Assembly: GCF_900155645.1 (NCBI RefSeq)
Contig: NZ_LT706985.1
Coordinates: 1,054,001 to 1,118,000 of the forward strand
DNA length: 64,000 nucleotides
Reading direction: 5' to 3'
Source of the DNA: Vaginimicrobium propionicum
GTDB taxonomy: Bacteria > Actinomycetota > Actinomycetes > Propionibacteriales > Propionibacteriaceae
A model generated the notes under the pieces. It ran no database searches. It was not told the DNA's origin and saw only the letters and a list, made by a program, of their open reading frames with translations. Positions 1 through 64,000 of the stretch are shown piece by piece; the first letter of the stretch is position 1, and each line of letters opens with the position of its first letter. Position numbers and translations under genes: made by a program.

Positions 1-117
1 ATATCCCCGCATTTAGAAAGGTATTTTAGAGCATCTTGTAAATCTTGTGCTGTTTCTTGTTAATATTCTTCAATTAACATCTTAGAGATTTTGTTTCTGA
101 TCGCTTTCTTATGGCAT
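1..117 (-). pseudogene. Decayed IS256-like transposase, N-terminal fragment
   Basis: A good ribosome binding site (AGGAGG) precedes an ATG at 117, but that frame stops at the third codon. One base out of frame, the minus strand reads AIRNKISKMLIEEY, then an in-frame TAA near 60-62, then QETAQDLQDALKYL. A helix-rich stretch with DLQDAL is typical of the N-terminus of IS256-family (mutator-type) transposases. The frameshift after the start and the internal stop show the gene is dead. It runs off the left edge of the window. Confidence 0.5.
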
Positions 118-189
118 AAAAATTCCTCCTGATTAGTTTTTCTTAACCATAATCAGAAGGTTTCTATACACAGAATTTTACACAGTCTC
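1..189 (-). mobile_element. End of an IS256-like insertion sequence (remnant, runs off the window)
   Basis: The minus strand from about 189 begins GAGACTGTGTAAAATTC, which resembles the GACTGTGTAAA-type terminal repeats known from IS256-family elements. About 70 bases further in is a decayed transposase start (separate entry). The stretch is AT-rich, unlike the core chromosome. The other end of the element lies outside the window, so target duplications cannot be checked. The family call rests on the end sequence plus a short protein similarity recalled from memory, so it is tentative. Confidence 0.5.
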
Positions 190-555
190 AAATATCTAGT
201 ACTTCTACTATCTTTTCTCTTTTTTCTTTCATTATAATTTTTTTGATTACTTCTTCATCTAAGTATTTTGAGAAATCATCCAATTCAGATGTTACTTCAA
301 ATATTATATTATGATTTTTATCACTTAAATCAAAACTCGAGTCATATTTTGTTTTATCTGACCAATAATTCCAATTTATAACTGTCCTTTCATAATATAC
401 ATAATTTTTTTTTGGAGTTACAAACACTCTTTTATTAATGAGTTTTTTCCATCTTCTGCTTTAAACATTTCAGAATATAATTTTATTCCTTTGAATACTT
501 TATAATCACTAATAGAATCATTTGAAACATTTAATCTAATGTCTTCATACTTCAT
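188..555 (-). pseudogene. AT-rich hypothetical gene, frameshifted in an A6 run and cut by the IS end
   Basis: An ATG at 555, preceded by GGAGG at 561-566, opens a frame that reads MKYEDIRLNVSNDSISDY and stops after 45 codons. The next frame continues for about 79 codons from 427 to a TGA at 188-190. One extra A in the six-A run (443-448) would join them into one protein of about 124 residues rich in Lys, Asp, Ile and Tyr. The final TGA lies at the junction with the IS end, so the true C-terminus is probably lost. Base composition is far more AT-rich than any core gene here, which suggests import from a low-GC donor. No domain is recognised. A sequencing error in the homopolymer is an alternative explanation for the shift. 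Confidence 0.5.
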
Positions 556-581
556 AAAATACCTCCTTATGTTAATCAATT

Positions 582-897
582 TTACCATATTGAAATGAGC
601 TGCATGTATGGCTTTTCACTATGCATTCGCAAGTACTCGTTGCGCTTCATGACGTTGCTCGCAACATTACCAGAAACGTACGTAATCACGGATACCGTTG
701 CGGTTATTAGCGCGACTACAATCGCAGAGTCCAGAGTCGAAAGAGATGCAAAGAAGGCTGCGACTCCAGGGCCGGCAGATTAATCAGAACTGCAGTTCCA
801 CATGCAACGATAAGCACAATCAAAAGCAGGGCAGTAGCCCTTTAATTATCGGCCATAACTGAGAATTCCTGTTTTTCTCTTCATTAAGAGAGCCCAT
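582..897 (-). pseudogene. Degraded small membrane protein gene
   Basis: An ATG at 897 follows a GGGAG ribosome binding site, 15 bases past the AbiEii stop codon. It reads MGSLNEEKNRNSQLWPIIK, then needs a frameshift near 840 to continue as ATALLLIVLIVACGTAVLI (a membrane helix). A second shift near 775 is needed to continue as a second hydrophobic segment (LDSAIVVALITATVSVITYV) and a soluble tail with MKRNEYLRMHSEKPYMQL. The frame ends at TAA 582-584, exactly where the AT-rich segment begins. This looks like an originally longer two-helix membrane protein with at least two lesions and a lost C-terminus. Function is unknown. Confidence 0.5.
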
Positions 898-911
898 CTG
901 GCCGCTCCCAC

Positions 912-1754
912 TCATATTGCCGCTCCTAGTATCTTCCCCGCGGTCTGGCAGCACTGCGCGAGCTCAATGCCGGCTGCATAGGGATTCTTCTTCGCATACT
1001 TGCTCCACAGCGCGAGCATCGTTTTGTCAGTTGCGACCTCGTCGAGGACTTCCTGCCACCACGTCATCATCTCCGTGCTCCCGCGCTTGGCGCATGTACG
1101 TTTGAGTGCTTCCCGCAACGTGGGGATGTCGCAGCTGCCACCCCTGGTTCGCCAGAGCAGATGTATGTCGTAGAAGTCGCGCGGGCGGGTGTTGGCTACG
1201 CCTCGCGAGACGGCGGTCTCGAGCTTCTCGGCGAGCACCGTCTCGAGTGGATAGGACATCAGGCTGACGCTTCCCCCGTCGAACAGGAGCGGGTAGTCGT
1301 AGACGATGGGGCCGGGCGTGATGTTGTCGCCCGTGGTAACGTCGATTTTGAGAGGCACCGCCATGGGCGGATACATCGCCTTGAGGAACACGCGTATGCC
1401 CGGGTAGTCGTCGGCCTCCCTGATATCCTCGGTGCGGTCGAACTCGAAGGTCCAATCATCGTCGATGCTGACAGCCGCCACCTCGCGGAAAACCTTCTCG
1501 GCGGATTCATGCGTCAGCGTGAAGCCGGTGACCGTCGTGTCGAGGTCCATCGTGGTCCTGGACGCCACACCCACGAGGGAGGAGATGAGCATGCCACCCT
1601 TGATGACGACGTTGTCGTGCCATTTGGATTTCGAGAGGCGCTCGAGGAGCCTCTCGAAGAGGTAGCTCTGCATCAGGGACTGCGCGGGGATGCCCGCTTC
1701 CTTCGCTCTGGCGTTGATGCGCGCTTTGAGCTGCATCGCGTTCTTGGTCCTCAC
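912..1754 (-). CDS. AbiEii/AbiGii-type nucleotidyltransferase (toxin of an AbiE system)
   Basis: This 280-residue protein shows the AbiEii family layout. It has a glycine-rich motif (KGGMLISSLVG, about residues 52-62) followed by R-T-T-M-D-L-D, the acidic pair expected to bind metal in the nucleotidyltransferase fold. Further on are KIDVTTGD, ETVLAEKLET and RPRDFYDIHLL, all typical of the family. AbiEii proteins act as toxins that transfer nucleotides to target RNAs, and the partner AbiEi controls their expression. The start overlaps the end of the upstream AbiEi gene by 4 bases, so the two are translationally coupled. GC is clearly higher than in neighbouring core genes, which suggests recent acquisition. 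All key motifs are present, so it is probably active. Confidence 0.85.
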   Translation of the reverse strand: MRTKNAMQLKARINARAKEAGIPAQSLMQSYLFERLLERLSKSKWHDNVVIKGGMLISSLVGVASRTTMDLDTTVTGFTLTHESAEKVFREVAAVSIDDDWTFEFDRTEDIREADDYPGIRVFLKAMYPPMAVPLKIDVTTGDNITPGPIVYDYPLLFDGGSVSLMSYPLETVLAEKLETAVSRGVANTRPRDFYDIHLLWRTRGGSCDIPTLREALKRTCAKRGSTEMMTWWQEVLDEVATDKTMLALWSKYAKKNPYAAGIELAQCCQTAGKILGAAI

Positions 1755-2350
1755 AGCAGCACCTCCAGGTAGTTGCGGATTTTGGTCTCCACTCCGAGGT
1801 TGCGAGCATAGGCAACTAGCTTTATGGGATCCCGGCCCTTTTTCTTAACGTAAGATTGCATCGCCGGAACCACCAGCTGGGAGTCAGGCGTGCCCTGGCC
1901 GCGAACGATGTCGCAGAGCGTCCTCTCGACGTCATACGCCCTGACTATGTTGCCGTATTCCGTCTGGATATCGCAGAGACCGAGGCCTAGGACGTCGTCG
2001 GCGCAGGTGCGGCATGCGATGCCGGCTGCCTTGGCCGCAGTCGCGTTGTAGCTCCTGGGGAAGGTCATCGTCAGGGCGAAGGGCGCGCGGTCGGTCATGC
2101 CGTGGAGGAAGAGCGCCGTGTCGTCCGAGAAAATGCCGCGCGAGAAGCGGTGCTGAGCTATGTAGAGGGAATCCTCCCACACGTCGGGAAGCGCATAGAG
2201 ACCACGGTCCACCTGGACGAGCTCACCGGCGCGCACGGCTTCTGTGAGCTTGCGTCTGGGAATTCCGGCGTCCGTCACCTGAGCGCTGGTGATGTAGCCG
2301 TTGCAGTTCGTGGCTATGTCCAACAGAGCGTCCGTCTCTTCTCCTCTCAC
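1751..2350 (-). CDS. AbiEi-type antitoxin / transcriptional regulator
   Basis: This 199-residue protein begins with a winged-helix region (GYITSAQVTDAGIPRRKL, then EAVRAGELVQVDRGLYALP, about residues 18-55). It is followed by the AbiEi core (FSDDTALFLHGMTDRAPF) and a C-terminal part containing VERTLCDIVRGQG. This is the usual design of the AbiE antitoxin, which binds its own promoter and neutralises the nucleotidyltransferase encoded next to it. It overlaps the toxin gene by 4 bases. The first codon is GTG and no strong ribosome binding site precedes it; an AT-rich stretch about 20-40 bases upstream could be a promoter. GC is high, as in the toxin gene. Confidence 0.8.
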   Translation of the reverse strand: MRGEETDALLDIATNCNGYITSAQVTDAGIPRRKLTEAVRAGELVQVDRGLYALPDVWEDSLYIAQHRFSRGIFSDDTALFLHGMTDRAPFALTMTFPRSYNATAAKAAGIACRTCADDVLGLGLCDIQTEYGNIVRAYDVERTLCDIVRGQGTPDSQLVVPAMQSYVKKKGRDPIKLVAYARNLGVETKIRNYLEVLL

Positions 2351-2619
2351 ATGCGTACTAATGCGCTTAATATTATCTAATATTCAGCGCAAATGTACAA
2401 CTGGTAAGTGAGAAGCAGTAAGTCACGCTCACATCGCTGTATGAAGAGCGTTTCCGCAGGTTAACGCTCATGAAATAGCCCCGATATCCGAAAATTTCGA
2501 TGCTTTCTCGCGTTTGTCACTCCTCAAAAGTCCCGGTGGCTTTGTCCAAGAGAGGGCACTAGTTGCTAGCCACCGCGACTAGACGTGCAGGATGAGACTA
2601 GATGGAATGGGCTATTTCC

Positions 2620-4167
2620 CTATTCCCACTCAATCGTGGCTGGGGGTTTGCTCGTCACGTCCAGCACTACGCGGTTGACATTGGGGCACTCATTGGTGAT
2701 TCTGGTGCTGATACGCTCCAACAGTTCATAGGGCAGCCTCGACCAGTCGGCGGTCATCGCGTCCTCACTCGAAACTGGACGCAACACAATCGGATGCCCG
2801 TAGGTACGTGAATCACCCTGGACACCAACAGAACGCACATCACCGAGCAGTACCACCGGCATTTGCCACACTTCACGATCCAACCCCGCTCTAGATAATT
2901 CTTCGCGGGCGATAGCGTCTGCCTCACGCAAAATTGCTAGTCGCTCAGGGGTCACCTCGCCAACGATACGAATTGATAAACCCGGGCCAGGGAAAGGCTG
3001 ACGCCAGACAATCTCGTCCGGTAAGCCAAGCTCGGTGCCAACAGCCCGCACCTCATCTTTGAATAATTCACGCAACGGCTCGACTAGAGTGAACTGCAAG
3101 TCATCCGGAAGGCCGCCAACATTGTGGTGGCTCTTAATATTCGCAGCACCATCGCCACCCCCAGACTCCACAACGTCCGGGTACAAAGTGCCTTGCACTA
3201 AGAAATCCACCCCACGTTCACCAGCCAACTGGCGAGCTGCAGCCTCGAATGAACGAATGAACTCGCGGCCAACAATCTTGCGTTTCGTCTCCGGGTCACT
3301 AACCCCTGCCAGCGCACCAACAAACCTGTCAGCTTCATCAGCAACCACAAGTTTCACGCCGGTAGAAGCCACAAAATCCTGTTTAACCTGCTCGGCCTCG
3401 CCCTTACGCAGTAACCCGTGATCAACGAAAACACACGTCAACTGATCGCCCACAGCTCGTTGAACGAGAGCGGCCGCAACCGCTGAATCTACCCCACCAG
3501 AAAGCCCACATAGCACCTGGTGAGAGCCAACCTGTTCACGAATTTTCGCTACCTGTTCAGTAACAAAATTGGCTGAAGTCCATGTTGGCGAGCAGCCCGC
3601 GATATCGAACAAGAAATTCTTAAGAACCTGCTGGCCAAATTCACTATGGGCAACCTCTGGGTGCCACTGCACCCCCGCTAAACCACGTTCAGCGTCCTCA
3701 AAAGCTGCCACCGGTGCACCTGATGACGAAGCCACAGCGTCAAAACCTCCGGGAGCAGAAAACACCGCATCCCCGTGGCTCATCCAAACACTCGAATTCT
3801 CCGGCAACCCAGCAAGCAATTTGCCGCCCGATATTTGAATCTTAGTGCGTCCAAATTCGCGCGTACCAGTCTGACGGACTTCCCCACCAAGTTCAGACGC
3901 CATCACCTGACACCCGTAGCAGATACCGAGCACCGGCACGCCCACCTCAAACAATGCCGCATCAATCTGCGGAGCATTCTCGGCATAAACCGACTGCGGC
4001 CCACCCGAAAGAATTATCGCCTTCGGATTCATCGCCAGCATCTTTGAAACCGGCATTTGATTAGGCACAATCTGCGAAAACACATTGGCTTCACGCACCC
4101 GACGGGCAATAAGTTGCGCATACTGAGCGCCGAAATCAACGACCAGCACTAGATCGTGGGACATCAT
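2620..4167 (-). CDS. guaA: GMP synthase (glutamine-hydrolysing)
   Basis: Converts XMP to GMP with glutamine and ATP, the last step of guanylate synthesis. The 515 residues have the class I glutamine amidotransferase domain first (DFGAQYAQL; catalytic Cys in GICYGCQ; HPEV histidine). The ATP pyrophosphatase domain follows, with the P-loop SGGVDS, and then the dimerisation domain ending in TIEWE. It starts directly after the aroQ stop codon (TAA then ATGATG), so it is coupled to that gene. The start could be either adjacent ATG; a purine-rich GAGAAGAAAGA lies just upstream. It is the last gene of the guaB-guaB3-aroQ-guaA unit. Confidence 0.97.
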
Positions 4168-4464
4168 TTAATCTTTCTTCTCAGCAATTTCAAGATGGTG
4201 ACGAACCACCTCAGAGACGATGAAGTTCAGCAGCTTTTCTGCAAACTCGGGGTCAAGATGAGACTCAACAGCCAATTCGCGAAGTCTGGTCACCTGCTCA
4301 GCCTCGCGCGCCGAATCACCAGCCGGCATATTATGCTCAGCTTTCAGCTTGCCAATTCGCTTGGTAATTTTGAAGCGTTCAGCCATCAGATGAATCAGGC
4401 AGGCATCCAAATTGTCGATGCTGGTACGCATCGTCAATAATTCTTCAGGCAATTGTTCAGACAT
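4168..4464 (-). CDS. aroQ: Chorismate mutase (AroQ type)
   Basis: This small all-helical protein (98 residues) is predicted to convert chorismate to prephenate for phenylalanine and tyrosine synthesis. The AroQ pattern is visible: an N-terminal helix (MRTSIDNLDACLIHLMAERF), then the KITKRIGKLK segment and a C-terminal helix ending FIVSEVVRHHLEIAE. The start is set at 4464 because GGAG lies just upstream and it falls 10 bases after the guaB3 stop; a longer frame upstream would overlap guaB3. Its place between guaB3 and guaA is common in Actinobacteria. Confidence 0.85.
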   Translation of the reverse strand: MSEQLPEELLTMRTSIDNLDACLIHLMAERFKITKRIGKLKAEHNMPAGDSAREAEQVTRLRELAVESHLDPEFAEKLLNFIVSEVVRHHLEIAEKKD

Positions 4465-4474
4465 TGTCGAGCTC

Positions 4475-5584
4475 CTAAAGCGAGTGAACGATAACGTCAA
4501 TTCTCTGGAAACTTTTAACGTCGGTATAACCAGTTGAAGCAAGCGCACGGCGCAACGCACCAACGATATTCATCGTCCCATCAGGAATATGGGAGGGACC
4601 CATAACAATTTCAGACAGTGTGCCGATTTGGTCGAAGTGGACGCGACGGCCACGCGGCAACGCCTCATGCCAAGCCTCTTGACCCCAATGCCAGCCCTGA
4701 CCAGGAGCCTCGAAAGCGCGCGCCAACGGGGAGCCAATCATTGCCGCATCAGCACCGCAAGCAAAAGCTTTAACGACATCTCCCGAGTGCCCCATGGAAC
4801 CGTCTGCAATCACATGGACGTAACGGCCACCCGACTCGTCCAAATAATCCCGGCGCGCCTCAGCAACCTGGGCGATAGCTGTAGCCATCGGAATCTGAAT
4901 ACCTAAAACTTGGGCATTAGCTGAGGCAGCCCCCCCACCGAAACCAACCAACACCCCAGCAGCACCAGTTCTCATTAAATGCAGAGCTGTCTTATAGGAT
5001 GCACACCCACCGACAATGACCGGCACATCAAGGTCATAGATAAAGCGACGCAAATCCAGCGGCTCAACACCTTCGGAAACGTGCTCTGCACTAACTGCAG
5101 TGCCACGAATAACAAAGAAATCCGCACCGGAACTCTGCACAGCCTCAGAGAACTCGCGGGCATTACGCGGACTAAGCGAACCGGCAACCGGAACCCCCGC
5201 CTCACGTATTTCACGCATCCGCTCAACAATCAGCTCGGCTTTAATCGGTTCCGCGTAAACTTCCTGCATCCGTTTGGTTGCGGAAAGTTGATCCTCAATT
5301 TCTGCTAGTTCGTCCAAAATAGGTTGCGGGTCAGCGTATCGCGTCCATAAACCTTCAAGGTTTATCACCCCTAGTCCACCCAACCGACCGAACTCAATCG
5401 CCAGCTTGGGGCTCATCACGGAGTCCATCGGCGCAGCAATTAGCGGAAAATCAAAGTCTAGAGCGTCTATTTTCCAGCTAAGGTCAACGCTCTCTATACC
5501 TCGGGTACGTCTTGTCCCGTAAATAGCGATGTCGTCAAGCGAATAGGCTTGTGCGGCTCGCTTACTACCACCAATATCATGCAT
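4475..5584 (-). CDS. guaB3: GuaB3 family IMP dehydrogenase-related protein
   Basis: This 369-residue TIM-barrel protein is related to IMP dehydrogenase but lacks the CBS pair. The flavin/phosphate-binding barrel motifs are present ([42 protein letters not shown]). At the place of the catalytic Cys loop it has [15 protein letters not shown] with no cysteine, as in other actinobacterial GuaB3 proteins. Cyanobacterial GuaB3 has been described as a GMP reductase; the activity of actinobacterial GuaB3 is less certain. It lies 8 bases after guaB in one transcription unit. Confidence 0.92.
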
Positions 5585-5592
5585 TCTTTTGC

Positions 5593-7143
<1,551 letters not shown>

Positions 7144-7166
7144 CTAATACGCCCACCGGCTAAACG

Positions 7167-7976
7167 TCAGGCCGGATCACTTGGACTAGCGCTGGGAGTA
7201 GGCCCACCCAAATAATCCTCACCAGGAATCAGCTCGCCACCCCAAAGCTCAGGCACAGTGGCGAATACATACCCCAATTCTCTCAGTTGTTTAATCAAGC
7301 CTGGGACTGCATCCACCGTGGTTGGGTGGATGTCGTGCATTAGGATAATCGCACCGGGGTACACCCCATCAAGGGCACGCTGGGTAGTGATGGCGGAATC
7401 CCGATTTTTCCAGTCCTGGGTATCAACCCGCCAGGTCACAAAGCTCATGCCACATCTAGGCGTTTGATCGTTGAAAGCTCCATAAGGTGGACGCGCCATC
7501 GTAGGTCGGGTGCCAGTGATTTGTTCGATCAAATCCGAGGTGGCAGTGAGCTCTTGCTCAGCGGCTGCTGGACCTACCGCCAAAAAGTCAGCATGGCTCC
7601 AGGAATGATTACCAATCTGATGACCAGCAGCAGCCATCCTCTTAACCACGTCAACGTTGTTAGCAATATTTCGGCCGACTAAAAAGAACGTCGCCAAAAC
7701 ATCAGCTTCAGCTAACTCGTCCAGGAGTTTTTCAGTGTTTGGCCCTGGGCCATCATCGAAGGTTAAGGCGACACATTTTTCCACGACACAATCTGGCCTT
7801 TTCGGTGTAGGTGTCGGCGTGGGAGTTGGAGTGGGGGTGAGTGACACAGATGGGGTTTCACTAAGCGATTCGCTGTTTGTTGGCCGACCAGCGCACCCAG
7901 AAAACGCCATAGCAAGACTCAATGCCCCAAGCACTACCGGCAACAAATATCGTGATTTACCCATCACCCGTCTCAC
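7167..7976 (-). CDS. Polysaccharide deacetylase lipoprotein (NodB domain)
   Basis: This 269-residue secreted lipoprotein has a signal peptide with lipobox AFSGC (Cys about residue 28). A Ser/Thr/Pro spacer with a (TP) repeat follows, then a NodB deacetylase domain. The domain shows TFDDGPG (Asp 74/75), the zinc-ligand pair in GNHSWSH, RPPYGA, WRVDTQDW and ILMHDIH, so all five family motifs are present. It probably removes N-acetyl groups from peptidoglycan or another surface glycan, outside the membrane. The first codon is GTG; an ATG four codons in is an equally good start. It precedes guaB by about 60 bases and may share its transcript. Confidence 0.88.
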   Translation of the reverse strand: MRRVMGKSRYLLPVVLGALSLAMAFSGCAGRPTNSESLSETPSVSLTPTPTPTPTPTPKRPDCVVEKCVALTFDDGPGPNTEKLLDELAEADVLATFFLVGRNIANNVDVVKRMAAAGHQIGNHSWSHADFLAVGPAAAEQELTATSDLIEQITGTRPTMARPPYGAFNDQTPRCGMSFVTWRVDTQDWKNRDSAITTQRALDGVYPGAIILMHDIHPTTVDAVPGLIKQLRELGYVFATVPELWGGELIPGEDYLGGPTPSASPSDPA

Positions 7977-8090
7977 CCATCAATCTTCAGCTAAACATTT
8001 ATTGCATTAAACGCACCCAAAATTCTGACGCCATCACCATAACCCTTAAAACCCCATCAGCCTTAAATCAGAATTGGCCACGTTTAGATT

Positions 8091-8119
8091 TATTTAGCTG
8101 GCTGTTATTCTACTGACAA
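8091..8119 (-). promoter_or_regulatory. Candidate promoter for the deacetylase-gua genes
   Basis: On the minus strand TTGTCA (8114-8119) is followed after 17 bases by TAAATA (8091-8096), a fair match to a housekeeping promoter. It lies about 115 bases before the deacetylase start. No other gene is visible between 7977 and the repeats at 8236. Confidence 0.35.
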
Positions 8120-8235
8120 ATTATTTAACGACCTGCCCACCCATCGACTCTGCCAGCTGAATAGATTTTTTACGCAGCCGACCCGTCGACCCCAGACAAC
8201 CGACGAGCCGTACACAAAACCTTCACACGCGGGGG

Positions 8236-8355
8236 TCAAAAAATGCGGATTTGCATGATTTACCTGATTACAAAAGTGCGGAAATGAGGGATTTAGGTGT
8301 TTCAAAAAGTGCGGATTTGCGGTAATCTGGCGAAAATAAAAGTGCGGAAATGAGG
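8236..8355. repeat. Four direct repeats at exact 33-bp spacing upstream of the DUF4143 ATPase
   Basis: The 15-base motif AAAARTGCGGAWWTG begins at 8239, 8272, 8305 and 8338, each 33 bases after the last. Copies alternate between a GGATTTGC form (1 and 3) and a GGAAATGAGG form (2 and 4). The fourth copy includes GAGG at 8352-8355, which serves as the ribosome binding site for the GTG at 8363. About three helical turns separate the copies, so they would face roughly the same side of the DNA, as in iterons or multi-site operators. Autoregulation of the downstream gene is an inference. Confidence 0.8.
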
Positions 8356-8362
8356 TCACTGG

Positions 8363-9688
8363 GTGTTCAGACGCAAAATATATGACGTCATCCAGGCATG
8401 GAAGTCTGGTTCAGGCGGTCGTACAGCATTGTTGATCGAGGGTGCGCGCCGCGTCGGGAAGTCAACCATAGTCGAGGAGTTTGCGAAGCGTCAGTACCGC
8501 AGCTACATTTTGGTTGATTTCGCTCAGGCGCCACGCGAGGTTCGTGAACTGTTCGAAGATGCAGATTTGGATTACATCTTTACTCAGCTACAACTGCGTT
8601 ATTCCACTCGTCTTTTTGAGCGCGAGTCGCTCATCATCTTTGATGAGGTGCAGTTTTGCCCCGCAGCGCGTCAAGCCATAAAGATGCTCGTCAAAGACGG
8701 ACGCTACGACTACATTGAGACTGGCTCGTTGATTTCGATTAGGAAGAATACCGCGAACATCCTTATCCCCAGTGAAGAAGAGCGCATCCAGATGCGCCCC
8801 ATGGATTATGAGGAATTCATGTGGGCAAAGAATGACGAAGAGACGATGAGTCTGCTACGCGACGCATTCGAGGCCAAATCCGGGATTGGCGAAGCACTAA
8901 ACCGGCGGCTAATGCGCGATTTTCGTCTTTATATGCTGGTGGGCGGTATGCCCCAAGCGGTCGAATCCTACCTGGAAACAAACAATCTTCAGGTCACCGA
9001 TAAAGTCAAACGCACAATAATCGACCTTTACGAAGAGGATTTCTACAAAATCAGCCCTTCGGGGGCTTTGGGGCTACTTTTTGACGCCATACCGGCACAA
9101 CTTGCTAAAAAAGCATCGCGCTATCAGGTGTCTAGCGTGCTTGCCCATCGTAGAGCCAGCGACACTCTGGAAGAAATCGCTGAGCTGCGCGAGTCAAAGA
9201 CTGTGCTGGTTGCATACCACGCAAATGACCCCAACGTCGGGCTGCCGTCATCCATCGACTTGGAAAAATTCAAGCTCTATCTGGCGGATACCGGATTGTT
9301 CGTCACCCTGTCATTCAAAGACGCGGATGCTACCGACAATGTAATTTACGAAAAGCTGTTGGCCGATAAATTACCGGTAAATCTCGGTGCGGTATACGAA
9401 AATATCGTGGCGCAAGAGTTAGTCGCCCATGGACGGCGCCTCTTTTATCACACTTGGCCACAAGAGGACGCCAAACGTAACTACGAGATTGATTTTCTCG
9501 TTTCCGACGGGAAAAAGCTTCAACCCATTGAGGTGAAATCGTCCAAATATAAGACCCACGCCTCGCTTGACGCTTTCAGCGAGAAGTACCCGTCAAGGGT
9601 AGGGGAACAATATCTGGTCTACACCAAGGATTTACATAAGGATGGCAGCCTCACCTGTATCCCGACCTATATGTCGTGTTTCATCTAA
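8363..9688 (+). CDS. AAA family ATPase with DUF4143 C-terminal domain
   Basis: This 441-residue protein has an N-terminal P-loop ATPase (Walker A GARRVGKST, residues 27-35; Walker B LIIFDEVQ, about 90-97). A helical/winged-helix middle and a C-terminal DUF4143-type region with EIDFLV (about 375-380) and PIEVKSS (about 388-394) follow. That spacing of acidic residues and Lys resembles a PD-(D/E)XK nuclease core. Such proteins are widespread in host-associated bacteria, often in accessory regions. Their role is unknown; a defence or toxin-like function has been guessed. The start is GTG with GAGG seven bases upstream. It is one of only two long plus-strand genes here, convergent with groEL and divergent from the deacetylase. 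Confidence 0.85.
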   Translation: MFRRKIYDVIQAWKSGSGGRTALLIEGARRVGKSTIVEEFAKRQYRSYILVDFAQAPREVRELFEDADLDYIFTQLQLRYSTRLFERESLIIFDEVQFCPAARQAIKMLVKDGRYDYIETGSLISIRKNTANILIPSEEERIQMRPMDYEEFMWAKNDEETMSLLRDAFEAKSGIGEALNRRLMRDFRLYMLVGGMPQAVESYLETNNLQVTDKVKRTIIDLYEEDFYKISPSGALGLLFDAIPAQLAKKASRYQVSSVLAHRRASDTLEEIAELRESKTVLVAYHANDPNVGLPSSIDLEKFKLYLADTGLFVTLSFKDADATDNVIYEKLLADKLPVNLGAVYENIVAQELVAHGRRLFYHTWPQEDAKRNYEIDFLVSDGKKLQPIEVKSSKYKTHASLDAFSEKYPSRVGEQYLVYTKDLHKDGSLTCIPTYMSCFI

Positions 9689-9718
9689 GCCTTTACTAGG
9701 AAAGCAAGAGAAAGCAGA

Positions 9719-9756
9719 AAGGGCATGGCCTAGACCGAAGTCGAAGCCATGCCCTT
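9719..9756 (-). terminator. Terminator downstream of groEL
   Basis: An 11-base-pair stem (AAGGGCATGGC, 16-base loop, GCCATGCCCTT) is followed on the minus strand by a pyrimidine/T-rich stretch, which suits termination of groEL transcription. A separate 16-base perfect palindrome (TCCGGGCGCGCCCGGA, 9764-9779) lies between it and groEL. The same stem could also stop transcripts from the convergent ATPase gene. Confidence 0.75.
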
Positions 9757-9790
9757 CAGCTTGTCCGGGCGCGCCCGGATATTGCCTTAG

Positions 9791-11685
<1,895 letters not shown>

Positions 11686-11758
11686 GATGGGCCCCTTTCT
11701 ATGTGAAATGTTTTCGTTTCTAGCTAATCAGGGCGTCGTCGCGGTGCCGCCCCAATTT

Positions 11759-11785
11759 TTAGCACCCTATTGGTTTGAGTGCTAA
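11759..11785 (-). promoter_or_regulatory. CIRCE operator (HrcA site) of groES-groEL
   Basis: TTAGCACCC, nine bases, GAGTGCTAA matches the CIRCE consensus (TTAGCACTC-N9-GAGTGCTAA) except for one base in one arm. HrcA binds CIRCE and represses groESL until heat shock. It lies just downstream of the predicted transcription start, about 75 bases before the groES start codon. Confidence 0.92.
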
Positions 11786-11789
11786 AACA

Positions 11790-11818
11790 ACATTAGCCAC
11801 GGTCTGGCACTCAATCAA
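11790..11818 (-). promoter_or_regulatory. groES-groEL promoter
   Basis: On the minus strand TTGATT (11813-11818) and TAATGT (11790-11795) are separated by exactly 17 bases. The -35 falls in the loop of the upstream hairpin and the -10 lies just before the first CIRCE site, so HrcA bound at either site would block polymerase. Confidence 0.65.
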
Positions 11819-11841
11819 CTCGAGTGCTAGACCGTGGCTAA
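11793..11841 (-). terminator. Long hairpin terminating the upstream gene and carrying a second CIRCE-like core
   Basis: Two 20-base arms (11793-11812 and 11822-11841) pair with one G-U-type difference across a 9-base loop. The hairpin is 22 bases past the stop codon of the proline-rich membrane protein gene and is followed on the minus strand by a T-rich stretch (TAATGTTGTTTTAG). The inner part, CTGGCACTC-N9-GAGTGCTAG (11804-11830), is a near-CIRCE sequence. The groES promoter -35 lies inside its spacer. Confidence 0.75.
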
Positions 11842-11863
11842 TTAATTGGTTTTCTGCTAACCG

Positions 11864-13414
11864 CTATTCGTCGAAAGTGACTTCAACTTCGTTATCGCCT
11901 ACTAACTTAGCTGTCCCTTGCAGAGAAATATAGGGGAACACTTCCTCCGGGTCAGTAGATGACGAATCTGTCTTGTAGGACAGCTCAGTATCCGCCGTAT
12001 AGTCGAAAGTCACCGTATCTGCACTGCTTGAATAAACCGAAACATAGGAAGTATCAGTGCGCTTCCACTTGATATCGATGGCTTTCGTTTCATCACCGAA
12101 ATAGCTATAAAAAAATGGACAACCAGACGGCTCAAAACTGCCTTTAGCTAGGCAGTCATCAATAATAGAATCAGCCTTCTTCTGGACAGCTGAAACACCT
12201 TGATCCGATACTTCTAAATAAGTCGAAATGTATGCAAAAGAGCCCCAACTTAAGTCTTCGGCGTTGCTATCTGAATCATAGAAGAGATTATCTACACCGT
12301 TCACCGCGTAGGTGCCAGGCAAGGCCAGGTAATCACCAGGCAAAACATCAGTGCCATTTACACTAACTGTTTCATCATCATCGTCCCCTGAAACCGATAG
12401 CGTCCCTAACCCACCATCGACGATTTCCCATTTGGAGCCAAACGTACCGCCAGTATTGGTTAACTCGATTATCGCGAAATCTTCGTAACCCTTGTAAGTG
12501 AAATCAACGACTGCGGTGTGCCCCTTTCCCATGGTAGAGCCCGTAATGTCGGTAATTTTGATGTCGCCATCTTTAAGGGCACCTTTCATGGCATCTACCG
12601 GAAGCACCTGCTCATCATCAAGGTCTAGAAACCCTAATGCTTTATCAACATTGCCGCTAGCTACTGCTTGGATATAATCTCTCGCCACATCTTCTGGCTT
12701 TTTGTTAATGACCTTGAATGCCAATGCCCCAACAAGTGCCAGGACGATAAGCCCGGCGATAACAGCCCCGACTATCACCAACGTTTTACGGTTGGCCTTA
12801 ACTGGCACTTGTCCTGCCGGCCCGCCAGGCTGGAACGGAACTGGGCCACTGCCTTGTGGCTGACCAGGCATGAACGCCTGACCGGGGTTCGGACGTTGTC
12901 CTGGCGCGGCCTGACCAGGAATAAACGGTTGACCAGCATTAGGCGGCTGACCCGGATTGAAAGGTTGTCCAGGCATCGGCTGCTGGCCAGGATTAAACGG
13001 GCGACCAGGCATCGGCTGATTTGGATTGCCCATTCCAGGAGTCCAGTAAGGCGGGTTAGGTTGTGGCGCACCCGGCGGCACGGGCTGACCCGGTTGCCCG
13101 GGCTGGGCTACGAAAGGTGGCTGATTGCCAGGCACCGGCTGACCCGGTTGCCCCATAAACGGTGGTTGACCGGCGGATGGTGGTTGATTAGGCGGAATAG
13201 GTTGACCCTGCTGACCGACAAAAGGCGGCTGATTTGGTGGAAAGGGATGCTCCGGCTGAGCAGCAAAAGATGGCTGACCGGAGGGAACCGGCTGCCTTGA
13301 CTGTTCTGCGGGCAGTTGCTCACCAGAAAGCGGAAACCCTTCTGGATTAGGTTGGTCTGGGTTGCCGTTATTGAGTGGTTGGGGCTGTTTTGGATCCTGC
13401 TCGCTCATAGTCAT
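11864..13414 (-). CDS. Proline-rich repeat protein with one membrane helix and an extracellular domain
   Basis: This 516-residue protein is unrecognised as a family. Residues 1-205 are a Pro/Gln/Gly/Asn-rich cytoplasmic region with many GQP, NQPPF and PGQPF repeats. A single membrane helix follows at about 211-233 (TLVIVGAVIAGLIVLALVGAL), then an outside domain. That domain begins with KKPEDVARDYIQAVASGNVDKALGFL, similar in style to actinobacterial DUF4878-like lipoprotein folds, and it carries two cysteines in its C-terminal third (DDCLAKGSFEPSGC). It lies between rplQ and groES, separated from both by terminators. The second ATG (13408) is an alternative start. Confidence 0.75.
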   Translation of the reverse strand: MTMSEQDPKQPQPLNNGNPDQPNPEGFPLSGEQLPAEQSRQPVPSGQPSFAAQPEHPFPPNQPPFVGQQGQPIPPNQPPSAGQPPFMGQPGQPVPGNQPPFVAQPGQPGQPVPPGAPQPNPPYWTPGMGNPNQPMPGRPFNPGQQPMPGQPFNPGQPPNAGQPFIPGQAAPGQRPNPGQAFMPGQPQGSGPVPFQPGGPAGQVPVKANRKTLVIVGAVIAGLIVLALVGALAFKVINKKPEDVARDYIQAVASGNVDKALGFLDLDDEQVLPVDAMKGALKDGDIKITDITGSTMGKGHTAVVDFTYKGYEDFAIIELTNTGGTFGSKWEIVDGGLGTLSVSGDDDDETVSVNGTDVLPGDYLALPGTYAVNGVDNLFYDSDSNAEDLSWGSFAYISTYLEVSDQGVSAVQKKADSIIDDCLAKGSFEPSGCPFFYSYFGDETKAIDIKWKRTDTSYVSVYSSSADTVTFDYTADTELSYKTDSSSTDPEEVFPYISLQGTAKLVGDNEVEVTFDE

Positions 13415-13520
13415 GACACCTTTCCTCGATAATAGACTACTAGGCTACGGTGTTAATCAGTTTGATTGCGGCACAGTGAGCAAAAAAGTCGCGGCCAAGC
13501 CTAAGAAAGCGCATAAAATT

Positions 13521-13552
13521 TGAGCCCAGACAAGTTTCCTCATCTGGGCTCA
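13521..13552 (-). terminator. Terminator after rplQ
   Basis: A 10-base-pair stem (TGAGCCCAGA / TCTGGGCTCA) with a 12-base loop, followed on the minus strand by AATTTTAT. It lies 22 bases past the rplQ stop codon and ends the alpha operon. Confidence 0.85.
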
Positions 13553-13573
13553 AAACAGTTATTCAGCCACCAA

Positions 13574-14125
13574 TTACTTGGCGGCGTCCTTGGCTTCAAC
13601 CTGTTCAGCAACCTCGGCATCAGCCTCGGCCTGTTCAGCTTCAACCTTGTCTACCTCTTCTAGGCTGACCTCTTCCTTGGCAGGAACCTGCTCATCAGCA
13701 GCGGGTTTAGTCTCTTTCGGCTTGTCTGCCTTAGGCTTAGCGCTGGCTTTCTTCGATTTTTCCTCTACCGGCTCGTCAATAATCTCAATGACTGCCATCG
13801 GGGCATTATCACCACGACGGTTACCAATACGAGTAATACGGGTGTAGCCACCCTCGCGCTCGGCCACTTTCGGAGCGACCTCAGTAAATAGAACGTGAAG
13901 CACACTCTTGTCGGTGATCTTACGGTGCACCACACGGCGGGCATGCAAGTCACCACGCTTAGCTTTGGTGATTAGCTGTTCGGCATAGGGCTGCAACCTA
14001 CTTGCCCTGGTGAAGGTCGTAGTGACGCGACCATTTTCAAAGAGCTGGCTGGCTAGATTGGCCAAAATGAGCCGCTGGTGTGCGGGCGAGCCTCCGAGGC
14101 GGGGACCCTTTGTTGGCTTAGGCAT
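13574..14125 (-). CDS. rplQ: 50S ribosomal protein L17
   Basis: Large-subunit protein near the exit tunnel. The conserved part ([21 protein letters not shown], then [23 protein letters not shown]) covers the first 120 residues. A long tail (about residues 118-183) begins Lys/Ala-rich and ends strongly acidic ([22 protein letters not shown]). Extended acidic L17 tails occur in other Actinobacteria. It is the last gene of the alpha operon. Confidence 0.97.
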
Positions 14126-14168
14126 TTTCTAAATTCTCCATTTATATCTATTGGCTAATCGCCTGCGA

Positions 14169-15188
14169 TCAGTATTCTTCAGTCTCAGCGAAATCAACCA
14201 CTTCGCCATCATCTTCATAGCGATCAGCGGCGGCCAGCGGGTCAAATCCGGGAGCGCTATCTTTAAGTGAAAGATCCATCTCGGCTAGGCGCTGCTTAAC
14301 CTCGTCAATCGACTTAGTTCCGAAGTTGCGAATATCAAGTAAATCCTGCTCAGAGCGGGACACCAATTCGCCTACAGTATGAATCCCTTCACGCTTTAGG
14401 CAGTTATAGGAACGAACGGACAGCTTCAATTCTTCAACCGGCAAAGCTAGGTCGTTGGCAAGCTGCTCATCGACTGGGCCTTGACCGATTTCGACACCTT
14501 CAGCGTCCATATTCAACGCCCGAGCTAAACCGAACAGTTCAACCAGGGTGCGTCCAGCGCTAGCAACTGCGTCTCGTGGCGAAATCGCTGGTTTAGTTTC
14601 AACATCTAAGACCAGACGGTCGAAGTCAGTACGCTGCTCAACACGAGTCGCCTCGACTTTGTAGCTGACCTTTTCTACTGGCGAATAAATCGAATCAACT
14701 GCAATTCTGCCGATTTCAGCGTTCAAGTCTTCACTGTGTATGGCAGAAACATAGCCGCGTCCGCGCTCAACGATTAGCTCCATGTCAATGGCGCCGTCCT
14801 CGTTCAGCTCAGCCAAATGTAGGTCGGGATTCAAAATTTCGACCTCTGCTGGAGCGGCAATATCGGCAGCAGTGACTTCGCCAGCCCCCGACTTACGCAG
14901 ATACATGGCAACTGGTGTATTAGATTCGCTAGTTAGCACCAGCTGTTTAATATTCAAGATGATCTCAGTCACGTCCTCCACTACCCCAGGGATAGTCGAA
15001 AACTCGTGCTGAGTGCCCTCAATCTTGATATTCGTAACGGCAGCGCCAGGAATAGACGAAAGTAACGTTCGGCGCAACGAATTGCCTAAGGTATAACCGA
15101 ATCCCGGCTCCAATGGCTCAATAACGAAACGTGAGCGGTGCTCGTTGACAAATTCTTCCGAGAGTGTCGGATGCTGAGAAATGAGCAT
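14169..15188 (-). CDS. rpoA: RNA polymerase alpha subunit
   Basis: This 339-residue protein is the assembly platform of RNA polymerase. The N-terminal dimerisation domain ([25 protein letters not shown]) is followed by the DNA- and activator-binding C-terminal domain ([48 protein letters not shown]). The ATG at 15188 is chosen because GGAAGG precedes it at the right distance; an ATG nine codons upstream lacks one. A strong hairpin separates it from rpsD. Confidence 0.97.
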
Positions 15189-15250
15189 GTTTTTCCTTCC
15201 CGCGTCAACCTTCATCTGATGACGCGATTAGTGCGCCCTTCAAAAGGACG

Positions 15251-15279
15251 CCCGCAGTTAGGGCCACCCTAACTGCGGG
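15251..15279 (-). terminator. Strong hairpin between rpsD and rpoA
   Basis: A perfect 13-base-pair stem (CCCGCAGTTAGGG / CCCTAACTGCGGG) with a 3-base loop lies 10 bases past the rpsD stop. The following minus-strand sequence (CGTCCTTTTG) is only weakly T-rich. A partial terminator or an mRNA-processing or stabilising hairpin is more likely than a full stop. Confidence 0.6.
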
Positions 15280-15288
15280 TGCATGAAA

Positions 15289-15894
15289 CTACTTCGAGTA
15301 AAGCTCGACGATGTTCTGCTCGTTGACGTCGATAACAATCTGGTCGCGAGTCGGCAATTGATGCACCAAAATACGCATCTTATTAGGACGCACGGTTAAC
15401 CATGCCGGTACATCGCGCTCTCCCCAGGTCTCGCGAGCGATAACCAGTGGGGTGATGTCTTTCGACTTCGGCATAACGTCAATGATGTCTAGCGGGGTAA
15501 CCCTAAAACTCGGCACATCAACGCGCTTGCCATTAACTTGGAAGTGGCCGTGGCTGACAAGCTGACGCGCCTGACGACGAGTAGCAGCAAAACCAGCACG
15601 GTAAATAACGTTGTCAAGACGGGATTCAAGAATCTGCAACAACAGATCACCAGTCTTGCCCTGACGTCTTGAAGCCTCTTTATAGTAACGACGGAATTGC
15701 TTCTCCAAGACACCATAGGCATAACGTGCCTTCTGCTTCTCTTTCAGCTGCAGAGAATATTCCGAATCTTTGGTGCGACCGCGTCCATGCTGCCCCGGAG
15801 GGTACGGACGACGCTCAAAAGATTTATCATTGCCGACAAGATCAGTCCCGAGACGACGGGACTTCTTGGTCATTGGGCCTGTATAGCGGGCCAT
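15289..15894 (-). CDS. rpsD: 30S ribosomal protein S4
   Basis: Primary 16S rRNA-binding assembly protein of 201 residues. It has the N-terminal S4 region (ARYTGPMTKKSRRLGTDLVG) and the S4 RNA-binding fold (LESRLDNVIYRAGFAATRRQ, ARQLVSHGHFQVNGKRVDVPSF). No zinc-binding cysteines are present, so it is the C-minus form. It lies between rpsK and rpoA in the standard order. Confidence 0.97.
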   Translation of the reverse strand: MARYTGPMTKKSRRLGTDLVGNDKSFERRPYPPGQHGRGRTKDSEYSLQLKEKQKARYAYGVLEKQFRRYYKEASRRQGKTGDLLLQILESRLDNVIYRAGFAATRRQARQLVSHGHFQVNGKRVDVPSFRVTPLDIIDVMPKSKDITPLVIARETWGERDVPAWLTVRPNKMRILVHQLPTRDQIVIDVNEQNIVELYSK

Positions 15895-15916
15895 GGTTTA
15901 TCAGTCCTTTCTCGAG

Positions 15917-16318
15917 TTAGACGCGACGACGCTTTGGTGGGCGGCAGCCATTATGTGGCATGGGGGTAACGTCCTGAATAGCGTCAACCTCAAGGCCAAT
16001 CGCACCCAGGGAACGAATCGCAGTTTCACGGCCAGAACCGGGACCCTTGACGAAAACGTCAATGCGCTTTAGCCCGTGCTCCATCGCGCGACGTCCAGCC
16101 GCCTCAGCAGCCATTTGAGCTGCGAACGGCGTCGACTTACGTGAGCCCTTGAAACCGACGGTGCCCGCCGAAGCCCACGACAACACTGCGCCATTAGTGT
16201 CGGTAATAGTAATGATGGTGTTGTTGAATGTGGACTTGATATGAGCCTGACCGGCAACCACATTCTTCTTTTCTTTGCGGCGTCCCTTCGTGCCGCTCTT
16301 TCGGCCTGTAATAGCCAT
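15917..16318 (-). CDS. rpsK: 30S ribosomal protein S11
   Basis: Platform protein of the small subunit, 133 residues. Signatures include [38 protein letters not shown] and the C-terminal [18 protein letters not shown]. It lies between rpsM and rpsD. Confidence 0.97.
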
Positions 16319-16361
16319 TAAGTTCTCCTTGGCAGATTATCTCTGGTTAATAACCGAGCGG

Positions 16362-16739
16362 CTAGCGCACGGCCTTCTTCTTGCCTGCGACGGCCTTCTT
16401 CTTACCCTTGCGGGTACGCGCATTAGTACGAGTGCGCTGACCACGGACAGGAAGTCCGGCGCGGTGACGACGGCCTTGATAAGTGCCGATTTCGATCTTA
16501 CGACGAATGTCAGCCGCCACCTCACGACGCAAATCACCTTCAACGTGATAATTAGCGTCGATGTTGTCGCGCATGGCAACCAGATCTTTCTCAGTGAGAT
16601 CTTTCACGCGAGTATCTGGGTTGACACCAGTAGCTGCCAAAATTTCGGCGGCACGGGTTTTGCCGATGCCATAAATGTAGGTGAGTGCGATCTCCACGCG
16701 CTTCTCGCGTGGCAGGTCAACTCCTTGTAGACGTGCCAT
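16362..16739 (-). CDS. rpsM: 30S ribosomal protein S13
   Basis: Head protein of the small subunit that contacts tRNA and L5, 125 residues. The N-terminus [20 protein letters not shown], the helix-hairpin-helix [12 protein letters not shown], and the basic C-terminus with [14 protein letters not shown] are all standard. A 242-base gap separates it from rpmJ. Confidence 0.97.
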
Positions 16740-16981
16740 AAGGCGGTTTCCTTACTTATTTTTGAACCGGATCTATTACTAGATCAAGGTTCACGAAGGT
16801 GTCTGGCGTGAGGCGTTCCCGCTGGTGTCTTAAGTAACTAAGCGGGCCCTGGCCTTCGTCCAGGGGCTCGACTGTCCTATCGACAGCCTTGCACTCACGT
16901 TGGTAGGCGGCTGCGCCGCCGGCATTCAGTTGTAATAGCGGGCAGGCCAGGAGCTGTCGATTGCCCGAGTGGGCATTCGAC

Positions 16982-17095
16982 TCAGCCCTGACGCTGCTTG
17001 TGGCGCGGGTTGGTGCAAATCACACGCACGACTCCACGGCGACGAATCACCTTGCAGTTGTCGCAGATCGCCTTAACGCTCGGCTGAACTTTCAT
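16982..17095 (-). CDS. rpmJ: 50S ribosomal protein L36
   Basis: A 37-residue gene, [20 protein letters not shown] at the N-terminus, ending RHKQRQG. The zinc ligands of the ribbon form are present (Cys 11, Cys 14, Cys 27, His 32). It lies between infA and rpsM as in most Actinobacteria. The ATG is at 17095, with AAGGAG upstream. Confidence 0.95.
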
Positions 17096-17204
17096 TCGAG
17101 CTGCTCCTTGTCTTGTTGGCTGCTTGTTAATCAGCCAATGTCGTTTGCTGGACGCAGGCTGCGTCCTGTCCCCAATCTGACCCGAAGATCAGTTGGGCCG
17201 CTTG

Positions 17205-17426
17205 TCATTTGTGTCGATAAACGATTCGACCACGGGTCAGGTCGTAGGGGGATAGCTCAACCACGACGCGGTCACGAGGCAGAATACGAATGTAGTGTTG
17301 CCGCATCTTGCCACTGATAGTGGCAAGTACCTTGTGGCCATTGTCTAACTCAACGCGGAACATCGCATTGGGTAGCGCCTCGGTCACAGTCCCTTCGAGC
17401 TCTAATGCTCCCTCTTTCTTGGCCAT
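17205..17426 (-). CDS. infA: Translation initiation factor IF-1
   Basis: This 73-residue OB-fold protein binds the ribosomal A site during initiation. The sequence has the family core ([48 protein letters not shown]). It lies about 200 bases after map, a gap large enough for its own promoter, and leads into rpmJ and the alpha operon. Confidence 0.97.
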
Positions 17427-17629
17427 TGCCTCTCATTCCGTGAACGCCCGAGATAACCGGTGCGCTCTGGTGTTGACGTCGTCATATCGCAGCTTACGTA
17501 TTTGGGCAGACCAAAAACGCGAGCCGACGAACAATGTTACGTCATTTATGGGCTGGCCCCCAAATCGGGGTAAATAATTTGGCTTCGCGCTTTGCTAGGC
17601 GATCACAAAAATCGTCTAGGACGGAGTAG

Positions 17630-18484
17630 TTAATCTAAGCCGCCGTAGGGAATCCCCATTTGGTTAAGCCGTTGCCGCCCGCCGTCGGGTTCAGTTAGCA
17701 CCCACACGCCTTTGGACGTCAAGGCCACGGTGTTCTCCCAATGAGCAGCGTCACTACCGTCAGCGGTGACAACTGTCCAGTCATCATCATAGGTGACAGT
17801 ATCTTCAGTGCCAGCGGTAATCATCGGCTCAATGCAGATACACATTCCGGCAACAATTTTCGGCCCACGTCTGGGGCGACCATAGTTTGGCACATCTGGC
17901 CTCATGTGCATTGCAGTACCGATGCCGTGGCCAGTGTATTCCCGCAAAATACCGAAATCACCCTGGGAATGAATATATTTCTCGACAGCGTGGGAAATAT
18001 CACCGATTCTGTTGCCGCGCCGGACTTGCGCAATGCCAGCCCACATGGCTTCTCGACTAATTTCTGCCATCCGGGAGCGCTGGGCGTCCCGTTTAGGATC
18101 CGCACTATCACCTAACACGAACGAGCGAGCCGCATCCCCATGCCAACCATCTACGATGGCACCAAAATCAACCGATACTAAATCCCCCGCCTCAAGCTGA
18201 CGCTCGGATGGAATACCGTGAACCACAACCTCATTAACCGAGGTGCAGACCACGCCCGGATAAGGTGTAATGCCGAAATCGGCGCCGTAATTCAAGAAAT
18301 TTGAGGTGGCGTTATGTTTCTTCAAGACGGCTCGACAAATAGCATCCAAATCTCTGGTTGTCATTCCCGATTTAGCTTCCGCAATCATGCGATTAAGCGC
18401 CTCGGACACTACCAAACCAGCGGTTCGCATCTTGCAAATTTGCTCATCGGATTTCAGCTGAATGCGATTCAAAATTCCCCACAC
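17630..18484 (-). CDS. map: Methionine aminopeptidase (type I)
   Basis: Removes the initiator methionine from new proteins. The pita-bread fold and metal ligands are visible: VSVDFGAIVDGWHGD (two Asp), GHGIGTAMH (His), CIEPM (Glu) and WENTVAL (Glu). There is no N-terminal SH3-like extension. The first codon is GTG; a TTG four codons in, behind GTGGGGA, may be the real start. It follows adk by 45 bases. Confidence 0.95.
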   Translation of the reverse strand: MWGILNRIQLKSDEQICKMRTAGLVVSEALNRMIAEAKSGMTTRDLDAICRAVLKKHNATSNFLNYGADFGITPYPGVVCTSVNEVVVHGIPSERQLEAGDLVSVDFGAIVDGWHGDAARSFVLGDSADPKRDAQRSRMAEISREAMWAGIAQVRRGNRIGDISHAVEKYIHSQGDFGILREYTGHGIGTAMHMRPDVPNYGRPRRGPKIVAGMCICIEPMITAGTEDTVTYDDDWTVVTADGSDAAHWENTVALTSKGVWVLTEPDGGRQRLNQMGIPYGGLD

Positions 18485-18529
18485 CCTCGTTAATGCTGAA
18501 ACTAAAAAGAGCAGCCTAAGCCTTTGAGG

Positions 18530-19093
18530 CTACTTGTCTAAAGCCTCTATTATTCGCTGGAAAACGTCAGCGATCTCACCCGTGCCGTCAACAGTAACTA
18601 ACAGGTTGCGATGTCCGTAATGGTCTAGCAGACCGGCAGTTTCCTCATGGTAAACCCGCATACGGTTACGAATCGTTTCTTCGTTATCGTCAGCGCGGCC
18701 TTCAATCTCAGCCCGCTTAAGTAAACGAGATATCAGCAGCTCATCATCGACCTGTAAGCAGATTACAGCGTCTATCTCAATGCCGTGAGTCTCAAGATAA
18801 TCGTCCAATGCGTCCACTTGATGCATGGTGCGTGGGAAACCATCTAGTAAGAAACCTTGAGCAGCGTCAGGCTGGTCCAGACGGTCAAAGACAATTTGCT
18901 CTGTTAGCTCGTCTGGAACATATTCGCCAGCGGCCATTATTTTGCCGACTTGTTTGCCCAGCGGCGTTTCATTCTTCACATTGGCGCGGAAGATATCCCC
19001 GGTAGAAATAGCCGGAATGTCATAGTGTTTTGCGATGTCGACAGCCTGAGTGCCTTTTCCAGCACCAGGAGCACCCATGATTAGCAGTCTCAC
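18530..19093 (-). CDS. adk: Adenylate kinase
   Basis: Interconverts AMP, ADP and ATP. The 187 residues carry the P-loop [10 protein letters not shown], the AMP-binding DGFPRTMHQ, and a short LID between [15 protein letters not shown] and the core, without zinc cysteines. The short-LID form is usual in Actinobacteria. The start overlaps the secY stop by 4 bases. Confidence 0.97.
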
Positions 19094-20394
19094 CTTAAGA
19101 ACCCTTCGTAGTTGCGTTGATGCAGTTGACTTTCAACCTGCTTAACCGTGTCCAGGCCGACACCAACCATAATCAACAAACTGGTACCGCCGAACGGGAA
19201 GTGACTATCAGCCTTCAAGCCAGCAATAGCCAACGACGGGATAAGCGCGATCAGACCCAAATAAATCGAGCCTGGGAATAACAGCCTAGTCAGCACGTGA
19301 TTCAGGTAATTTTCTGTCGGTCTACCGGCTCTAATGCCCGGAATAAAACCACCATATTTCTTCATGTTGTCGCTGATCTCTTCAGTATTGAAGGTGATAG
19401 CCACATAGAAGTAGGCAAAACCGACAATCAACAAGAAATAGATGATGTTGTACCAGGCTCCCGAACCCTTAGAAAGGTGGGTAGCTATCCACTCCGCACC
19501 TGGTCCTTGCTGATTGAAAAGAGTGTAAAGAATAGGCAGATACAAGATAGACGAGGCAAAAATGATCGGGATAACGCCAGACTGGTTCACCTTGATCGGG
19601 ATATAGGTGGTCGTACCGCCCATTAGCCGGTTGCCAACCATGCGTTTGGCGTACTGCACAGGAATACGGCGCTGGCCTTGCTCAACAAAGACAACTCCAG
19701 CCATCACTAGCAAGCCAACACCGATGACCAACAACATCACGACCAGGCCACGGTTGCCATCTTGAGCCTGACGGATATTCCACATAGCTGACGGGAAGGT
19801 GGCCACGATCTGAGTAAAAATCAGCACTGACATGCCATTGCCAACCCCACGGTCAGTGATTAACTCACCGAACCACATGATGATGGATGTGCCAGCCGTC
19901 ATCACCAAAATCATTACGATGATTGGGAATATGTCCTTGGAATAAACCACCGACTTAGAGCAACCAGGGAATAGCTGGCCGTTAACAGCCATCATGGTAA
20001 ACGACGTGGCTTGTAAAATAGCCAACACAATCGTTAACCAACGAGTGTATTTCGTAATGGTTTCTTGGCCTGAGCTGCCCTCTTTCTTTAGCCTTTCCAG
20101 CCTCGGAATCACCACCACCAGCATCTGCAAAATAATGGAACTGGTGATGTAGGGCATAATGCCTAGAGCAAATATCGTCAACCGCAGCAAGGCGCCGCCA
20201 GAAAACAGGTTAACCATCGAGTAGACGCCAGAAGATTCCATAGAAATCCGGGCGCACTCGCGAATGGCGACCATATTCACATTCGGCGTAGGGATAGACG
20301 AACCCAACCGGAAGAGCACCAAGATACTCAAAGTGAACAGTATCTTCTTGCGCAGATCCGGCGTGCGGAATGCATTCAGGAACGCGGAAACCAT
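19090..20394 (-). CDS. secY: Protein translocase subunit SecY
   Basis: Main channel subunit of the Sec translocon, 434 residues with ten membrane helices. Recognisable parts are the N-terminal [20 protein letters not shown], the [20 protein letters not shown] segment, and the cytoplasmic loops needed for SecA and ribosome binding. It normally follows rplO; here a peptide transporter operon lies between them, so secY needs its own promoter upstream of 20394. Confidence 0.97.
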
Positions 20395-20437
20395 CCGAGC
20401 TCGCTTTCGTTATCGATTAATTGGGGTCATTGTTACA

Positions 20438-20481
20438 CACTGACGCAACCTGGCCAGCCTACCAGGCGTTGCAGTTAGTGC
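20438..20481 (-). terminator. Imperfect hairpin between the peptide transporter and secY
   Basis: Arms CACTGACGCAACCTGG (20438-20453) and CCAGGCGTTGCAGTTAGTG (20463-20481) pair with small bulges. It lies about 33 bases after the end of the fused ATPase gene. No T-run follows on the minus strand, so termination may be weak. Confidence 0.4.
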
Positions 20482-20513
20482 ATAAAAGCTCTTGTAGCAG
20501 GTTGAATCGGTCA

Positions 20514-22304
20514 TCACAAATTCAGTTGGATTCGTCGTCCAGGAACAGCATCAATCAGTTCACGGGTGTAATCGCGCTGCGGATTATTGAAAATATCATC
20601 AGAAGAGCCAGATTCGACTAGCTTGCCATGTTCCATAACTGCAACGTCATCAGCAATCTGACGAACCACCGCCAAGTCGTGAGTGATGAACAGGTAGGAC
20701 AAGTTAAGCCTGGCTTGAAGATCATTTAGCAGGTGCAGAATCTGGTTTTGCACCAGCACATCTAAGGCTGAGACTGCCTCGTCCAAAACGACCACCTCGG
20801 GACGCAGAGCCAAAGCGCGAGCCACAGCTACGCGCTGACGTTGACCGCCAGACAACTCATTGGGGTAGCGACGCATAACCGAGCGCGGCAACGAAACCAA
20901 ATCAAGTAATTCGCTTACTCTGGCGGTACGTTCTGCCTTGGTACCGAGCTTGTGAACGAGTAGTGGCTCCTCAATAACACGATAAATGGAATACATCGGA
21001 TCCAAAGAACCATAGGGATTTTGGAAAACGACTTGTAGTCTGCGTCTAAGCTCAAATAACTCTTTGTCATTGAACTCTGAGCAATCCTGGCCTTTGAAGT
21101 ACACCTTGCCACTGGTTGGATTGAGCAGATTCAGAATCATATTGGCCACAGTCGATTTTCCTGAGCCAGACTCCCCCACTAAAGCCAAAGTAGTGCCGGT
21201 ACGCAATTTGAAACTTACGTCATCTACTGCCAGCAGCTTTTTAGCCTCACCTTTAGCACCTCGGACATCGAATTCTTTAGTGAGATTCTCAACACGAATA
21301 ATGTCTTCAGTCGAGGTACGGCCAGCTCCAGTTCCAGTCAACTCTTCGTCAGTAATTTGGATACCTCTGGCATGGGCAGACTCAATACGTGCAGACGCTA
21401 ACGACGGGGCAGCAGAAACTAATCGCTTAGTGTATGGGTGCTGAGGATGCTGCAGAATTTGCAGAGCCGGCCCGGATTCCACAATCCGTCCACGATGCAT
21501 AACCACCAACTGCTCGGCACGTTCAGCGGCAAGACCGAGATCGTGAGTGATAAACAACACTGCCGTACCCAATTCTGCTGTTAACTTAGCCAAGTGATCT
21601 AAGATCCGACGCTGAACGGTGACGTCCAAAGCGGAGGTCGGCTCATCAGCAATCAGCAATTTGGGATGGGCAGCCAAACCGATAGCGATTAACACACGCT
21701 GGCGCATACCACCAGAAAATTCGTGTGGAAATTGCTTGGCACGACGTTCTGCGTCCGGCAAACCAGCCTCTTCAAGCAAAGTAGCAACCCGCTGGCCAAC
21801 CTCTGATTTTGGCACCACATTATTTGCTTCTAGGGTCTCCGAGACCTGCTTGCCGATGCGTAGCACCGGATTCAAGTTAGTCATCGGATCTTGAGGCACC
21901 AAAGCAATTTTCGAGCCACGCAAGGCAACCCACTCATTGTTGCTAAGCGAAGTGATATCAGTACCGTCGAATTCAATTTTCCCGCCGGTCACTTCGCCTG
22001 TTCCAGGCAACAAACCGATAATAGCTGCGGCCGTGGTTGACTTACCCGAACCAGATTCACCAACTATAGCGACAGTCTGGCCAGGATAAATAGTTAAATT
22101 AGCGCCACGAACTGCCGGCACCATTCCAGTCGAAGACCGGAACTTAACTTCAAGATCAGTGATCTTAAGTAGTGGTTCAGCATCGTCAGGATGTATTTCT
22201 TCAGGTTCAGCACCCTCTAAAACGGTCTTTTCTACCGCTTTTTCGATTTCTTCCTCACTAAGTGAGGCGCGCTTAGGCGACTGCTGATCCATTGGTTCTG
22301 TCAT
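20514..22304 (-). CDS. Oligopeptide/dipeptide ABC transporter, fused double ATPase (DppD-DppF type)
   Basis: This 596-residue protein carries two complete ABC ATPase domains, each with Walker A (GESGSGKST at about 82-90 and 377-385). The signatures are FSGGMRQRV and LSGGQRQRV, with Walker B LLIADEPTSALD and VVVLDEAVSALD. Both domains have the C-terminal peptide-transporter extension (HPYTKRLVSAAP; QRDYTRELIDAVPG). Fusion of the DppD and DppF halves is common in Actinobacteria. An acidic extension of about 45 residues precedes the first domain. The start overlaps the permease stop by 4 bases (ATGA). It powers import of peptides delivered by the binding protein at 24559. Confidence 0.93.
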   Translation of the reverse strand: MTEPMDQQSPKRASLSEEEIEKAVEKTVLEGAEPEEIHPDDAEPLLKITDLEVKFRSSTGMVPAVRGANLTIYPGQTVAIVGESGSGKSTTAAAIIGLLPGTGEVTGGKIEFDGTDITSLSNNEWVALRGSKIALVPQDPMTNLNPVLRIGKQVSETLEANNVVPKSEVGQRVATLLEEAGLPDAERRAKQFPHEFSGGMRQRVLIAIGLAAHPKLLIADEPTSALDVTVQRRILDHLAKLTAELGTAVLFITHDLGLAAERAEQLVVMHRGRIVESGPALQILQHPQHPYTKRLVSAAPSLASARIESAHARGIQITDEELTGTGAGRTSTEDIIRVENLTKEFDVRGAKGEAKKLLAVDDVSFKLRTGTTLALVGESGSGKSTVANMILNLLNPTSGKVYFKGQDCSEFNDKELFELRRRLQVVFQNPYGSLDPMYSIYRVIEEPLLVHKLGTKAERTARVSELLDLVSLPRSVMRRYPNELSGGQRQRVAVARALALRPEVVVLDEAVSALDVLVQNQILHLLNDLQARLNLSYLFITHDLAVVRQIADDVAVMEHGKLVESGSSDDIFNNPQRDYTRELIDAVPGRRIQLNL

Positions 22305-23269
22305 TTCTTCACCTTCGGGTCGAGAGCTTCACGCACCACGTCACCCATCATGATGAAACTAAGCACAGTGACAGCCAGTGCAATAGCCGGATAGAACAAA
22401 ACCATCGGCTTGCTACGCAAAACATGTTGAGCAGCAGAAATATCATTACCCCATGACACAACGCTAGGCGGCAAACCGATACCCATGAAAGATAGCGACG
22501 CCTCGGCAACAATAAATGCCCCCAGCGCTACAGTCGCATAAACGATGATCGGGGCTGCCGCATTAGGCAGAATATGGCTGGTCAAGATACGCCAGCGGGA
22601 GGCTCCAGTAGCTCTAGCAGCGGTTACGTATTCCTCATTCTTAGCCGACATCACCGAGCCACGCGTGATGCGGGCGATCTGCGTCCAACCGAATAGCGAA
22701 AGCACGGTGATAACCATAAAAACGTTCCGGTTATCTTTGAACATCTGCATAAACACGATGGCAGCCAACAGCAGCGGAATCGCGAAGAAAATGTCGGTGA
22801 TACGGGATAGCAGGGCGTCTAGCCAACCACCAAGATAACCGGCAGCCGAGCCGACTGCAGCGCCGATTATGACCACGCAAATAGTGGTTACTACACCAAC
22901 CGTCACCGATGCCCTGGCGCCATAAATGACGCGGGCATAAATGTCACAACCTTGTTTGTTAAAGCCGAACGGGTGACCATCCGTTGGCCCAACCAAAGAA
23001 TTCTTTAGCTCACAAAATCTTGGATCAAGGGAGGTAAATAGCCCGGGGAAAGCAGACACAACAAGCGCCAAGACGATAATCGCTAACGAAACCCAGAACA
23101 GCGGGCGACGTCTAAGCATCTTCCAGGCTTCGCCCCACATCGAGGACGGCGCCGACTCGTCTGCCACCGCGTCTACCGCACCTAGTCCAGTCTCATCTAC
23201 GTCTGAAACGTAATGTGCCTGACCTGCACGAGTGCGCTCAATATTTGCGGAAGGAATGTGATTAGTCAT
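22301..23269 (-). CDS. Peptide ABC transporter permease (DppC type)
   Basis: This inner-membrane protein has a cytoplasmic N-terminal region of about 60 residues, then six predicted helices and the permease loop EEYVTAARATGASRWRILTSHILPN, which contacts the ATPase. The ATG at 23269 is chosen over an earlier in-frame start because GAGG precedes it and it overlaps the DppB stop (ATGACTAA), a standard coupling arrangement. It forms a heterodimer with the upstream permease. Confidence 0.92.
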   Translation of the reverse strand: MTNHIPSANIERTRAGQAHYVSDVDETGLGAVDAVADESAPSSMWGEAWKMLRRRPLFWVSLAIIVLALVVSAFPGLFTSLDPRFCELKNSLVGPTDGHPFGFNKQGCDIYARVIYGARASVTVGVVTTICVVIIGAAVGSAAGYLGGWLDALLSRITDIFFAIPLLLAAIVFMQMFKDNRNVFMVITVLSLFGWTQIARITRGSVMSAKNEEYVTAARATGASRWRILTSHILPNAAAPIIVYATVALGAFIVAEASLSFMGIGLPPSVVSWGNDISAAQHVLRSKPMVLFYPAIALAVTVLSFIMMGDVVREALDPKVKK

Positions 23270-24188
23270 AACGAATCCTCGGATCAATCACGGCGTAAAG
23301 CAGATCGACGATCAAATTAGCCAATATATAGACCAGCACCAACACCGTAGTGAAAGAGACCACGGTGGCTGGCTCGCCTTTCAGAATCGACTGCCACAAA
23401 GTACCGCCGACACCGTTGATGTTGAAGATGCCTTCAGTAATAATGGCTCCACCCATTAGGCCACCCAAGTCGCCACCTAAGAAAGTCACCACCGGAATTA
23501 ATGAATTTCGCAGAATGTGCCTACGCATCACCAAAGCATTAGGCAGCCCTTTGGCTCGGGCAGTACGCACATAATCAGCGGTGACATGTTCAGAAACTGA
23601 CTGTCTAGTCAAACGCAGCACATATGCCAAAGATTGCGCACCTAAAACTACAGCCGGCAAGGCCAACGTACGCACTGACACATTGGGGCCAACCGTAGGC
23701 GGCACCCAGCCCAATTTGATTCCAATCAAAAATTGCAAGACGAAGCCGATGACGAAGGTTGGCACCGAGATAAGTACCAACGAGAGCACCAGCACCGACG
23801 AGTCGAAAATGCCGCCACGGCGTCGCCCAGCGATAATGCCGAGGAAAATACCGAAAATTGCCTCGATAAGCAGGGCAAATATCGCCAGCTTAATAGTCAC
23901 TGGGAATGCTTGAGCCATCACATCAATGACTGGTCGGCCAGAGAAAGTGTTACCAAAATCTAGGGTGAAAACACCTTTCATATAAAGCACATACTGTAAC
24001 CAGAATGGTTTGTCGAGGTTGAAATCAGCCCTAATCCGATCCTGAACCTCAGGGCTAAGTGCGCGGTCACCTCCCAAGGCAGCTACCGGGTCACCCGGCA
24101 TCAGATAAACCATCGCGAAAAGCAGGAACGTGGCTCCGAAAAAGACCGGGATGGTCTGTAAGAGCCTTCGCCCGACATACCGGAGCAT
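23262..24188 (-). CDS. Peptide ABC transporter permease (DppB type)
   Basis: Six-helix permease with the standard N-terminus (MLRYVGRRLLQTIPVFFGAT), the periplasm-facing GDPVAALGGDRALSPE loop of the family, and the coupling loop ADYVRTARAKGLPNALVMRRHILRN. The ATG at 24188 follows AAGGA by seven bases; an in-frame TTG five codons upstream is less likely. It is the first permease after a 370-base gap containing a strong hairpin. Confidence 0.92.
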   Translation of the reverse strand: MLRYVGRRLLQTIPVFFGATFLLFAMVYLMPGDPVAALGGDRALSPEVQDRIRADFNLDKPFWLQYVLYMKGVFTLDFGNTFSGRPVIDVMAQAFPVTIKLAIFALLIEAIFGIFLGIIAGRRRGGIFDSSVLVLSLVLISVPTFVIGFVLQFLIGIKLGWVPPTVGPNVSVRTLALPAVVLGAQSLAYVLRLTRQSVSEHVTADYVRTARAKGLPNALVMRRHILRNSLIPVVTFLGGDLGGLMGGAIITEGIFNINGVGGTLWQSILKGEPATVVSFTTVLVLVYILANLIVDLLYAVIDPRIRYD

Positions 24189-24451
24189 AGACATTTCCTT
24201 CAATTAACCGTAGGTTTCCGAGCCATCCCAAGAATACTTGGGTCTTAACCCGACAACTTCACCTTAGGCCATTTCACTGAGCGCAGATTCCTTAGATCTG
24301 GCGCGTCCAGAAAACAACCGCTTAGTGGACAATACCTCAAAACCGCCTAGTTGAGCTACTACTTCAATAAGCGGACGACAAATAAACGCATTTTTATGCA
24401 CGAACTCCGCACAATTATGTGCAGGACAATGCCGCCAACAACTTAAACAAA

Positions 24452-24489
24452 GTTGTGCCGTAGGTTAGCGAACTAACCTACGGCACAAC
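24452..24489 (-). terminator. 17-bp hairpin with UUCG loop between binding protein and permease genes
   Basis: GTTGTGCCGTAGGTTAG pairs perfectly with CTAACCTACGGCACAAC across a four-base loop (TTCG on the minus strand), followed by TTTGTTTAAGTT. This is a strong factor-independent terminator or attenuator 70 bases past the substrate-binding protein gene. It would keep binding protein levels high relative to the transporter. The rest of 24189-24558 holds no gene. Confidence 0.85.
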
Positions 24490-24558
24490 CTCTTGTTAGA
24501 ACTGAGCTAAGTCGACGCTAAATAATCAGCCTGGCCGACTAGCTTAGATTCTCACCAA

Positions 24559-26205
24559 CTAGGCTTCTTTGGTGATCTTGTAGTAGACCGGCATGGAGTG
24601 CCAATCGAAGGCTACATTGTCAACCGCCTCAGACCAGCCACCATTGACATTGGCATACCACAGCGGAATAGCCGGCAGATCCTTGAACAGGATCTCCTGA
24701 GCCTGGTTCAGAATCTTGTGGGCTTCGTCCTGATCGGCGGTACCAGCAGCCTTAGACATCAAAGCATCAAAGTCAGGCGAAGAGTAATCGGCATCGTTAG
24801 AACCAGCGCCGGTCATGTAGATCGGGGCTAGGAAGTTGTAGATGCTCGGGTAGTCGGCCTGCCAGCCAGTACGGAAGGCGCCCTCGATGGTGCGGTTCGT
24901 AACGTCCTCACGCAAGGACTTGAAGTCCGCGTACGGCTTGCCTTCAGCTTCGATACCAAGAGTGTTCTTGATCGAGTTAGCGGTGGCGTCAACCCAGGTC
25001 TGGTGACCGCCATCAGAATTGTAAGCAATGGTGAATTTGCCCTCGAACTTCGAGATCTCGTCAGCCTTGGCCCACAGCTCCTTAGCCTTCTCAGGATCGT
25101 AAGTCAGCACATCGTTACCCTTGATCTTTGCGTCATAGCCAGGCAGAGCAGGTGAGCTGAACTCCTTAGCTGGGGTGCGGGTGCCACTGAAAGCAACCTT
25201 GGTGATTTCTTCGCGGTTAATGGCGTGTGACAACGCCTGACGACGCAGCTGGCCTTCTTCACCAGAGAAATGCTTCAGACCCATTGGAATGGTGAAGCTC
25301 TGGAAAACAGTGGTCAACTGGTTGACCGAACGGCCGTTCAGTTCATCCTCATAGGTCTCGAAAGCGGACTCAGGAACCTGGTCAATGACGTCCAAGTTGC
25401 CAGCCTGCAAGTCAGTATAAGCAGAATCTTGGTTGGTGTAGAAGATGAAGTTGATGCCGCCGTTCATCGCCTTACGGTCACCGTCATAGTTGGGGTTAGG
25501 CACCAACTGAAGCTGAACATTGTGCTCCCAAGCCGACTCGCTCTGATCCTTGAACATGTACGGGCCGTTGGCAACCGGATTGTTGCCAACCGTTGCTGCA
25601 CCATTTTCCGGATCGTCGGCGATGGTCTTTAGCGAAGCGTCAGCAATCGGGTAGAAGGCGCTGTAGCCCAGGCGAGCCGGGAAGTCCGACTCAGCTTGCT
25701 TCAGTTTGATAGTGAAAGTGTGGTCGTCCACAACTTCCAAGCCAGTCAAATCACCGGTGCCATCTACGGAGGCGCCCTCAATCGGCTCAAAGAAGTTTGA
25801 GCTTAGCATTCCGTTTTTAGCGCCAAGCTTCCAAGCCTCGACGAAGTTATTGGCTTTCACCTCAGTGTCGTCCGCGAACTTCTTGCCTTCTTTCAACTTC
25901 ACCGTCCAGGTGATGTTGTCTTCGGATTCCACCGATTCGGCGAGCTCAAGCTTCGCTTCGCCATTAACGTCGTAATAGTAGAGCCCAGCAAAAAGCAGGT
26001 CAGCGATACGTCCGCCGCCGGTCTCGTTAATGTCTGCCGGAATGAACGGGCGCTGCGGCTCAGTGCCGTTAGCTAGCACGATGCCAGTAGTCGCCTCGCC
26101 GGACTTGGTATTGGATTTGTTATCGCCCGTAGCGGCACCACTGCAAGCAGAAAGCGCTAGAGCGAGAACGGCAGTAGCTGCCAGTAAAGACTTCTTCAGT
26201 CCCAT
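24559..26205 (-). CDS. Peptide-binding lipoprotein of ABC transporter (SBP family 5)
   Basis: This 548-residue extracellular solute-binding lipoprotein has a signal peptide with lipobox LSAC (Cys 21). It is followed by the family 5 fold (EPQRPFIPADINETGGGRIADLLFAGLY cut short here as EPQRPFIPADIN and ADLLFAGLY), TWTVKLKEGKKFADDTEVKA, and RRQALSHAINREEI. It captures oligopeptides for the DppBC/DF transporter encoded downstream. The ATG at 26205 is chosen because GAGGAGAG precedes it and it places the lipobox correctly; a longer upstream frame does not fit a signal peptide. Confidence 0.93.
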   Translation of the reverse strand: MGLKKSLLAATAVLALALSACSGAATGDNKSNTKSGEATTGIVLANGTEPQRPFIPADINETGGGRIADLLFAGLYYYDVNGEAKLELAESVESEDNITWTVKLKEGKKFADDTEVKANNFVEAWKLGAKNGMLSSNFFEPIEGASVDGTGDLTGLEVVDDHTFTIKLKQAESDFPARLGYSAFYPIADASLKTIADDPENGAATVGNNPVANGPYMFKDQSESAWEHNVQLQLVPNPNYDGDRKAMNGGINFIFYTNQDSAYTDLQAGNLDVIDQVPESAFETYEDELNGRSVNQLTTVFQSFTIPMGLKHFSGEEGQLRRQALSHAINREEITKVAFSGTRTPAKEFSSPALPGYDAKIKGNDVLTYDPEKAKELWAKADEISKFEGKFTIAYNSDGGHQTWVDATANSIKNTLGIEAEGKPYADFKSLREDVTNRTIEGAFRTGWQADYPSIYNFLAPIYMTGAGSNDADYSSPDFDALMSKAAGTADQDEAHKILNQAQEILFKDLPAIPLWYANVNGGWSEAVDNVAFDWHSMPVYYKITKEA

Positions 26206-26248
26206 ACTCTCTCCTCTTGTTTCCGTCTCCCATGGCGGGAAGACGGTT

Positions 26249-26278
26249 CTGATAATCCTGATCGGTAGCCACATTCAA
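26249..26278 (-). promoter_or_regulatory. Candidate promoter of the peptide transporter operon
   Basis: TTGAAT (26273-26278), 18 bases, TATCAG (26249-26254) on the minus strand, about 45 bases before the binding protein start. The stretch 26206-26550 holds no gene, only this candidate and the rplO terminator. Confidence 0.35.
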
Positions 26279-26495
26279 TAGCCCTGCGACCAGGTTTGCC
26301 GCACAAACACTGAGTTTGCCCAACGTTGTTAAAGCGCGGTCAAAGAGTCAGCAACTCACTTTAGCCAACCAGTCACCAAAAAAGTATTTTGTTTAAGGCT
26401 ATTGGCAACTTCGTAACGACATTGTGATGATTCAACCATCAAATACCGGCACTAATTTGGAACGAAAGTGGTGCTCTACTTTAGCCAAACAAATA

Positions 26496-26535
26496 CATCG
26501 AGGGTCGCCAAGGCTACCCTCGACGACCCTCGATG
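26496..26535 (-). terminator. Terminator after rplO
   Basis: CATCGAGGGTCG pairs with CGACCCTCGATG over a 16-base loop, followed on the minus strand by TGTATTTGTTTGG. It lies 16 bases past the rplO stop codon and ends the spc ribosomal unit before the inserted transporter operon. Confidence 0.8.
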
Positions 26536-26550
26536 ACTACGTGAAACGGC

Positions 26551-26994
26551 TTATAGCTCAGTTACTGAGCCACCAGCTTTCTCAATCTTCTCTTTTGCCG
26601 AAGCAGAGAACTTATTAGCGCTCACATTAACTTTGACGTTAATTTCGCCTTCGCCAAGGATTTTGACTGGGCAATCGGCGCGTACTGCTCCCTTGGCTAC
26701 CAAATCGGCAACAGTTATGTCGCCGCCTTCTGGGAAAAGCTCGCCCAACTTGGACAAGTTAACCACTTGGTAGCTAACACGGAACGGGTTCTGGAAGCCT
26801 GGCAACTTAGGCAACCGCATATGCAACGGCATTTGGCCACCCTCGAAGAGCTCGGGCACATTCTTACGTGCTCCAGTTCCTTTAGTGCCACGGCCAGCAG
26901 TTTTGCCACCTTTACCGGCTTCGCCACGGGCGAGACGCTTGGCAGATTTCTTAGCACCCGGTGCTGGACGCAGGTCATGAATCTGAATTGCCAT
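26551..26994 (-). CDS. rplO: 50S ribosomal protein L15
   Basis: Late assembly protein of the large subunit, 147 residues. Signatures are [20 protein letters not shown], the glycine-rich [17 protein letters not shown], and [11 protein letters not shown]. The ATG at 26994 gives the normal length and N-terminus; upstream codons in this frame belong to the rpmD overlap region. Confidence 0.97.
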
Positions 26995-26996
26995 TC

Positions 26997-27179
26997 TCAC
27001 TTCACCTCTTCCACAGTTACCAGATGACGCACTGCACGACACATACCACGAATTTCGGGCACGTCTTGCTTAATCACCTCGTGGCCGATCCGTCGTAAGC
27101 CGAGAGCGCGCAAGGTTGCCCTAGTGGCTGGCTTTTCACCGATCGACGACTTTACTTGCTTAACTTTCAGTTGCGCCAT
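26997..27179 (-). CDS. rpmD: 50S ribosomal protein L30
   Basis: This 60-residue large-subunit protein begins [16 protein letters not shown] and has the family core [17 protein letters not shown]. The start overlaps the rpsE stop by one base (TAATG). Confidence 0.96.
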
Positions 27180-27787
27180 TACGAAGCCACCTCTTCTTGC
27201 TGCGCCTTCAGCAGGGAGGCTGGGGCAATATCCGCAACATCCTTGCCGCGACGGCGGGCTACTTCTTCCGGGCCTTCCAGCATCTTCAACGCGCTAACAC
27301 AAGCATGCACAACGTTGACAGCATTTGCTGAGCCTAGGGACTTGGCGAGCACATCGCCTACGCCAGCGCATTCCAAAACGGCGCGGGCAGCCCCGCCGGC
27401 GATGACGCCAGTACCGGGGGCGGCCGGACGCAGCATCACAACACCGGCACCGGCATGGCCTTGTACCGGATGTGGAATAGTGCGCTGAATACGTGGCACG
27501 CGGAAGAAGTGTTTCTTAGCTTCCTCTACGCCCTTAGAAATAGCGGTTGGTACTTCCTTGGCTTTGCCATAGCCGATTCCGACCGAACCATTGCCGTCAC
27601 CGACGACAACTAGCGCGGTAAAGCTGAATCGACGTCCACCTTTGACCACTTTAGCTACGCGGTTAATCGCTACCACGCGCTCTAGGTACTCGTTTTTATT
27701 GCGATCGTCATTGCCGCGGTTCCGACGGTCATCTCGGCCGCGACGCTCGCTGCCCTGGCCGCGTTCACGGCGTGGGGTTTCACTCAT
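27179..27787 (-). CDS. rpsE: 30S ribosomal protein S5
   Basis: Small-subunit protein important for decoding accuracy, 202 residues. A charged Arg/Asp/Asn-rich N-terminal extension (about 30 residues) precedes the double-stranded RNA-binding motif ([38 protein letters not shown]) and the C-terminal domain. Confidence 0.97.
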
Positions 27788-27804
27788 CGTCTCTTACCTT
27801 TCCG

Positions 27805-28188
27805 TCAGAGTCCCAGACCAGCCTCGCGGGCTGCATCAGCCAACGCGGCGATTCGTCCATGATATTTGTTACCGGCACGGTCAAAAACCACCTGGTCGAT
27901 ACCAGCTTTCTTAGCGCGCTCAGCAATCAATTCACCGACACGCTTAGCCTTGGCAGTTTTGTCGCCAGACATATCGCGCAATTCTGCCTCCATAGTGGAC
28001 GCAGACACCAGCGTGTTACCGGCAACGTCATCAATAACCTGCACCAGAATATGCCGCGAGCTACGGGTGACCACCATGCGCGGACGCTGCGGATAGCCGA
28101 AAATCTTCTTCCGGCCACGAAGCGCGCGACGCTGGCGGGCAGCCGTCTTAGCGGAGCGGCCCTTCACTGGCTTAATTGAGATAGCCAT
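27805..28188 (-). CDS. rplR: 50S ribosomal protein L18
   Basis: Binds 5S rRNA, 127 residues. Visible core: [35 protein letters not shown] and the C-terminal [20 protein letters not shown]. The start codon overlaps the rplF stop by one base. Confidence 0.97.
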
Positions 28189-28727
28189 TACTTACCAGCC
28201 TTTCCAGCCTTGCGGCGCACGTACTCGCCCTGGTAGCGAATGCCCTTGCCCTTATAGGGTTCTGGCTTGCGCAGCTTGCGAATATTTGCTGCGGTTTCAC
28301 CAACAACCTGCTTGTCTATCCCACGGATATGCATGCGGGTTGCGGTTTCCACCTCGAAAGTGACGCCTTCAGGAGCATCAACAATAACGGGGTGGCTAAA
28401 TCCCAGCGAGAATTCAATTTGGGTCGGAGATTTCTGAATAACACGGTAACCAACGCCAACAATTTCCAAGGTCTTGGAATAACCCTCGGTGACCCCAACG
28501 ACCATGTTATTAATCAGCGTGCGAGTTAAACCGTGCAACGCACGAGAATCCCGTTCATCATCAGGACGGCTAACCAATAGCTGGTCACCTTCGGCAACCA
28601 CCGTGATTGGTTCAGCAATGCAGTGGCTGAGTTCACCCTTAGGACCCTTAACTGCGACATTGCTGCCGTCAATTTTTACCTCAACCCCGGACGGGACGGT
28701 GATTGGGAGTCTGCCAATTCTAGACAT
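28188..28727 (-). CDS. rplF: 50S ribosomal protein L6
   Basis: Two-domain large-subunit protein of 179 residues near the factor-binding site. Signatures: [20 protein letters not shown] at the start and [20 protein letters not shown] near the end. Confidence 0.97.
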
Positions 28728-28747
28728 ATGTTCTTACTCCCTTCCCG

Positions 28748-29155
28748 TTACCAGACGTAGGCGAGCACTTCGCCGCCCACAGATTTCTCGTGAGCCTGCC
28801 TGTCAGTCATCAAACCTTGTGAGGTTGAGATGATAGCGATACCCAAACCACCTAAAACACGAGGTAGATTGTTGGATTTCGCGTAGACACGCAAACCTGG
28901 CTTCGAAATCCGCTTCAGCCCCGCGATGGAGCGTTGCCGATCGTCGCCATATTTCAGTGTGATATTTAGAGTTTTGCCAACCTGTCCAGCGGACGGCTCA
29001 CGAACCTCGAAATCAGCGATATAGCCCTCATCTTTCAAGATCTCAGCGATTCCAGCTTTAATCTTGGAGTGCGGCATAGACGTCTGATCAAGGAAAGCCT
29101 GATTGGCGTTGCGCAGACGAGTCAACATGTCTGCTATCGGATCAGTCATTGTCAT
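28748..29155 (-). CDS. rpsH: 30S ribosomal protein S8
   Basis: 16S rRNA-binding assembly protein. The N-terminus ([19 protein letters not shown]) and C-terminus ([24 protein letters not shown]) match the family. Two in-frame ATGs two codons apart are both possible; the second gives the more usual N-terminus. Confidence 0.97.
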
Positions 29156-29230
29156 GGCTGTTTAAGCCTCTTTCTCGCAGCGGTTTCCTTATCTTAAGGA
29201 CCTGCCGCGCGTTGATTTAGTGGTGAAAAA

Positions 29231-29416
29231 TCACCAGGACGACTTGGTAACGCCAGGCAGCTCGCCCTTATGGGCTAGCTCACGCAGGCAGATGCGACAA
29301 AGCCCGAACTTGCGGTAAACGGACTTGGGACGCCCGCAGCGACGGCAGCGGGTGTAAGCGCGCACAGCAAACTTTGGTTTGCGAGCCTGCTTGACCTTTA
29401 ATGCGGTCTTAGCCAT
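29231..29416 (-). CDS. rpsN: 30S ribosomal protein S14, zinc-binding type
   Basis: A 61-residue short S14 with the zinc ligands intact (CRRC about residue 24-27 and CRIC about 40-43). This zinc-containing type is the usual copy in spc operons of Gram-positive bacteria. Confidence 0.96.
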
Positions 29417-29425
29417 TAGTCAGCC

Positions 29426-30085
29426 TCACTTCCTATTGCCGAGGTAGAACGGGCGGCGACGCTTCGGGGTTTTCGGATCGTCCTTCTCTTTGAAGGGGAA
29501 ACCGAGCTGAACCAACAGCTCGCGACCCTCAGCATCTGTCTTAGCGCTAGTAACGAACGTGATATCCATGCCGCGTAGGCGATCAATCGTGTCTGGATCG
29601 ATCTCTAAGAACATAACCTGCTCATTGAGACCGAAAGTATAGTTACCGTTGCCATCGAATTGATTAGAGTTCAAACCTCTAAAGTCGCGGATTCTCGGTA
29701 GCGCCAACGTCAGCAGCCGGTCAGCAAATTCCCACATCCGGTCGCCACGCAAAGTAACATGACACCCAATTGCCTGCCCCTCACGCAGCTTAAACTGCGC
29801 AATAGACTTACGAGCCTTATTAACCTGCGGCTTTTGGCCGGTAATAAGCGTCAGATCACGTAAAGCACCGTCAAGCACCTTCGAGTCATGAGCGGCATCC
29901 CCGACACCCATGTTGACTACAATCTTCGTCAAACCTGGGATTAGCATCGGGTTGTCATAGTGGAATTTATCCTTCAGCGCCTGGCGAATTTCTTCGCGAT
30001 AGCGCTTCTTCAAGCGAGGCATCTCTTCTGCACTGGCGCGGACGTTTTCTGCGGCCTTAACTTGCGAAGTTCTTGCGCGAGCCAT
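29426..30085 (-). CDS. rplE: 50S ribosomal protein L5
   Basis: Binds 5S rRNA and contacts the P-site tRNA. The core contains [39 protein letters not shown] and [19 protein letters not shown]. The 219 residues are longer than the E. coli form because of an N-terminal extension of roughly 25 residues; a start further in (Met 22) is possible but lacks support. It overlaps the rplX stop by one base. Confidence 0.96.
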
Positions 30086-30453
30086 CAGATCTCCTTCCCA
30101 GTTTTACGAGCGATACGCACTCCCCTAGTGCCCTGATACTCAGAGCCGTCAGGACGAGTTTTCGTTACCTCAACACGCTTCTTACCTATGCGAGTGACAA
30201 CTTCATTGCCATCTTCGTCACGAACCACCAATTGCACGTTTGACGCGTGAATCGGTGCCTCTGAACTTACGATGCCACCTTTGACGACGGCACCAGTCGA
30301 AGGGTTCGTGGTGTCCTTGACGTGGCGCTTAACGATGTTGGCACCCTGGACAGTCACCCGATCCCGATTACGGTCAATGCCGATAATCTCGCCGACGACA
30401 CCCTTATCTTTACCGGCGATAACCTTGACGCGATCTCCTTTACGGAACTTCAT
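30085..30453 (-). CDS. rplX: 50S ribosomal protein L24
   Basis: Assembly initiator of the large subunit with a KOW motif ([20 protein letters not shown]), then [18 protein letters not shown]. The 122 residues are normal for Actinobacteria. It abuts rplN. Confidence 0.97.
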
Positions 30454-30822
30454 CTAGATCACCTCCGGAGCCAGCGACACGATACGCATATAGCGCTTGT
30501 CGCGTAACTCTCGGGCTACTGGCCCGAAGATACGGGTGCCACGAGGCTCCCCGTCGTTCTTGATTAGTACGGCGGCATTCTCATCGAATTTGATGTAGGA
30601 GCCGTCAACACGACGGTGTTCCTTTGCCGTACGGACAATCACTGCGCGCACGACTTCACCTTCCTTGACGTTACCGCCAGGGATGGCGTCCTTGACCGAC
30701 GCCACAATGGTGTCGCCAAGGCCCGCGTAGCGACGTCCAGAACCGCCGAGCACACGAATACAAAGGAGTTCCTTTGCGCCCGTGTTGTCGGCGACCTTAA
30801 GTCGCGATTCCTGCTGGATCAT
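30454..30822 (-). CDS. rplN: 50S ribosomal protein L14
   Basis: This 122-residue protein at the subunit interface contains [19 protein letters not shown] at the start, and [20 protein letters not shown]. It is the first gene of the spc unit here. Because a strong terminator and an unrelated gene lie upstream, it must have its own promoter within 30823-31048 or be read through from 31049. Confidence 0.97.
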
Positions 30823-31048
30823 TGATTCTCCTTGTGTCTCGGTTTTCTAGTCCGAAACTTCATTGCGAAGCCCGCTGGATTTTGCCAGAGGGCAGCCCCA
30901 ATTCTGTTGAACTGGAGTGTTGATCCCGGGGAAAGGTCCCCTACCGTCCCCAGCAAATGGATGCGGAGGGCTCAGACCTCGGGCAACCTGGCAATCTTAA
31001 CGCATCTAAGCGGCTAGCGGAAATTGAGTACCTAAACAACCGAAACTG

Positions 31049-31813
31049 TCACGATTGAAGCTGCCAGCTTGCCCCTAAATCGTTGGATTCAAAGATTAAT
31101 TCTTGGCTACTACCCGTCCAGTCCGGATAATCCATAGTGATGGAGTAGGTGGGATTATCTCTATCTCCGCTCGAGGCGACCGAACGTAAAAATCGTTGCT
31201 CCCAAGTGGCAGAAACCGGGTACGGCAATGCCAGCGGCTGCCAAGTTTGACCGCCGTCCCTAGTTAGGTAGAGCCCGTCATTAGTTTCTGTCGGAGCGAA
31301 TGAGACCACGCCGGTTAGCGAGTCAAACATATCGAAGTTGTAGTAAGAGTTCGCATCAACTATCTCGGACTCAGCAACGGTTCCATTCACCAATTCAGTC
31401 GCAAAATCGTAATGGCATTTATTTGCTAGCGCGCACCCTTTTTCTAAGACGTAATACGTGCCTGACGTCAAGGTTTTTGCTCCAACAACATCGCCCCCAA
31501 GACGTTTAATCGCGCTTGGTGGCCCCGGCTTAGCGGGTGGGGCTGGCATATTGTGCGTCACAGAAGGTTTAGCCCCCAAAACAGCAGAAGCTAAAACGAT
31601 CACCAATAAAATACCAAGCAACCCACCACCTACCAGTAGCCATCGTTTTAGTCGGGACTTATGCTTTATGGCTGGCGCACTATCCGCGCTGAATTGATCG
31701 TTCGAAAGGCTTGGCGAGCTACCTTTTGGCGGATTATCCCAAGTAAAAGACTCTGCCGGCTCTAGTTGTCCATCGGTTTTATCGGAAGTGATGTCGGAAT
31801 TGTCAGACGCCAT
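31049..31813 (-). CDS. Membrane-anchored protein with two Asp-box motifs
   Basis: This 254-residue protein is of unknown function. A cytoplasmic acidic N-terminus of about 55 residues is followed by one membrane helix (about 58-80) and an outside domain. The outside domain has a Pro-rich linker, two cysteines six residues apart (GCALANKC) and two Asp boxes, TRDGGQTW (184-191) and SNDLGASW (243-250). Such S/T-x-D-x-G-x-x-W turns occur in sialidase-like beta-propellers and similar folds, but two copies are too few for a full propeller. It lies between rpsQ and rplN, where a ribosomal gene neighbour would be expected. Confidence 0.75.
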   Translation of the reverse strand: MASDNSDITSDKTDGQLEPAESFTWDNPPKGSSPSLSNDQFSADSAPAIKHKSRLKRWLLVGGGLLGILLVIVLASAVLGAKPSVTHNMPAPPAKPGPPSAIKRLGGDVVGAKTLTSGTYYVLEKGCALANKCHYDFATELVNGTVAESEIVDANSYYNFDMFDSLTGVVSFAPTETNDGLYLTRDGGQTWQPLALPYPVSATWEQRFLRSVASSGDRDNPTYSITMDYPDWTGSSQELIFESNDLGASWQLQS

Positions 31814-31841
31814 GGTTATCTCACCTCAATTCAGATAATAT

Positions 31842-31909
31842 CCAGCCAAAAAACTGGGTTTCAAAAACCCAGACCGCCACTCCTACAAAAGCAGGAATGA
31901 CGGCCTGGG
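31842..31909 (-). terminator. Tandem terminator after rpsQ
   Basis: Two hairpins follow each other on the minus strand. The first pairs 31893-31909 with 31868-31884 (17 pairs counting G-U, 8-base loop) and is followed by TTTTTG. The second pairs CTGGGTTT (31854-31861) with AAACCCAG (31865-31872) and is followed by TTTTTT. They overlap in part, so they could act as alternatives. The S10 unit should end here. Confidence 0.88.
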
Positions 31910-31924
31910 ATTATATAGAACGAA

Positions 31925-32194
31925 TTACTTGGCTTTTTCAATAATGGTTACTAAGCGCCAGCGTTTCGTTGCTGACAACGGGCGGGTTTCCATGATGCGT
32001 ACCCTGTCCCCAATACCAGCTTCGTTATTCTCATCATGAGCGTGGAGCTTAGTGCTCTTGGTCATGACCTTGCCATATAGCCGGTGCTTGACTCGATCCT
32101 CGACGCGGACGACGATGGTTTTGTCCATCTTGTCCGAAACGACGATTCCCTCGCGAACTTTGCGGCTATTGCGCTGGATAGTTTGCTCACTCAT
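31925..32194 (-). CDS. rpsQ: 30S ribosomal protein S17
   Basis: Primary 16S rRNA-binding protein, 89 residues, OB fold ([40 protein letters not shown]). It is the last gene of the S10 unit in this genome and overlaps rpmC by 4 bases. Confidence 0.97.
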
Positions 32195-32433
32195 TCGGCG
32201 TTCTCCTCAGCGTCTGGATCTTCGATAATGCCCAGGCTGCGTTCGCGCAGCACAGTATATATGCGGGCGATTTCTTGCTTCACCTGACGCAACCGGGCGG
32301 TGTTCTCTAGCTGGCCAGTAGCCGACTGGAACCGTAGCGTGAATAGCTCTTCCTTTAGAGCAACAACCTGCTCATTAAGCTCTTTAGCGCTTAGCCCTCT
32401 AAGCTCGGCAGCTTTCTTAGTCTTGCTAGCCAT
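32191..32433 (-). CDS. rpmC: 50S ribosomal protein L29
   Basis: This 80-residue helical protein lies at the exit tunnel and contains [20 protein letters not shown] and [21 protein letters not shown] short acidic tail (DPDAEENAE) ends it. It is coupled to rplP by a one-base overlap. Confidence 0.96.
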
Positions 32434-32852
32434 TACATATCACCTGCTTCGCGAGAAATGAAGCGTGCTTTCATAGGTAGTTTGTGAATCGCCAAACGCA
32501 TGGCTTCACGACCGATCTCCTCGGTAACACCAGAAAGCTCGAACAGCACCCGACCAGGTTTAATATTGGCAACCCAGAACTCTGGGGAGCCCTTACCGGA
32601 ACCCATACGGGATTCAGCAGGGTGCTTGGTCAGCGGGCGGTCTGGGAAAACATTAATCCAGACTTTACCGCCGCGCTTAATATGACGAGTCATAGCGATA
32701 CGAGCGGCCTCAATCTGACGGTTCGTCAAATAGCCGCCTTCTACCGCCTGAATGCCGTAGTCACCAAAGGCCAGCGTCGTCCCACCCTTGGCTAAGCCAG
32801 TGCGCTTCGGACGGTGCTGCTTACGGTGCTTAACACGACGAGGAATCAACAT
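32433..32852 (-). CDS. rplP: 50S ribosomal protein L16
   Basis: Positions tRNA in the A site, 139 residues. [20 protein letters not shown] at the start and [20 protein letters not shown] in the middle are diagnostic. It starts 2 bases after rpsC. Confidence 0.97.
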
Positions 32853-32854
32853 TG

Positions 32855-33664
32855 TTATGCTCCTGCGTTTTCGGTAGCGGCGGTGCTGGCCTCAGCACTC
32901 GCCTGGGTAGCCTTAGCTTGTGCGCGAGCCTGGTCGCGACGCCTGCCACCACGGCCGGGACGACGGTTGCCCGAACGCGGGCCGCGGGACGGGGCTTGCT
33001 GACGGGCGGCCTTCTGGGCAGCGCGCTCAGCGCGGGTGCCAGTGACATCACCTTTGTAGATCCAGACCTTTACACCAATGCGGCCATACTGAGTACGAGC
33101 CTCGTAAAAACCGTAATCAATGTCAGCACGTAAAGTGTGCAGCGGAACGCGGCCTTCACGGTAACCTTCAGCACGGCTCATTTCAGCGCCACCTAGACGC
33201 CCAGAGCACTTGATGCGTACACCTTTAGCCCCGCCACGCATAGCAGACTGCTGAGCCTTACGCATGGCACGACGGAAAGCGACACGAGCACCTAGCTGCT
33301 CGGCAATGCCTTGAGCTACGAGCTGAGCGTCAGTCTCGGAATTACGTACCTCTAGAATATTCAGCTGGATCTGCTTACCAGTTAGCTTCTCTAGCTCCCC
33401 ACGAACGCGTTCCGCCTCGGCGCCATTACGTCCAATGACGATACCTGGGCGAGCAGCCGACAAGAAGATGGTGATCCGCTCGTCACTGCGTCGCTCGATC
33501 TCAATTCTAGAAACACCAGCGCGTTCCAGGTTGGTGCGCAGCCAGTCGCGAATTTTCTGATCCTCGGCAACGAAATCAGAGTAGTTCTTATTCGCGTACC
33601 AGCGGGCAGTGTGATCAGTGGTAACGCCTAGCCGGAAGCCATTCGGATTGATCTTCTGACCCAT
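32855..33664 (-). CDS. rpsC: 30S ribosomal protein S3
   Basis: mRNA-entry-channel protein with a KH domain ([20 protein letters not shown]) and the C-terminal domain ending [13 protein letters not shown] tail of about 55 residues rich in Arg, Gly, Ala and Gln ([20 protein letters not shown]) extends past the usual end, as often seen in Actinobacteria. Confidence 0.97.
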
Positions 33665-33666
33665 GC

Positions 33667-34212
33667 TTAGGCCTCCTTCTTTGCGGACTGATCCGACTTA
33701 GATTCGGTCTTCTTAGTAGCCGGCTTCTTAGTTTCCGTCTTCTTGGCAGCCGATTTCTTAGGCTCACTCTTCTTAGCTGTGGACTTTTTCGTCTCGGTCT
33801 TCTTCTTAGGTGCTGGCTCTTCTTTCGGCTCCACCACAACAGTGATGTGGGAGGAACGCTTCAAGATTTGGCTAGCAGAACCTTTAGCGCGAGGACGAAT
33901 ACGACGCAAAGTCATACCCTCGTCCACGAAAATCTGCGAGACGTAGAGGTCATCAGAACGTAATGCCTCAGTGGACTCGGCGTTGGCAACGGCAGAAGCC
34001 AGTGTCTTATAAACCGGCTTGGCGGCCGCCTGCGGGGCGAACTTGAGCGTGGTCAGGGCGCTGGAAACATCCATCCCACGAACCAAATTCACAACCCGAC
34101 GTACCTTCATCGGGCTCATTCGCACGTGGCGGGCGATAGCGTATGAGCCGGGTCGATCGCCGAGCAGGGCGAGGCGACGGCTGGGTCGCTCGTTAGTTTT
34201 GCTCATCATCAA
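33667..34212 (-). CDS. rplV: 50S ribosomal protein L22
   Basis: Exit-tunnel protein. The conserved domain ([40 protein letters not shown]) spans the first 130 residues. A 50-residue tail of alternating Lys, Thr, Ser, Ala and Glu follows ([13 protein letters not shown] pattern), with a repeated TETKKxxxKK unit. Two extra ATGs precede the third, so the exact start is uncertain. Confidence 0.96.
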
Positions 34213-34226
34213 TTCCTTCTGCGGGC

Positions 34227-34508
34227 TTAATGCCTGCGGCTCTTCTTGTCGTCCTTAACGTGGCCACGGAAAGTACGCGTTGGAGCGAACTCACCGAGCT
34301 TGTGGCCGATCATAGCTTCGGTCACGAAGACGGGGACGTGCTTGCGTCCGTCATGAACGGCGATGGTATGGCCGAGCATGTCGGGGGTAATCATTGAGCG
34401 ACGCGACCATGTCTTAATGACGGTGTGCGTGCCCTTCTCGTTTTGTGCATCGATCTTCTTTTGCAGATGGTCGTCTACAAAGGGACCCTTACGTAGGCTG
34501 CGTGGCAT
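34227..34508 (-). CDS. rpsS: 30S ribosomal protein S19
   Basis: Head protein of the small subunit, 93 residues: [19 protein letters not shown] at the start and [20 protein letters not shown] near the end. Confidence 0.97.
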
Positions 34509-34524
34509 ATCTCAAATCTCCCAA

Positions 34525-35361
34525 TCAGCGCTTCTTGCCACTCTTGCGGCGTCGGACGATCATCTTGTTAGAGGCCTTCTTCGGGGCGCGGGTACGTCCT
34601 TCTGGCTGGCCCCAAGGGCTAACCGGATGACGGCCGCCAGAGGTCTTGCCCTCGCCACCACCGTGCGGGTGGTCGTGCGGGTTCATGACCACACCACGGA
34701 CAGTCGGGCGAACACCCTTCCACCGCATGCGGCCGGCTTTACCCCAGTTAATATTGGCCTGCTCAGCGTTACCAACACCACCAATAGTGGCGCGGCAACG
34801 AACGTCAACCATGCGCATTTCGCCCGACGGCATACGCAATGTGGCGTATTTTCCTTCACGAGCTACCAGCTGAATCTCAGACCCAGCCGAACGACCCAAC
34901 TTAGCGCCACCACCGGGACGCAACTCAACCGCGTGAACGGTGGTGCCAACCGGAATGTTACGTAGAGCCAGGTTGTTCCCAGGTTTAATGTCAGCGCCTT
35001 GACCAGAAATGATCTTGGTGCCTTGGGTTAGCCCTTCGGGAGCAATAATGTAACGCTTCTCACCGTCTGCATAATGCAGTAGTGCGATACGGGCAGTACG
35101 GTTCGGGTCATACTCAATATGAGCAACCTTGGCCGGTACGCCGTCCTTGTCATAACGCTTAAAATCAATTAGCCGATAGGCGCGCTTATGGCCACCACCA
35201 ATGTGACGGGTAGTGATGCGACCTGAATTGTTGCGTCCACCGGTCTTCGGCTTAGCGACAGTCAGGCTCTTTTCCGGAGTAGAGCGCGTGACCTCGGAGA
35301 AGTCTGACACGCTCGACCCGCGGCGACCCGGCGTCGTCGGCTTGTACTTACGAATAGCCAT
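34525..35361 (-). CDS. rplB: 50S ribosomal protein L2
   Basis: Needed for subunit joining and peptidyl transfer, 278 residues. Signatures: [20 protein letters not shown], the conserved histidine region [18 protein letters not shown], and the basic C-terminus. Confidence 0.98.
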
Positions 35362-35390
35362 TAGGTTTCTTCGTCCTTGTCTTCTTGAGG

Positions 35391-35690
35391 TCAGTTGCCA
35401 AAGATATCGATCCGCTGTCCCTCGGCAACACTGACGATGGCACGCTTGGTGTTAGCGGTCCTGCCAATGCCGGTACGAGTGCGGCGGGTCTTACCTTGAC
35501 GATTCATGGTGTTGACCGAAGTGACCTTGACGCCGAAGATTTTCTCTACGGCAATCTTGATCTGGGTCTTGTTAGCGCGCGGATCAACGATGAATGTGTA
35601 CTTGTTCTCGTCGATTAATGCGTAGCTCTTTTCGGAAACAACCGGTGCGATCAAAATGTCGCGCGGGTCGTTAATCTTTACGTCGCTCAC
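35391..35690 (-). CDS. rplW: 50S ribosomal protein L23
   Basis: Exit-site protein that docks trigger factor and SRP, 99 residues, with [20 protein letters not shown] and [20 protein letters not shown]. It overlaps rplD by 4 bases. Confidence 0.96.
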
Positions 35691-36370
35691 TTGGCGGCCT
35701 CCTCGGCCTCGGATTCTCTAGCAACAGCTTTAACCGACTTGCCTTTGACCGGTCCTGCTTTGAAAGCCTCCAAAGCGCCCTTGGTGAAGACCACTGCTTG
35801 CGAGCTCAACACGTCATAAGCGTTGAGCTGGTCATAAGCGATCGGACGAACATTCACCAAATTACGAACCGATAGCCAGTTAATTTCGTCGCTACGTTCT
35901 AGCACAACTAAGAAACTGGTGTAATCACCAATGCCAGCCATAAATTCAGCGGCCTTCTTAGTTGAGGGCGCGTCTTTGACGATCTGGTCAACCACGAAAA
36001 TTAGGCCTTCGCGAGCGCGATCAGACAAAGCACTGCGCAACGCAGCAGCAATCATTTTCTTCGGAGTGCGCTGGTTATATTTACGCGGGGTCGGCCCGTG
36101 GACAATGCCGCCGCCAGTCCACTGCGGTGCACGAATTGAACCGTGACGAGCACGGCCAGTGCCCTTCTGACGCCATGGCTTCTTTCCACCACCAGAAACT
36201 TCAGAACGAGTCTTAGTCGAGTGGGTGCCCTGGCGAGCAGCAGCCAACTGAGCCACAACTACCTGGTGCATCAAAGGAATGTTCGGCTCAACATCGAAAA
36301 TCTCGGCAGGTAACTCAACCTGACCAGCTTTCTTGCCATCAATGCCTAATACATCAACTTTGTTTGTCAC
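35687..36370 (-). CDS. rplD: 50S ribosomal protein L4
   Basis: Assembly protein with an exit-tunnel loop, 227 residues. The loop region [20 protein letters not shown] is intact. In E. coli, L4 also represses the S10 operon through its leader; whether it does here is unknown. The start overlaps rplC by 4 bases. Confidence 0.97.
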
Positions 36371-37023
36371 TTGGCATCACCCTTCTTTGCGGCGTTGCGT
36401 ATCACGACGAGCCCACCCTTATTTCCGGGGATTGCGCCGCGCACCAAAATCAAGCCGCGATCAGCGTCAACCGCCTGAATCTTTAGATTCTGCACGGTCT
36501 TATTCGCGTGTCCCATACGGCCAGCCATGCGCAGACCTTTAAGCACCTTGCCAGGGGTGGAACAGCCACCAATAGAACCAGGAGAGCGGTGCTTGCGGTG
36601 AACACCGTGACCGGCACCTAAACCACGAAAACCGTGGCGTTTCATAACACCTGCGGTGCCTTTGCCTTTAGTGACACCTGTCACATCGACGAGGTCGCCA
36701 CCGGCGAACACCTCTGCGGTGATCTCCTGGCCGAGTTCATATTCACTAGCGGCAGAGGTGCGCAACTCCACGAGGTGTTTGCGCGGCGTGACGCCAGCTT
36801 TCTCGAAATGCCCGGCAGCCGGTTTGGTAACTTTCTTAGCTTTAACCTGGCCGTAGCCGAGCTGGACGGCGGAGTAGCCGTCAGTCTCAGGGGTACGGAT
36901 TTGCGTCACAACACACGGGCCAGCGGATATCACCGTAACTGGCACAACACGGTTGTTTTCATCCCATAATTGGGTCATGCCAAGCTTTGTGCCTAGCACA
37001 CCCTTAACATTGCGTTCGGTCAT
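36367..37023 (-). CDS. rplC: 50S ribosomal protein L3
   Basis: Early assembly protein, 218 residues from the ATG at 37023. [20 protein letters not shown] begins it and [20 protein letters not shown] is the conserved loop. The ATG is preferred to an in-frame GTG at 37038 because GAGGCAGG lies in between as its ribosome binding site. Confidence 0.97.
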
Positions 37024-37034
37024 CTTGGCCTGCC

Positions 37035-37346
37035 TCACGGAAGCTTGATCTCAATATCGACACCTGCCGGAAGGTCGAGACGCATCAGCGAATCAACGGT
37101 CTTCGGCGTTGGGTCGAGAATGTCGATTAGCCGCTTGTGCGTGCGCATCTCGAAATGCTCGCGGCTGTCCTTGTACTTGTGGGGCGAACGAATGACGCAC
37201 CACACGTTCTTTTCAGTAGGCAGCGGCACCGGGCCGGCAACCTTGGCGCCGGTACGAGTCACAGTGTCGACGATTTGACGCGCCGACGTATCAATGACCT
37301 CGTGGTCATAGGCCCTAAGCCTGATGCGGATCTTCTGTCCCGCCAC
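37035..37346 (-). CDS. rpsJ: 30S ribosomal protein S10
   Basis: Head protein of the small subunit, 103 residues from the GTG at 37346 ([20 protein letters not shown]). The longer frame starting at 37415 would add 23 residues unlike any S10. First gene of the S10 unit. Confidence 0.97.
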
Positions 37347-37377
37347 GGTAGTTCCTTCTCTTCGTTCTCGTTTTCTG

Positions 37378-37409
37378 GTCAACTGCACCAACTCGCTGGA
37401 GCAGTTGAC
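37378..37409 (-). promoter_or_regulatory. Hairpin in the S10 leader
   Basis: GTCAACTGCACCA and TGGAGCAGTTGAC (13 positions, one mismatch) pair around a 6-base loop about 30 bases before the rpsJ start. It has no T-run, so it is not a simple terminator. It could be a regulatory or mRNA-stabilising element. Confidence 0.45.
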
Positions 37410-37592
37410 TGTCAACTATGCGCCACGCTTAGCAGACGTTACGCATCGGTGCCCCTACAGAGCCCGGGTGAAGTGACCACCCGCCACGATGCAGTTGTTA
37501 AACGTCTTAAACCAAGCAAGTAACGCCTAGTCAACGGCTTGCTACTCGACCCCCGCGGACGGGCGTGTCGCTGGCTCAAGGCCGCACCAAAT

Positions 37593-37623
37593 ACCCTAAT
37601 TTGTAGTGGATTTATTCGGTCAA
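37593..37623 (-). promoter_or_regulatory. Candidate S10 operon promoter
   Basis: TTGACC (37618-37623) and TAGGGT (37593-37598) on the minus strand, 19 bases apart; TAGGGT fits the TAnnnT form of actinobacterial -10 boxes. A transcript from here would have a leader of about 240 bases. The stretch 37347-37769 holds no gene. Confidence 0.4.
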
Positions 37624-37769
37624 ACACGCCACCCCTTGTGGGGAGCAACCTGAATATGTTCTCACAAGCTGGGAATCAAGGCAAATCAGGCGCAAAGCCG
37701 CCGGCAACCAAGTAACCGTCAGGCCAGTGCCCAGTTTGCCGAGATCTTCGGCTTTATGCGATCAGACCG

Positions 37770-39236
37770 CTAGCCTCTAGCCGCAAGGTACTCGTTGAAA
37801 CGGCGCATACGCTTTAGAGTCTCGTCCTTGCCAAGAATCTCTAGGGATTCAAATAGCGGCGGGGAGACCTGTTGGCCGCTAGTTGCCGTGCGAACCGGAC
37901 CGAATGCGAAACGTGGTTTAATCCCTAGTACATCAACTAACTGGGCGCGCAGCGCAGCTTGGATATCCTCTGCCCGCCAATCATCCAATTCTTCTAAAAC
38001 CTTAGTGGCCGCTTTATTGACTTGAAGTCCATCACGTAATTTGTTGACCGCTTTTTCTTCATATTCCAGTTCGTCTGCATTAACGAAAAGGAACTGCAAT
38101 TTGGGCATGGCTTCGTTCAAAGTAACTAGCCGCTCTTTTATCAACGGAGTAGCCGCCCGCACAATCCCCTCACGGCCAGCATGTATTTCTCCCCACTGAC
38201 CGTAGGTTTTGGCGTGGACGATAATGCGTTCCGCTAAATCCTCATCATTTAAGTTGCGGATATAGATGCCATTTAGCCAATCCAATTTTTTAACGTCGAA
38301 GATTGGGCCTACCGTGCTGATCTTGCCCCAATCAAAATTAGCAACGAAACCCTCGAAGCTCTCGACCTCCTGGTGGTCGGTGGGTGGGTAGGCCAATAAC
38401 TGCAAGAAGTTACGCAGCGCTTGGGGCAGATATCCTTGCTCCTTGAACCAGGTGAGGCGAGCCGCCGGGTTTTTGCGTTTCGAGATCTTGGAGTGGTCAG
38501 TGTTACGCAGCAACGGCATGTGCGCAAACTGTGGCACTTGCCAATCTAGCCACTTATAGAGCAGCAAGTGCTTAGGGGTAGAACTAATCCACTCTTCCCC
38601 TCGCACCACAGTGTCAATATTCATCAGATGATCGTCCACTACTACAGCTAGGTGGTAGGTGGGGAAGCCGTCAGCTTTCAAAATGATTTGATCATCAGGA
38701 AAGGGAGCTTTGACTTGACCACGAATCAAGTCGGTGAATGTGGTGTCAACATCGCCTGGAATTAGCATGCGCACTACCGGGGTGTCAGAAAATCCGGGTA
38801 GTTTGGAGCGTTCTTCCCTGCTCATCTGATAACAAAGCCGGTCATAACCGGTGTTTTCTTGTTTGGACGCTTTTTGTTCGGCACGCATTTGGGCAAGTCG
38901 TTCCGCTGAGCACCAGCAGTAGTAGGCATGTCCATCAGCGATTAGCTTGTCCACATAAGGGCGGTAAGTCTCTAACCGCTCAGACTGCCGGTAGGGCTCG
39001 AAAGGGCCGCCAACAACGGGCGACTCATCTGGGCAAAGTCCTAGCCAATCAAGCATTTCGTAGATTTGCTCTTCGGAGCCGGGCACTAGCCGGTTACGGT
39101 CGGTGTCTTCTATGCGAAGAACAAATTTTCCGCCGGTCTTTTGTGCCCAGGCTTTATCGAATAGAGCCATATAGGCGGTGCCAACATGTGGGGCACCAGT
39201 TGGGCTAGGGGCAACACGAGTTCGAGCGCTAATCAC
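37770..39236 (-). CDS. gltX: Glutamyl-tRNA synthetase
   Basis: Class I synthetase of 488 residues that charges tRNA-Glu. The HIGH-type motif is PHVGTA and the KMSKS-type motif is SKISKRK, both with normal spacing around the catalytic insertion. The C-terminal anticodon-binding helical domain follows. In Actinobacteria this enzyme commonly also charges tRNA-Gln for later amidation, which is an inference here. It lies 18 bases after the ABC-2 exporter gene, so the two may be cotranscribed. Confidence 0.96.
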   Translation of the reverse strand: MISARTRVAPSPTGAPHVGTAYMALFDKAWAQKTGGKFVLRIEDTDRNRLVPGSEEQIYEMLDWLGLCPDESPVVGGPFEPYRQSERLETYRPYVDKLIADGHAYYCWCSAERLAQMRAEQKASKQENTGYDRLCYQMSREERSKLPGFSDTPVVRMLIPGDVDTTFTDLIRGQVKAPFPDDQIILKADGFPTYHLAVVVDDHLMNIDTVVRGEEWISSTPKHLLLYKWLDWQVPQFAHMPLLRNTDHSKISKRKNPAARLTWFKEQGYLPQALRNFLQLLAYPPTDHQEVESFEGFVANFDWGKISTVGPIFDVKKLDWLNGIYIRNLNDEDLAERIIVHAKTYGQWGEIHAGREGIVRAATPLIKERLVTLNEAMPKLQFLFVNADELEYEEKAVNKLRDGLQVNKAATKVLEELDDWRAEDIQAALRAQLVDVLGIKPRFAFGPVRTATSGQQVSPPLFESLEILGKDETLKRMRRFNEYLAARG

Positions 39237-39254
39237 AATTGCTTAGGCTACCAG

Positions 39255-40904
39255 TTATACGTATCGGGCGACTTTCGCGAAGATCTCTGGGAAGTGGGTG
39301 CTTAGGCGCCGGTTAGAAAAATAAAAGACGATGAGCACCAAAATTATTGGAACAATCACTGTTAACACGACACCAACCACGAACGCCATAGCGTTTGATC
39401 GTCCGAGCAACATGATGATAAGTCCTGGCGCTATTGGTACCAGCGAACCAAACATTGAGCCGATAGAGGCTAAGAATGCGCCGGAAGAGAAACCGCTCTT
39501 GTCTCGCCAGGGGTTAGTGCCGGGTTTGGCCATCGGATAGGGATTGTAGACCGACAGCCAGAGGCCAACCGCAATCGAGGAAATGAAAGCGCCTACAGCT
39601 GTGGCGATGATAAACGGTAGTAACCCCTTGTCAGGTAGTCTCCAGGCCAAGGCTGACACCCCTGCCAAAGCCAGTATCAAGCAAGGCAAGATCATTGCCA
39701 ACATACGCGAAATTAGCAAGGTTGACGTTTTAAGAGGCGCATTGAGGTGCAGCCAATTCGATGGGCCGTCGTAGCCGAAGATGTTGGAGGCGAAAAGAGC
39801 CGGCGAGATGGCAAAGAAATAGCCGAAATATGGCCCCATGAACATGAAAGCCTCATTAAAAGGAGTGACGAGAACGAAAACCAATAACACCGGAAAGACT
39901 GCCAGCGACATTAAGAGCCTCGGGTCACGGGCGAAATAGCGTAGGGAACGCGAAAATATCATTTGGCCACTGGCATAGCGAAACCCCGGTATAAGCACTG
40001 GGACGCCACTAGGTCGCTTTGTTTTCTTTTCTTTCCTGACTGCCTTTTGCAGTGGGGCTATCAACCCTTGGCTAAGCAGTTTGCGCCAGCCAAGCACAAC
40101 TAAGACAAACAAGCCCACCGTTACCACAAGCTGGCCTAGCCCTACCAGCCATTGACCCGTCGCCAGGTTTAAGGCAGCAGCAGGGCCGGCTCCAAAGGTC
40201 CAAGCTCCGATCTGGCTAGCCGTTGCAAGGTCAGAGATTTGGAAAGAAAATTCTTCGCCCTCTTTCGGGCTGAACAAGTAAAAGGACATGCTCAGCCCGA
40301 CAAAGAGGATTAGCCCAAGCGCTGAGAGAAACTCTTTTGAACGCCGCGAAGTGACGTGTGAAATGGCTAACGCCACCAATTCACCAGCCAATAGGGTGAG
40401 CACCAAGCAGGCTAACATGGCGATGATAAGCGGCACTATCGCCCAGCCCAGGCCAATGCTGCCAAGGGCTAGACCCGCGCCGATGGTAGTAGCCACAGTG
40501 CACAGCAGCGCCAAAATTGCCCGCAACTGAAAGGTTGAGCAAATCAATGCTGGCAACGATAAATCAGCGCTAGTCAGTGGCAGATGAGCATATTGTTCTG
40601 GCAGTAGGCGTCCCTCTGCACTGGGCATCATAAATACGATGATTTGGTAGATGATAAAACCGCCAGCACAGGCAGCCGAAAGCGTCAGATAGTAGCCGTC
40701 TCTAATCGAACCGTAAACCAAGAGTCCGCACAGTATCGCCCCACCTAAGCCATAAATCGTAAAGATTAAGCCCATGATGATGTAGGCCGGATTGCTAGCT
40801 AGGTTGCGCCGCCACAATTTGAATTGCAGACTGATTAACGCTTTTAGTCGCTGTTTGGCTAATTTTTTGTGTGCCAGTTTGGTGGTCATATTTGTGCTAG
40901 CCAC
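39255..40904 (-). CDS. ABC-2 type exporter membrane protein
   Basis: Large hydrophobic protein (about 549 residues) with roughly 12 predicted membrane helices in two halves separated by a basic loop (AVRKEKKTKRPSG). The GTG at 40904 is chosen because GGGAG precedes it and it overlaps the ATPase stop codon. A longer frame begins at 40979 and an ATG lies at 40889. Together with the upstream ATPase it forms a two-gene exporter; substrate unknown. Confidence 0.8.
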   Translation of the reverse strand: MASTNMTTKLAHKKLAKQRLKALISLQFKLWRRNLASNPAYIIMGLIFTIYGLGGAILCGLLVYGSIRDGYYLTLSAACAGGFIIYQIIVFMMPSAEGRLLPEQYAHLPLTSADLSLPALICSTFQLRAILALLCTVATTIGAGLALGSIGLGWAIVPLIIAMLACLVLTLLAGELVALAISHVTSRRSKEFLSALGLILFVGLSMSFYLFSPKEGEEFSFQISDLATASQIGAWTFGAGPAAALNLATGQWLVGLGQLVVTVGLFVLVVLGWRKLLSQGLIAPLQKAVRKEKKTKRPSGVPVLIPGFRYASGQMIFSRSLRYFARDPRLLMSLAVFPVLLVFVLVTPFNEAFMFMGPYFGYFFAISPALFASNIFGYDGPSNWLHLNAPLKTSTLLISRMLAMILPCLILALAGVSALAWRLPDKGLLPFIIATAVGAFISSIAVGLWLSVYNPYPMAKPGTNPWRDKSGFSSGAFLASIGSMFGSLVPIAPGLIIMLLGRSNAMAFVVGVVLTVIVPIILVLIVFYFSNRRLSTHFPEIFAKVARYV

Positions 40905-41733
40905 TATGGACGCTCCCAAGCCAGTTGAGTGAGTCATCGCTGAGCCGCACTCCCCCGACAAGCTCAACGAAGATGTCAATTAGTGAGTGACCTTGTCGTA
41001 CTTTCTCGGTTGGCCCGCAGGTCATCACCCGACCATTGCCAATGATGGCGACGTGATCGCATAAGCCTTCAACCAGCTCCATGACGTGAGAACTCATAAT
41101 GACAGTGCCGCCCGAGCGAGCGTAATGCTTAAGTATCGTCTGAATAACGCGAGCGGAGGCCGGGTCCACGGATTCCATCGGTTCGTCGAGAATCAATACT
41201 GCTGGATTGTGAAGCAGCGCGGCTGCCAATAAAATCTTTTTCGTCATGCCGGCGGAGTAATCGACGATACGTTTATCGCCGGCTTCGTCCAAACCTAGGG
41301 CGCCCAGCAGCTCCTCAGCGCGGGATTTCATGGTGGCAAACTCTAGGCCGCGAATAGCGCCTAAGTAACTGAGTAATTCCATACCGCTTAGGCGGTCAAA
41401 AACGGGTAGCCCATCCACGAGTAACCCCAAGGAAGCTTTCGCTGCTAGAGAATCTGTCCACACGTTGTGACCGTTGACCCACACTTGGCCATCATCAGGA
41501 CGTGCCAGGCCAGACCACATGGTAATAGCCGTAGTTTTGCCAGCCCCGTTTGGGCCAACTAACCCATAGATTGAACCTCGCGGCACATCCATCGTTAGCT
41601 GATTGACGGCTATCAAATTACCGAAAACTTTAGTTAAGCCTCTAGCGGATAGTGCTTGAGTTGTTGGGTCGTCAGCTAGCGGCTCAAAATATGGTTGCCA
41701 GCCAGGCAACTGAGTTAGGGGCTGTTGGCTCAT
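40897..41733 (-). CDS. ABC transporter ATP-binding protein
   Basis: Single ABC ATPase domain with Walker A GPNGAGKTTAI, signature YSAGMTKKI (a variant of LSGGQ) and Walker B VLILDEPMESVD. The family is the ABC-2 export type (drug, antibiotic or lipid export). The ATG at 41733 is likely; the open frame continues upstream through a run of nine C (G on the plus strand). The stop codon overlaps the start of the membrane partner. Confidence 0.88.
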   Translation of the reverse strand: MSQQPLTQLPGWQPYFEPLADDPTTQALSARGLTKVFGNLIAVNQLTMDVPRGSIYGLVGPNGAGKTTAITMWSGLARPDDGQVWVNGHNVWTDSLAAKASLGLLVDGLPVFDRLSGMELLSYLGAIRGLEFATMKSRAEELLGALGLDEAGDKRIVDYSAGMTKKILLAAALLHNPAVLILDEPMESVDPASARVIQTILKHYARSGGTVIMSSHVMELVEGLCDHVAIIGNGRVMTCGPTEKVRQGHSLIDIFVELVGGVRLSDDSLNWLGSVHSG

Positions 41734-41752
41734 GCCAACCAATTTACCATCT

Positions 41753-41761
41753 GGGGGGGGG
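41753..41761. repeat. Run of nine G upstream of the ABC exporter genes
   Basis: A G9 homopolymer (C9 on the coding strand) lies 20 bases before the chosen ATPase start and within a possible in-frame N-terminal extension beginning at TTG 41766. Such tracts can slip during replication. Confidence 0.7.
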
Positions 41762-41867
41762 TACAAAAATCTGGTGCTACTCGCCTCCCACTAGAAAATT
41801 TACACAGATTCAGACAACGCCATACCCAACGAGTAAGCGCACATAAGGTCTTGAGCTAGAAAACAAG

Positions 41868-41902
41868 AATTGCCTCGCACCCCATTCGGGTGCGAGGCAA
41901 TT
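41868..41902 (-). terminator. Terminator after tuf
   Basis: A perfect 15-base-pair stem (AATTGCCTCGCACCC / GGGTGCGAGGCAATT) with a 5-base loop, 16 bases past the tuf stop, followed on the minus strand by CTTGTTTTCT. Confidence 0.9.
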
Positions 41903-41917
41903 TAATTAAGTAACGTA

Positions 41918-43108
41918 CTACTTAACGATCTTCGTTACGCGGCCGGCGCCAACAGTGTGGCCACCTTCGCGGATAGCGAATTTCAAGCCCTCTTCCATAG
42001 CAATTGGCTTCTGCAAGACGACATCCATCTCGGTGTTGTCGCCAGGCATAACCATCTCAGTGCCTTCCGGCAGCTGGACGGTGCCAGTCACGTCTGTGGT
42101 ACGGAAGTAGAACTGTGGGCTGTAGTGGGAGAAGAATGGCTTGTGACGGCCACCCTCTTCCTTCTTCAGCACGTAGACCGAACCAGTGAATTCGGTGTGC
42201 GGCTCAGTGGTGCCTGGCTTGGTGATAACCATGCCGCGCTCCACGTCTTCCTTCTTCGTGCCGCGCAGCAACAGGCCAACATTGTCGCCAGCCTCGCCCT
42301 CGTCAAGAATCTTACGGAACATTTCGACGCCAGTGATGGTGGTGGTCTGAGTCGGGGCTAGGCCAACGATCTCAACAGTGTCACCAGACTTGACGGCGCC
42401 ACGCTCGATACGGCCGGTAACAACGGTGCCACGACCAGTAATGGTGAAGACGTCTTCAACAGGCATCAGGAACGGCTTGTCGAGATCGCGCTGCGGCTGC
42501 GGCACGTACTCGTCAATAGCGCTCATTAGCTCCATGATCGCGTCAGCCCACTTGGCATCGCCTTCCAGCGCCTTCAGCGCGGAAACGCGAACAACCGGGC
42601 AGTTGTCGCCATCAAATTCCTGAGAGCTGAGCAGCTCACGGATTTCCATTTCGACGAGCTCGATTAGCTCCTCATCGTCAACCATGTCGCACTTGTTGAG
42701 TGCCACAACGATTGCCGGCACGCCTACCTGGCGAGCAAGCAGAATGTGCTCGCGAGTCTGCGCCATCGGACCGTCGGTAGCGGCAACCACGAGAATAGCG
42801 CCATCCATCTGGGCAGCACCGGTGATCATGTTCTTTACGTAGTCAGCGTGACCTGGGCAGTCAACGTGAGCATAGTGACGCTTCTCGGTCTGATACTCAA
42901 CGTGAGAAATCGAGATGGTGATACCACGCTGGCGCTCTTCAGGCGCCTTATCGATGTTCTCGAACGCGGAGGCTTCATTCAGCTCCGGGTATTTGTCATG
43001 TAGCACCTTGGTGATCGCCGCGGTCAAGGTGGTCTTACCGTGGTCGACGTGGCCGATGGTGCCGATATTGCAGTGCGGCTTGGTCCGCTCGAACTTGGCC
43101 TTTGCCAC
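41918..43108 (-). CDS. tuf: Elongation factor Tu
   Basis: GTPase that brings aminoacyl-tRNA to the ribosome, 396 residues from the GTG at 43108 behind AAAAGGAG. G motifs are intact ([22 protein letters not shown]). The C-terminal barrels end [16 protein letters not shown] longer frame to 43153 is not supported. Confidence 0.98.
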
Positions 43109-43284
43109 TTGGGCTCCTTTTCGGATTGTCGCCTCGTTGGTTGCGAGGCACATCTGGACTTCGTCGGGGACTAAAGACCCTCGACCTTCTTGTCTTTGTA
43201 ATCGCGGATACTAAATTGAACCGGCGCGGCGTCTAAATGGTTTAGGCCGCACCCAGCCCACGGGAATACCCACGAACTTCATCT

Positions 43285-43313
43285 ATTTTTCCCGGCCAAA
43301 CCCAGATAGTCAA
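43285..43313 (-). promoter_or_regulatory. Candidate tuf promoter
   Basis: TTGACT (43308-43313), 17 bases, AAAAAT (43285-43290) on the minus strand. The gap 43109-43464 otherwise shows only short inverted repeats (for example TTGGTTTTAACCAA at 43391-43404) and no gene. Confidence 0.35.
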
Positions 43314-43464
43314 ACTGAGCGCCCCAAACCAGGATCTAAGTTGCCTCGAGAGCTGTTTTTTAGCAGTTTTTGTCTACTAACGCGTTCTCTTGGTTTTAAC
43401 CAACTCAAGGTCAAAGAATAGCTATGGCCTAGGTTGACTGTTACCGCTTAGCTGTCAACAACCG

Positions 43465-44610
43465 TCACTGCAGCATATTGGTAATCACCTGCATCTCGAT
43501 CAGGAAGACAATGGCAACAAAAACCATCCAGACGCCAGTCATTAAAGCATGGGGAATGATGACAGATTTGTTGAAATTGCCCATCTTGTTGATCGAGACG
43601 AAGATCAGTAGCTCAGAAATGAATAGTGTCAGCGGTAAGGCGAGCACGTAAACTAGCAGGCCTAGTCCGAAAGTTATCCCGCTTGGCACTAGCCAAATGA
43701 CACCCACTATCGCCAACACAAAACCTGCCAGAAGATAAGCAAAGGAAGCAATCGTCAGTGCAGAAGTGAAAGTTATATTTTGTTGCCTGATATTGAACGC
43801 CCACTTGATGGTTACCGGACGCAGCATGGCAATGCAAAAGAAGCAGATGGCCGATACCAACAGAACGACTATCCACTGCCCAAACCCGAAGTTTGTATAT
43901 GAGCTGTATCCAAAACCAAGACCTCCCATAACCTGATTAATCCCGCTGTCGATGCCAGCGGCAGTTCTGCCGCACAGGTTTGCAAAGGTGAAACCGCTAA
44001 TTACGCTCATCAAACCAGCAACAAACATTCCGAAATGGCGGGTATTTTGCGCCAGTTCAAGACCTTGCTCAGGAGTGCCCCTCAAAATGCCACGGATGAT
44101 TTGCCAAACTTTCGACAGCAAAGATTGGGCAGTATTGGAAACTTGCGTTAACTGCTCGGCGAACTGCGAGGCTTGTTGATGAGCTTGCTGACCAGCGAAT
44201 CCGGGCTGTTGTGGTTGCTGGCCGTATGTTGATTGCCACTGCTGATCGTAGCCAGCCTGGGGCTGCTGCGGATAACCAGCCTGCGACTGCTGAGAATAGG
44301 TCGACTGCCACTGCTGACCATAACCCTGTTGGGGATAGCCAGGCTGCATAGGCTGGCCATAACCGGGCTGGCTCTGAGCATAAGCCTGAGGATTCGTCGG
44401 ATAACCAGACTGAGGATAGCCCGCCTGATAGCCCTGAGTCTCATACTGTGGAATAACCACAGTTGGCTCATTGGGATTGCCAACATTTGGGTTAGCTGCA
44501 GATGGTTGCTGGTTTTCCGTCGCGGAATCAGCTGCTGGCCCATCTTGCGTCGGAGCTTGCTCAGGCGCAGTTACGGGCTGCTCCTCTTCTGGCGAAATAT
44601 CTTGTGACAT
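43465..44610 (-). CDS. Gln/Tyr/Pro/Gly-rich membrane protein
   Basis: This 381-residue protein of unknown function lies between fusA and tuf. Residues 1-160 are a low-complexity cytoplasmic region with repeated QAGYPQ, GYGQQ and QQWQSTY units. The rest has about five membrane helices (near 194-212, 244-263, 282-306, 312-338 and 352-372). The composition recalls actinobacterial proteins with tyrosine/glutamine-rich N-tails, some of which cluster in the membrane. A good ribosome binding site (GGGGAAG) precedes the ATG. The terminator after fusA sits to its left and no terminator was found after it before tuf. Confidence 0.78.
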   Translation of the reverse strand: MSQDISPEEEQPVTAPEQAPTQDGPAADSATENQQPSAANPNVGNPNEPTVVIPQYETQGYQAGYPQSGYPTNPQAYAQSQPGYGQPMQPGYPQQGYGQQWQSTYSQQSQAGYPQQPQAGYDQQWQSTYGQQPQQPGFAGQQAHQQASQFAEQLTQVSNTAQSLLSKVWQIIRGILRGTPEQGLELAQNTRHFGMFVAGLMSVISGFTFANLCGRTAAGIDSGINQVMGGLGFGYSSYTNFGFGQWIVVLLVSAICFFCIAMLRPVTIKWAFNIRQQNITFTSALTIASFAYLLAGFVLAIVGVIWLVPSGITFGLGLLVYVLALPLTLFISELLIFVSINKMGNFNKSVIIPHALMTGVWMVFVAIVFLIEMQVITNMLQ

Positions 44611-44741
44611 CTTTCTTCCCCTTTTCCATAAGATTCATGAATTACTAGGTGCAACAACAAAAATACGTGAAAGCTACGCTAACATAATGCAGCGCTGACC
44701 TTGACAGACATTTACTCGTTTGACTAAATCGCTCAAATACA

Positions 44742-44777
44742 AAAGTTGCCGGTCAAGAAACCTCGACCGGCAACTTT
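44742..44777 (-). terminator. Terminator after fusA — on the left side of the gene
   Basis: A 13-base-pair stem (AAAGTTGCCGGTC / GACCGGCAACTTT) with a 10-base loop lies 12 bases past the fusA stop codon and is followed on the minus strand by TGTATTTGAG. It separates rpsL-rpsG-fusA from the membrane protein and tuf. Confidence 0.85.
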
Positions 44778-44788
44778 CATTAGCTTAT

Positions 44789-46885
<2,097 letters not shown>

Positions 46886-47054
46886 GGGATCCCCTAAATT
46901 CCTAATCGTTGTCTGTTTCTTACTTTGACGTCCTGAGGCCGCTTGTGCCTCATCACATCGGGTCTTTAGAACCCTTTTTATTGTTCAGTTAGCTGCAACC
47001 GTTGCAGAACATGCGAAAGGCCGCCCCCGAAGGCGAGGGCGACCCTCTAAATTC

Positions 47055-47525
47055 TCACCAACGGTAGTGCGCAAATGCGCGGTTGGCCTCAGCCATCTTG
47101 TGGGTGTCTTCACGACGCTTGACGGAAGCTCCTAAGCCGTTGGAGGCGTCCAGGATTTCGTTCATCAAACGTTCAGACATGCTCTTCTCGCGTCGATCCC
47201 TAGAGAAGTTGACCAGCCAGCGCATTGCCAACGTGGTTGCACGAGCAGGCTTCACCTCAACCGGAACCTGGTAGGTAGCGCCACCGACGCGACGGGAACG
47301 AACCTCTACGCCAGGACGGACATTATCCAAGGCTTTCTTCAAAGTCTGAATGGGGTCTACACCAGTCTTTTCGCGGGTGCCTTCAAGTGCGGTGTAGACG
47401 ATGTTTTGGGCAACGGCTTTCTTACCGTCACGCAAGATCTTGCTAACTAGCTGCGAAACCAGCGGAGATCCATAAACCGGATCAACTACCACTGCCCGCT
47501 TTGGGGCTGGGCCCTTTCGTGGCAT
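47055..47525 (-). CDS. rpsG: 30S ribosomal protein S7
   Basis: Head assembly protein of 156 residues: [20 protein letters not shown] at the start, [20 protein letters not shown] in the middle, and [12 protein letters not shown] at the end. It overlaps the rpsL stop by one base. A GC-rich hairpin (GGTCGCCC / GGGCGGCC) follows its stop near 47018-47045. Confidence 0.97.
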
Positions 47526-47896
47526 TATTTCTCCTTCTTTGCGCCGTAACGGCTGCGGGCTTGTTTACGTCCCTTAACTGCCTGAGTATCAAGAGCGCCA
47601 CGAATAATCTTGTAACGCACACCAGGCAGATCCTTGACACGACCACCGCGAACCAGCACCATGGAGTGCTCCTGTAGGTTGTGGCCAACGCCCGGAATAT
47701 AAGCAGTCACCTCAATTCCAGAAGACAGGCGAACACGAGCCACCTTGCGTAGCGCCGAGTTCGGCTTCTTCGGGGTGGTGGTGTACACGCGGGTACATAC
47801 ACCGCGCCTCTGTGGCGACCCCTTTAATGCTGGGGCGTCGCTCGTCTTAGTCTTATCAGTGCGACCCTTGCGGACCAACTGTTGAATTGTAGGCAC
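47525..47896 (-). CDS. rpsL: 30S ribosomal protein S12
   Basis: Decoding-centre protein, 123 residues from the GTG at 47896. Both streptomycin-related lysines are unaltered ([11 protein letters not shown] and [12 protein letters not shown]), so no resistance mutation is seen. The longer frame to 47938 is unlike S12 and is not used. The promoter lies about 285 bases upstream. Confidence 0.97.
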
Positions 47897-48180
47897 CTTT
47901 TGGTTCTCTTTCGTTGTCTTGGTTGTCCCTAGCTCCACGATTTAGGTTCGGGCTGAATGGAACCACCGTTATTCAAGTCAGCTCGATTCCCAGCAAGCTC
48001 TACATGATTCGGCAGAAGAAACTTCTGCTTTCCCACCATGAAGCAACTCGCTAGGGTCGAAAATCGTTGTGCGGCCTTGCGCACTCGCTAATCGTCTTCG
48101 CAACGTTTAAGACGCCAGCGTCATGCCAGGGCGCGTAAATGCTCGCGCGCAGTGGAAGTGCACGCCGAACACGATGTACA

Positions 48181-48209
48181 AGGATACTATTCGCTTAACA
48201 TTGGGTCAA
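48181..48209 (-). promoter_or_regulatory. str operon promoter
   Basis: TTGACC (48204-48209), 17 bases, TATCCT (48181-48186) on the minus strand, a good match with ideal spacing. It gives a 5' leader of about 280 bases before rpsL. No gene is seen in 47897-48346. Confidence 0.55.
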
Positions 48210-48310
48210 AATGTCAGGCAATCTTGCCTAATATCTAGATTCATTACGATTTCTTGCTACGCCGGCAACGACAGCTGTTTACCTATATCGAAATGGATAT
48301 TTTGCAAACT

Positions 48311-48340
48311 TTGGTAGATAGCTGATCGATAGTTGATAAT
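48311..48340 (+). promoter_or_regulatory. Promoter of the STAND-like gene, predicting a leaderless mRNA
   Basis: TTGGTA (48311-48316), 18 bases, GATAAT (48335-48340). The -10 ends six bases before the ATG at 48347, so transcription should begin at or next to the start codon. There is no ribosome binding site in front of the ATG, which agrees with a leaderless transcript. Confidence 0.55.
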
Positions 48341-48346
48341 CACATT

Positions 48347-51300
48347 ATGCCTGACGTTTTAACTGGTGATTCCCGAACTCTCGTTGGGTATCTTGCTGAG
48401 CGAGCCAACGATCTAGCCAATAACCCGCACCCAAGAATAATAATTTTGCAAGGCGCGTCAGGTATCGGGAAAACTTGGATCATCCAAGAGCTATACGCTT
48501 ACCTTCGAACCAGTACCCAAGACAAATACTGGGCTGATCTTGGGCAAGCCCAGTTGCGTCTAGGAGCTGGTTTGGATCCGATGCCTACCCGCAAAGAGGT
48601 CAGGCCGAGCTTAGAGAATTTCGTGTGGCCAGCGAATGTTCTACCGTCCTTCGGCTGGTGGGGGTTCAACTGCGAGAGGCTAAATAATGGCCAGTTCTTT
48701 GATGTGGTTGGGGCAATAAAACCCCAACTGGATGCTCACCTACTGCCACTAACCATGGCTTATCAATTTGAGTCAACTGTGTGGGAACGGCTATCCCAAA
48801 AGCAACGTGATTTTTACCTAGAGATTCGCTCCGCTCTGCTTGACGAGGCTGCTGGGGTCGCGGCAGAGCGGCTAGCCGAATTGATTGGGGCTGCCGGACT
48901 TCCTTTTATTGGAACTTTGAGTCAATGGGGAGTGCGAGGTTTCAAATATCTAAACCAGGCACGCCTAGACAATAAGGCTTTGAAGACAGACGTAGCCCTA
49001 AACAGTCAAGCACAGCAGCGCCGTGAAAGTGCCGGGCGCCAGCTGGCCGCCACCATATGTGCACTAGCTAAACCAGAACTTCCTGCCATAGCAGCAATAG
49101 AAGACATACACCTGATGGGGCCAGAAACTGCTGCCATGCTGGACGAATTTATCCGATTGGATAAGCCGGTGCTAATAATCGGCACCGCTTGGCCGGAATA
49201 TGATTTGGATAGCTACTACGGCAAATGGCTAACTGGTGAGCCTGCCCACAAGAATTGCCAAATCATCAACGTTGCTGGCCTTGGTGATGAGGATCTTATT
49301 TCCATCCTCGAAGAATATGCCCCACGCACTGACCGCAATACGGCACTGCGGATTATCGAACGCACTCACCACAACCCACATTTCTTAAAACTCGCGTTAT
49401 CCAGTTGGAATGCGACCCGCCATATCGCGGCTAATCGGGGACGTATTTTAGACCCAGAGCTGACCTTGCCGACAGACATCAATCAGCTCTACCAAGATAG
49501 ATGGAGGAGCTTGAGCGAAGAAACCCGCCACGCTCTATGCTGCGCAGTAGCGATCAATCCCACCACTGACCCTAGCTGTCGTTTCCCACCTCAAATCGTT
49601 ACGCAGACCAGCGCTAACATTCAGATTCAATCTAGCGAAAAAACAGCTCATGGCTTAGCGGAGGCTATCAACCCAGCTGGTTGGTGCCGTCTGGATGCAA
49701 GCACTGAATTATTTGCCGAAGAAGTCTTGGCTCAGCAGGTACGCGAGGCTATCCCCCACATATTGGACGAGACAACCATCTTGGCCGCTAAACGCGCGAC
49801 GAAAGATATCTTGTCTGACTGGATTAAGACCCACACTGTCGGGACAAGGCTTGCCCCAAGTCAACTTGCATCGACCATCGCAAGTTGGTTTCTGGGATTA
49901 AGCGATGACAACGATCTTGAACAAGCACAATTACGAGCTATCGCCCACTACACTCTGGCTCACGCCGCCGACGAAAACACAAATATTCAGCTAGCCATAG
50001 ACCAGGCGGAACAGACGCTCGCCGCCCGAGGGCGTGCAGGTCTGGCGAAAAATGAGCAGGATGTGGAAATCAACGGCTGGTACGCAGACAGGCTGCTGGA
50101 GGCTGGCCAGCTAGAACGCTCACTCAAGCAACGAGCAAAAACCCTGGACATGCGTCTTGAATTGGGCGAAAAAAGCAGCCAGTTGCTAAGCGCCCTATAT
50201 GAGCTAGCTAACAATTTTTATGCCGCACGCTATTGCTTGCAAGCCGCGAAGTATTTCGGCAAAACCGCAAACCTATCCACAAGACTCGACGGCAGCGGGT
50301 GGGAAATTTGGACGATCAAATGCCTATATAGCCAGGGGCTAGCCTTATACGATGCAGGCGAAGCAAAGCAGGCCATAAAAGTTCAACGATTGGCCGCATC
50401 TCGTGCTGAGATCGCCTTAAAGATGTGTGGGTCAACACTGGTGACAGGAGGCGAGGGGCAGTCTCATACTTTCTCTACCCAACACAGCAACGTTGCTAAG
50501 AAGGACATAGAAGCACAGTATTTATTGATTCTGCTGGAAATAAACAAATACCCAACAGCGCTCAACCAGCCGACAAAAGCAATCTCTGCTATCCGCGAAC
50601 TGATTGATCTTGCAGATCAATATGTGGAGCCAACATCTATTATTCACTCCGAGGCCAGACGGAGTCTTAGAAATGCGCTAGACAGCACCAAGCAATATAG
50701 CGAAGCTGCAGAAGTGGCTAAGTGGATTGTTGACTATGACATGAATGTCTGCGGGCTTGGCCAGACGCCACATGACTTCTTCCAACTGGCCTCAGCTTTC
50801 GATTTAGACGCTTTAATTGACTGTTACCTAAAGCTAGACCGATACGATGAAGCAGTCTCGACATGTCAGGATGCCATCAATTTTTTGAAACCCGGAGACC
50901 AAGGATATGAATATTTCGTTAGTAGCATCACCAGCAAACTAGGACAAGGGCTAGTTGCCTTAGGCAAGGTGAACGAGGGGTTAGCCAAACTACGCGCAGG
51001 GGTCGATCTGGCGGAGAAACTACTCGGCTCACGCAGCAGACAAACTTATAACTCTCATTTAGTTTTGCTAGCAGAACTGGAAAAAATCGGGGATCAGACG
51101 GAAATCACTGACGAGTACGAGAAAATTCTCGCTATAGCCGAACAATGTTTTACCGCAACTGGCCAAGAGACCATCAGCAAACTGCACGACTACGCCGTAT
51201 ACCTATTCAATATAGGCGACTACGAACGGGCAGCACTGGTGTTTCAGACGCTGGTTGAGCGTAACTCAGCACTTTATAGGTCTAATAGCCGCCAAGTGTA

Positions 51301-51487
51301 TTCAGCGCTGTGCTGGCTAGGTGAATCTCTGGGCAGGTCAGGAAAATTGAGTCAGTGTGTAGTGGCCTACCAAACTGCCAGTACCGGACGCAGTCAGCTC
51401 TTGGGTACTGATCACGAAGCAACACTGGCAGCCAAGAAAGCTCTTCGTTACTGGCAAGACAAATTGCCTGAAACCAGCGATAACTAA
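48347..51487 (+). CDS. STAND-like P-loop NTPase with C-terminal TPR-like repeats
   Basis: Large 1046-residue protein with no close family recognised. Residues 1-350 form an AAA_16/STAND-type NTPase: Walker A GASGIGKT (36-43), an atypically long insert of about 200 residues, Walker B-like AIAAIEDIHLM (247-257), a sensor-like LIIGTAWPE (276-284), then THHNPHFLKLAL. Residues of about 380-560 are a helical middle. From about 570 to the end are repeated helical pairs of TPR type (for example SQGLALYDAGEAKQAIK and LAELEKIGDQTEITDEYEKIL). No membrane segment, signal peptide or obvious N-terminal effector domain is visible. The design fits signal-sensing regulators or STAND defence proteins; the function is not known. 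Confidence 0.75.
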   Translation: MPDVLTGDSRTLVGYLAERANDLANNPHPRIIILQGASGIGKTWIIQELYAYLRTSTQDKYWADLGQAQLRLGAGLDPMPTRKEVRPSLENFVWPANVLPSFGWWGFNCERLNNGQFFDVVGAIKPQLDAHLLPLTMAYQFESTVWERLSQKQRDFYLEIRSALLDEAAGVAAERLAELIGAAGLPFIGTLSQWGVRGFKYLNQARLDNKALKTDVALNSQAQQRRESAGRQLAATICALAKPELPAIAAIEDIHLMGPETAAMLDEFIRLDKPVLIIGTAWPEYDLDSYYGKWLTGEPAHKNCQIINVAGLGDEDLISILEEYAPRTDRNTALRIIERTHHNPHFLKLALSSWNATRHIAANRGRILDPELTLPTDINQLYQDRWRSLSEETRHALCCAVAINPTTDPSCRFPPQIVTQTSANIQIQSSEKTAHGLAEAINPAGWCRLDASTELFAEEVLAQQVREAIPHILDETTILAAKRATKDILSDWIKTHTVGTRLAPSQLASTIASWFLGLSDDNDLEQAQLRAIAHYTLAHAADENTNIQLAIDQAEQTLAARGRAGLAKNEQDVEINGWYADRLLEAGQLERSLKQRAKTLDMRLELGEKSSQLLSALYELANNFYAARYCLQAAKYFGKTANLSTRLDGSGWEIWTIKCLYSQGLALYDAGEAKQAIKVQRLAASRAEIALKMCGSTLVTGGEGQSHTFSTQHSNVAKKDIEAQYLLILLEINKYPTALNQPTKAISAIRELIDLADQYVEPTSIIHSEARRSLRNALDSTKQYSEAAEVAKWIVDYDMNVCGLGQTPHDFFQLASAFDLDALIDCYLKLDRYDEAVSTCQDAINFLKPGDQGYEYFVSSITSKLGQGLVALGKVNEGLAKLRAGVDLAEKLLGSRSRQTYNSHLVLLAELEKIGDQTEITDEYEKILAIAEQCFTATGQETISKLHDYAVYLFNIGDYERAALVFQTLVERNSALYRSNSRQVYSALCWLGESLGRSGKLSQCVVAYQTASTGRSQLLGTDHEATLAAKKALRYWQDKLPETSDN

Positions 51488-51494
51488 TTAAACG

Positions 51495-51538
51495 AAAAAG
51501 CTATTGGTTCGGCGCTAAGCCCGAGTCAACAGCTTTTT
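51495..51538. terminator. Bidirectional terminator between convergent genes
   Basis: AAAAAGCT (51495-51502) pairs with AGCTTTTT (51531-51538), with further partial pairing inside (TTG/CAA, TCGG/CCGA). A run of A on one side and T on the other lets it work in both directions, 7 bases past each stop codon. Confidence 0.8.
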
Positions 51539-51544
51539 AGCGAT

Positions 51545-53032
51545 TTAGTAGTGGCTGACCACGACCGTATTCAATGGTGCCCAATCGTAAATAAACTTGG
51601 CATCTGGAACGGCCATATTGATACAACCGTGAGAGCCTCCCGGACCCGACCATCCGAAATTATTAAACCAGGGGGCGCCGTGTAAGGCGTAGTCACCATG
51701 GAAATAAGTGACCCACGGCACGTAATCAATTTTCCACTTAGACCCGTCAGCATTCGTCCCGCTCATAGATTGTTGACTGGTCTTGTACCAGACCCGAAAC
51801 GTGCCCGTAACAGTTGGGGTGGAGGGTTTACCTGGCACCATATAGAAAGTGGCTACCGCAGTCGCACCCTCCCAGGCAGTCACAATGGTATTACTCAAAT
51901 TAATCTCAACCCAGTGCTCACCTGGAGCAGCTGGATACACCAAATTCTCTGCCCCATCAGCAATCAACTGCTGATCATAGACGGCTTCGGTCGTCTCAGT
52001 AGTGAACTCGCCAGCATAAGCTTGACCCTCATCGAGCGATTTAACGATTGCGGCAGTTACATCATCAGCGTTCGTTACAGTGCGTCCATCAACCTTTTCC
52101 TGCGGAGTAGCAACAACAGTGCCTGATGAATTGACTCGTTGAACACCGTTAGATACTTCGACGTTATCCTTTTCAACTGCAGAGGCCACCCAGGCTGCAA
52201 CCTTCTCGGAAGACACCTTAGCGTCTTGCATTTCGCCGTCTGTGACATCAATTACGACCCAATCGGCTTTCGTGGGGGCATCAGCTTCATAACCACCAGA
52301 GCCGCCAGTAACGGTGACACTCAAAGCGACAATAGCGTTAGCTTGGTCAGCAACTTGTTTTGCTCGCTCATCATTAACCTCTGGATCAACTTCACCAACT
52401 TCTAAGGTGAGCGATTTGGTGGTTAGCTCTTTGGCCGCATCCAGTGCCCCTTTTCTAAGTTGCGCAACATCAATTGCTCTGCCGTTTTCGGACGAAGTGG
52501 TCTCGAAAGTTTGTCCGTCTTCAGCCAACTTCACTGTGGCATTAGTGGCCGGCACTCCACTGGCGCTGGCAATCTCCTCAAGGCTAGCCTGCTGCTTTTC
52601 TATGTCCGTACTTATTATCGGCTTAATCGCACGTGGATTAACCAACGCGCCAAACCGAGAAATGATTGAGCGGTTGTGAGCAAAGGCTTCTTCAACGCTC
52701 TTATCCGCATCAACCTTAATTCCTAAATCATCTAAAGAGTGGGTACTCTCCTGCGATTCAACAGTAAGCACCACTTTCGTTTCTTTTGCTCTATCAGAAA
52801 TTTCACTGGTTACCTGGGCGCGGGTCTTACCAGTGGCAGAGATGTCAGCGACTGTTACGCCAGGTAAACCCCGATCCGCGAAGTATGCCGCATAAGCCAC
52901 CGAAGAGATGGCCAACAGCGCAACCAAACCAACCACAATCCAAAAGGTCAGCTTGAAAGTCTTTGATCTGTTCCGAAACACAACCAAATGATAACTAATC
53001 GCTTTTCGATAAGCTAAACCGAGCGGAAACAC
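51545..53032 (-). CDS. L,D-transpeptidase (YkuD domain) with peptidoglycan-binding region
   Basis: Cell-wall crosslinking enzyme anchored by one N-terminal membrane helix (TFWIVVGLVALLAISSVAYA). The middle resembles the PG_binding_4-type repeats found before YkuD domains. The catalytic domain is C-terminal, with HGDYALHGAPWFNN and the active-site SHGCINM (Cys about residue 470). It probably makes 3-3 crosslinks between stem peptides outside the membrane. The open frame begins with GTG at 53032, but that codon lies at the end of the preceding gene's terminator. The GTG at 52981 (giving FRNRSKTFKL) is more likely to be the real start. Confidence 0.88.
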   Translation of the reverse strand: MFPLGLAYRKAISYHLVVFRNRSKTFKLTFWIVVGLVALLAISSVAYAAYFADRGLPGVTVADISATGKTRAQVTSEISDRAKETKVVLTVESQESTHSLDDLGIKVDADKSVEEAFAHNRSIISRFGALVNPRAIKPIISTDIEKQQASLEEIASASGVPATNATVKLAEDGQTFETTSSENGRAIDVAQLRKGALDAAKELTTKSLTLEVGEVDPEVNDERAKQVADQANAIVALSVTVTGGSGGYEADAPTKADWVVIDVTDGEMQDAKVSSEKVAAWVASAVEKDNVEVSNGVQRVNSSGTVVATPQEKVDGRTVTNADDVTAAIVKSLDEGQAYAGEFTTETTEAVYDQQLIADGAENLVYPAAPGEHWVEINLSNTIVTAWEGATAVATFYMVPGKPSTPTVTGTFRVWYKTSQQSMSGTNADGSKWKIDYVPWVTYFHGDYALHGAPWFNNFGWSGPGGSHGCINMAVPDAKFIYDWAPLNTVVVSHY

Positions 53033-53038
53033 GAAAAA

Positions 53039-53074
53039 GGGAGTTTTTGTCGCATCAATTCAACAAAAACTCCC
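53039..53074 (-). terminator. Terminator after the HAD hydrolase gene
   Basis: A perfect 12-base-pair stem (GGGAGTTTTTGT / ACAAAAACTCCC), 12-base loop, followed on the minus strand by CCTTTTTCG. Confidence 0.88.
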
Positions 53075-53094
53075 TTATAGCCCTTGTCCATGGG

Positions 53095-54030
53095 TTATTT
53101 AACTTTTGGCATAGGGACTTTCTTATTACCCGAAATCGTTTCCCAAGGCACTTCATCTGGCAGATAAGAGTTAAACTCAGCAATCAGCTTTTGCTGATAG
53201 TCACCAGCGTAAGTCCCGTTGACGAATTTCGCTAACGCTTCATCGCGGAACCTAGCCCAAGACACCTTCTCGTTACCCGGCAGAATCGGGTAATAAAGAA
53301 CGCCTTCCTTAGCGGCCGCATCACGATCGCCCGGTGCATCACCGATCAACAAGATGTGATCATCGGCATACTTGCCTTTAGCCGCATATTGGATGTGCTC
53401 AGCTTTAGAACCTTCTTCTTGACCAGCAATGATGCGCATATATTTGGCTAGGCCGTGGGCATTCCACTCATATTGCAGAGCATGCACCGGAGTGGCTGAA
53501 ACCACCATCGTGTCACATTTATCTTGCATTGCCTGGATGGCTTCCCGCGCATTAGGGAACGGACCGCAACCATGCACCATGTCAGCAATCGTGGCATTTA
53601 CGCCGTCACCCCACCGGATAGCTCGTGCGATAGTTTCGGACGGATGATCCTTGTAGTAGGCAGCAATGCCCTTGTCAGACAATGGGTAATCAGGATCGCT
53701 AGTGAAAGCAGCTAACTCGGGATACTCCGGAATGGTCACCCCGCGCTCAGCAACCTCAACTCGATCACGCAGTAAATCGAGCAGCTGCTTTAGTGCTAAC
53801 CACCGGTTCAGTCCCCTAGTGATTGAGCCTAGGTTCACAAATAACGCTGTTTGACGTGCCAGCGTCGAGATCGGTTGCAGATCCCAATGCTTGATGTAAT
53901 TAGGGGTGAAACATTCCTGATGTTTGATGTCCATCGCGTCCATGGCACAACCGTCAGAGTCGATACCAATAAAGAATTCTTTCTCGGGTTTCAACTCGAC
54001 AAGCGGCTTAGCTACTTCGGGATAGTTCAC
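53095..54030 (-). CDS. HAD family hydrolase
   Basis: This 311-residue protein has the HAD nucleophile motif GIDSDGCAMD (Asp 24, Asp 26), the motif II threonine/serine in VVSATPVHAL, and the motif IV acidic pair in LLIGDAPGDRDAA. A large helical cap lies between motifs I and II. It is likely a phosphatase or phosphonatase-like enzyme of unknown substrate. The GTG start follows GGAG by six bases. It lies after rpoC, separated from it by a terminator. Confidence 0.85.
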   Translation of the reverse strand: MNYPEVAKPLVELKPEKEFFIGIDSDGCAMDAMDIKHQECFTPNYIKHWDLQPISTLARQTALFVNLGSITRGLNRWLALKQLLDLLRDRVEVAERGVTIPEYPELAAFTSDPDYPLSDKGIAAYYKDHPSETIARAIRWGDGVNATIADMVHGCGPFPNAREAIQAMQDKCDTMVVSATPVHALQYEWNAHGLAKYMRIIAGQEEGSKAEHIQYAAKGKYADDHILLIGDAPGDRDAAAKEGVLYYPILPGNEKVSWARFRDEALAKFVNGTYAGDYQQKLIAEFNSYLPDEVPWETISGNKKVPMPKVK

Positions 54031-54144
54031 TATCGGCTCCTTAGTCTTTAGCGGCGGAATAAGGCCGTCACTTTCCCATTGTCGAACTTTTGCTGGTTTT
54101 CCGCTTGAGACTAGTCATTGTTGCCAAGGGTTGCGTTAATGCCA

Positions 54145-54176
54145 AAACGGGTGCTGGATAATTCCAGCACCCGTTT
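54145..54176 (-). terminator. Terminator after rpoC
   Basis: A perfect 13-base-pair stem (AAACGGGTGCTGG / CCAGCACCCGTTT), 6-base loop, 18 bases past the rpoC stop codon, followed on the minus strand by TGGCATTAAC. The A-T base pairs at the foot of the stem provide part of the U-run. Confidence 0.82.
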
Positions 54177-54193
54177 CTAGGTTATTTATTTTG

Positions 54194-57100
54194 TTAGCGC
54201 AGCTCGCCGAAATCTAAATCGTCAAGCGGGACGGCGCCTGAGCCTGCCCCGAAATCGTAATCGTAGGGGTCATAGCTCATATTGAATGGCTCCGCTTTAG
54301 CTTCTTCGGTTGGCTCCACACGGATATTGCGGTAACGCTCCAAGCCAGTACCAGCCGGAATAAGCTTGCCGAGAATCACATTCTCCTTCAACCCAACAAG
54401 CTGATCAGACTTGCCATTAATAGCTGCATCCGTAAGCACCTTGGTGGTTTCCTGGAAGGACGCTGCCGATAGCCATGAATCCGTAGCCAGTGAGGCCTTC
54501 GTGATGCCCATAAGTACTGGACGACCCTCAGCAGGACGGCCACCCTCGGTGACTGCCTTACGGTTGGCCTGCTCATAGCGCTGCCGATCAACCAATTCAC
54601 CAGGCATCATGTAGGTGTCACCAGATTCGATTACAGTAATGCGACGCAACATCTGACGAATAATGATTTCAATGTGCTTGTCGTGAATCGGAGCACCCTG
54701 GGTGGCGTACACCTTCTGCACCTCGGCCACTAAATGCTCCTGCACTTTACGCACACCTTGAGCGCGCAGCACATCTTGCGGGTCGATAGTGCCACCGGTT
54801 AACTGATCGCCCACCGAAACGTGGTCGCCGTCCTTGATGGAGTGGCGAACTCGATTGGAGTCTTCAAAATCGAGACGTGCCCGTCGAGCAATCTGGTATT
54901 CCACATCAGGTTGACCATCATCACGGATGATAATCAACTTGCGGCCACGATCAGATTCTTCAATCTTGATTCGGCCATCAGCTTCAGCAATCGGCGCCTT
55001 ACCCTTTGGAGTACGTGCCTCGAATAGCTCAACAACACGCGGTAGACCCTGCGTAATGTCGTCGCCAGCCACGCCACCGGTATGGAAGGTACGCATCGTC
55101 AGCTGGGTGCCAGGCTCACCAATGGACTGTGCGGCTTGAATACCGACAGCCTCACCGACATCAACCAACTTGCCAGCAGCCAACCCACGGCCATAGCACA
55201 TGGCGCAGATACCAGAGGCCGACTCACAAGTCAGCACCGAACGCACCTTGACCTTTTCTATGCCAGCAGCCAAGAGCTTGCGCAGCAGAGCAGCAGTTAG
55301 ATCACTGCCAGCCTCGACAACAATCTCGCCATTGGCATCCACAGCGTCAACCGCCAAGGTGCGGGCTTCCAGAGAGGTCTCAGCATTACCAACTAGACGT
55401 AGCTCGCCTTGTTCATCACGCACACCTACCTGCTTGATCAACCCGCGTTCAGTACCGCAGTCCTCTTCGCGCACGATAACGTCTTGAGACACGTCAACTA
55501 GGCGTCGAGTCAAATAGCCAGAGTCTGCCGTACGCAAAGCGGTATCAGCCTGACCCTTTCGACCACCGTGCGTAGAGATGAAGTATTCCAACACCGTCAA
55601 GCCTTCACGGAAGTTCGACTTAATCGGGCGGGCAATAATTTCACCCTTCGGGTTAGCCACCAGACCACGCATAGCAGCAATCTGACGCATCTGGGTCATG
55701 TTGCCACGCGCACCCGAGTTCACCATCATGAAAATCGGGTTAGTCTTGGAGAAGTTCTTCTCCATAGCGTTGGTTAACTCGCTAGTGGCGTCCGTCCAAA
55801 TGTGGATTAATTCCTGACGACGTTCATCCTCAGTAACCGCACCACGATCATAAAGACGGTCAATCTTGGTGGCCTTATTGTCATAGGCGTCCATCAGCTG
55901 AGGCTTATTCGGCGGAGTCTGGACGTCACCTATAGACACCGTCACACCAGAACGGGTACCCCACCTGAAACCGAGATCTTTCAACTTATCCAACGTGTCA
56001 GTAACGACTGTGCGCGGATAAGTTTCTGACAGCCGGTTAATTATTGAAGAAACCTGCTTCTTGCCGCATAGATAATCCACGTACGGGAAATCATCTGGCA
56101 ACACCCGGTTGAAGGTGATCTTACCCAACGTGGTATCCATCAAGATAGTGCCATCTGAGCGCTTCTTATCAGCCTGATCGGCAGGCGGATTGAGCACGCT
56201 CATGCGAACCTTAATCTTGGAACGCATTTCAATTTCGCCACGGTCAAAGGCCATGATCGCCTCCGCCTCGGAGCTGAATGCACGTCCCTGGCCGGGCAGC
56301 CCATCTAGATCCATAGTCAGGAAGTACATGCCAATGACCATCTCGTGGCTAGGCAGAGCAACTGGACGTCCGTCTGCCGGCTTGAGAATGTTATTCGAGC
56401 TGAGCATCAAAATGCGCGATTCAGCTTGCGCTTCAGCACTCAACGGCAGGTGAACAGCCATCTGGTCACCGTCGAAGTCAGCATTGAAAGCCGCACAAAC
56501 TAGCGGATGCAACTGAATAGCTTTGCCTTCAATAAGCAGCGGCTCGAAAGCTTGGATACCTAGTCGGTGCAGAGTTGGCGCCCGGTTCAACAGCACTGGA
56601 TGCTCCGAGATAGCTTCTTCAAGCACGTCCCAAACCTGGGGACGCTGACGCTCAACCATCCGCTTTGCAGACTTGATATTTTGCGCGAAATTCTGTTCCA
56701 CCAATCGCTTCATGACGAATGGCTTGAACAACTCCAAGGCCATCTGCTTCGGCAGACCGCACTGGTGAATCTTTAGCTGAGGGCCAACCACGATAACCGA
56801 ACGACCCGAGTAGTCGACACGCTTACCTAACAGGTTTTGACGGAAACGACCCTGCTTGCCTTTCAGCATGTCAGAGATTGACTTCAGCGGACGGTTACCC
56901 GGACCGGTCACCGGACGACCGCGTCGCCCGTTGTCAAACAGCGAATCAACGGATTCTTGTAGCATCCGCTTCTCGTTGTTGACGATAATCTCGGGGGCGC
57001 CCAAATCCAGCAACCTCTTCAACCTGTTATTACGGTTGATGACGCGTCGATAGAGGTCGTTTAGGTCGGAGGTCGCGAAGCGGCCACCGTCCAACTGCAC

Positions 57101-58081
57101 CATAGGACGCAAATCCGGAGGAATAACCGGCACACAGTCAAGCACCATGCCACGCATAGCATCGCCAGTGTCTAAGAAGGCGCGCACCACCTTGAGCCGC
57201 TTCAGGGCACGCGTTTTACGCTGCCCTTTACCGGTCTTGATGATTTCTTTCAGCTTGTCAGATTCAGCATCAAGGTCAAAGTCGGCCAGGCGCTGTTTAA
57301 TCGCCTCGGCACCCATATAACCCTCGAAATACTTGCCGAAGCGCTGTTTCATCTCGCGGTAGAGAACCTCGTCACCCTCAAGATCTTGGACTTTCAGACT
57401 CTTGAACCGCGTCCAAACTGCATCCAAACGATCGGCTTTACGCTGAGACGCGTCACGCAACTGCTTCATTTCTTTCTTAGCAGCGTCGCGGATCTTCTTC
57501 TTGACGTCTTCTTTTGCGCCTTCGCTCTCCAGCTTTTCGAGGTCTTCCTCTAATTTGACGTTGCAAGCCTCAATACTGGCATTCAGCTTGTGCTCAATGA
57601 GGGTACGCTCGGTAGCGACTTTGGCCTCAAGGCTCGGCAAATCACGCTGCCTGGCCTCTTCGTCAACCTTGGTAATCATATAGGCCGCGAAATAGATGAC
57701 CTTTTCTAAGTCTTTAGGCGCAATATCTAGCAGGTAGCCCAGCCGCGAGGGAACCCCTTTGAAATACCAAATGTGGGTCACCGGCGCAGCCAGCTCAATG
57801 TGACCCATCCGGTCACGACGCACATTAGAGCGCGTCACCTCGACGCCGCAGCGTTCACAAACGATGCCCTTGAAACGCACTCGCTTGTACTTACCGCAAG
57901 CACACTCCCAATCGCGGGTCGGCCCGAAGATCTTCTCGCAAAACAGCCCGTCGCGCTCTGGCTTCAGGGTGCGGTAGTTAATGGTCTCGGGTTTTTTTAC
58001 CTCACCATAAGACCATTCACGAATCTGATCGGCGGTAGCCAAACCAATCCGAAGCTGATCATAATTGCTTGTATCCAGCAC
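54194..58081 (-). CDS. rpoC: RNA polymerase beta' subunit
   Basis: 1295 residues, the normal actinobacterial length without the long Gram-negative insert. The zinc-binding N-terminus ([20 protein letters not shown]), the catalytic [12 protein letters not shown] and the second zinc site ([13 protein letters not shown]) are all present. It starts 52 bases after rpoB. Confidence 0.98.
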
Positions 58082-58133
58082 AGTTTTCTCTTTTTCTCTA
58101 AGAAGTCGAATGAGTTATCTCTGAGCTGGAGGC

Positions 58134-61100
58134 TCAGATTTCGTCTACGGCTGCGAATGAATCGGAGCCGGGACGACGCGACAAGTCGATACCGAGATCC
58201 TCAGAGGCGCGGAAATCGTCCTCGGTGTTACGCAAGTCGATAACCGAACCATCCTGAGCTAGCACCTCAACGTTCAGGCACAGAGATTTCATCTCTTTAA
58301 CCAGCACCTTGAAGGACTCTGGGATACCAGGCTCAGGAATGTTTTCACCCTTGACGATGGCCTCGTAGACCTTGACCCTGCCGGGAACGTCATCAGATTT
58401 AATCGTCAACATTTCTTGCAAAGCCCATGCAGCACCGTAGGCTTCCAGCGCCCAAACCTCCATCTCGCCGAAACGCTGACCACCGAATTGGGCTTTACCA
58501 CCCAACGGCTGCTGCGTAATCATCGAGTACGGACCGGTCGAACGAGCGTGGATCTTGTCGTCAACCAAGTGGTGCAGTTTAAGCATGTACATATAGCCGA
58601 CACCAACCTTGGTCGGGTACTGCTTACCGGTACGACCGTCGTACAACACGGCCTTGCCGTCGGCGTCTACTAGATGTTGGCCATCCTCATTGGGTAGCCC
58701 GTTAGCTAATAGACCTGAAATCTCATCCTCATCTGCACCGTCGAATACTGGAGTGGCTAGGTGAGCATTGCCATCAACATGGCTCAACCCAACTTCGCGC
58801 AACCGGTCAGCCCAGTCACCTTCCACGCCATCCAAATCCCAGCCTGAATGCGCAATCCAGCCCAAGTGCATTTCCAGCACCTGACCCAAGTTCATTCGGC
58901 TAGGCACACCCAACGGGTTCAAAATGATGTCTACCGGAGTGCCGTCCTCAAGGAAAGGCATATCCTCTACCGGCAAAATCTTAGAGATGACACCCTTGTT
59001 ACCGTGACGGCCAGCGAGCTTATCGCCCTCTTGTACCTTACGTTTCTGAGCCACATAGACACGCACCATCTGGTTTACCCCTGGTGGCAGCTCGTCATCA
59101 GACTCTTCCCGGTCAAAGACCCGAACGCCAATGACAGTGCCAGACTCACCGTGAGGCACCTTCATTGAAGTGTCACGCACTTCGCGAGCTTTTTCGCCGA
59201 AGATGGCGCGCAACAAGCGCTCCTCTGGGGTCAGCTCAGTCTCACCCTTCGGGGTGACCTTACCAACTAGAATGTCGCCAGTTTGCACCTCAGCACCGAT
59301 ACGTACGATGCCGCGCTCGTCAAGATCAGAAAGCATATCGGGCGAGATATTCGGAATATCACGAGTAATCTCTTCTGGCCCTAGCTTGGTGTCACGAGCG
59401 TCAACCTCATGCTCCTCAATGTGAATTGAGGTGAGCACATCGTCTGAAACAATACGCTGACTCAAGATGATGGCGTCCTCGTAGTTCAGACCTTCCCAAG
59501 GCATGAATGCCACCAGCAGGTTTCTTCCCAAAGCTAACTCACCGCGATCAGTAGACGGGCCGTCAGCCAATGGCGTACCTGGCTCAACATGCTGACCCAC
59601 ATGGACGATTGGCCGCTGGTTAACGCAGGTACCAGCATTAGAACGATTGAACTTTTCCAACCTGAAGGTTTGGTAAGTGCCATCGTCATTAGCCAATTCG
59701 ATTAGATCGGCAGACACAGAAGTTACAGTGCCGGCCTTATTGGCCATAGTGACATCGCCAACGTCGGTAGCTGCTCGGTATTCCATACCAGTACCAACAT
59801 AAGGAGCTTCGGTACGCACCAAAGGCACAGCCTGCCGTTGCATATTTGCGCCCATCAAGGCTCGTGAGGCATCGTCGTGCTCCAGGAACGGAATCAATGC
59901 CGTGGCTACCGAAACCATCTGACGTGGCGAAATGTCCATATAGCCAACCTCAGCGGGGCTGACCTCATCAACATCACCAAAACGTACCCGGACAACAACG
60001 CGATCCTCGGCGAAAGTACCGTCAGCGTTTAGCCTCGAGTTTGCCTGTGCGATGTTGTAGCGATCTTCCTCAGAAGCAGTTAGGTAGTCAATCTGATCGG
60101 TGACTACCCCGTCGACTACCTTACGGTAAGGGGTTTCGATGAAACCAAAAGCGTTAACCCGAGCGAAGGAAGCCAACGAACCAATCAAACCGATATTCGG
60201 GCCTTCAGGAGTTTCGATTGGGCACATACGTCCGTAGTGGGACGGGTGAACGTCACGCACTTCCATACCGGCACGATCCCTAGACAAACCACCCGGGCCA
60301 AGAGCTGACAGCCTACGCTTGTGGGTCAACTCAGCCAGTGGGTTGTTTTGATCCATGAACTGCGATAGCTGCGAGGTGCCAAAGAATTCCTTCAGCGCTG
60401 CAGTTACCGGACGAATATTAATTAGGGATTGCGGAGTGATCGAGTCAACGTCCTGGGTGGTCATACGATCACGCACCACCCGTTCCATTCGGCCAAGGCC
60501 AGTACGAAGCTGGTTCTGAATCAATTCACCGACAGTCCTTAGCCTACGGTTGCCGAAGTGGTCAATGTCGTCGGCCTCAACCAGAATAGTTTCACCTGGT
60601 TGATGACCGGGCAGCTCTTCCTTGCCCTCGTGGAGAGCGCAAATGTAGTGGATGGCGCCAATAATGTCGTCCATCGTCAGTACTTGCTGATCAAAAGGCA
60701 ATGCGAGACCGAGCTTTTGGTTCACCTTGTAGCGGCCAACTTTGGCTAGGTCGTAGCGCTTAGAGTTGAAGTAGTAATTCTCCAATAGCGTTTGAGCAGC
60801 ATCTCGTGCTGGCGGTTCACCAGGGCGAAGTTTGCGATAAATATCCAGCAACGCTTCATCCGTAGTGGTAACGGTATCCTTTTCCAGCGTCATACGAATG
60901 CTCTCGTAATCGCCGAATTCTTCGAGAATACGGTCTTCACTCCAGCCCAAGGCCTTTAATAAAACGGTGACGTTCTGCTTGCGTCGGCGATCAATACGCA
61001 CACCAACAATGTCGCGCTTATCAATCTCGAACTCCAGCCAGGCACCCCTGGACGGAATCACCTTACAAGTGTAAATATCCTTGTCAGACGTCTTGTCGGG

Positions 61101-61628
61101 GGTTACCTCGAAATATACGCCTGGAGATCTCACCAACTGAGAGACGACGACGCGCTCGGTGCCAGCAATGATGAAAGTACCTTTATCGGTCATCAACGGG
61201 AAGTCACCGATGAACACCGTCTGAGACTTAATCTCTTCAGATTCGTTATTGATGAATTCCGCAGTAACGAACAATGGTGAAGCATAGGTAGCGTCGCGGT
61301 CTTTACACTCTTCGACGCTATACTTTGGATTTTCAAAACGATAATCGCGGAAACTCAGCGACATCGACTGGGCATAATCTTCGATCGGAGAGATTTCTTT
61401 GAAAATCTCCTCCAACCCAGACACGGTATTGACGTCAGTACGACCCTCAGCAAGGGCTTCATCAACGTCCTTCTGCCAGTCAGCGTTGCCGACCAACCAG
61501 TTAAACGAGTTGATCTGCAAGTCCAGCAGGTTAGGTACCTCCAGCGGTTCGGCGATCTTCGCAAAGGAGATGCGTCCGCTTGGGGATACGACATTCAGTT
61601 TCTTCGAGGCAGTGCGCGAGGCGGCCAA
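58134..61628 (-). CDS. rpoB: RNA polymerase beta subunit
   Basis: 1164 residues. The rifampicin-binding region reads [20 protein letters not shown] then [14 protein letters not shown], with the common resistance positions (Asp, His, Ser) unaltered, so no resistance mutation is seen. The C-terminal part has the clamp and KMTxx-type contacts to RpoC. A terminator separates it from rplL, so it probably has its own promoter as well as read-through. Confidence 0.98.
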
Positions 61629-61800
61629 AGTGCGGTCCTTCCAAGAAGGTTCAAGGCACGCTCAACTAGCCCTGTCAAATGGGCATAGCTGTAGCGTTGG
61701 GGCAAATAGACACTTTAGACGAATGTCAACACCCAGAGCAAATCGAGTGACACCAAAGTTGGCTAGCTGATCATAGCAGCAGTTGTTATTCGCCTAAAAA

Positions 61801-61832
61801 CAATTGCCTGGCAGCAAACTGCCAGGCAATTG
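61801..61832 (-). terminator. Terminator/attenuator between rplL and rpoB
   Basis: A perfect 14-base-pair stem (CAATTGCCTGGCAG / CTGCCAGGCAATTG) with a 4-base loop, 11 bases past the rplL stop, followed on the minus strand by TTTTTAGG. In many bacteria a partial terminator here lets ribosomal protein levels exceed polymerase levels. Confidence 0.9.
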
Positions 61833-61843
61833 CGATAGTTAAC

Positions 61844-62239
61844 TTACTTAAAGGAAACAGTAGCGCCAGCGGCTTCCAAAGCCTCTTTAGCCTTGTCGGC
61901 AGCTTCCTTCTTCTGCTTCTCAAGCACAACCTTAGGAGCAGCCTCAACGAGATCCTTGGCGTCCTTCAGGCCTAGGCCAGTCAGAGTACGGATCTCCTTG
62001 ATGACAGCAATCTTGTTAGAGCCGAAGGACTCCAGGACAACGTCCAGCTCCTTATCAGCGTCATCTTCCGCAGCAGCAGCCTCGCCGCCGCCAGCAGCGG
62101 GGGCAACCGCGACAGCAGCTACCGGAGCAGCAGCTTTAACATCAAAAGCCTCTTCGAATGCCTTAACGAAGTCAGATAGCTCGATGAGGGTCATTTCCTT
62201 GAACTGCTCTAGCAGCTCTTCTTTGCTCAATTTCGCCAT
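61844..62239 (-). CDS. rplL: 50S ribosomal protein L7/L12
   Basis: Stalk protein that recruits GTPase factors, 131 residues: N-terminal dimer helix, Ala/Gly hinge ([20 protein letters not shown]) and C-terminal factor-binding domain ([20 protein letters not shown]). Confidence 0.97.
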
Positions 62240-62274
62240 GATTCTAGGCGTCCTTTCTAGTGTTTTGTAGAGCT

Positions 62275-62898
62275 TTATTCAGCAGTCTCGGCTGCCGACT
62301 CGGGGGTATTTTCTTCTTCTGCTACTGCAGGGGCTGCAGCAGATGACAACTGATCTGAACCAGCACCGCCAATAACGGACGGGTCGTCCTTGGCCTTGTT
62401 TTCTAACGCACCCAGCAGAAGGGCCGTGTTGGAAAGCGGGGCGGCAAAGGTCGCGACAGCCTTGCTCATGGAGGCCTTCATGCCACCAGCCAGCTTGGCC
62501 AGCAACGTTTCGCGAGATTCCAAATCCGCCAATTTCTTGGCAGCTTCGGCGTCTAGAATTCGTCCCTCTAGTACGCCACCTTTGATAATCAGTTGCGGTT
62601 GAGCCTTTGCGAAATCACGCATTACCTTAGAGGCCGCTGCAATATCGCCAGTAACAAAGGCGATAGCTGTCGGGCCAGTAAGCTGGTCTTCCAGACCCTC
62701 AATACCGGCTTCTTTGGCAGCAATAGCGGCAAGCGTATTCTTCGCAACGGCGTAGGTAGCGTTCTCACTTAATTGACGGCGAAGATCTTTCAACTCCGCC
62801 ACAGTGAGACCGCGATACTCGGTGAGCACAGTCGCGCTGGACTTGCTGAAGGACTCCTTCAGCGCCGCGACGGCGGCTACCTTGTCTGGCCTCGCCAT
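62275..62898 (-). CDS. rplJ: 50S ribosomal protein L10
   Basis: Anchors L7/L12 to the ribosome; 207 residues from the ATG at 62898 ([20 protein letters not shown]), behind GGAAGGAG. The start upstream at 62985 would read through the leader's terminator and is rejected. An acidic tail ([14 protein letters not shown]) follows the L7/L12-binding helix. Confidence 0.96.
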
Positions 62899-62934
62899 TG
62901 GTTCTCCTTCCACTTCTGTAAATCGCCGAAGATG

Positions 62935-63024
62935 GTGGAAAAAGAAAAACCCCAGGCGCAGGGCACTGGGGAGACGGCAAATCACCGTCTTAACAGTTCA
63001 CCTGCGCAGGCGTCCGTTACGGAC
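62935..63024 (-). promoter_or_regulatory. rplJ leader with attenuator-like structure (L10 leader)
   Basis: On the minus strand, GCGCAGG (63001-63007) can pair with CCTGCGC (62956-62962). A small stem (AGACGG / CCGTCT, 62972-62990) lies between them. A terminator-like hairpin (CTGGGG / CCCCAG, 62950-62971) followed by TTTTTCTTTTT occupies the same bases. Alternative pairing would let L10-L7/L12 control read-through, as known for L10 leaders in other bacteria. A further stem (GTCCG/CGGAC) lies at 63012-63024. Confidence 0.6.
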
Positions 63025-63136
63025 TTTAAGTTTCCACCGGCGGTCTTCGGCTCAAAAGAGTTTAGTGTAATCACCAGCAGTCACCAAATTGGGATGCCAA
63101 CCCGGAAACGAGAAGTTCAAATAGAGCAGTGAAATA

Positions 63137-63168
63137 TTTAAGGCCGACCCGCGAGGATCGGCCTTAAA
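63137..63168 (-). terminator. Terminator after rplA
   Basis: An 11-base-pair stem (TTTAAGGCCGA / TCGGCCTTAAA) with a 10-base loop lies 19 bases past the rplA stop; a T-rich TATTTC follows on the minus strand. Confidence 0.78.
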
Positions 63169-63186
63169 CACAAACTATATGTTTTC

Positions 63187-63888
63187 TTATTTCGCTTCAG
63201 CTTTGGTAGTAGCGATATCAATCGGGATGCCAGGCCCGAAAGTCGTCGAAACGACAATTTTACGAATGTAGCGACCCTTAGTGGTAGCCGGACGAAGACG
63301 CAGCACCTCGTCTAGGGCTGCCTTGTAGTTCTCGGCAAGCGCTTCTTTTGTGAAAGAGCTCTTGCCAATAATGAACTGCAAATTCGCGTGCCTATCGACA
63401 CGGAACTCAATCTTGCCGCCCTTAATATCCTTAACAGCCTTTGCGACATCCATCGTCACAGTGCCGGTCTTGGGGTTTGGCATTAAACCACGCGGGCCAA
63501 GAACGCGGCCTAGACGACCTACCTTGCCCATCATGTCTGGGGTGGCTACTACCGAATCAAAATCGAGATAGCCCTCCTGGACCTTGGCGATCAGTTCGTC
63601 AGAACCAACTTCGTCAGCACCAGCTTCCATAGCCTCGGTGGCTTTAGCGCCTTGAGCAAAGACGAGGACCCTAGCCGTCTTGCCAGTACCGTTAGGCAGA
63701 TTGACAGTGCCACGCACCATCTGGTCTGACTTTCTGGGGTCAACGCTCAAACGTATTGATACGTCAACAGACTCGTCAGATTTGCCAGTCTCGAATTGTT
63801 TAATAATTGCCATGGCTTCGTCTGGCGTATAGAGCTGGTCTTTGTCGACTAGCGCCGCCGAAGCCTTATAACGCTTACTATGCTTCAT
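63187..63888 (-). CDS. rplA: 50S ribosomal protein L1
   Basis: Stalk protein of the E site, 233 residues from the ATG at 63888 behind AAGGAA ([20 protein letters not shown]). The conserved [19 protein letters not shown] loop is present. The frame extends upstream to 63951 but that part has no similarity and overlaps the gap after rplK. Confidence 0.96.
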
Positions 63889-63973
63889 TTTTCTGGTTCC
63901 TTTCTCAACAGCCTCAAAAGCTGTTCCACCAGTTCTGGTGAGGGCGAGCAAACCCGTCCCAGGTTAAATTTCG

Positions 63974-64000
63974 TTATTCAGTGACGGTAATACCCATAGA
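63974..64000 (-). CDS. rplK: 50S ribosomal protein L11, last codons only
   Basis: The final 27 bases of the window read SMGITVTE and a TAA stop on the minus strand, matching the C-terminus of L11, which normally precedes rplA. The rest of the gene lies beyond the window. Confidence 0.75.
   Translation of the reverse strand, partial: SMGITVTE

Follow-up and report, generated by a model that had tools for sequence, protein, structure and literature searches.

A candidate groES promoter between two predicted CIRCE operators, a terminator-like palindrome, and a conserved, covarying leader hairpin in Vaginimicrobium propionicum

CIRCE is an inverted repeat with the consensus TTAGCACTC-N9-GAGTGCTAA, and in the HrcA family, stress inactivates HrcA and frees the promoter. 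Promoters with two CIRCEs have reportedly been found in Lactobacillus plantarum, together with HrcA and groES. The accessible part of one study on Mycobacterium tuberculosis describes an HrcA-repressed ruc promoter in which the HrcA site overlaps a SigH site (PMC7448276). For groES of the same species, the available text of PMC3207917 reports both CIRCE-dependent and CIRCE-independent starts, places the gene at the head of a table of abundant long 5′ untranslated regions, and states that the leader includes CIRCE, with post-transcriptional control via CIRCE being proposed. In Streptomyces coelicolor, heat raises both the transcription and the translation of GroES, GroEL1, and GroEL2, and the sections of that report at hand name no RNA element for the translational heat induction (PMC6009599). 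A candidate structured RNA linked to groES, the Pseudomon-groES RNA motif (RF01721), is tabulated for Pseudomonas only in the accessible part of PMC2864571.

We analyzed a 64,000-nucleotide stretch of V. propionicum DNA (the window; contig NZ_LT706985.1, positions 1,054,001 to 1,118,000), which is surrounded by a 2.01-Mb genome in a single contig. The most similar GroES among named records came from Propionibacteriaceae. The minus-strand gene order is rpoA, rplQ, the gene for a 516-aa proline-rich protein, groES, and groEL, the last three being located as follows.

11864-13414, minus strand: open reading frame (ORF) of the proline-rich protein gene upstream of groES, 516 aa, family unassigned
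11389-11685, minus strand: groES, 98 aa, GTG start at 11685 (PF00166)
9791-11377, minus strand: groEL, 528 aa (PF00118)

The proline-rich protein (11864-13414) matched no family in Pfam or NCBIfam. Other genes occupy the place before groES in several relatives, in contrast to the proline-rich gene after rplQ here, and the groES neighborhood therefore seems to have been rearranged. An hrcA gene is present in the genome (PF01628; E = 3.6e-48).

The interval from the stop codon of the proline-rich gene (11864) to the first base of groES (11685) contains two CIRCE-like sites, in the positions given by an earlier, sequence-only reading of this DNA. The sites and the elements surrounding them are these.

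11804-11830, minus strand: predicted upstream CIRCE operator, 3 mismatches, found by consensus scan and in the same place in relatives
11759-11785, minus strand: predicted downstream CIRCE operator, 1 mismatch, found by consensus scan and covering the expected transcription start
11813-11818, minus strand: candidate -35 element TTGATT, read from the sequence, in the palindrome loop and at the center of the upstream CIRCE
11790-11795, minus strand: candidate -10 element TAATGT, read from the sequence, its first four bases being the end of the palindrome 3′ arm
11792-11842, minus strand: extended palindrome (21-nt arms around a loop of 9 nt) that is probably the intrinsic terminator of the proline-rich gene (from its fold, T-rich tail, and position)
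11784-11791, minus strand: T-rich tail GTTGTTTT past the stem, read from the sequence

No CIRCE-like site appeared in 100 shuffles of the window. The inner arms of the upstream CIRCE pair at all but one position. TTGATT and TAATGT are separated by a 17-nt spacer, and the downstream CIRCE starts 4 nt past TAATGT. Together, the two hexamers match the promoter consensus at 7 of 12 positions; a consensus promoter scan of 11600-11950, which requires 9 of 12 hexamer matches with at least 4 in each hexamer, reported none. We infer that groES transcription starts at about 11783, so that the mRNA would open with the downstream CIRCE. By analogy with the CIRCE-independent starts in M. tuberculosis, the main groES start may be elsewhere.

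The upstream CIRCE is the core of a longer palindrome, whose arms (11792-11812 and 11822-11842) are 21 nt long, 95% complementary, and 9 nt apart. The RNA fold of this segment has an energy of -39.6 kcal/mol, compared with a mean of -12.8 for shuffled sequences (z = -9.7), which bears out the hairpin of about 20 bp that had been read after the proline-rich gene, and the -35 element lies within it, as had also been proposed. The proline-rich gene stops 21 nt ahead of the hairpin, a distance too short for another strong hairpin. Its tail, GTTGTTTT, has 6 T in 8 bases, broken by two G, resembles the tails of other post-gene hairpins in the window, and is closely similar to CTTGTTTT of the hairpin at 41902. 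A search of the window's minus strand for stems of at least 15 pairs, followed by 8 bases with no fewer than 4 T, gave nine hairpins (at 11842, 24494, 26535, 53078, 9757, 61833, 41902, 47049, and 15282), and eight of them begin 5 to 64 nt past the stop of a same-strand ORF of at least 150 aa. The hairpin at 11842 is the longest among minus-strand window hairpins with a T-rich tail. The second longest (24494-24447, minus strand) has 21 pairs and lies 64 nt after an ORF ending at 24559; the one at 61833-61800 (minus strand) has 15 pairs followed by TTTTAGGC, with the nearest same-strand stop of an ORF of at least 150 aa 441 nt away. Because both the position after the stop codon and the T-rich tail match the terminator style of the window, the palindrome hairpin likely ends the transcript of the proline-rich gene. 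A consensus terminator scan of 11600-11950 reported none, with loops limited to 3 to 8 nt and the hairpin loop measuring 9 nt.

We consider it probable that the groES promoter lies between two HrcA operators and that the extended upstream CIRCE serves as terminator, operator, and core promoter, with a separate leader hairpin following. In the RNA of the upstream gene, about 20 pairs would form a hairpin stem followed by a U-rich tail, upon which the transcript would end; the 51-bp palindrome would thus have an RNA role for the upstream transcript and a DNA role for groES. The promoter would fit the palindrome, with the -35 element in the loop, the 3′ arm as the spacer, and the -10 element straddling the arm end. 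HrcA bound to either operator would block RNA polymerase, as the upstream CIRCE holds the -35 element and the downstream one covers the start, and heat stress would inactivate HrcA and free the groES promoter. At the head of the groES transcript would stand the hairpin of the second CIRCE, and after it the separate, class-wide leader hairpin.

For comparison, groES upstream regions were collected from 80 named contigs and from 136 of the 138 family genomes in which GroES was matched. This gave 216 loci, or 214 once identical ones were removed, and the 214 retain near-duplicates between the two source sets (e.g., L014 and L166). A subset of 150 loci (the window and 149 others) comprises distinct upstream sites. 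Two CIRCE-like sites with at most 5 mismatches were present in 166 of the 214 regions and one in the other 48; by source, two sites occurred in 132 of the 134 loci from family genomes, in 34 of the 80 from named contigs, and in 54 of 89 loci of a class-wide sample. The start-to-start spacing was 45 to 47 in 148 of the 166 two-site loci, and TTG lay inside the 9-nt center of the upstream CIRCE in 152 of 166. The TTG..TANNNT promoter spacing fit 135 of the 150 loci. Two CIRCEs around a predicted promoter, with the -35 element centered in the upstream one, are a conserved layout found across the class and not a peculiarity of the window. Same-strand frames ending near CIRCE (121 of 150 loci) were set aside as chance long frames in G+C-rich DNA.

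The conservation data also bear on the alternative that the hairpin is a terminator in which the upstream CIRCE is no longer bound, leaving the downstream CIRCE alone to regulate groES, which we regard as unlikely. The mismatch counts in the window (3 upstream versus 1 downstream) would be in line with such a loss, and the sequence-only reading had likewise called the upstream site a near-CIRCE and the second one, just past the -10 element, the better of the two. That ranking holds in the window but is reversed across relatives: over the 150 loci, mean mismatches were 1.82 for the upstream CIRCE and 2.81 for the downstream one, making the upstream site the better conserved. Relatives often have three mismatches in their upstream site, and pairing of the inner arms at all positions except one further argues against an abandoned operator.

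What sets this genome apart is the length of the arms. At the 12 positions outside the upstream CIRCE, 12 of 12 were paired in the window, compared with 0 to 8 in the 149 other loci (mode of 4), and the local fold of the window was the strongest of the 150 loci (median, -24.0; standard deviation, 4.4). After those of the window, the longest arms (15 nt, one mismatch) belong to a single locus represented twice, as L014 and L166. The comparison of related genomes that the sequence-only reading had suggested thus upholds the double operator and confines the arm extension to the window. Similarly, its idea of a single element acting as terminator, operator, and promoter agrees with the operators, the -35 element, and the terminator-style hairpin, but the double operator is common, and the lengthened arms alone are unusual. 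This outward growth of the two arms by 12 nt appears to be specific to this genome, whose genus is represented by one species in the comparison.

Genome-wide, five CIRCE sites with at most 3 mismatches were found: two at groES, one upstream of hrcA, and two upstream of a second groEL. The three outside the groES locus are without arm extension. The genome contains the outer arm exactly twice, in the two arms of the palindrome itself; no further place matches with 1 mismatch and 11 places match with 2, compared with 16 for a reversed control pattern. Because the other CIRCEs of the genome are unextended and the outer arm is unrepeated, the extension seems to be neither an HrcA requirement nor a dispersed repeat, the latter being ruled out by the lack of further copies of the outer arm within 1 mismatch. 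These observations weigh on a second alternative, in which the palindrome is not a terminator but a larger protein-binding site, offering stronger HrcA contact or binding a second dimeric regulator. The perfect symmetry of the outer arms would suit a dimer, and the consensus scan reports no terminator. However, a site of this kind would be expected neither from the unextended CIRCEs elsewhere in the genome and in 149 relatives, nor from an outer arm unrepeated within 1 mismatch, nor from the terminator-like position and T-rich tail, and we find it quite unlikely.

More improbable is a coupling of the two genes by the hairpin, through an HrcA roadblock or partial read-through into groES, yielding HrcA-independent basal expression. 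CIRCE-independent groES transcripts, as described for M. tuberculosis in the available text of PMC3207917, would accord with such coupling, but a 20-pair hairpin should terminate well. That the extended palindrome is a chance product or an assembly artifact is hardly credible: although it is seen in one genome only, that genome is a single contig, and 12 of 12 outer pairs are formed where the other 149 loci center on 2 to 4. If the nesting of terminator, operator, and promoter that we prefer is real, one 51-bp palindrome would end one transcript and both repress and start the one after it, which would make it a compact example of an operator that grew into a terminator.

Between the downstream CIRCE and groES, just outside the region covered by the sequence-only reading (11759-11841), the leader holds a second structure.

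11731-11753, minus strand: groES leader hairpin with the conserved loop GGCACCGCGACGAC and a covarying stem (model match, 11725-11758)

Alone, the window hairpin (11753-11731) folds at -8.2 kcal/mol, and it forms ten stem pairs in the whole-leader fold. Alignment of the leaders yielded the block GGCACCGCGACGAC, the core of which, CCGCGACG, starts a median of 16 nt past the last CIRCE. The stem statistics come from 184 of the 214 loci, with 156 distinct segments, that were chosen solely for their loop, and conservation of the loop is therefore read from the core counts. Flanking pairs 2 to 6 were formed in 74 to 87% of cases, compared with 41 to 60% expected from column composition. The covariation test used 88 representatives with less than 86% identity, 500 shuffles, and slid controls. 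In these representatives, 80.3% of the cells in the leader stem were paired (57.1% in shuffles), 204 cells were changed on both sides (86.6 in shuffles), and the covariation score was 0.579 (0.211 in shuffles and 0.10 to 0.23 in slid controls); none of the 500 shuffles reached any of these values. A cruder count of stem pairs with a double change gave 8 of 9, which was equaled by 495 of 500 shuffles. RNAalifold without a given structure predicted the identical stem. The leader stem varies freely but stays complementary, and compensatory base changes are present.

Of the 214 loci, 189 have the pattern CCGCGACGNC downstream of their last CIRCE. Among 214 upstream and 214 coding control segments of equal length from the same loci, it was found in 1 and 0, respectively, on the same strand and in 2 and 0 on the other strand. 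The class-wide sample comprised 98 genomes, 96 with a GroES match, of which 89 loci were examined (29 plus 60, the window apart), leaving out 3 loci with good and 3 with only weak GroES matches. The leader core was present in 70 of the 89; one locus (L287) had one CIRCE and no core. A covariance model built from the 88 segments matched 53 of the 89 class loci at an E value of ≤0.1, and these 53, which are partly structure selected, covary too (0.537 versus 0.189). Among the 20 best GroES matches from other classes, no locus had the core, and the model found nothing better than an E value of 0.2.

Within the V. propionicum genome, the model matched once at an E value of ≤10, at groES, among the 150 of 828 candidates scored. 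The region of the second groEL gave no match at an E value of ≤1; this gene is preceded by two CIRCEs 35 nt apart (L002, 1466-1527; genome positions 1248999-1249060) and is without an adjoining groES within the 3 kb examined. Across 36 family genomes, the model had 35 matches at an E value of ≤0.1, with 27 at groES, including all 22 with an E value of <0.02; the other 8, away from groES, had E values of 0.021 to 0.075, with about 3.6 expected by chance. Searching 119 genomes of the phylum, with no more than 58 candidates scored in each and hence an undercount, returned at least four matches at an E value of ≤0.01, one being the window and three not at groES. We took these three as chance matches (long open frames, without CIRCE), although one scored 40.4 bits. 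The loop pattern alone is unspecific, having several matches in most family genomes, as does its reversed control. The leader hairpin is thus largely, though not provably only, a groES feature.

Of the 15 genomes no larger than 1.7 Mb, 14 lacked the core, compared with 23 of 208 larger ones (P = 1.4e-11 by Fisher's test), and 13 of the 14 small genomes without it come from two families and one genus. Small genomes (L217, L218, L220, and L208; L265, L270-L274, L279, L286, L287, and L320) keep the groES CIRCE, and the core is mostly absent. With few clades and an untrustworthy P value, we make no claim of hairpin loss in small genomes; the absence of the core is possibly a matter of kinship.

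Rfam 15 gave no match at gathering score in 14 actinobacterial loci. Near the window locus there were four subthreshold matches, none centered on the leader hairpin, and snR3, mir-8286, sR2, and T-box matches near hairpins were rejected as all being under the gathering score. We recognized no description of the leader hairpin in a literature search that covered, besides Rfam, largely the main text of freely available papers. The hairpin is probably an undescribed element, and it is a more novel result than the terminator nesting. As for an RNA thermometer of the ROSE or fourU type, the predicted fold of the window leader leaves the hairpin unpaired with the ribosome-binding site. The idea that the loop pairs elsewhere in the leader, or with the start codon, was dropped (longest complementarity of 5.85 versus 5.48 in shuffles). 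Because the loop pairs with the leader no better than chance, a protein or a separate RNA is the likelier partner.

We lean toward the view that the Actinomycetia groES leader contains an undescribed structured RNA, a hairpin with the conserved loop GGCAC(C)CGCGACGAC on a variable complementary stem, located between CIRCE and the ribosome-binding site and largely confined to groES. Such an RNA would bind a class-specific protein or RNA and control groES-groEL post-transcriptionally on top of HrcA; the hairpin probably acts on the translation or stability of the groES mRNA. The groES-groEL operon is among the best-studied stress operons, and the conserved leader hairpin offers a direct, mutable candidate for a translational effect.

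Relative to known systems, the leader hairpin shares with RF01721 its link to groES, but the latter, as tabulated in the accessible part of its source, is a different motif found in Pseudomonas only. The M. tuberculosis groES leader, unlike that of the window, is described in the available text of PMC3207917 with no mention of a second, conserved-loop hairpin. At the ruc promoter, the HrcA site overlaps a promoter element as in the window; unlike in the window, the accessible description has no terminator and one operator. The window resembles the general CIRCE/HrcA system in its consensus repeat before groES, its genomic hrcA, and the overlap with the predicted promoter and start, and differs from it in that the upstream arms are extended to a 21-nt palindrome with terminator features. 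With intrinsic (Rho-independent) terminators it shares the long stem and the position just after a stop codon, and its tail is T-rich though interrupted by two G, while its stem and loop would additionally serve as operator and -35 element.
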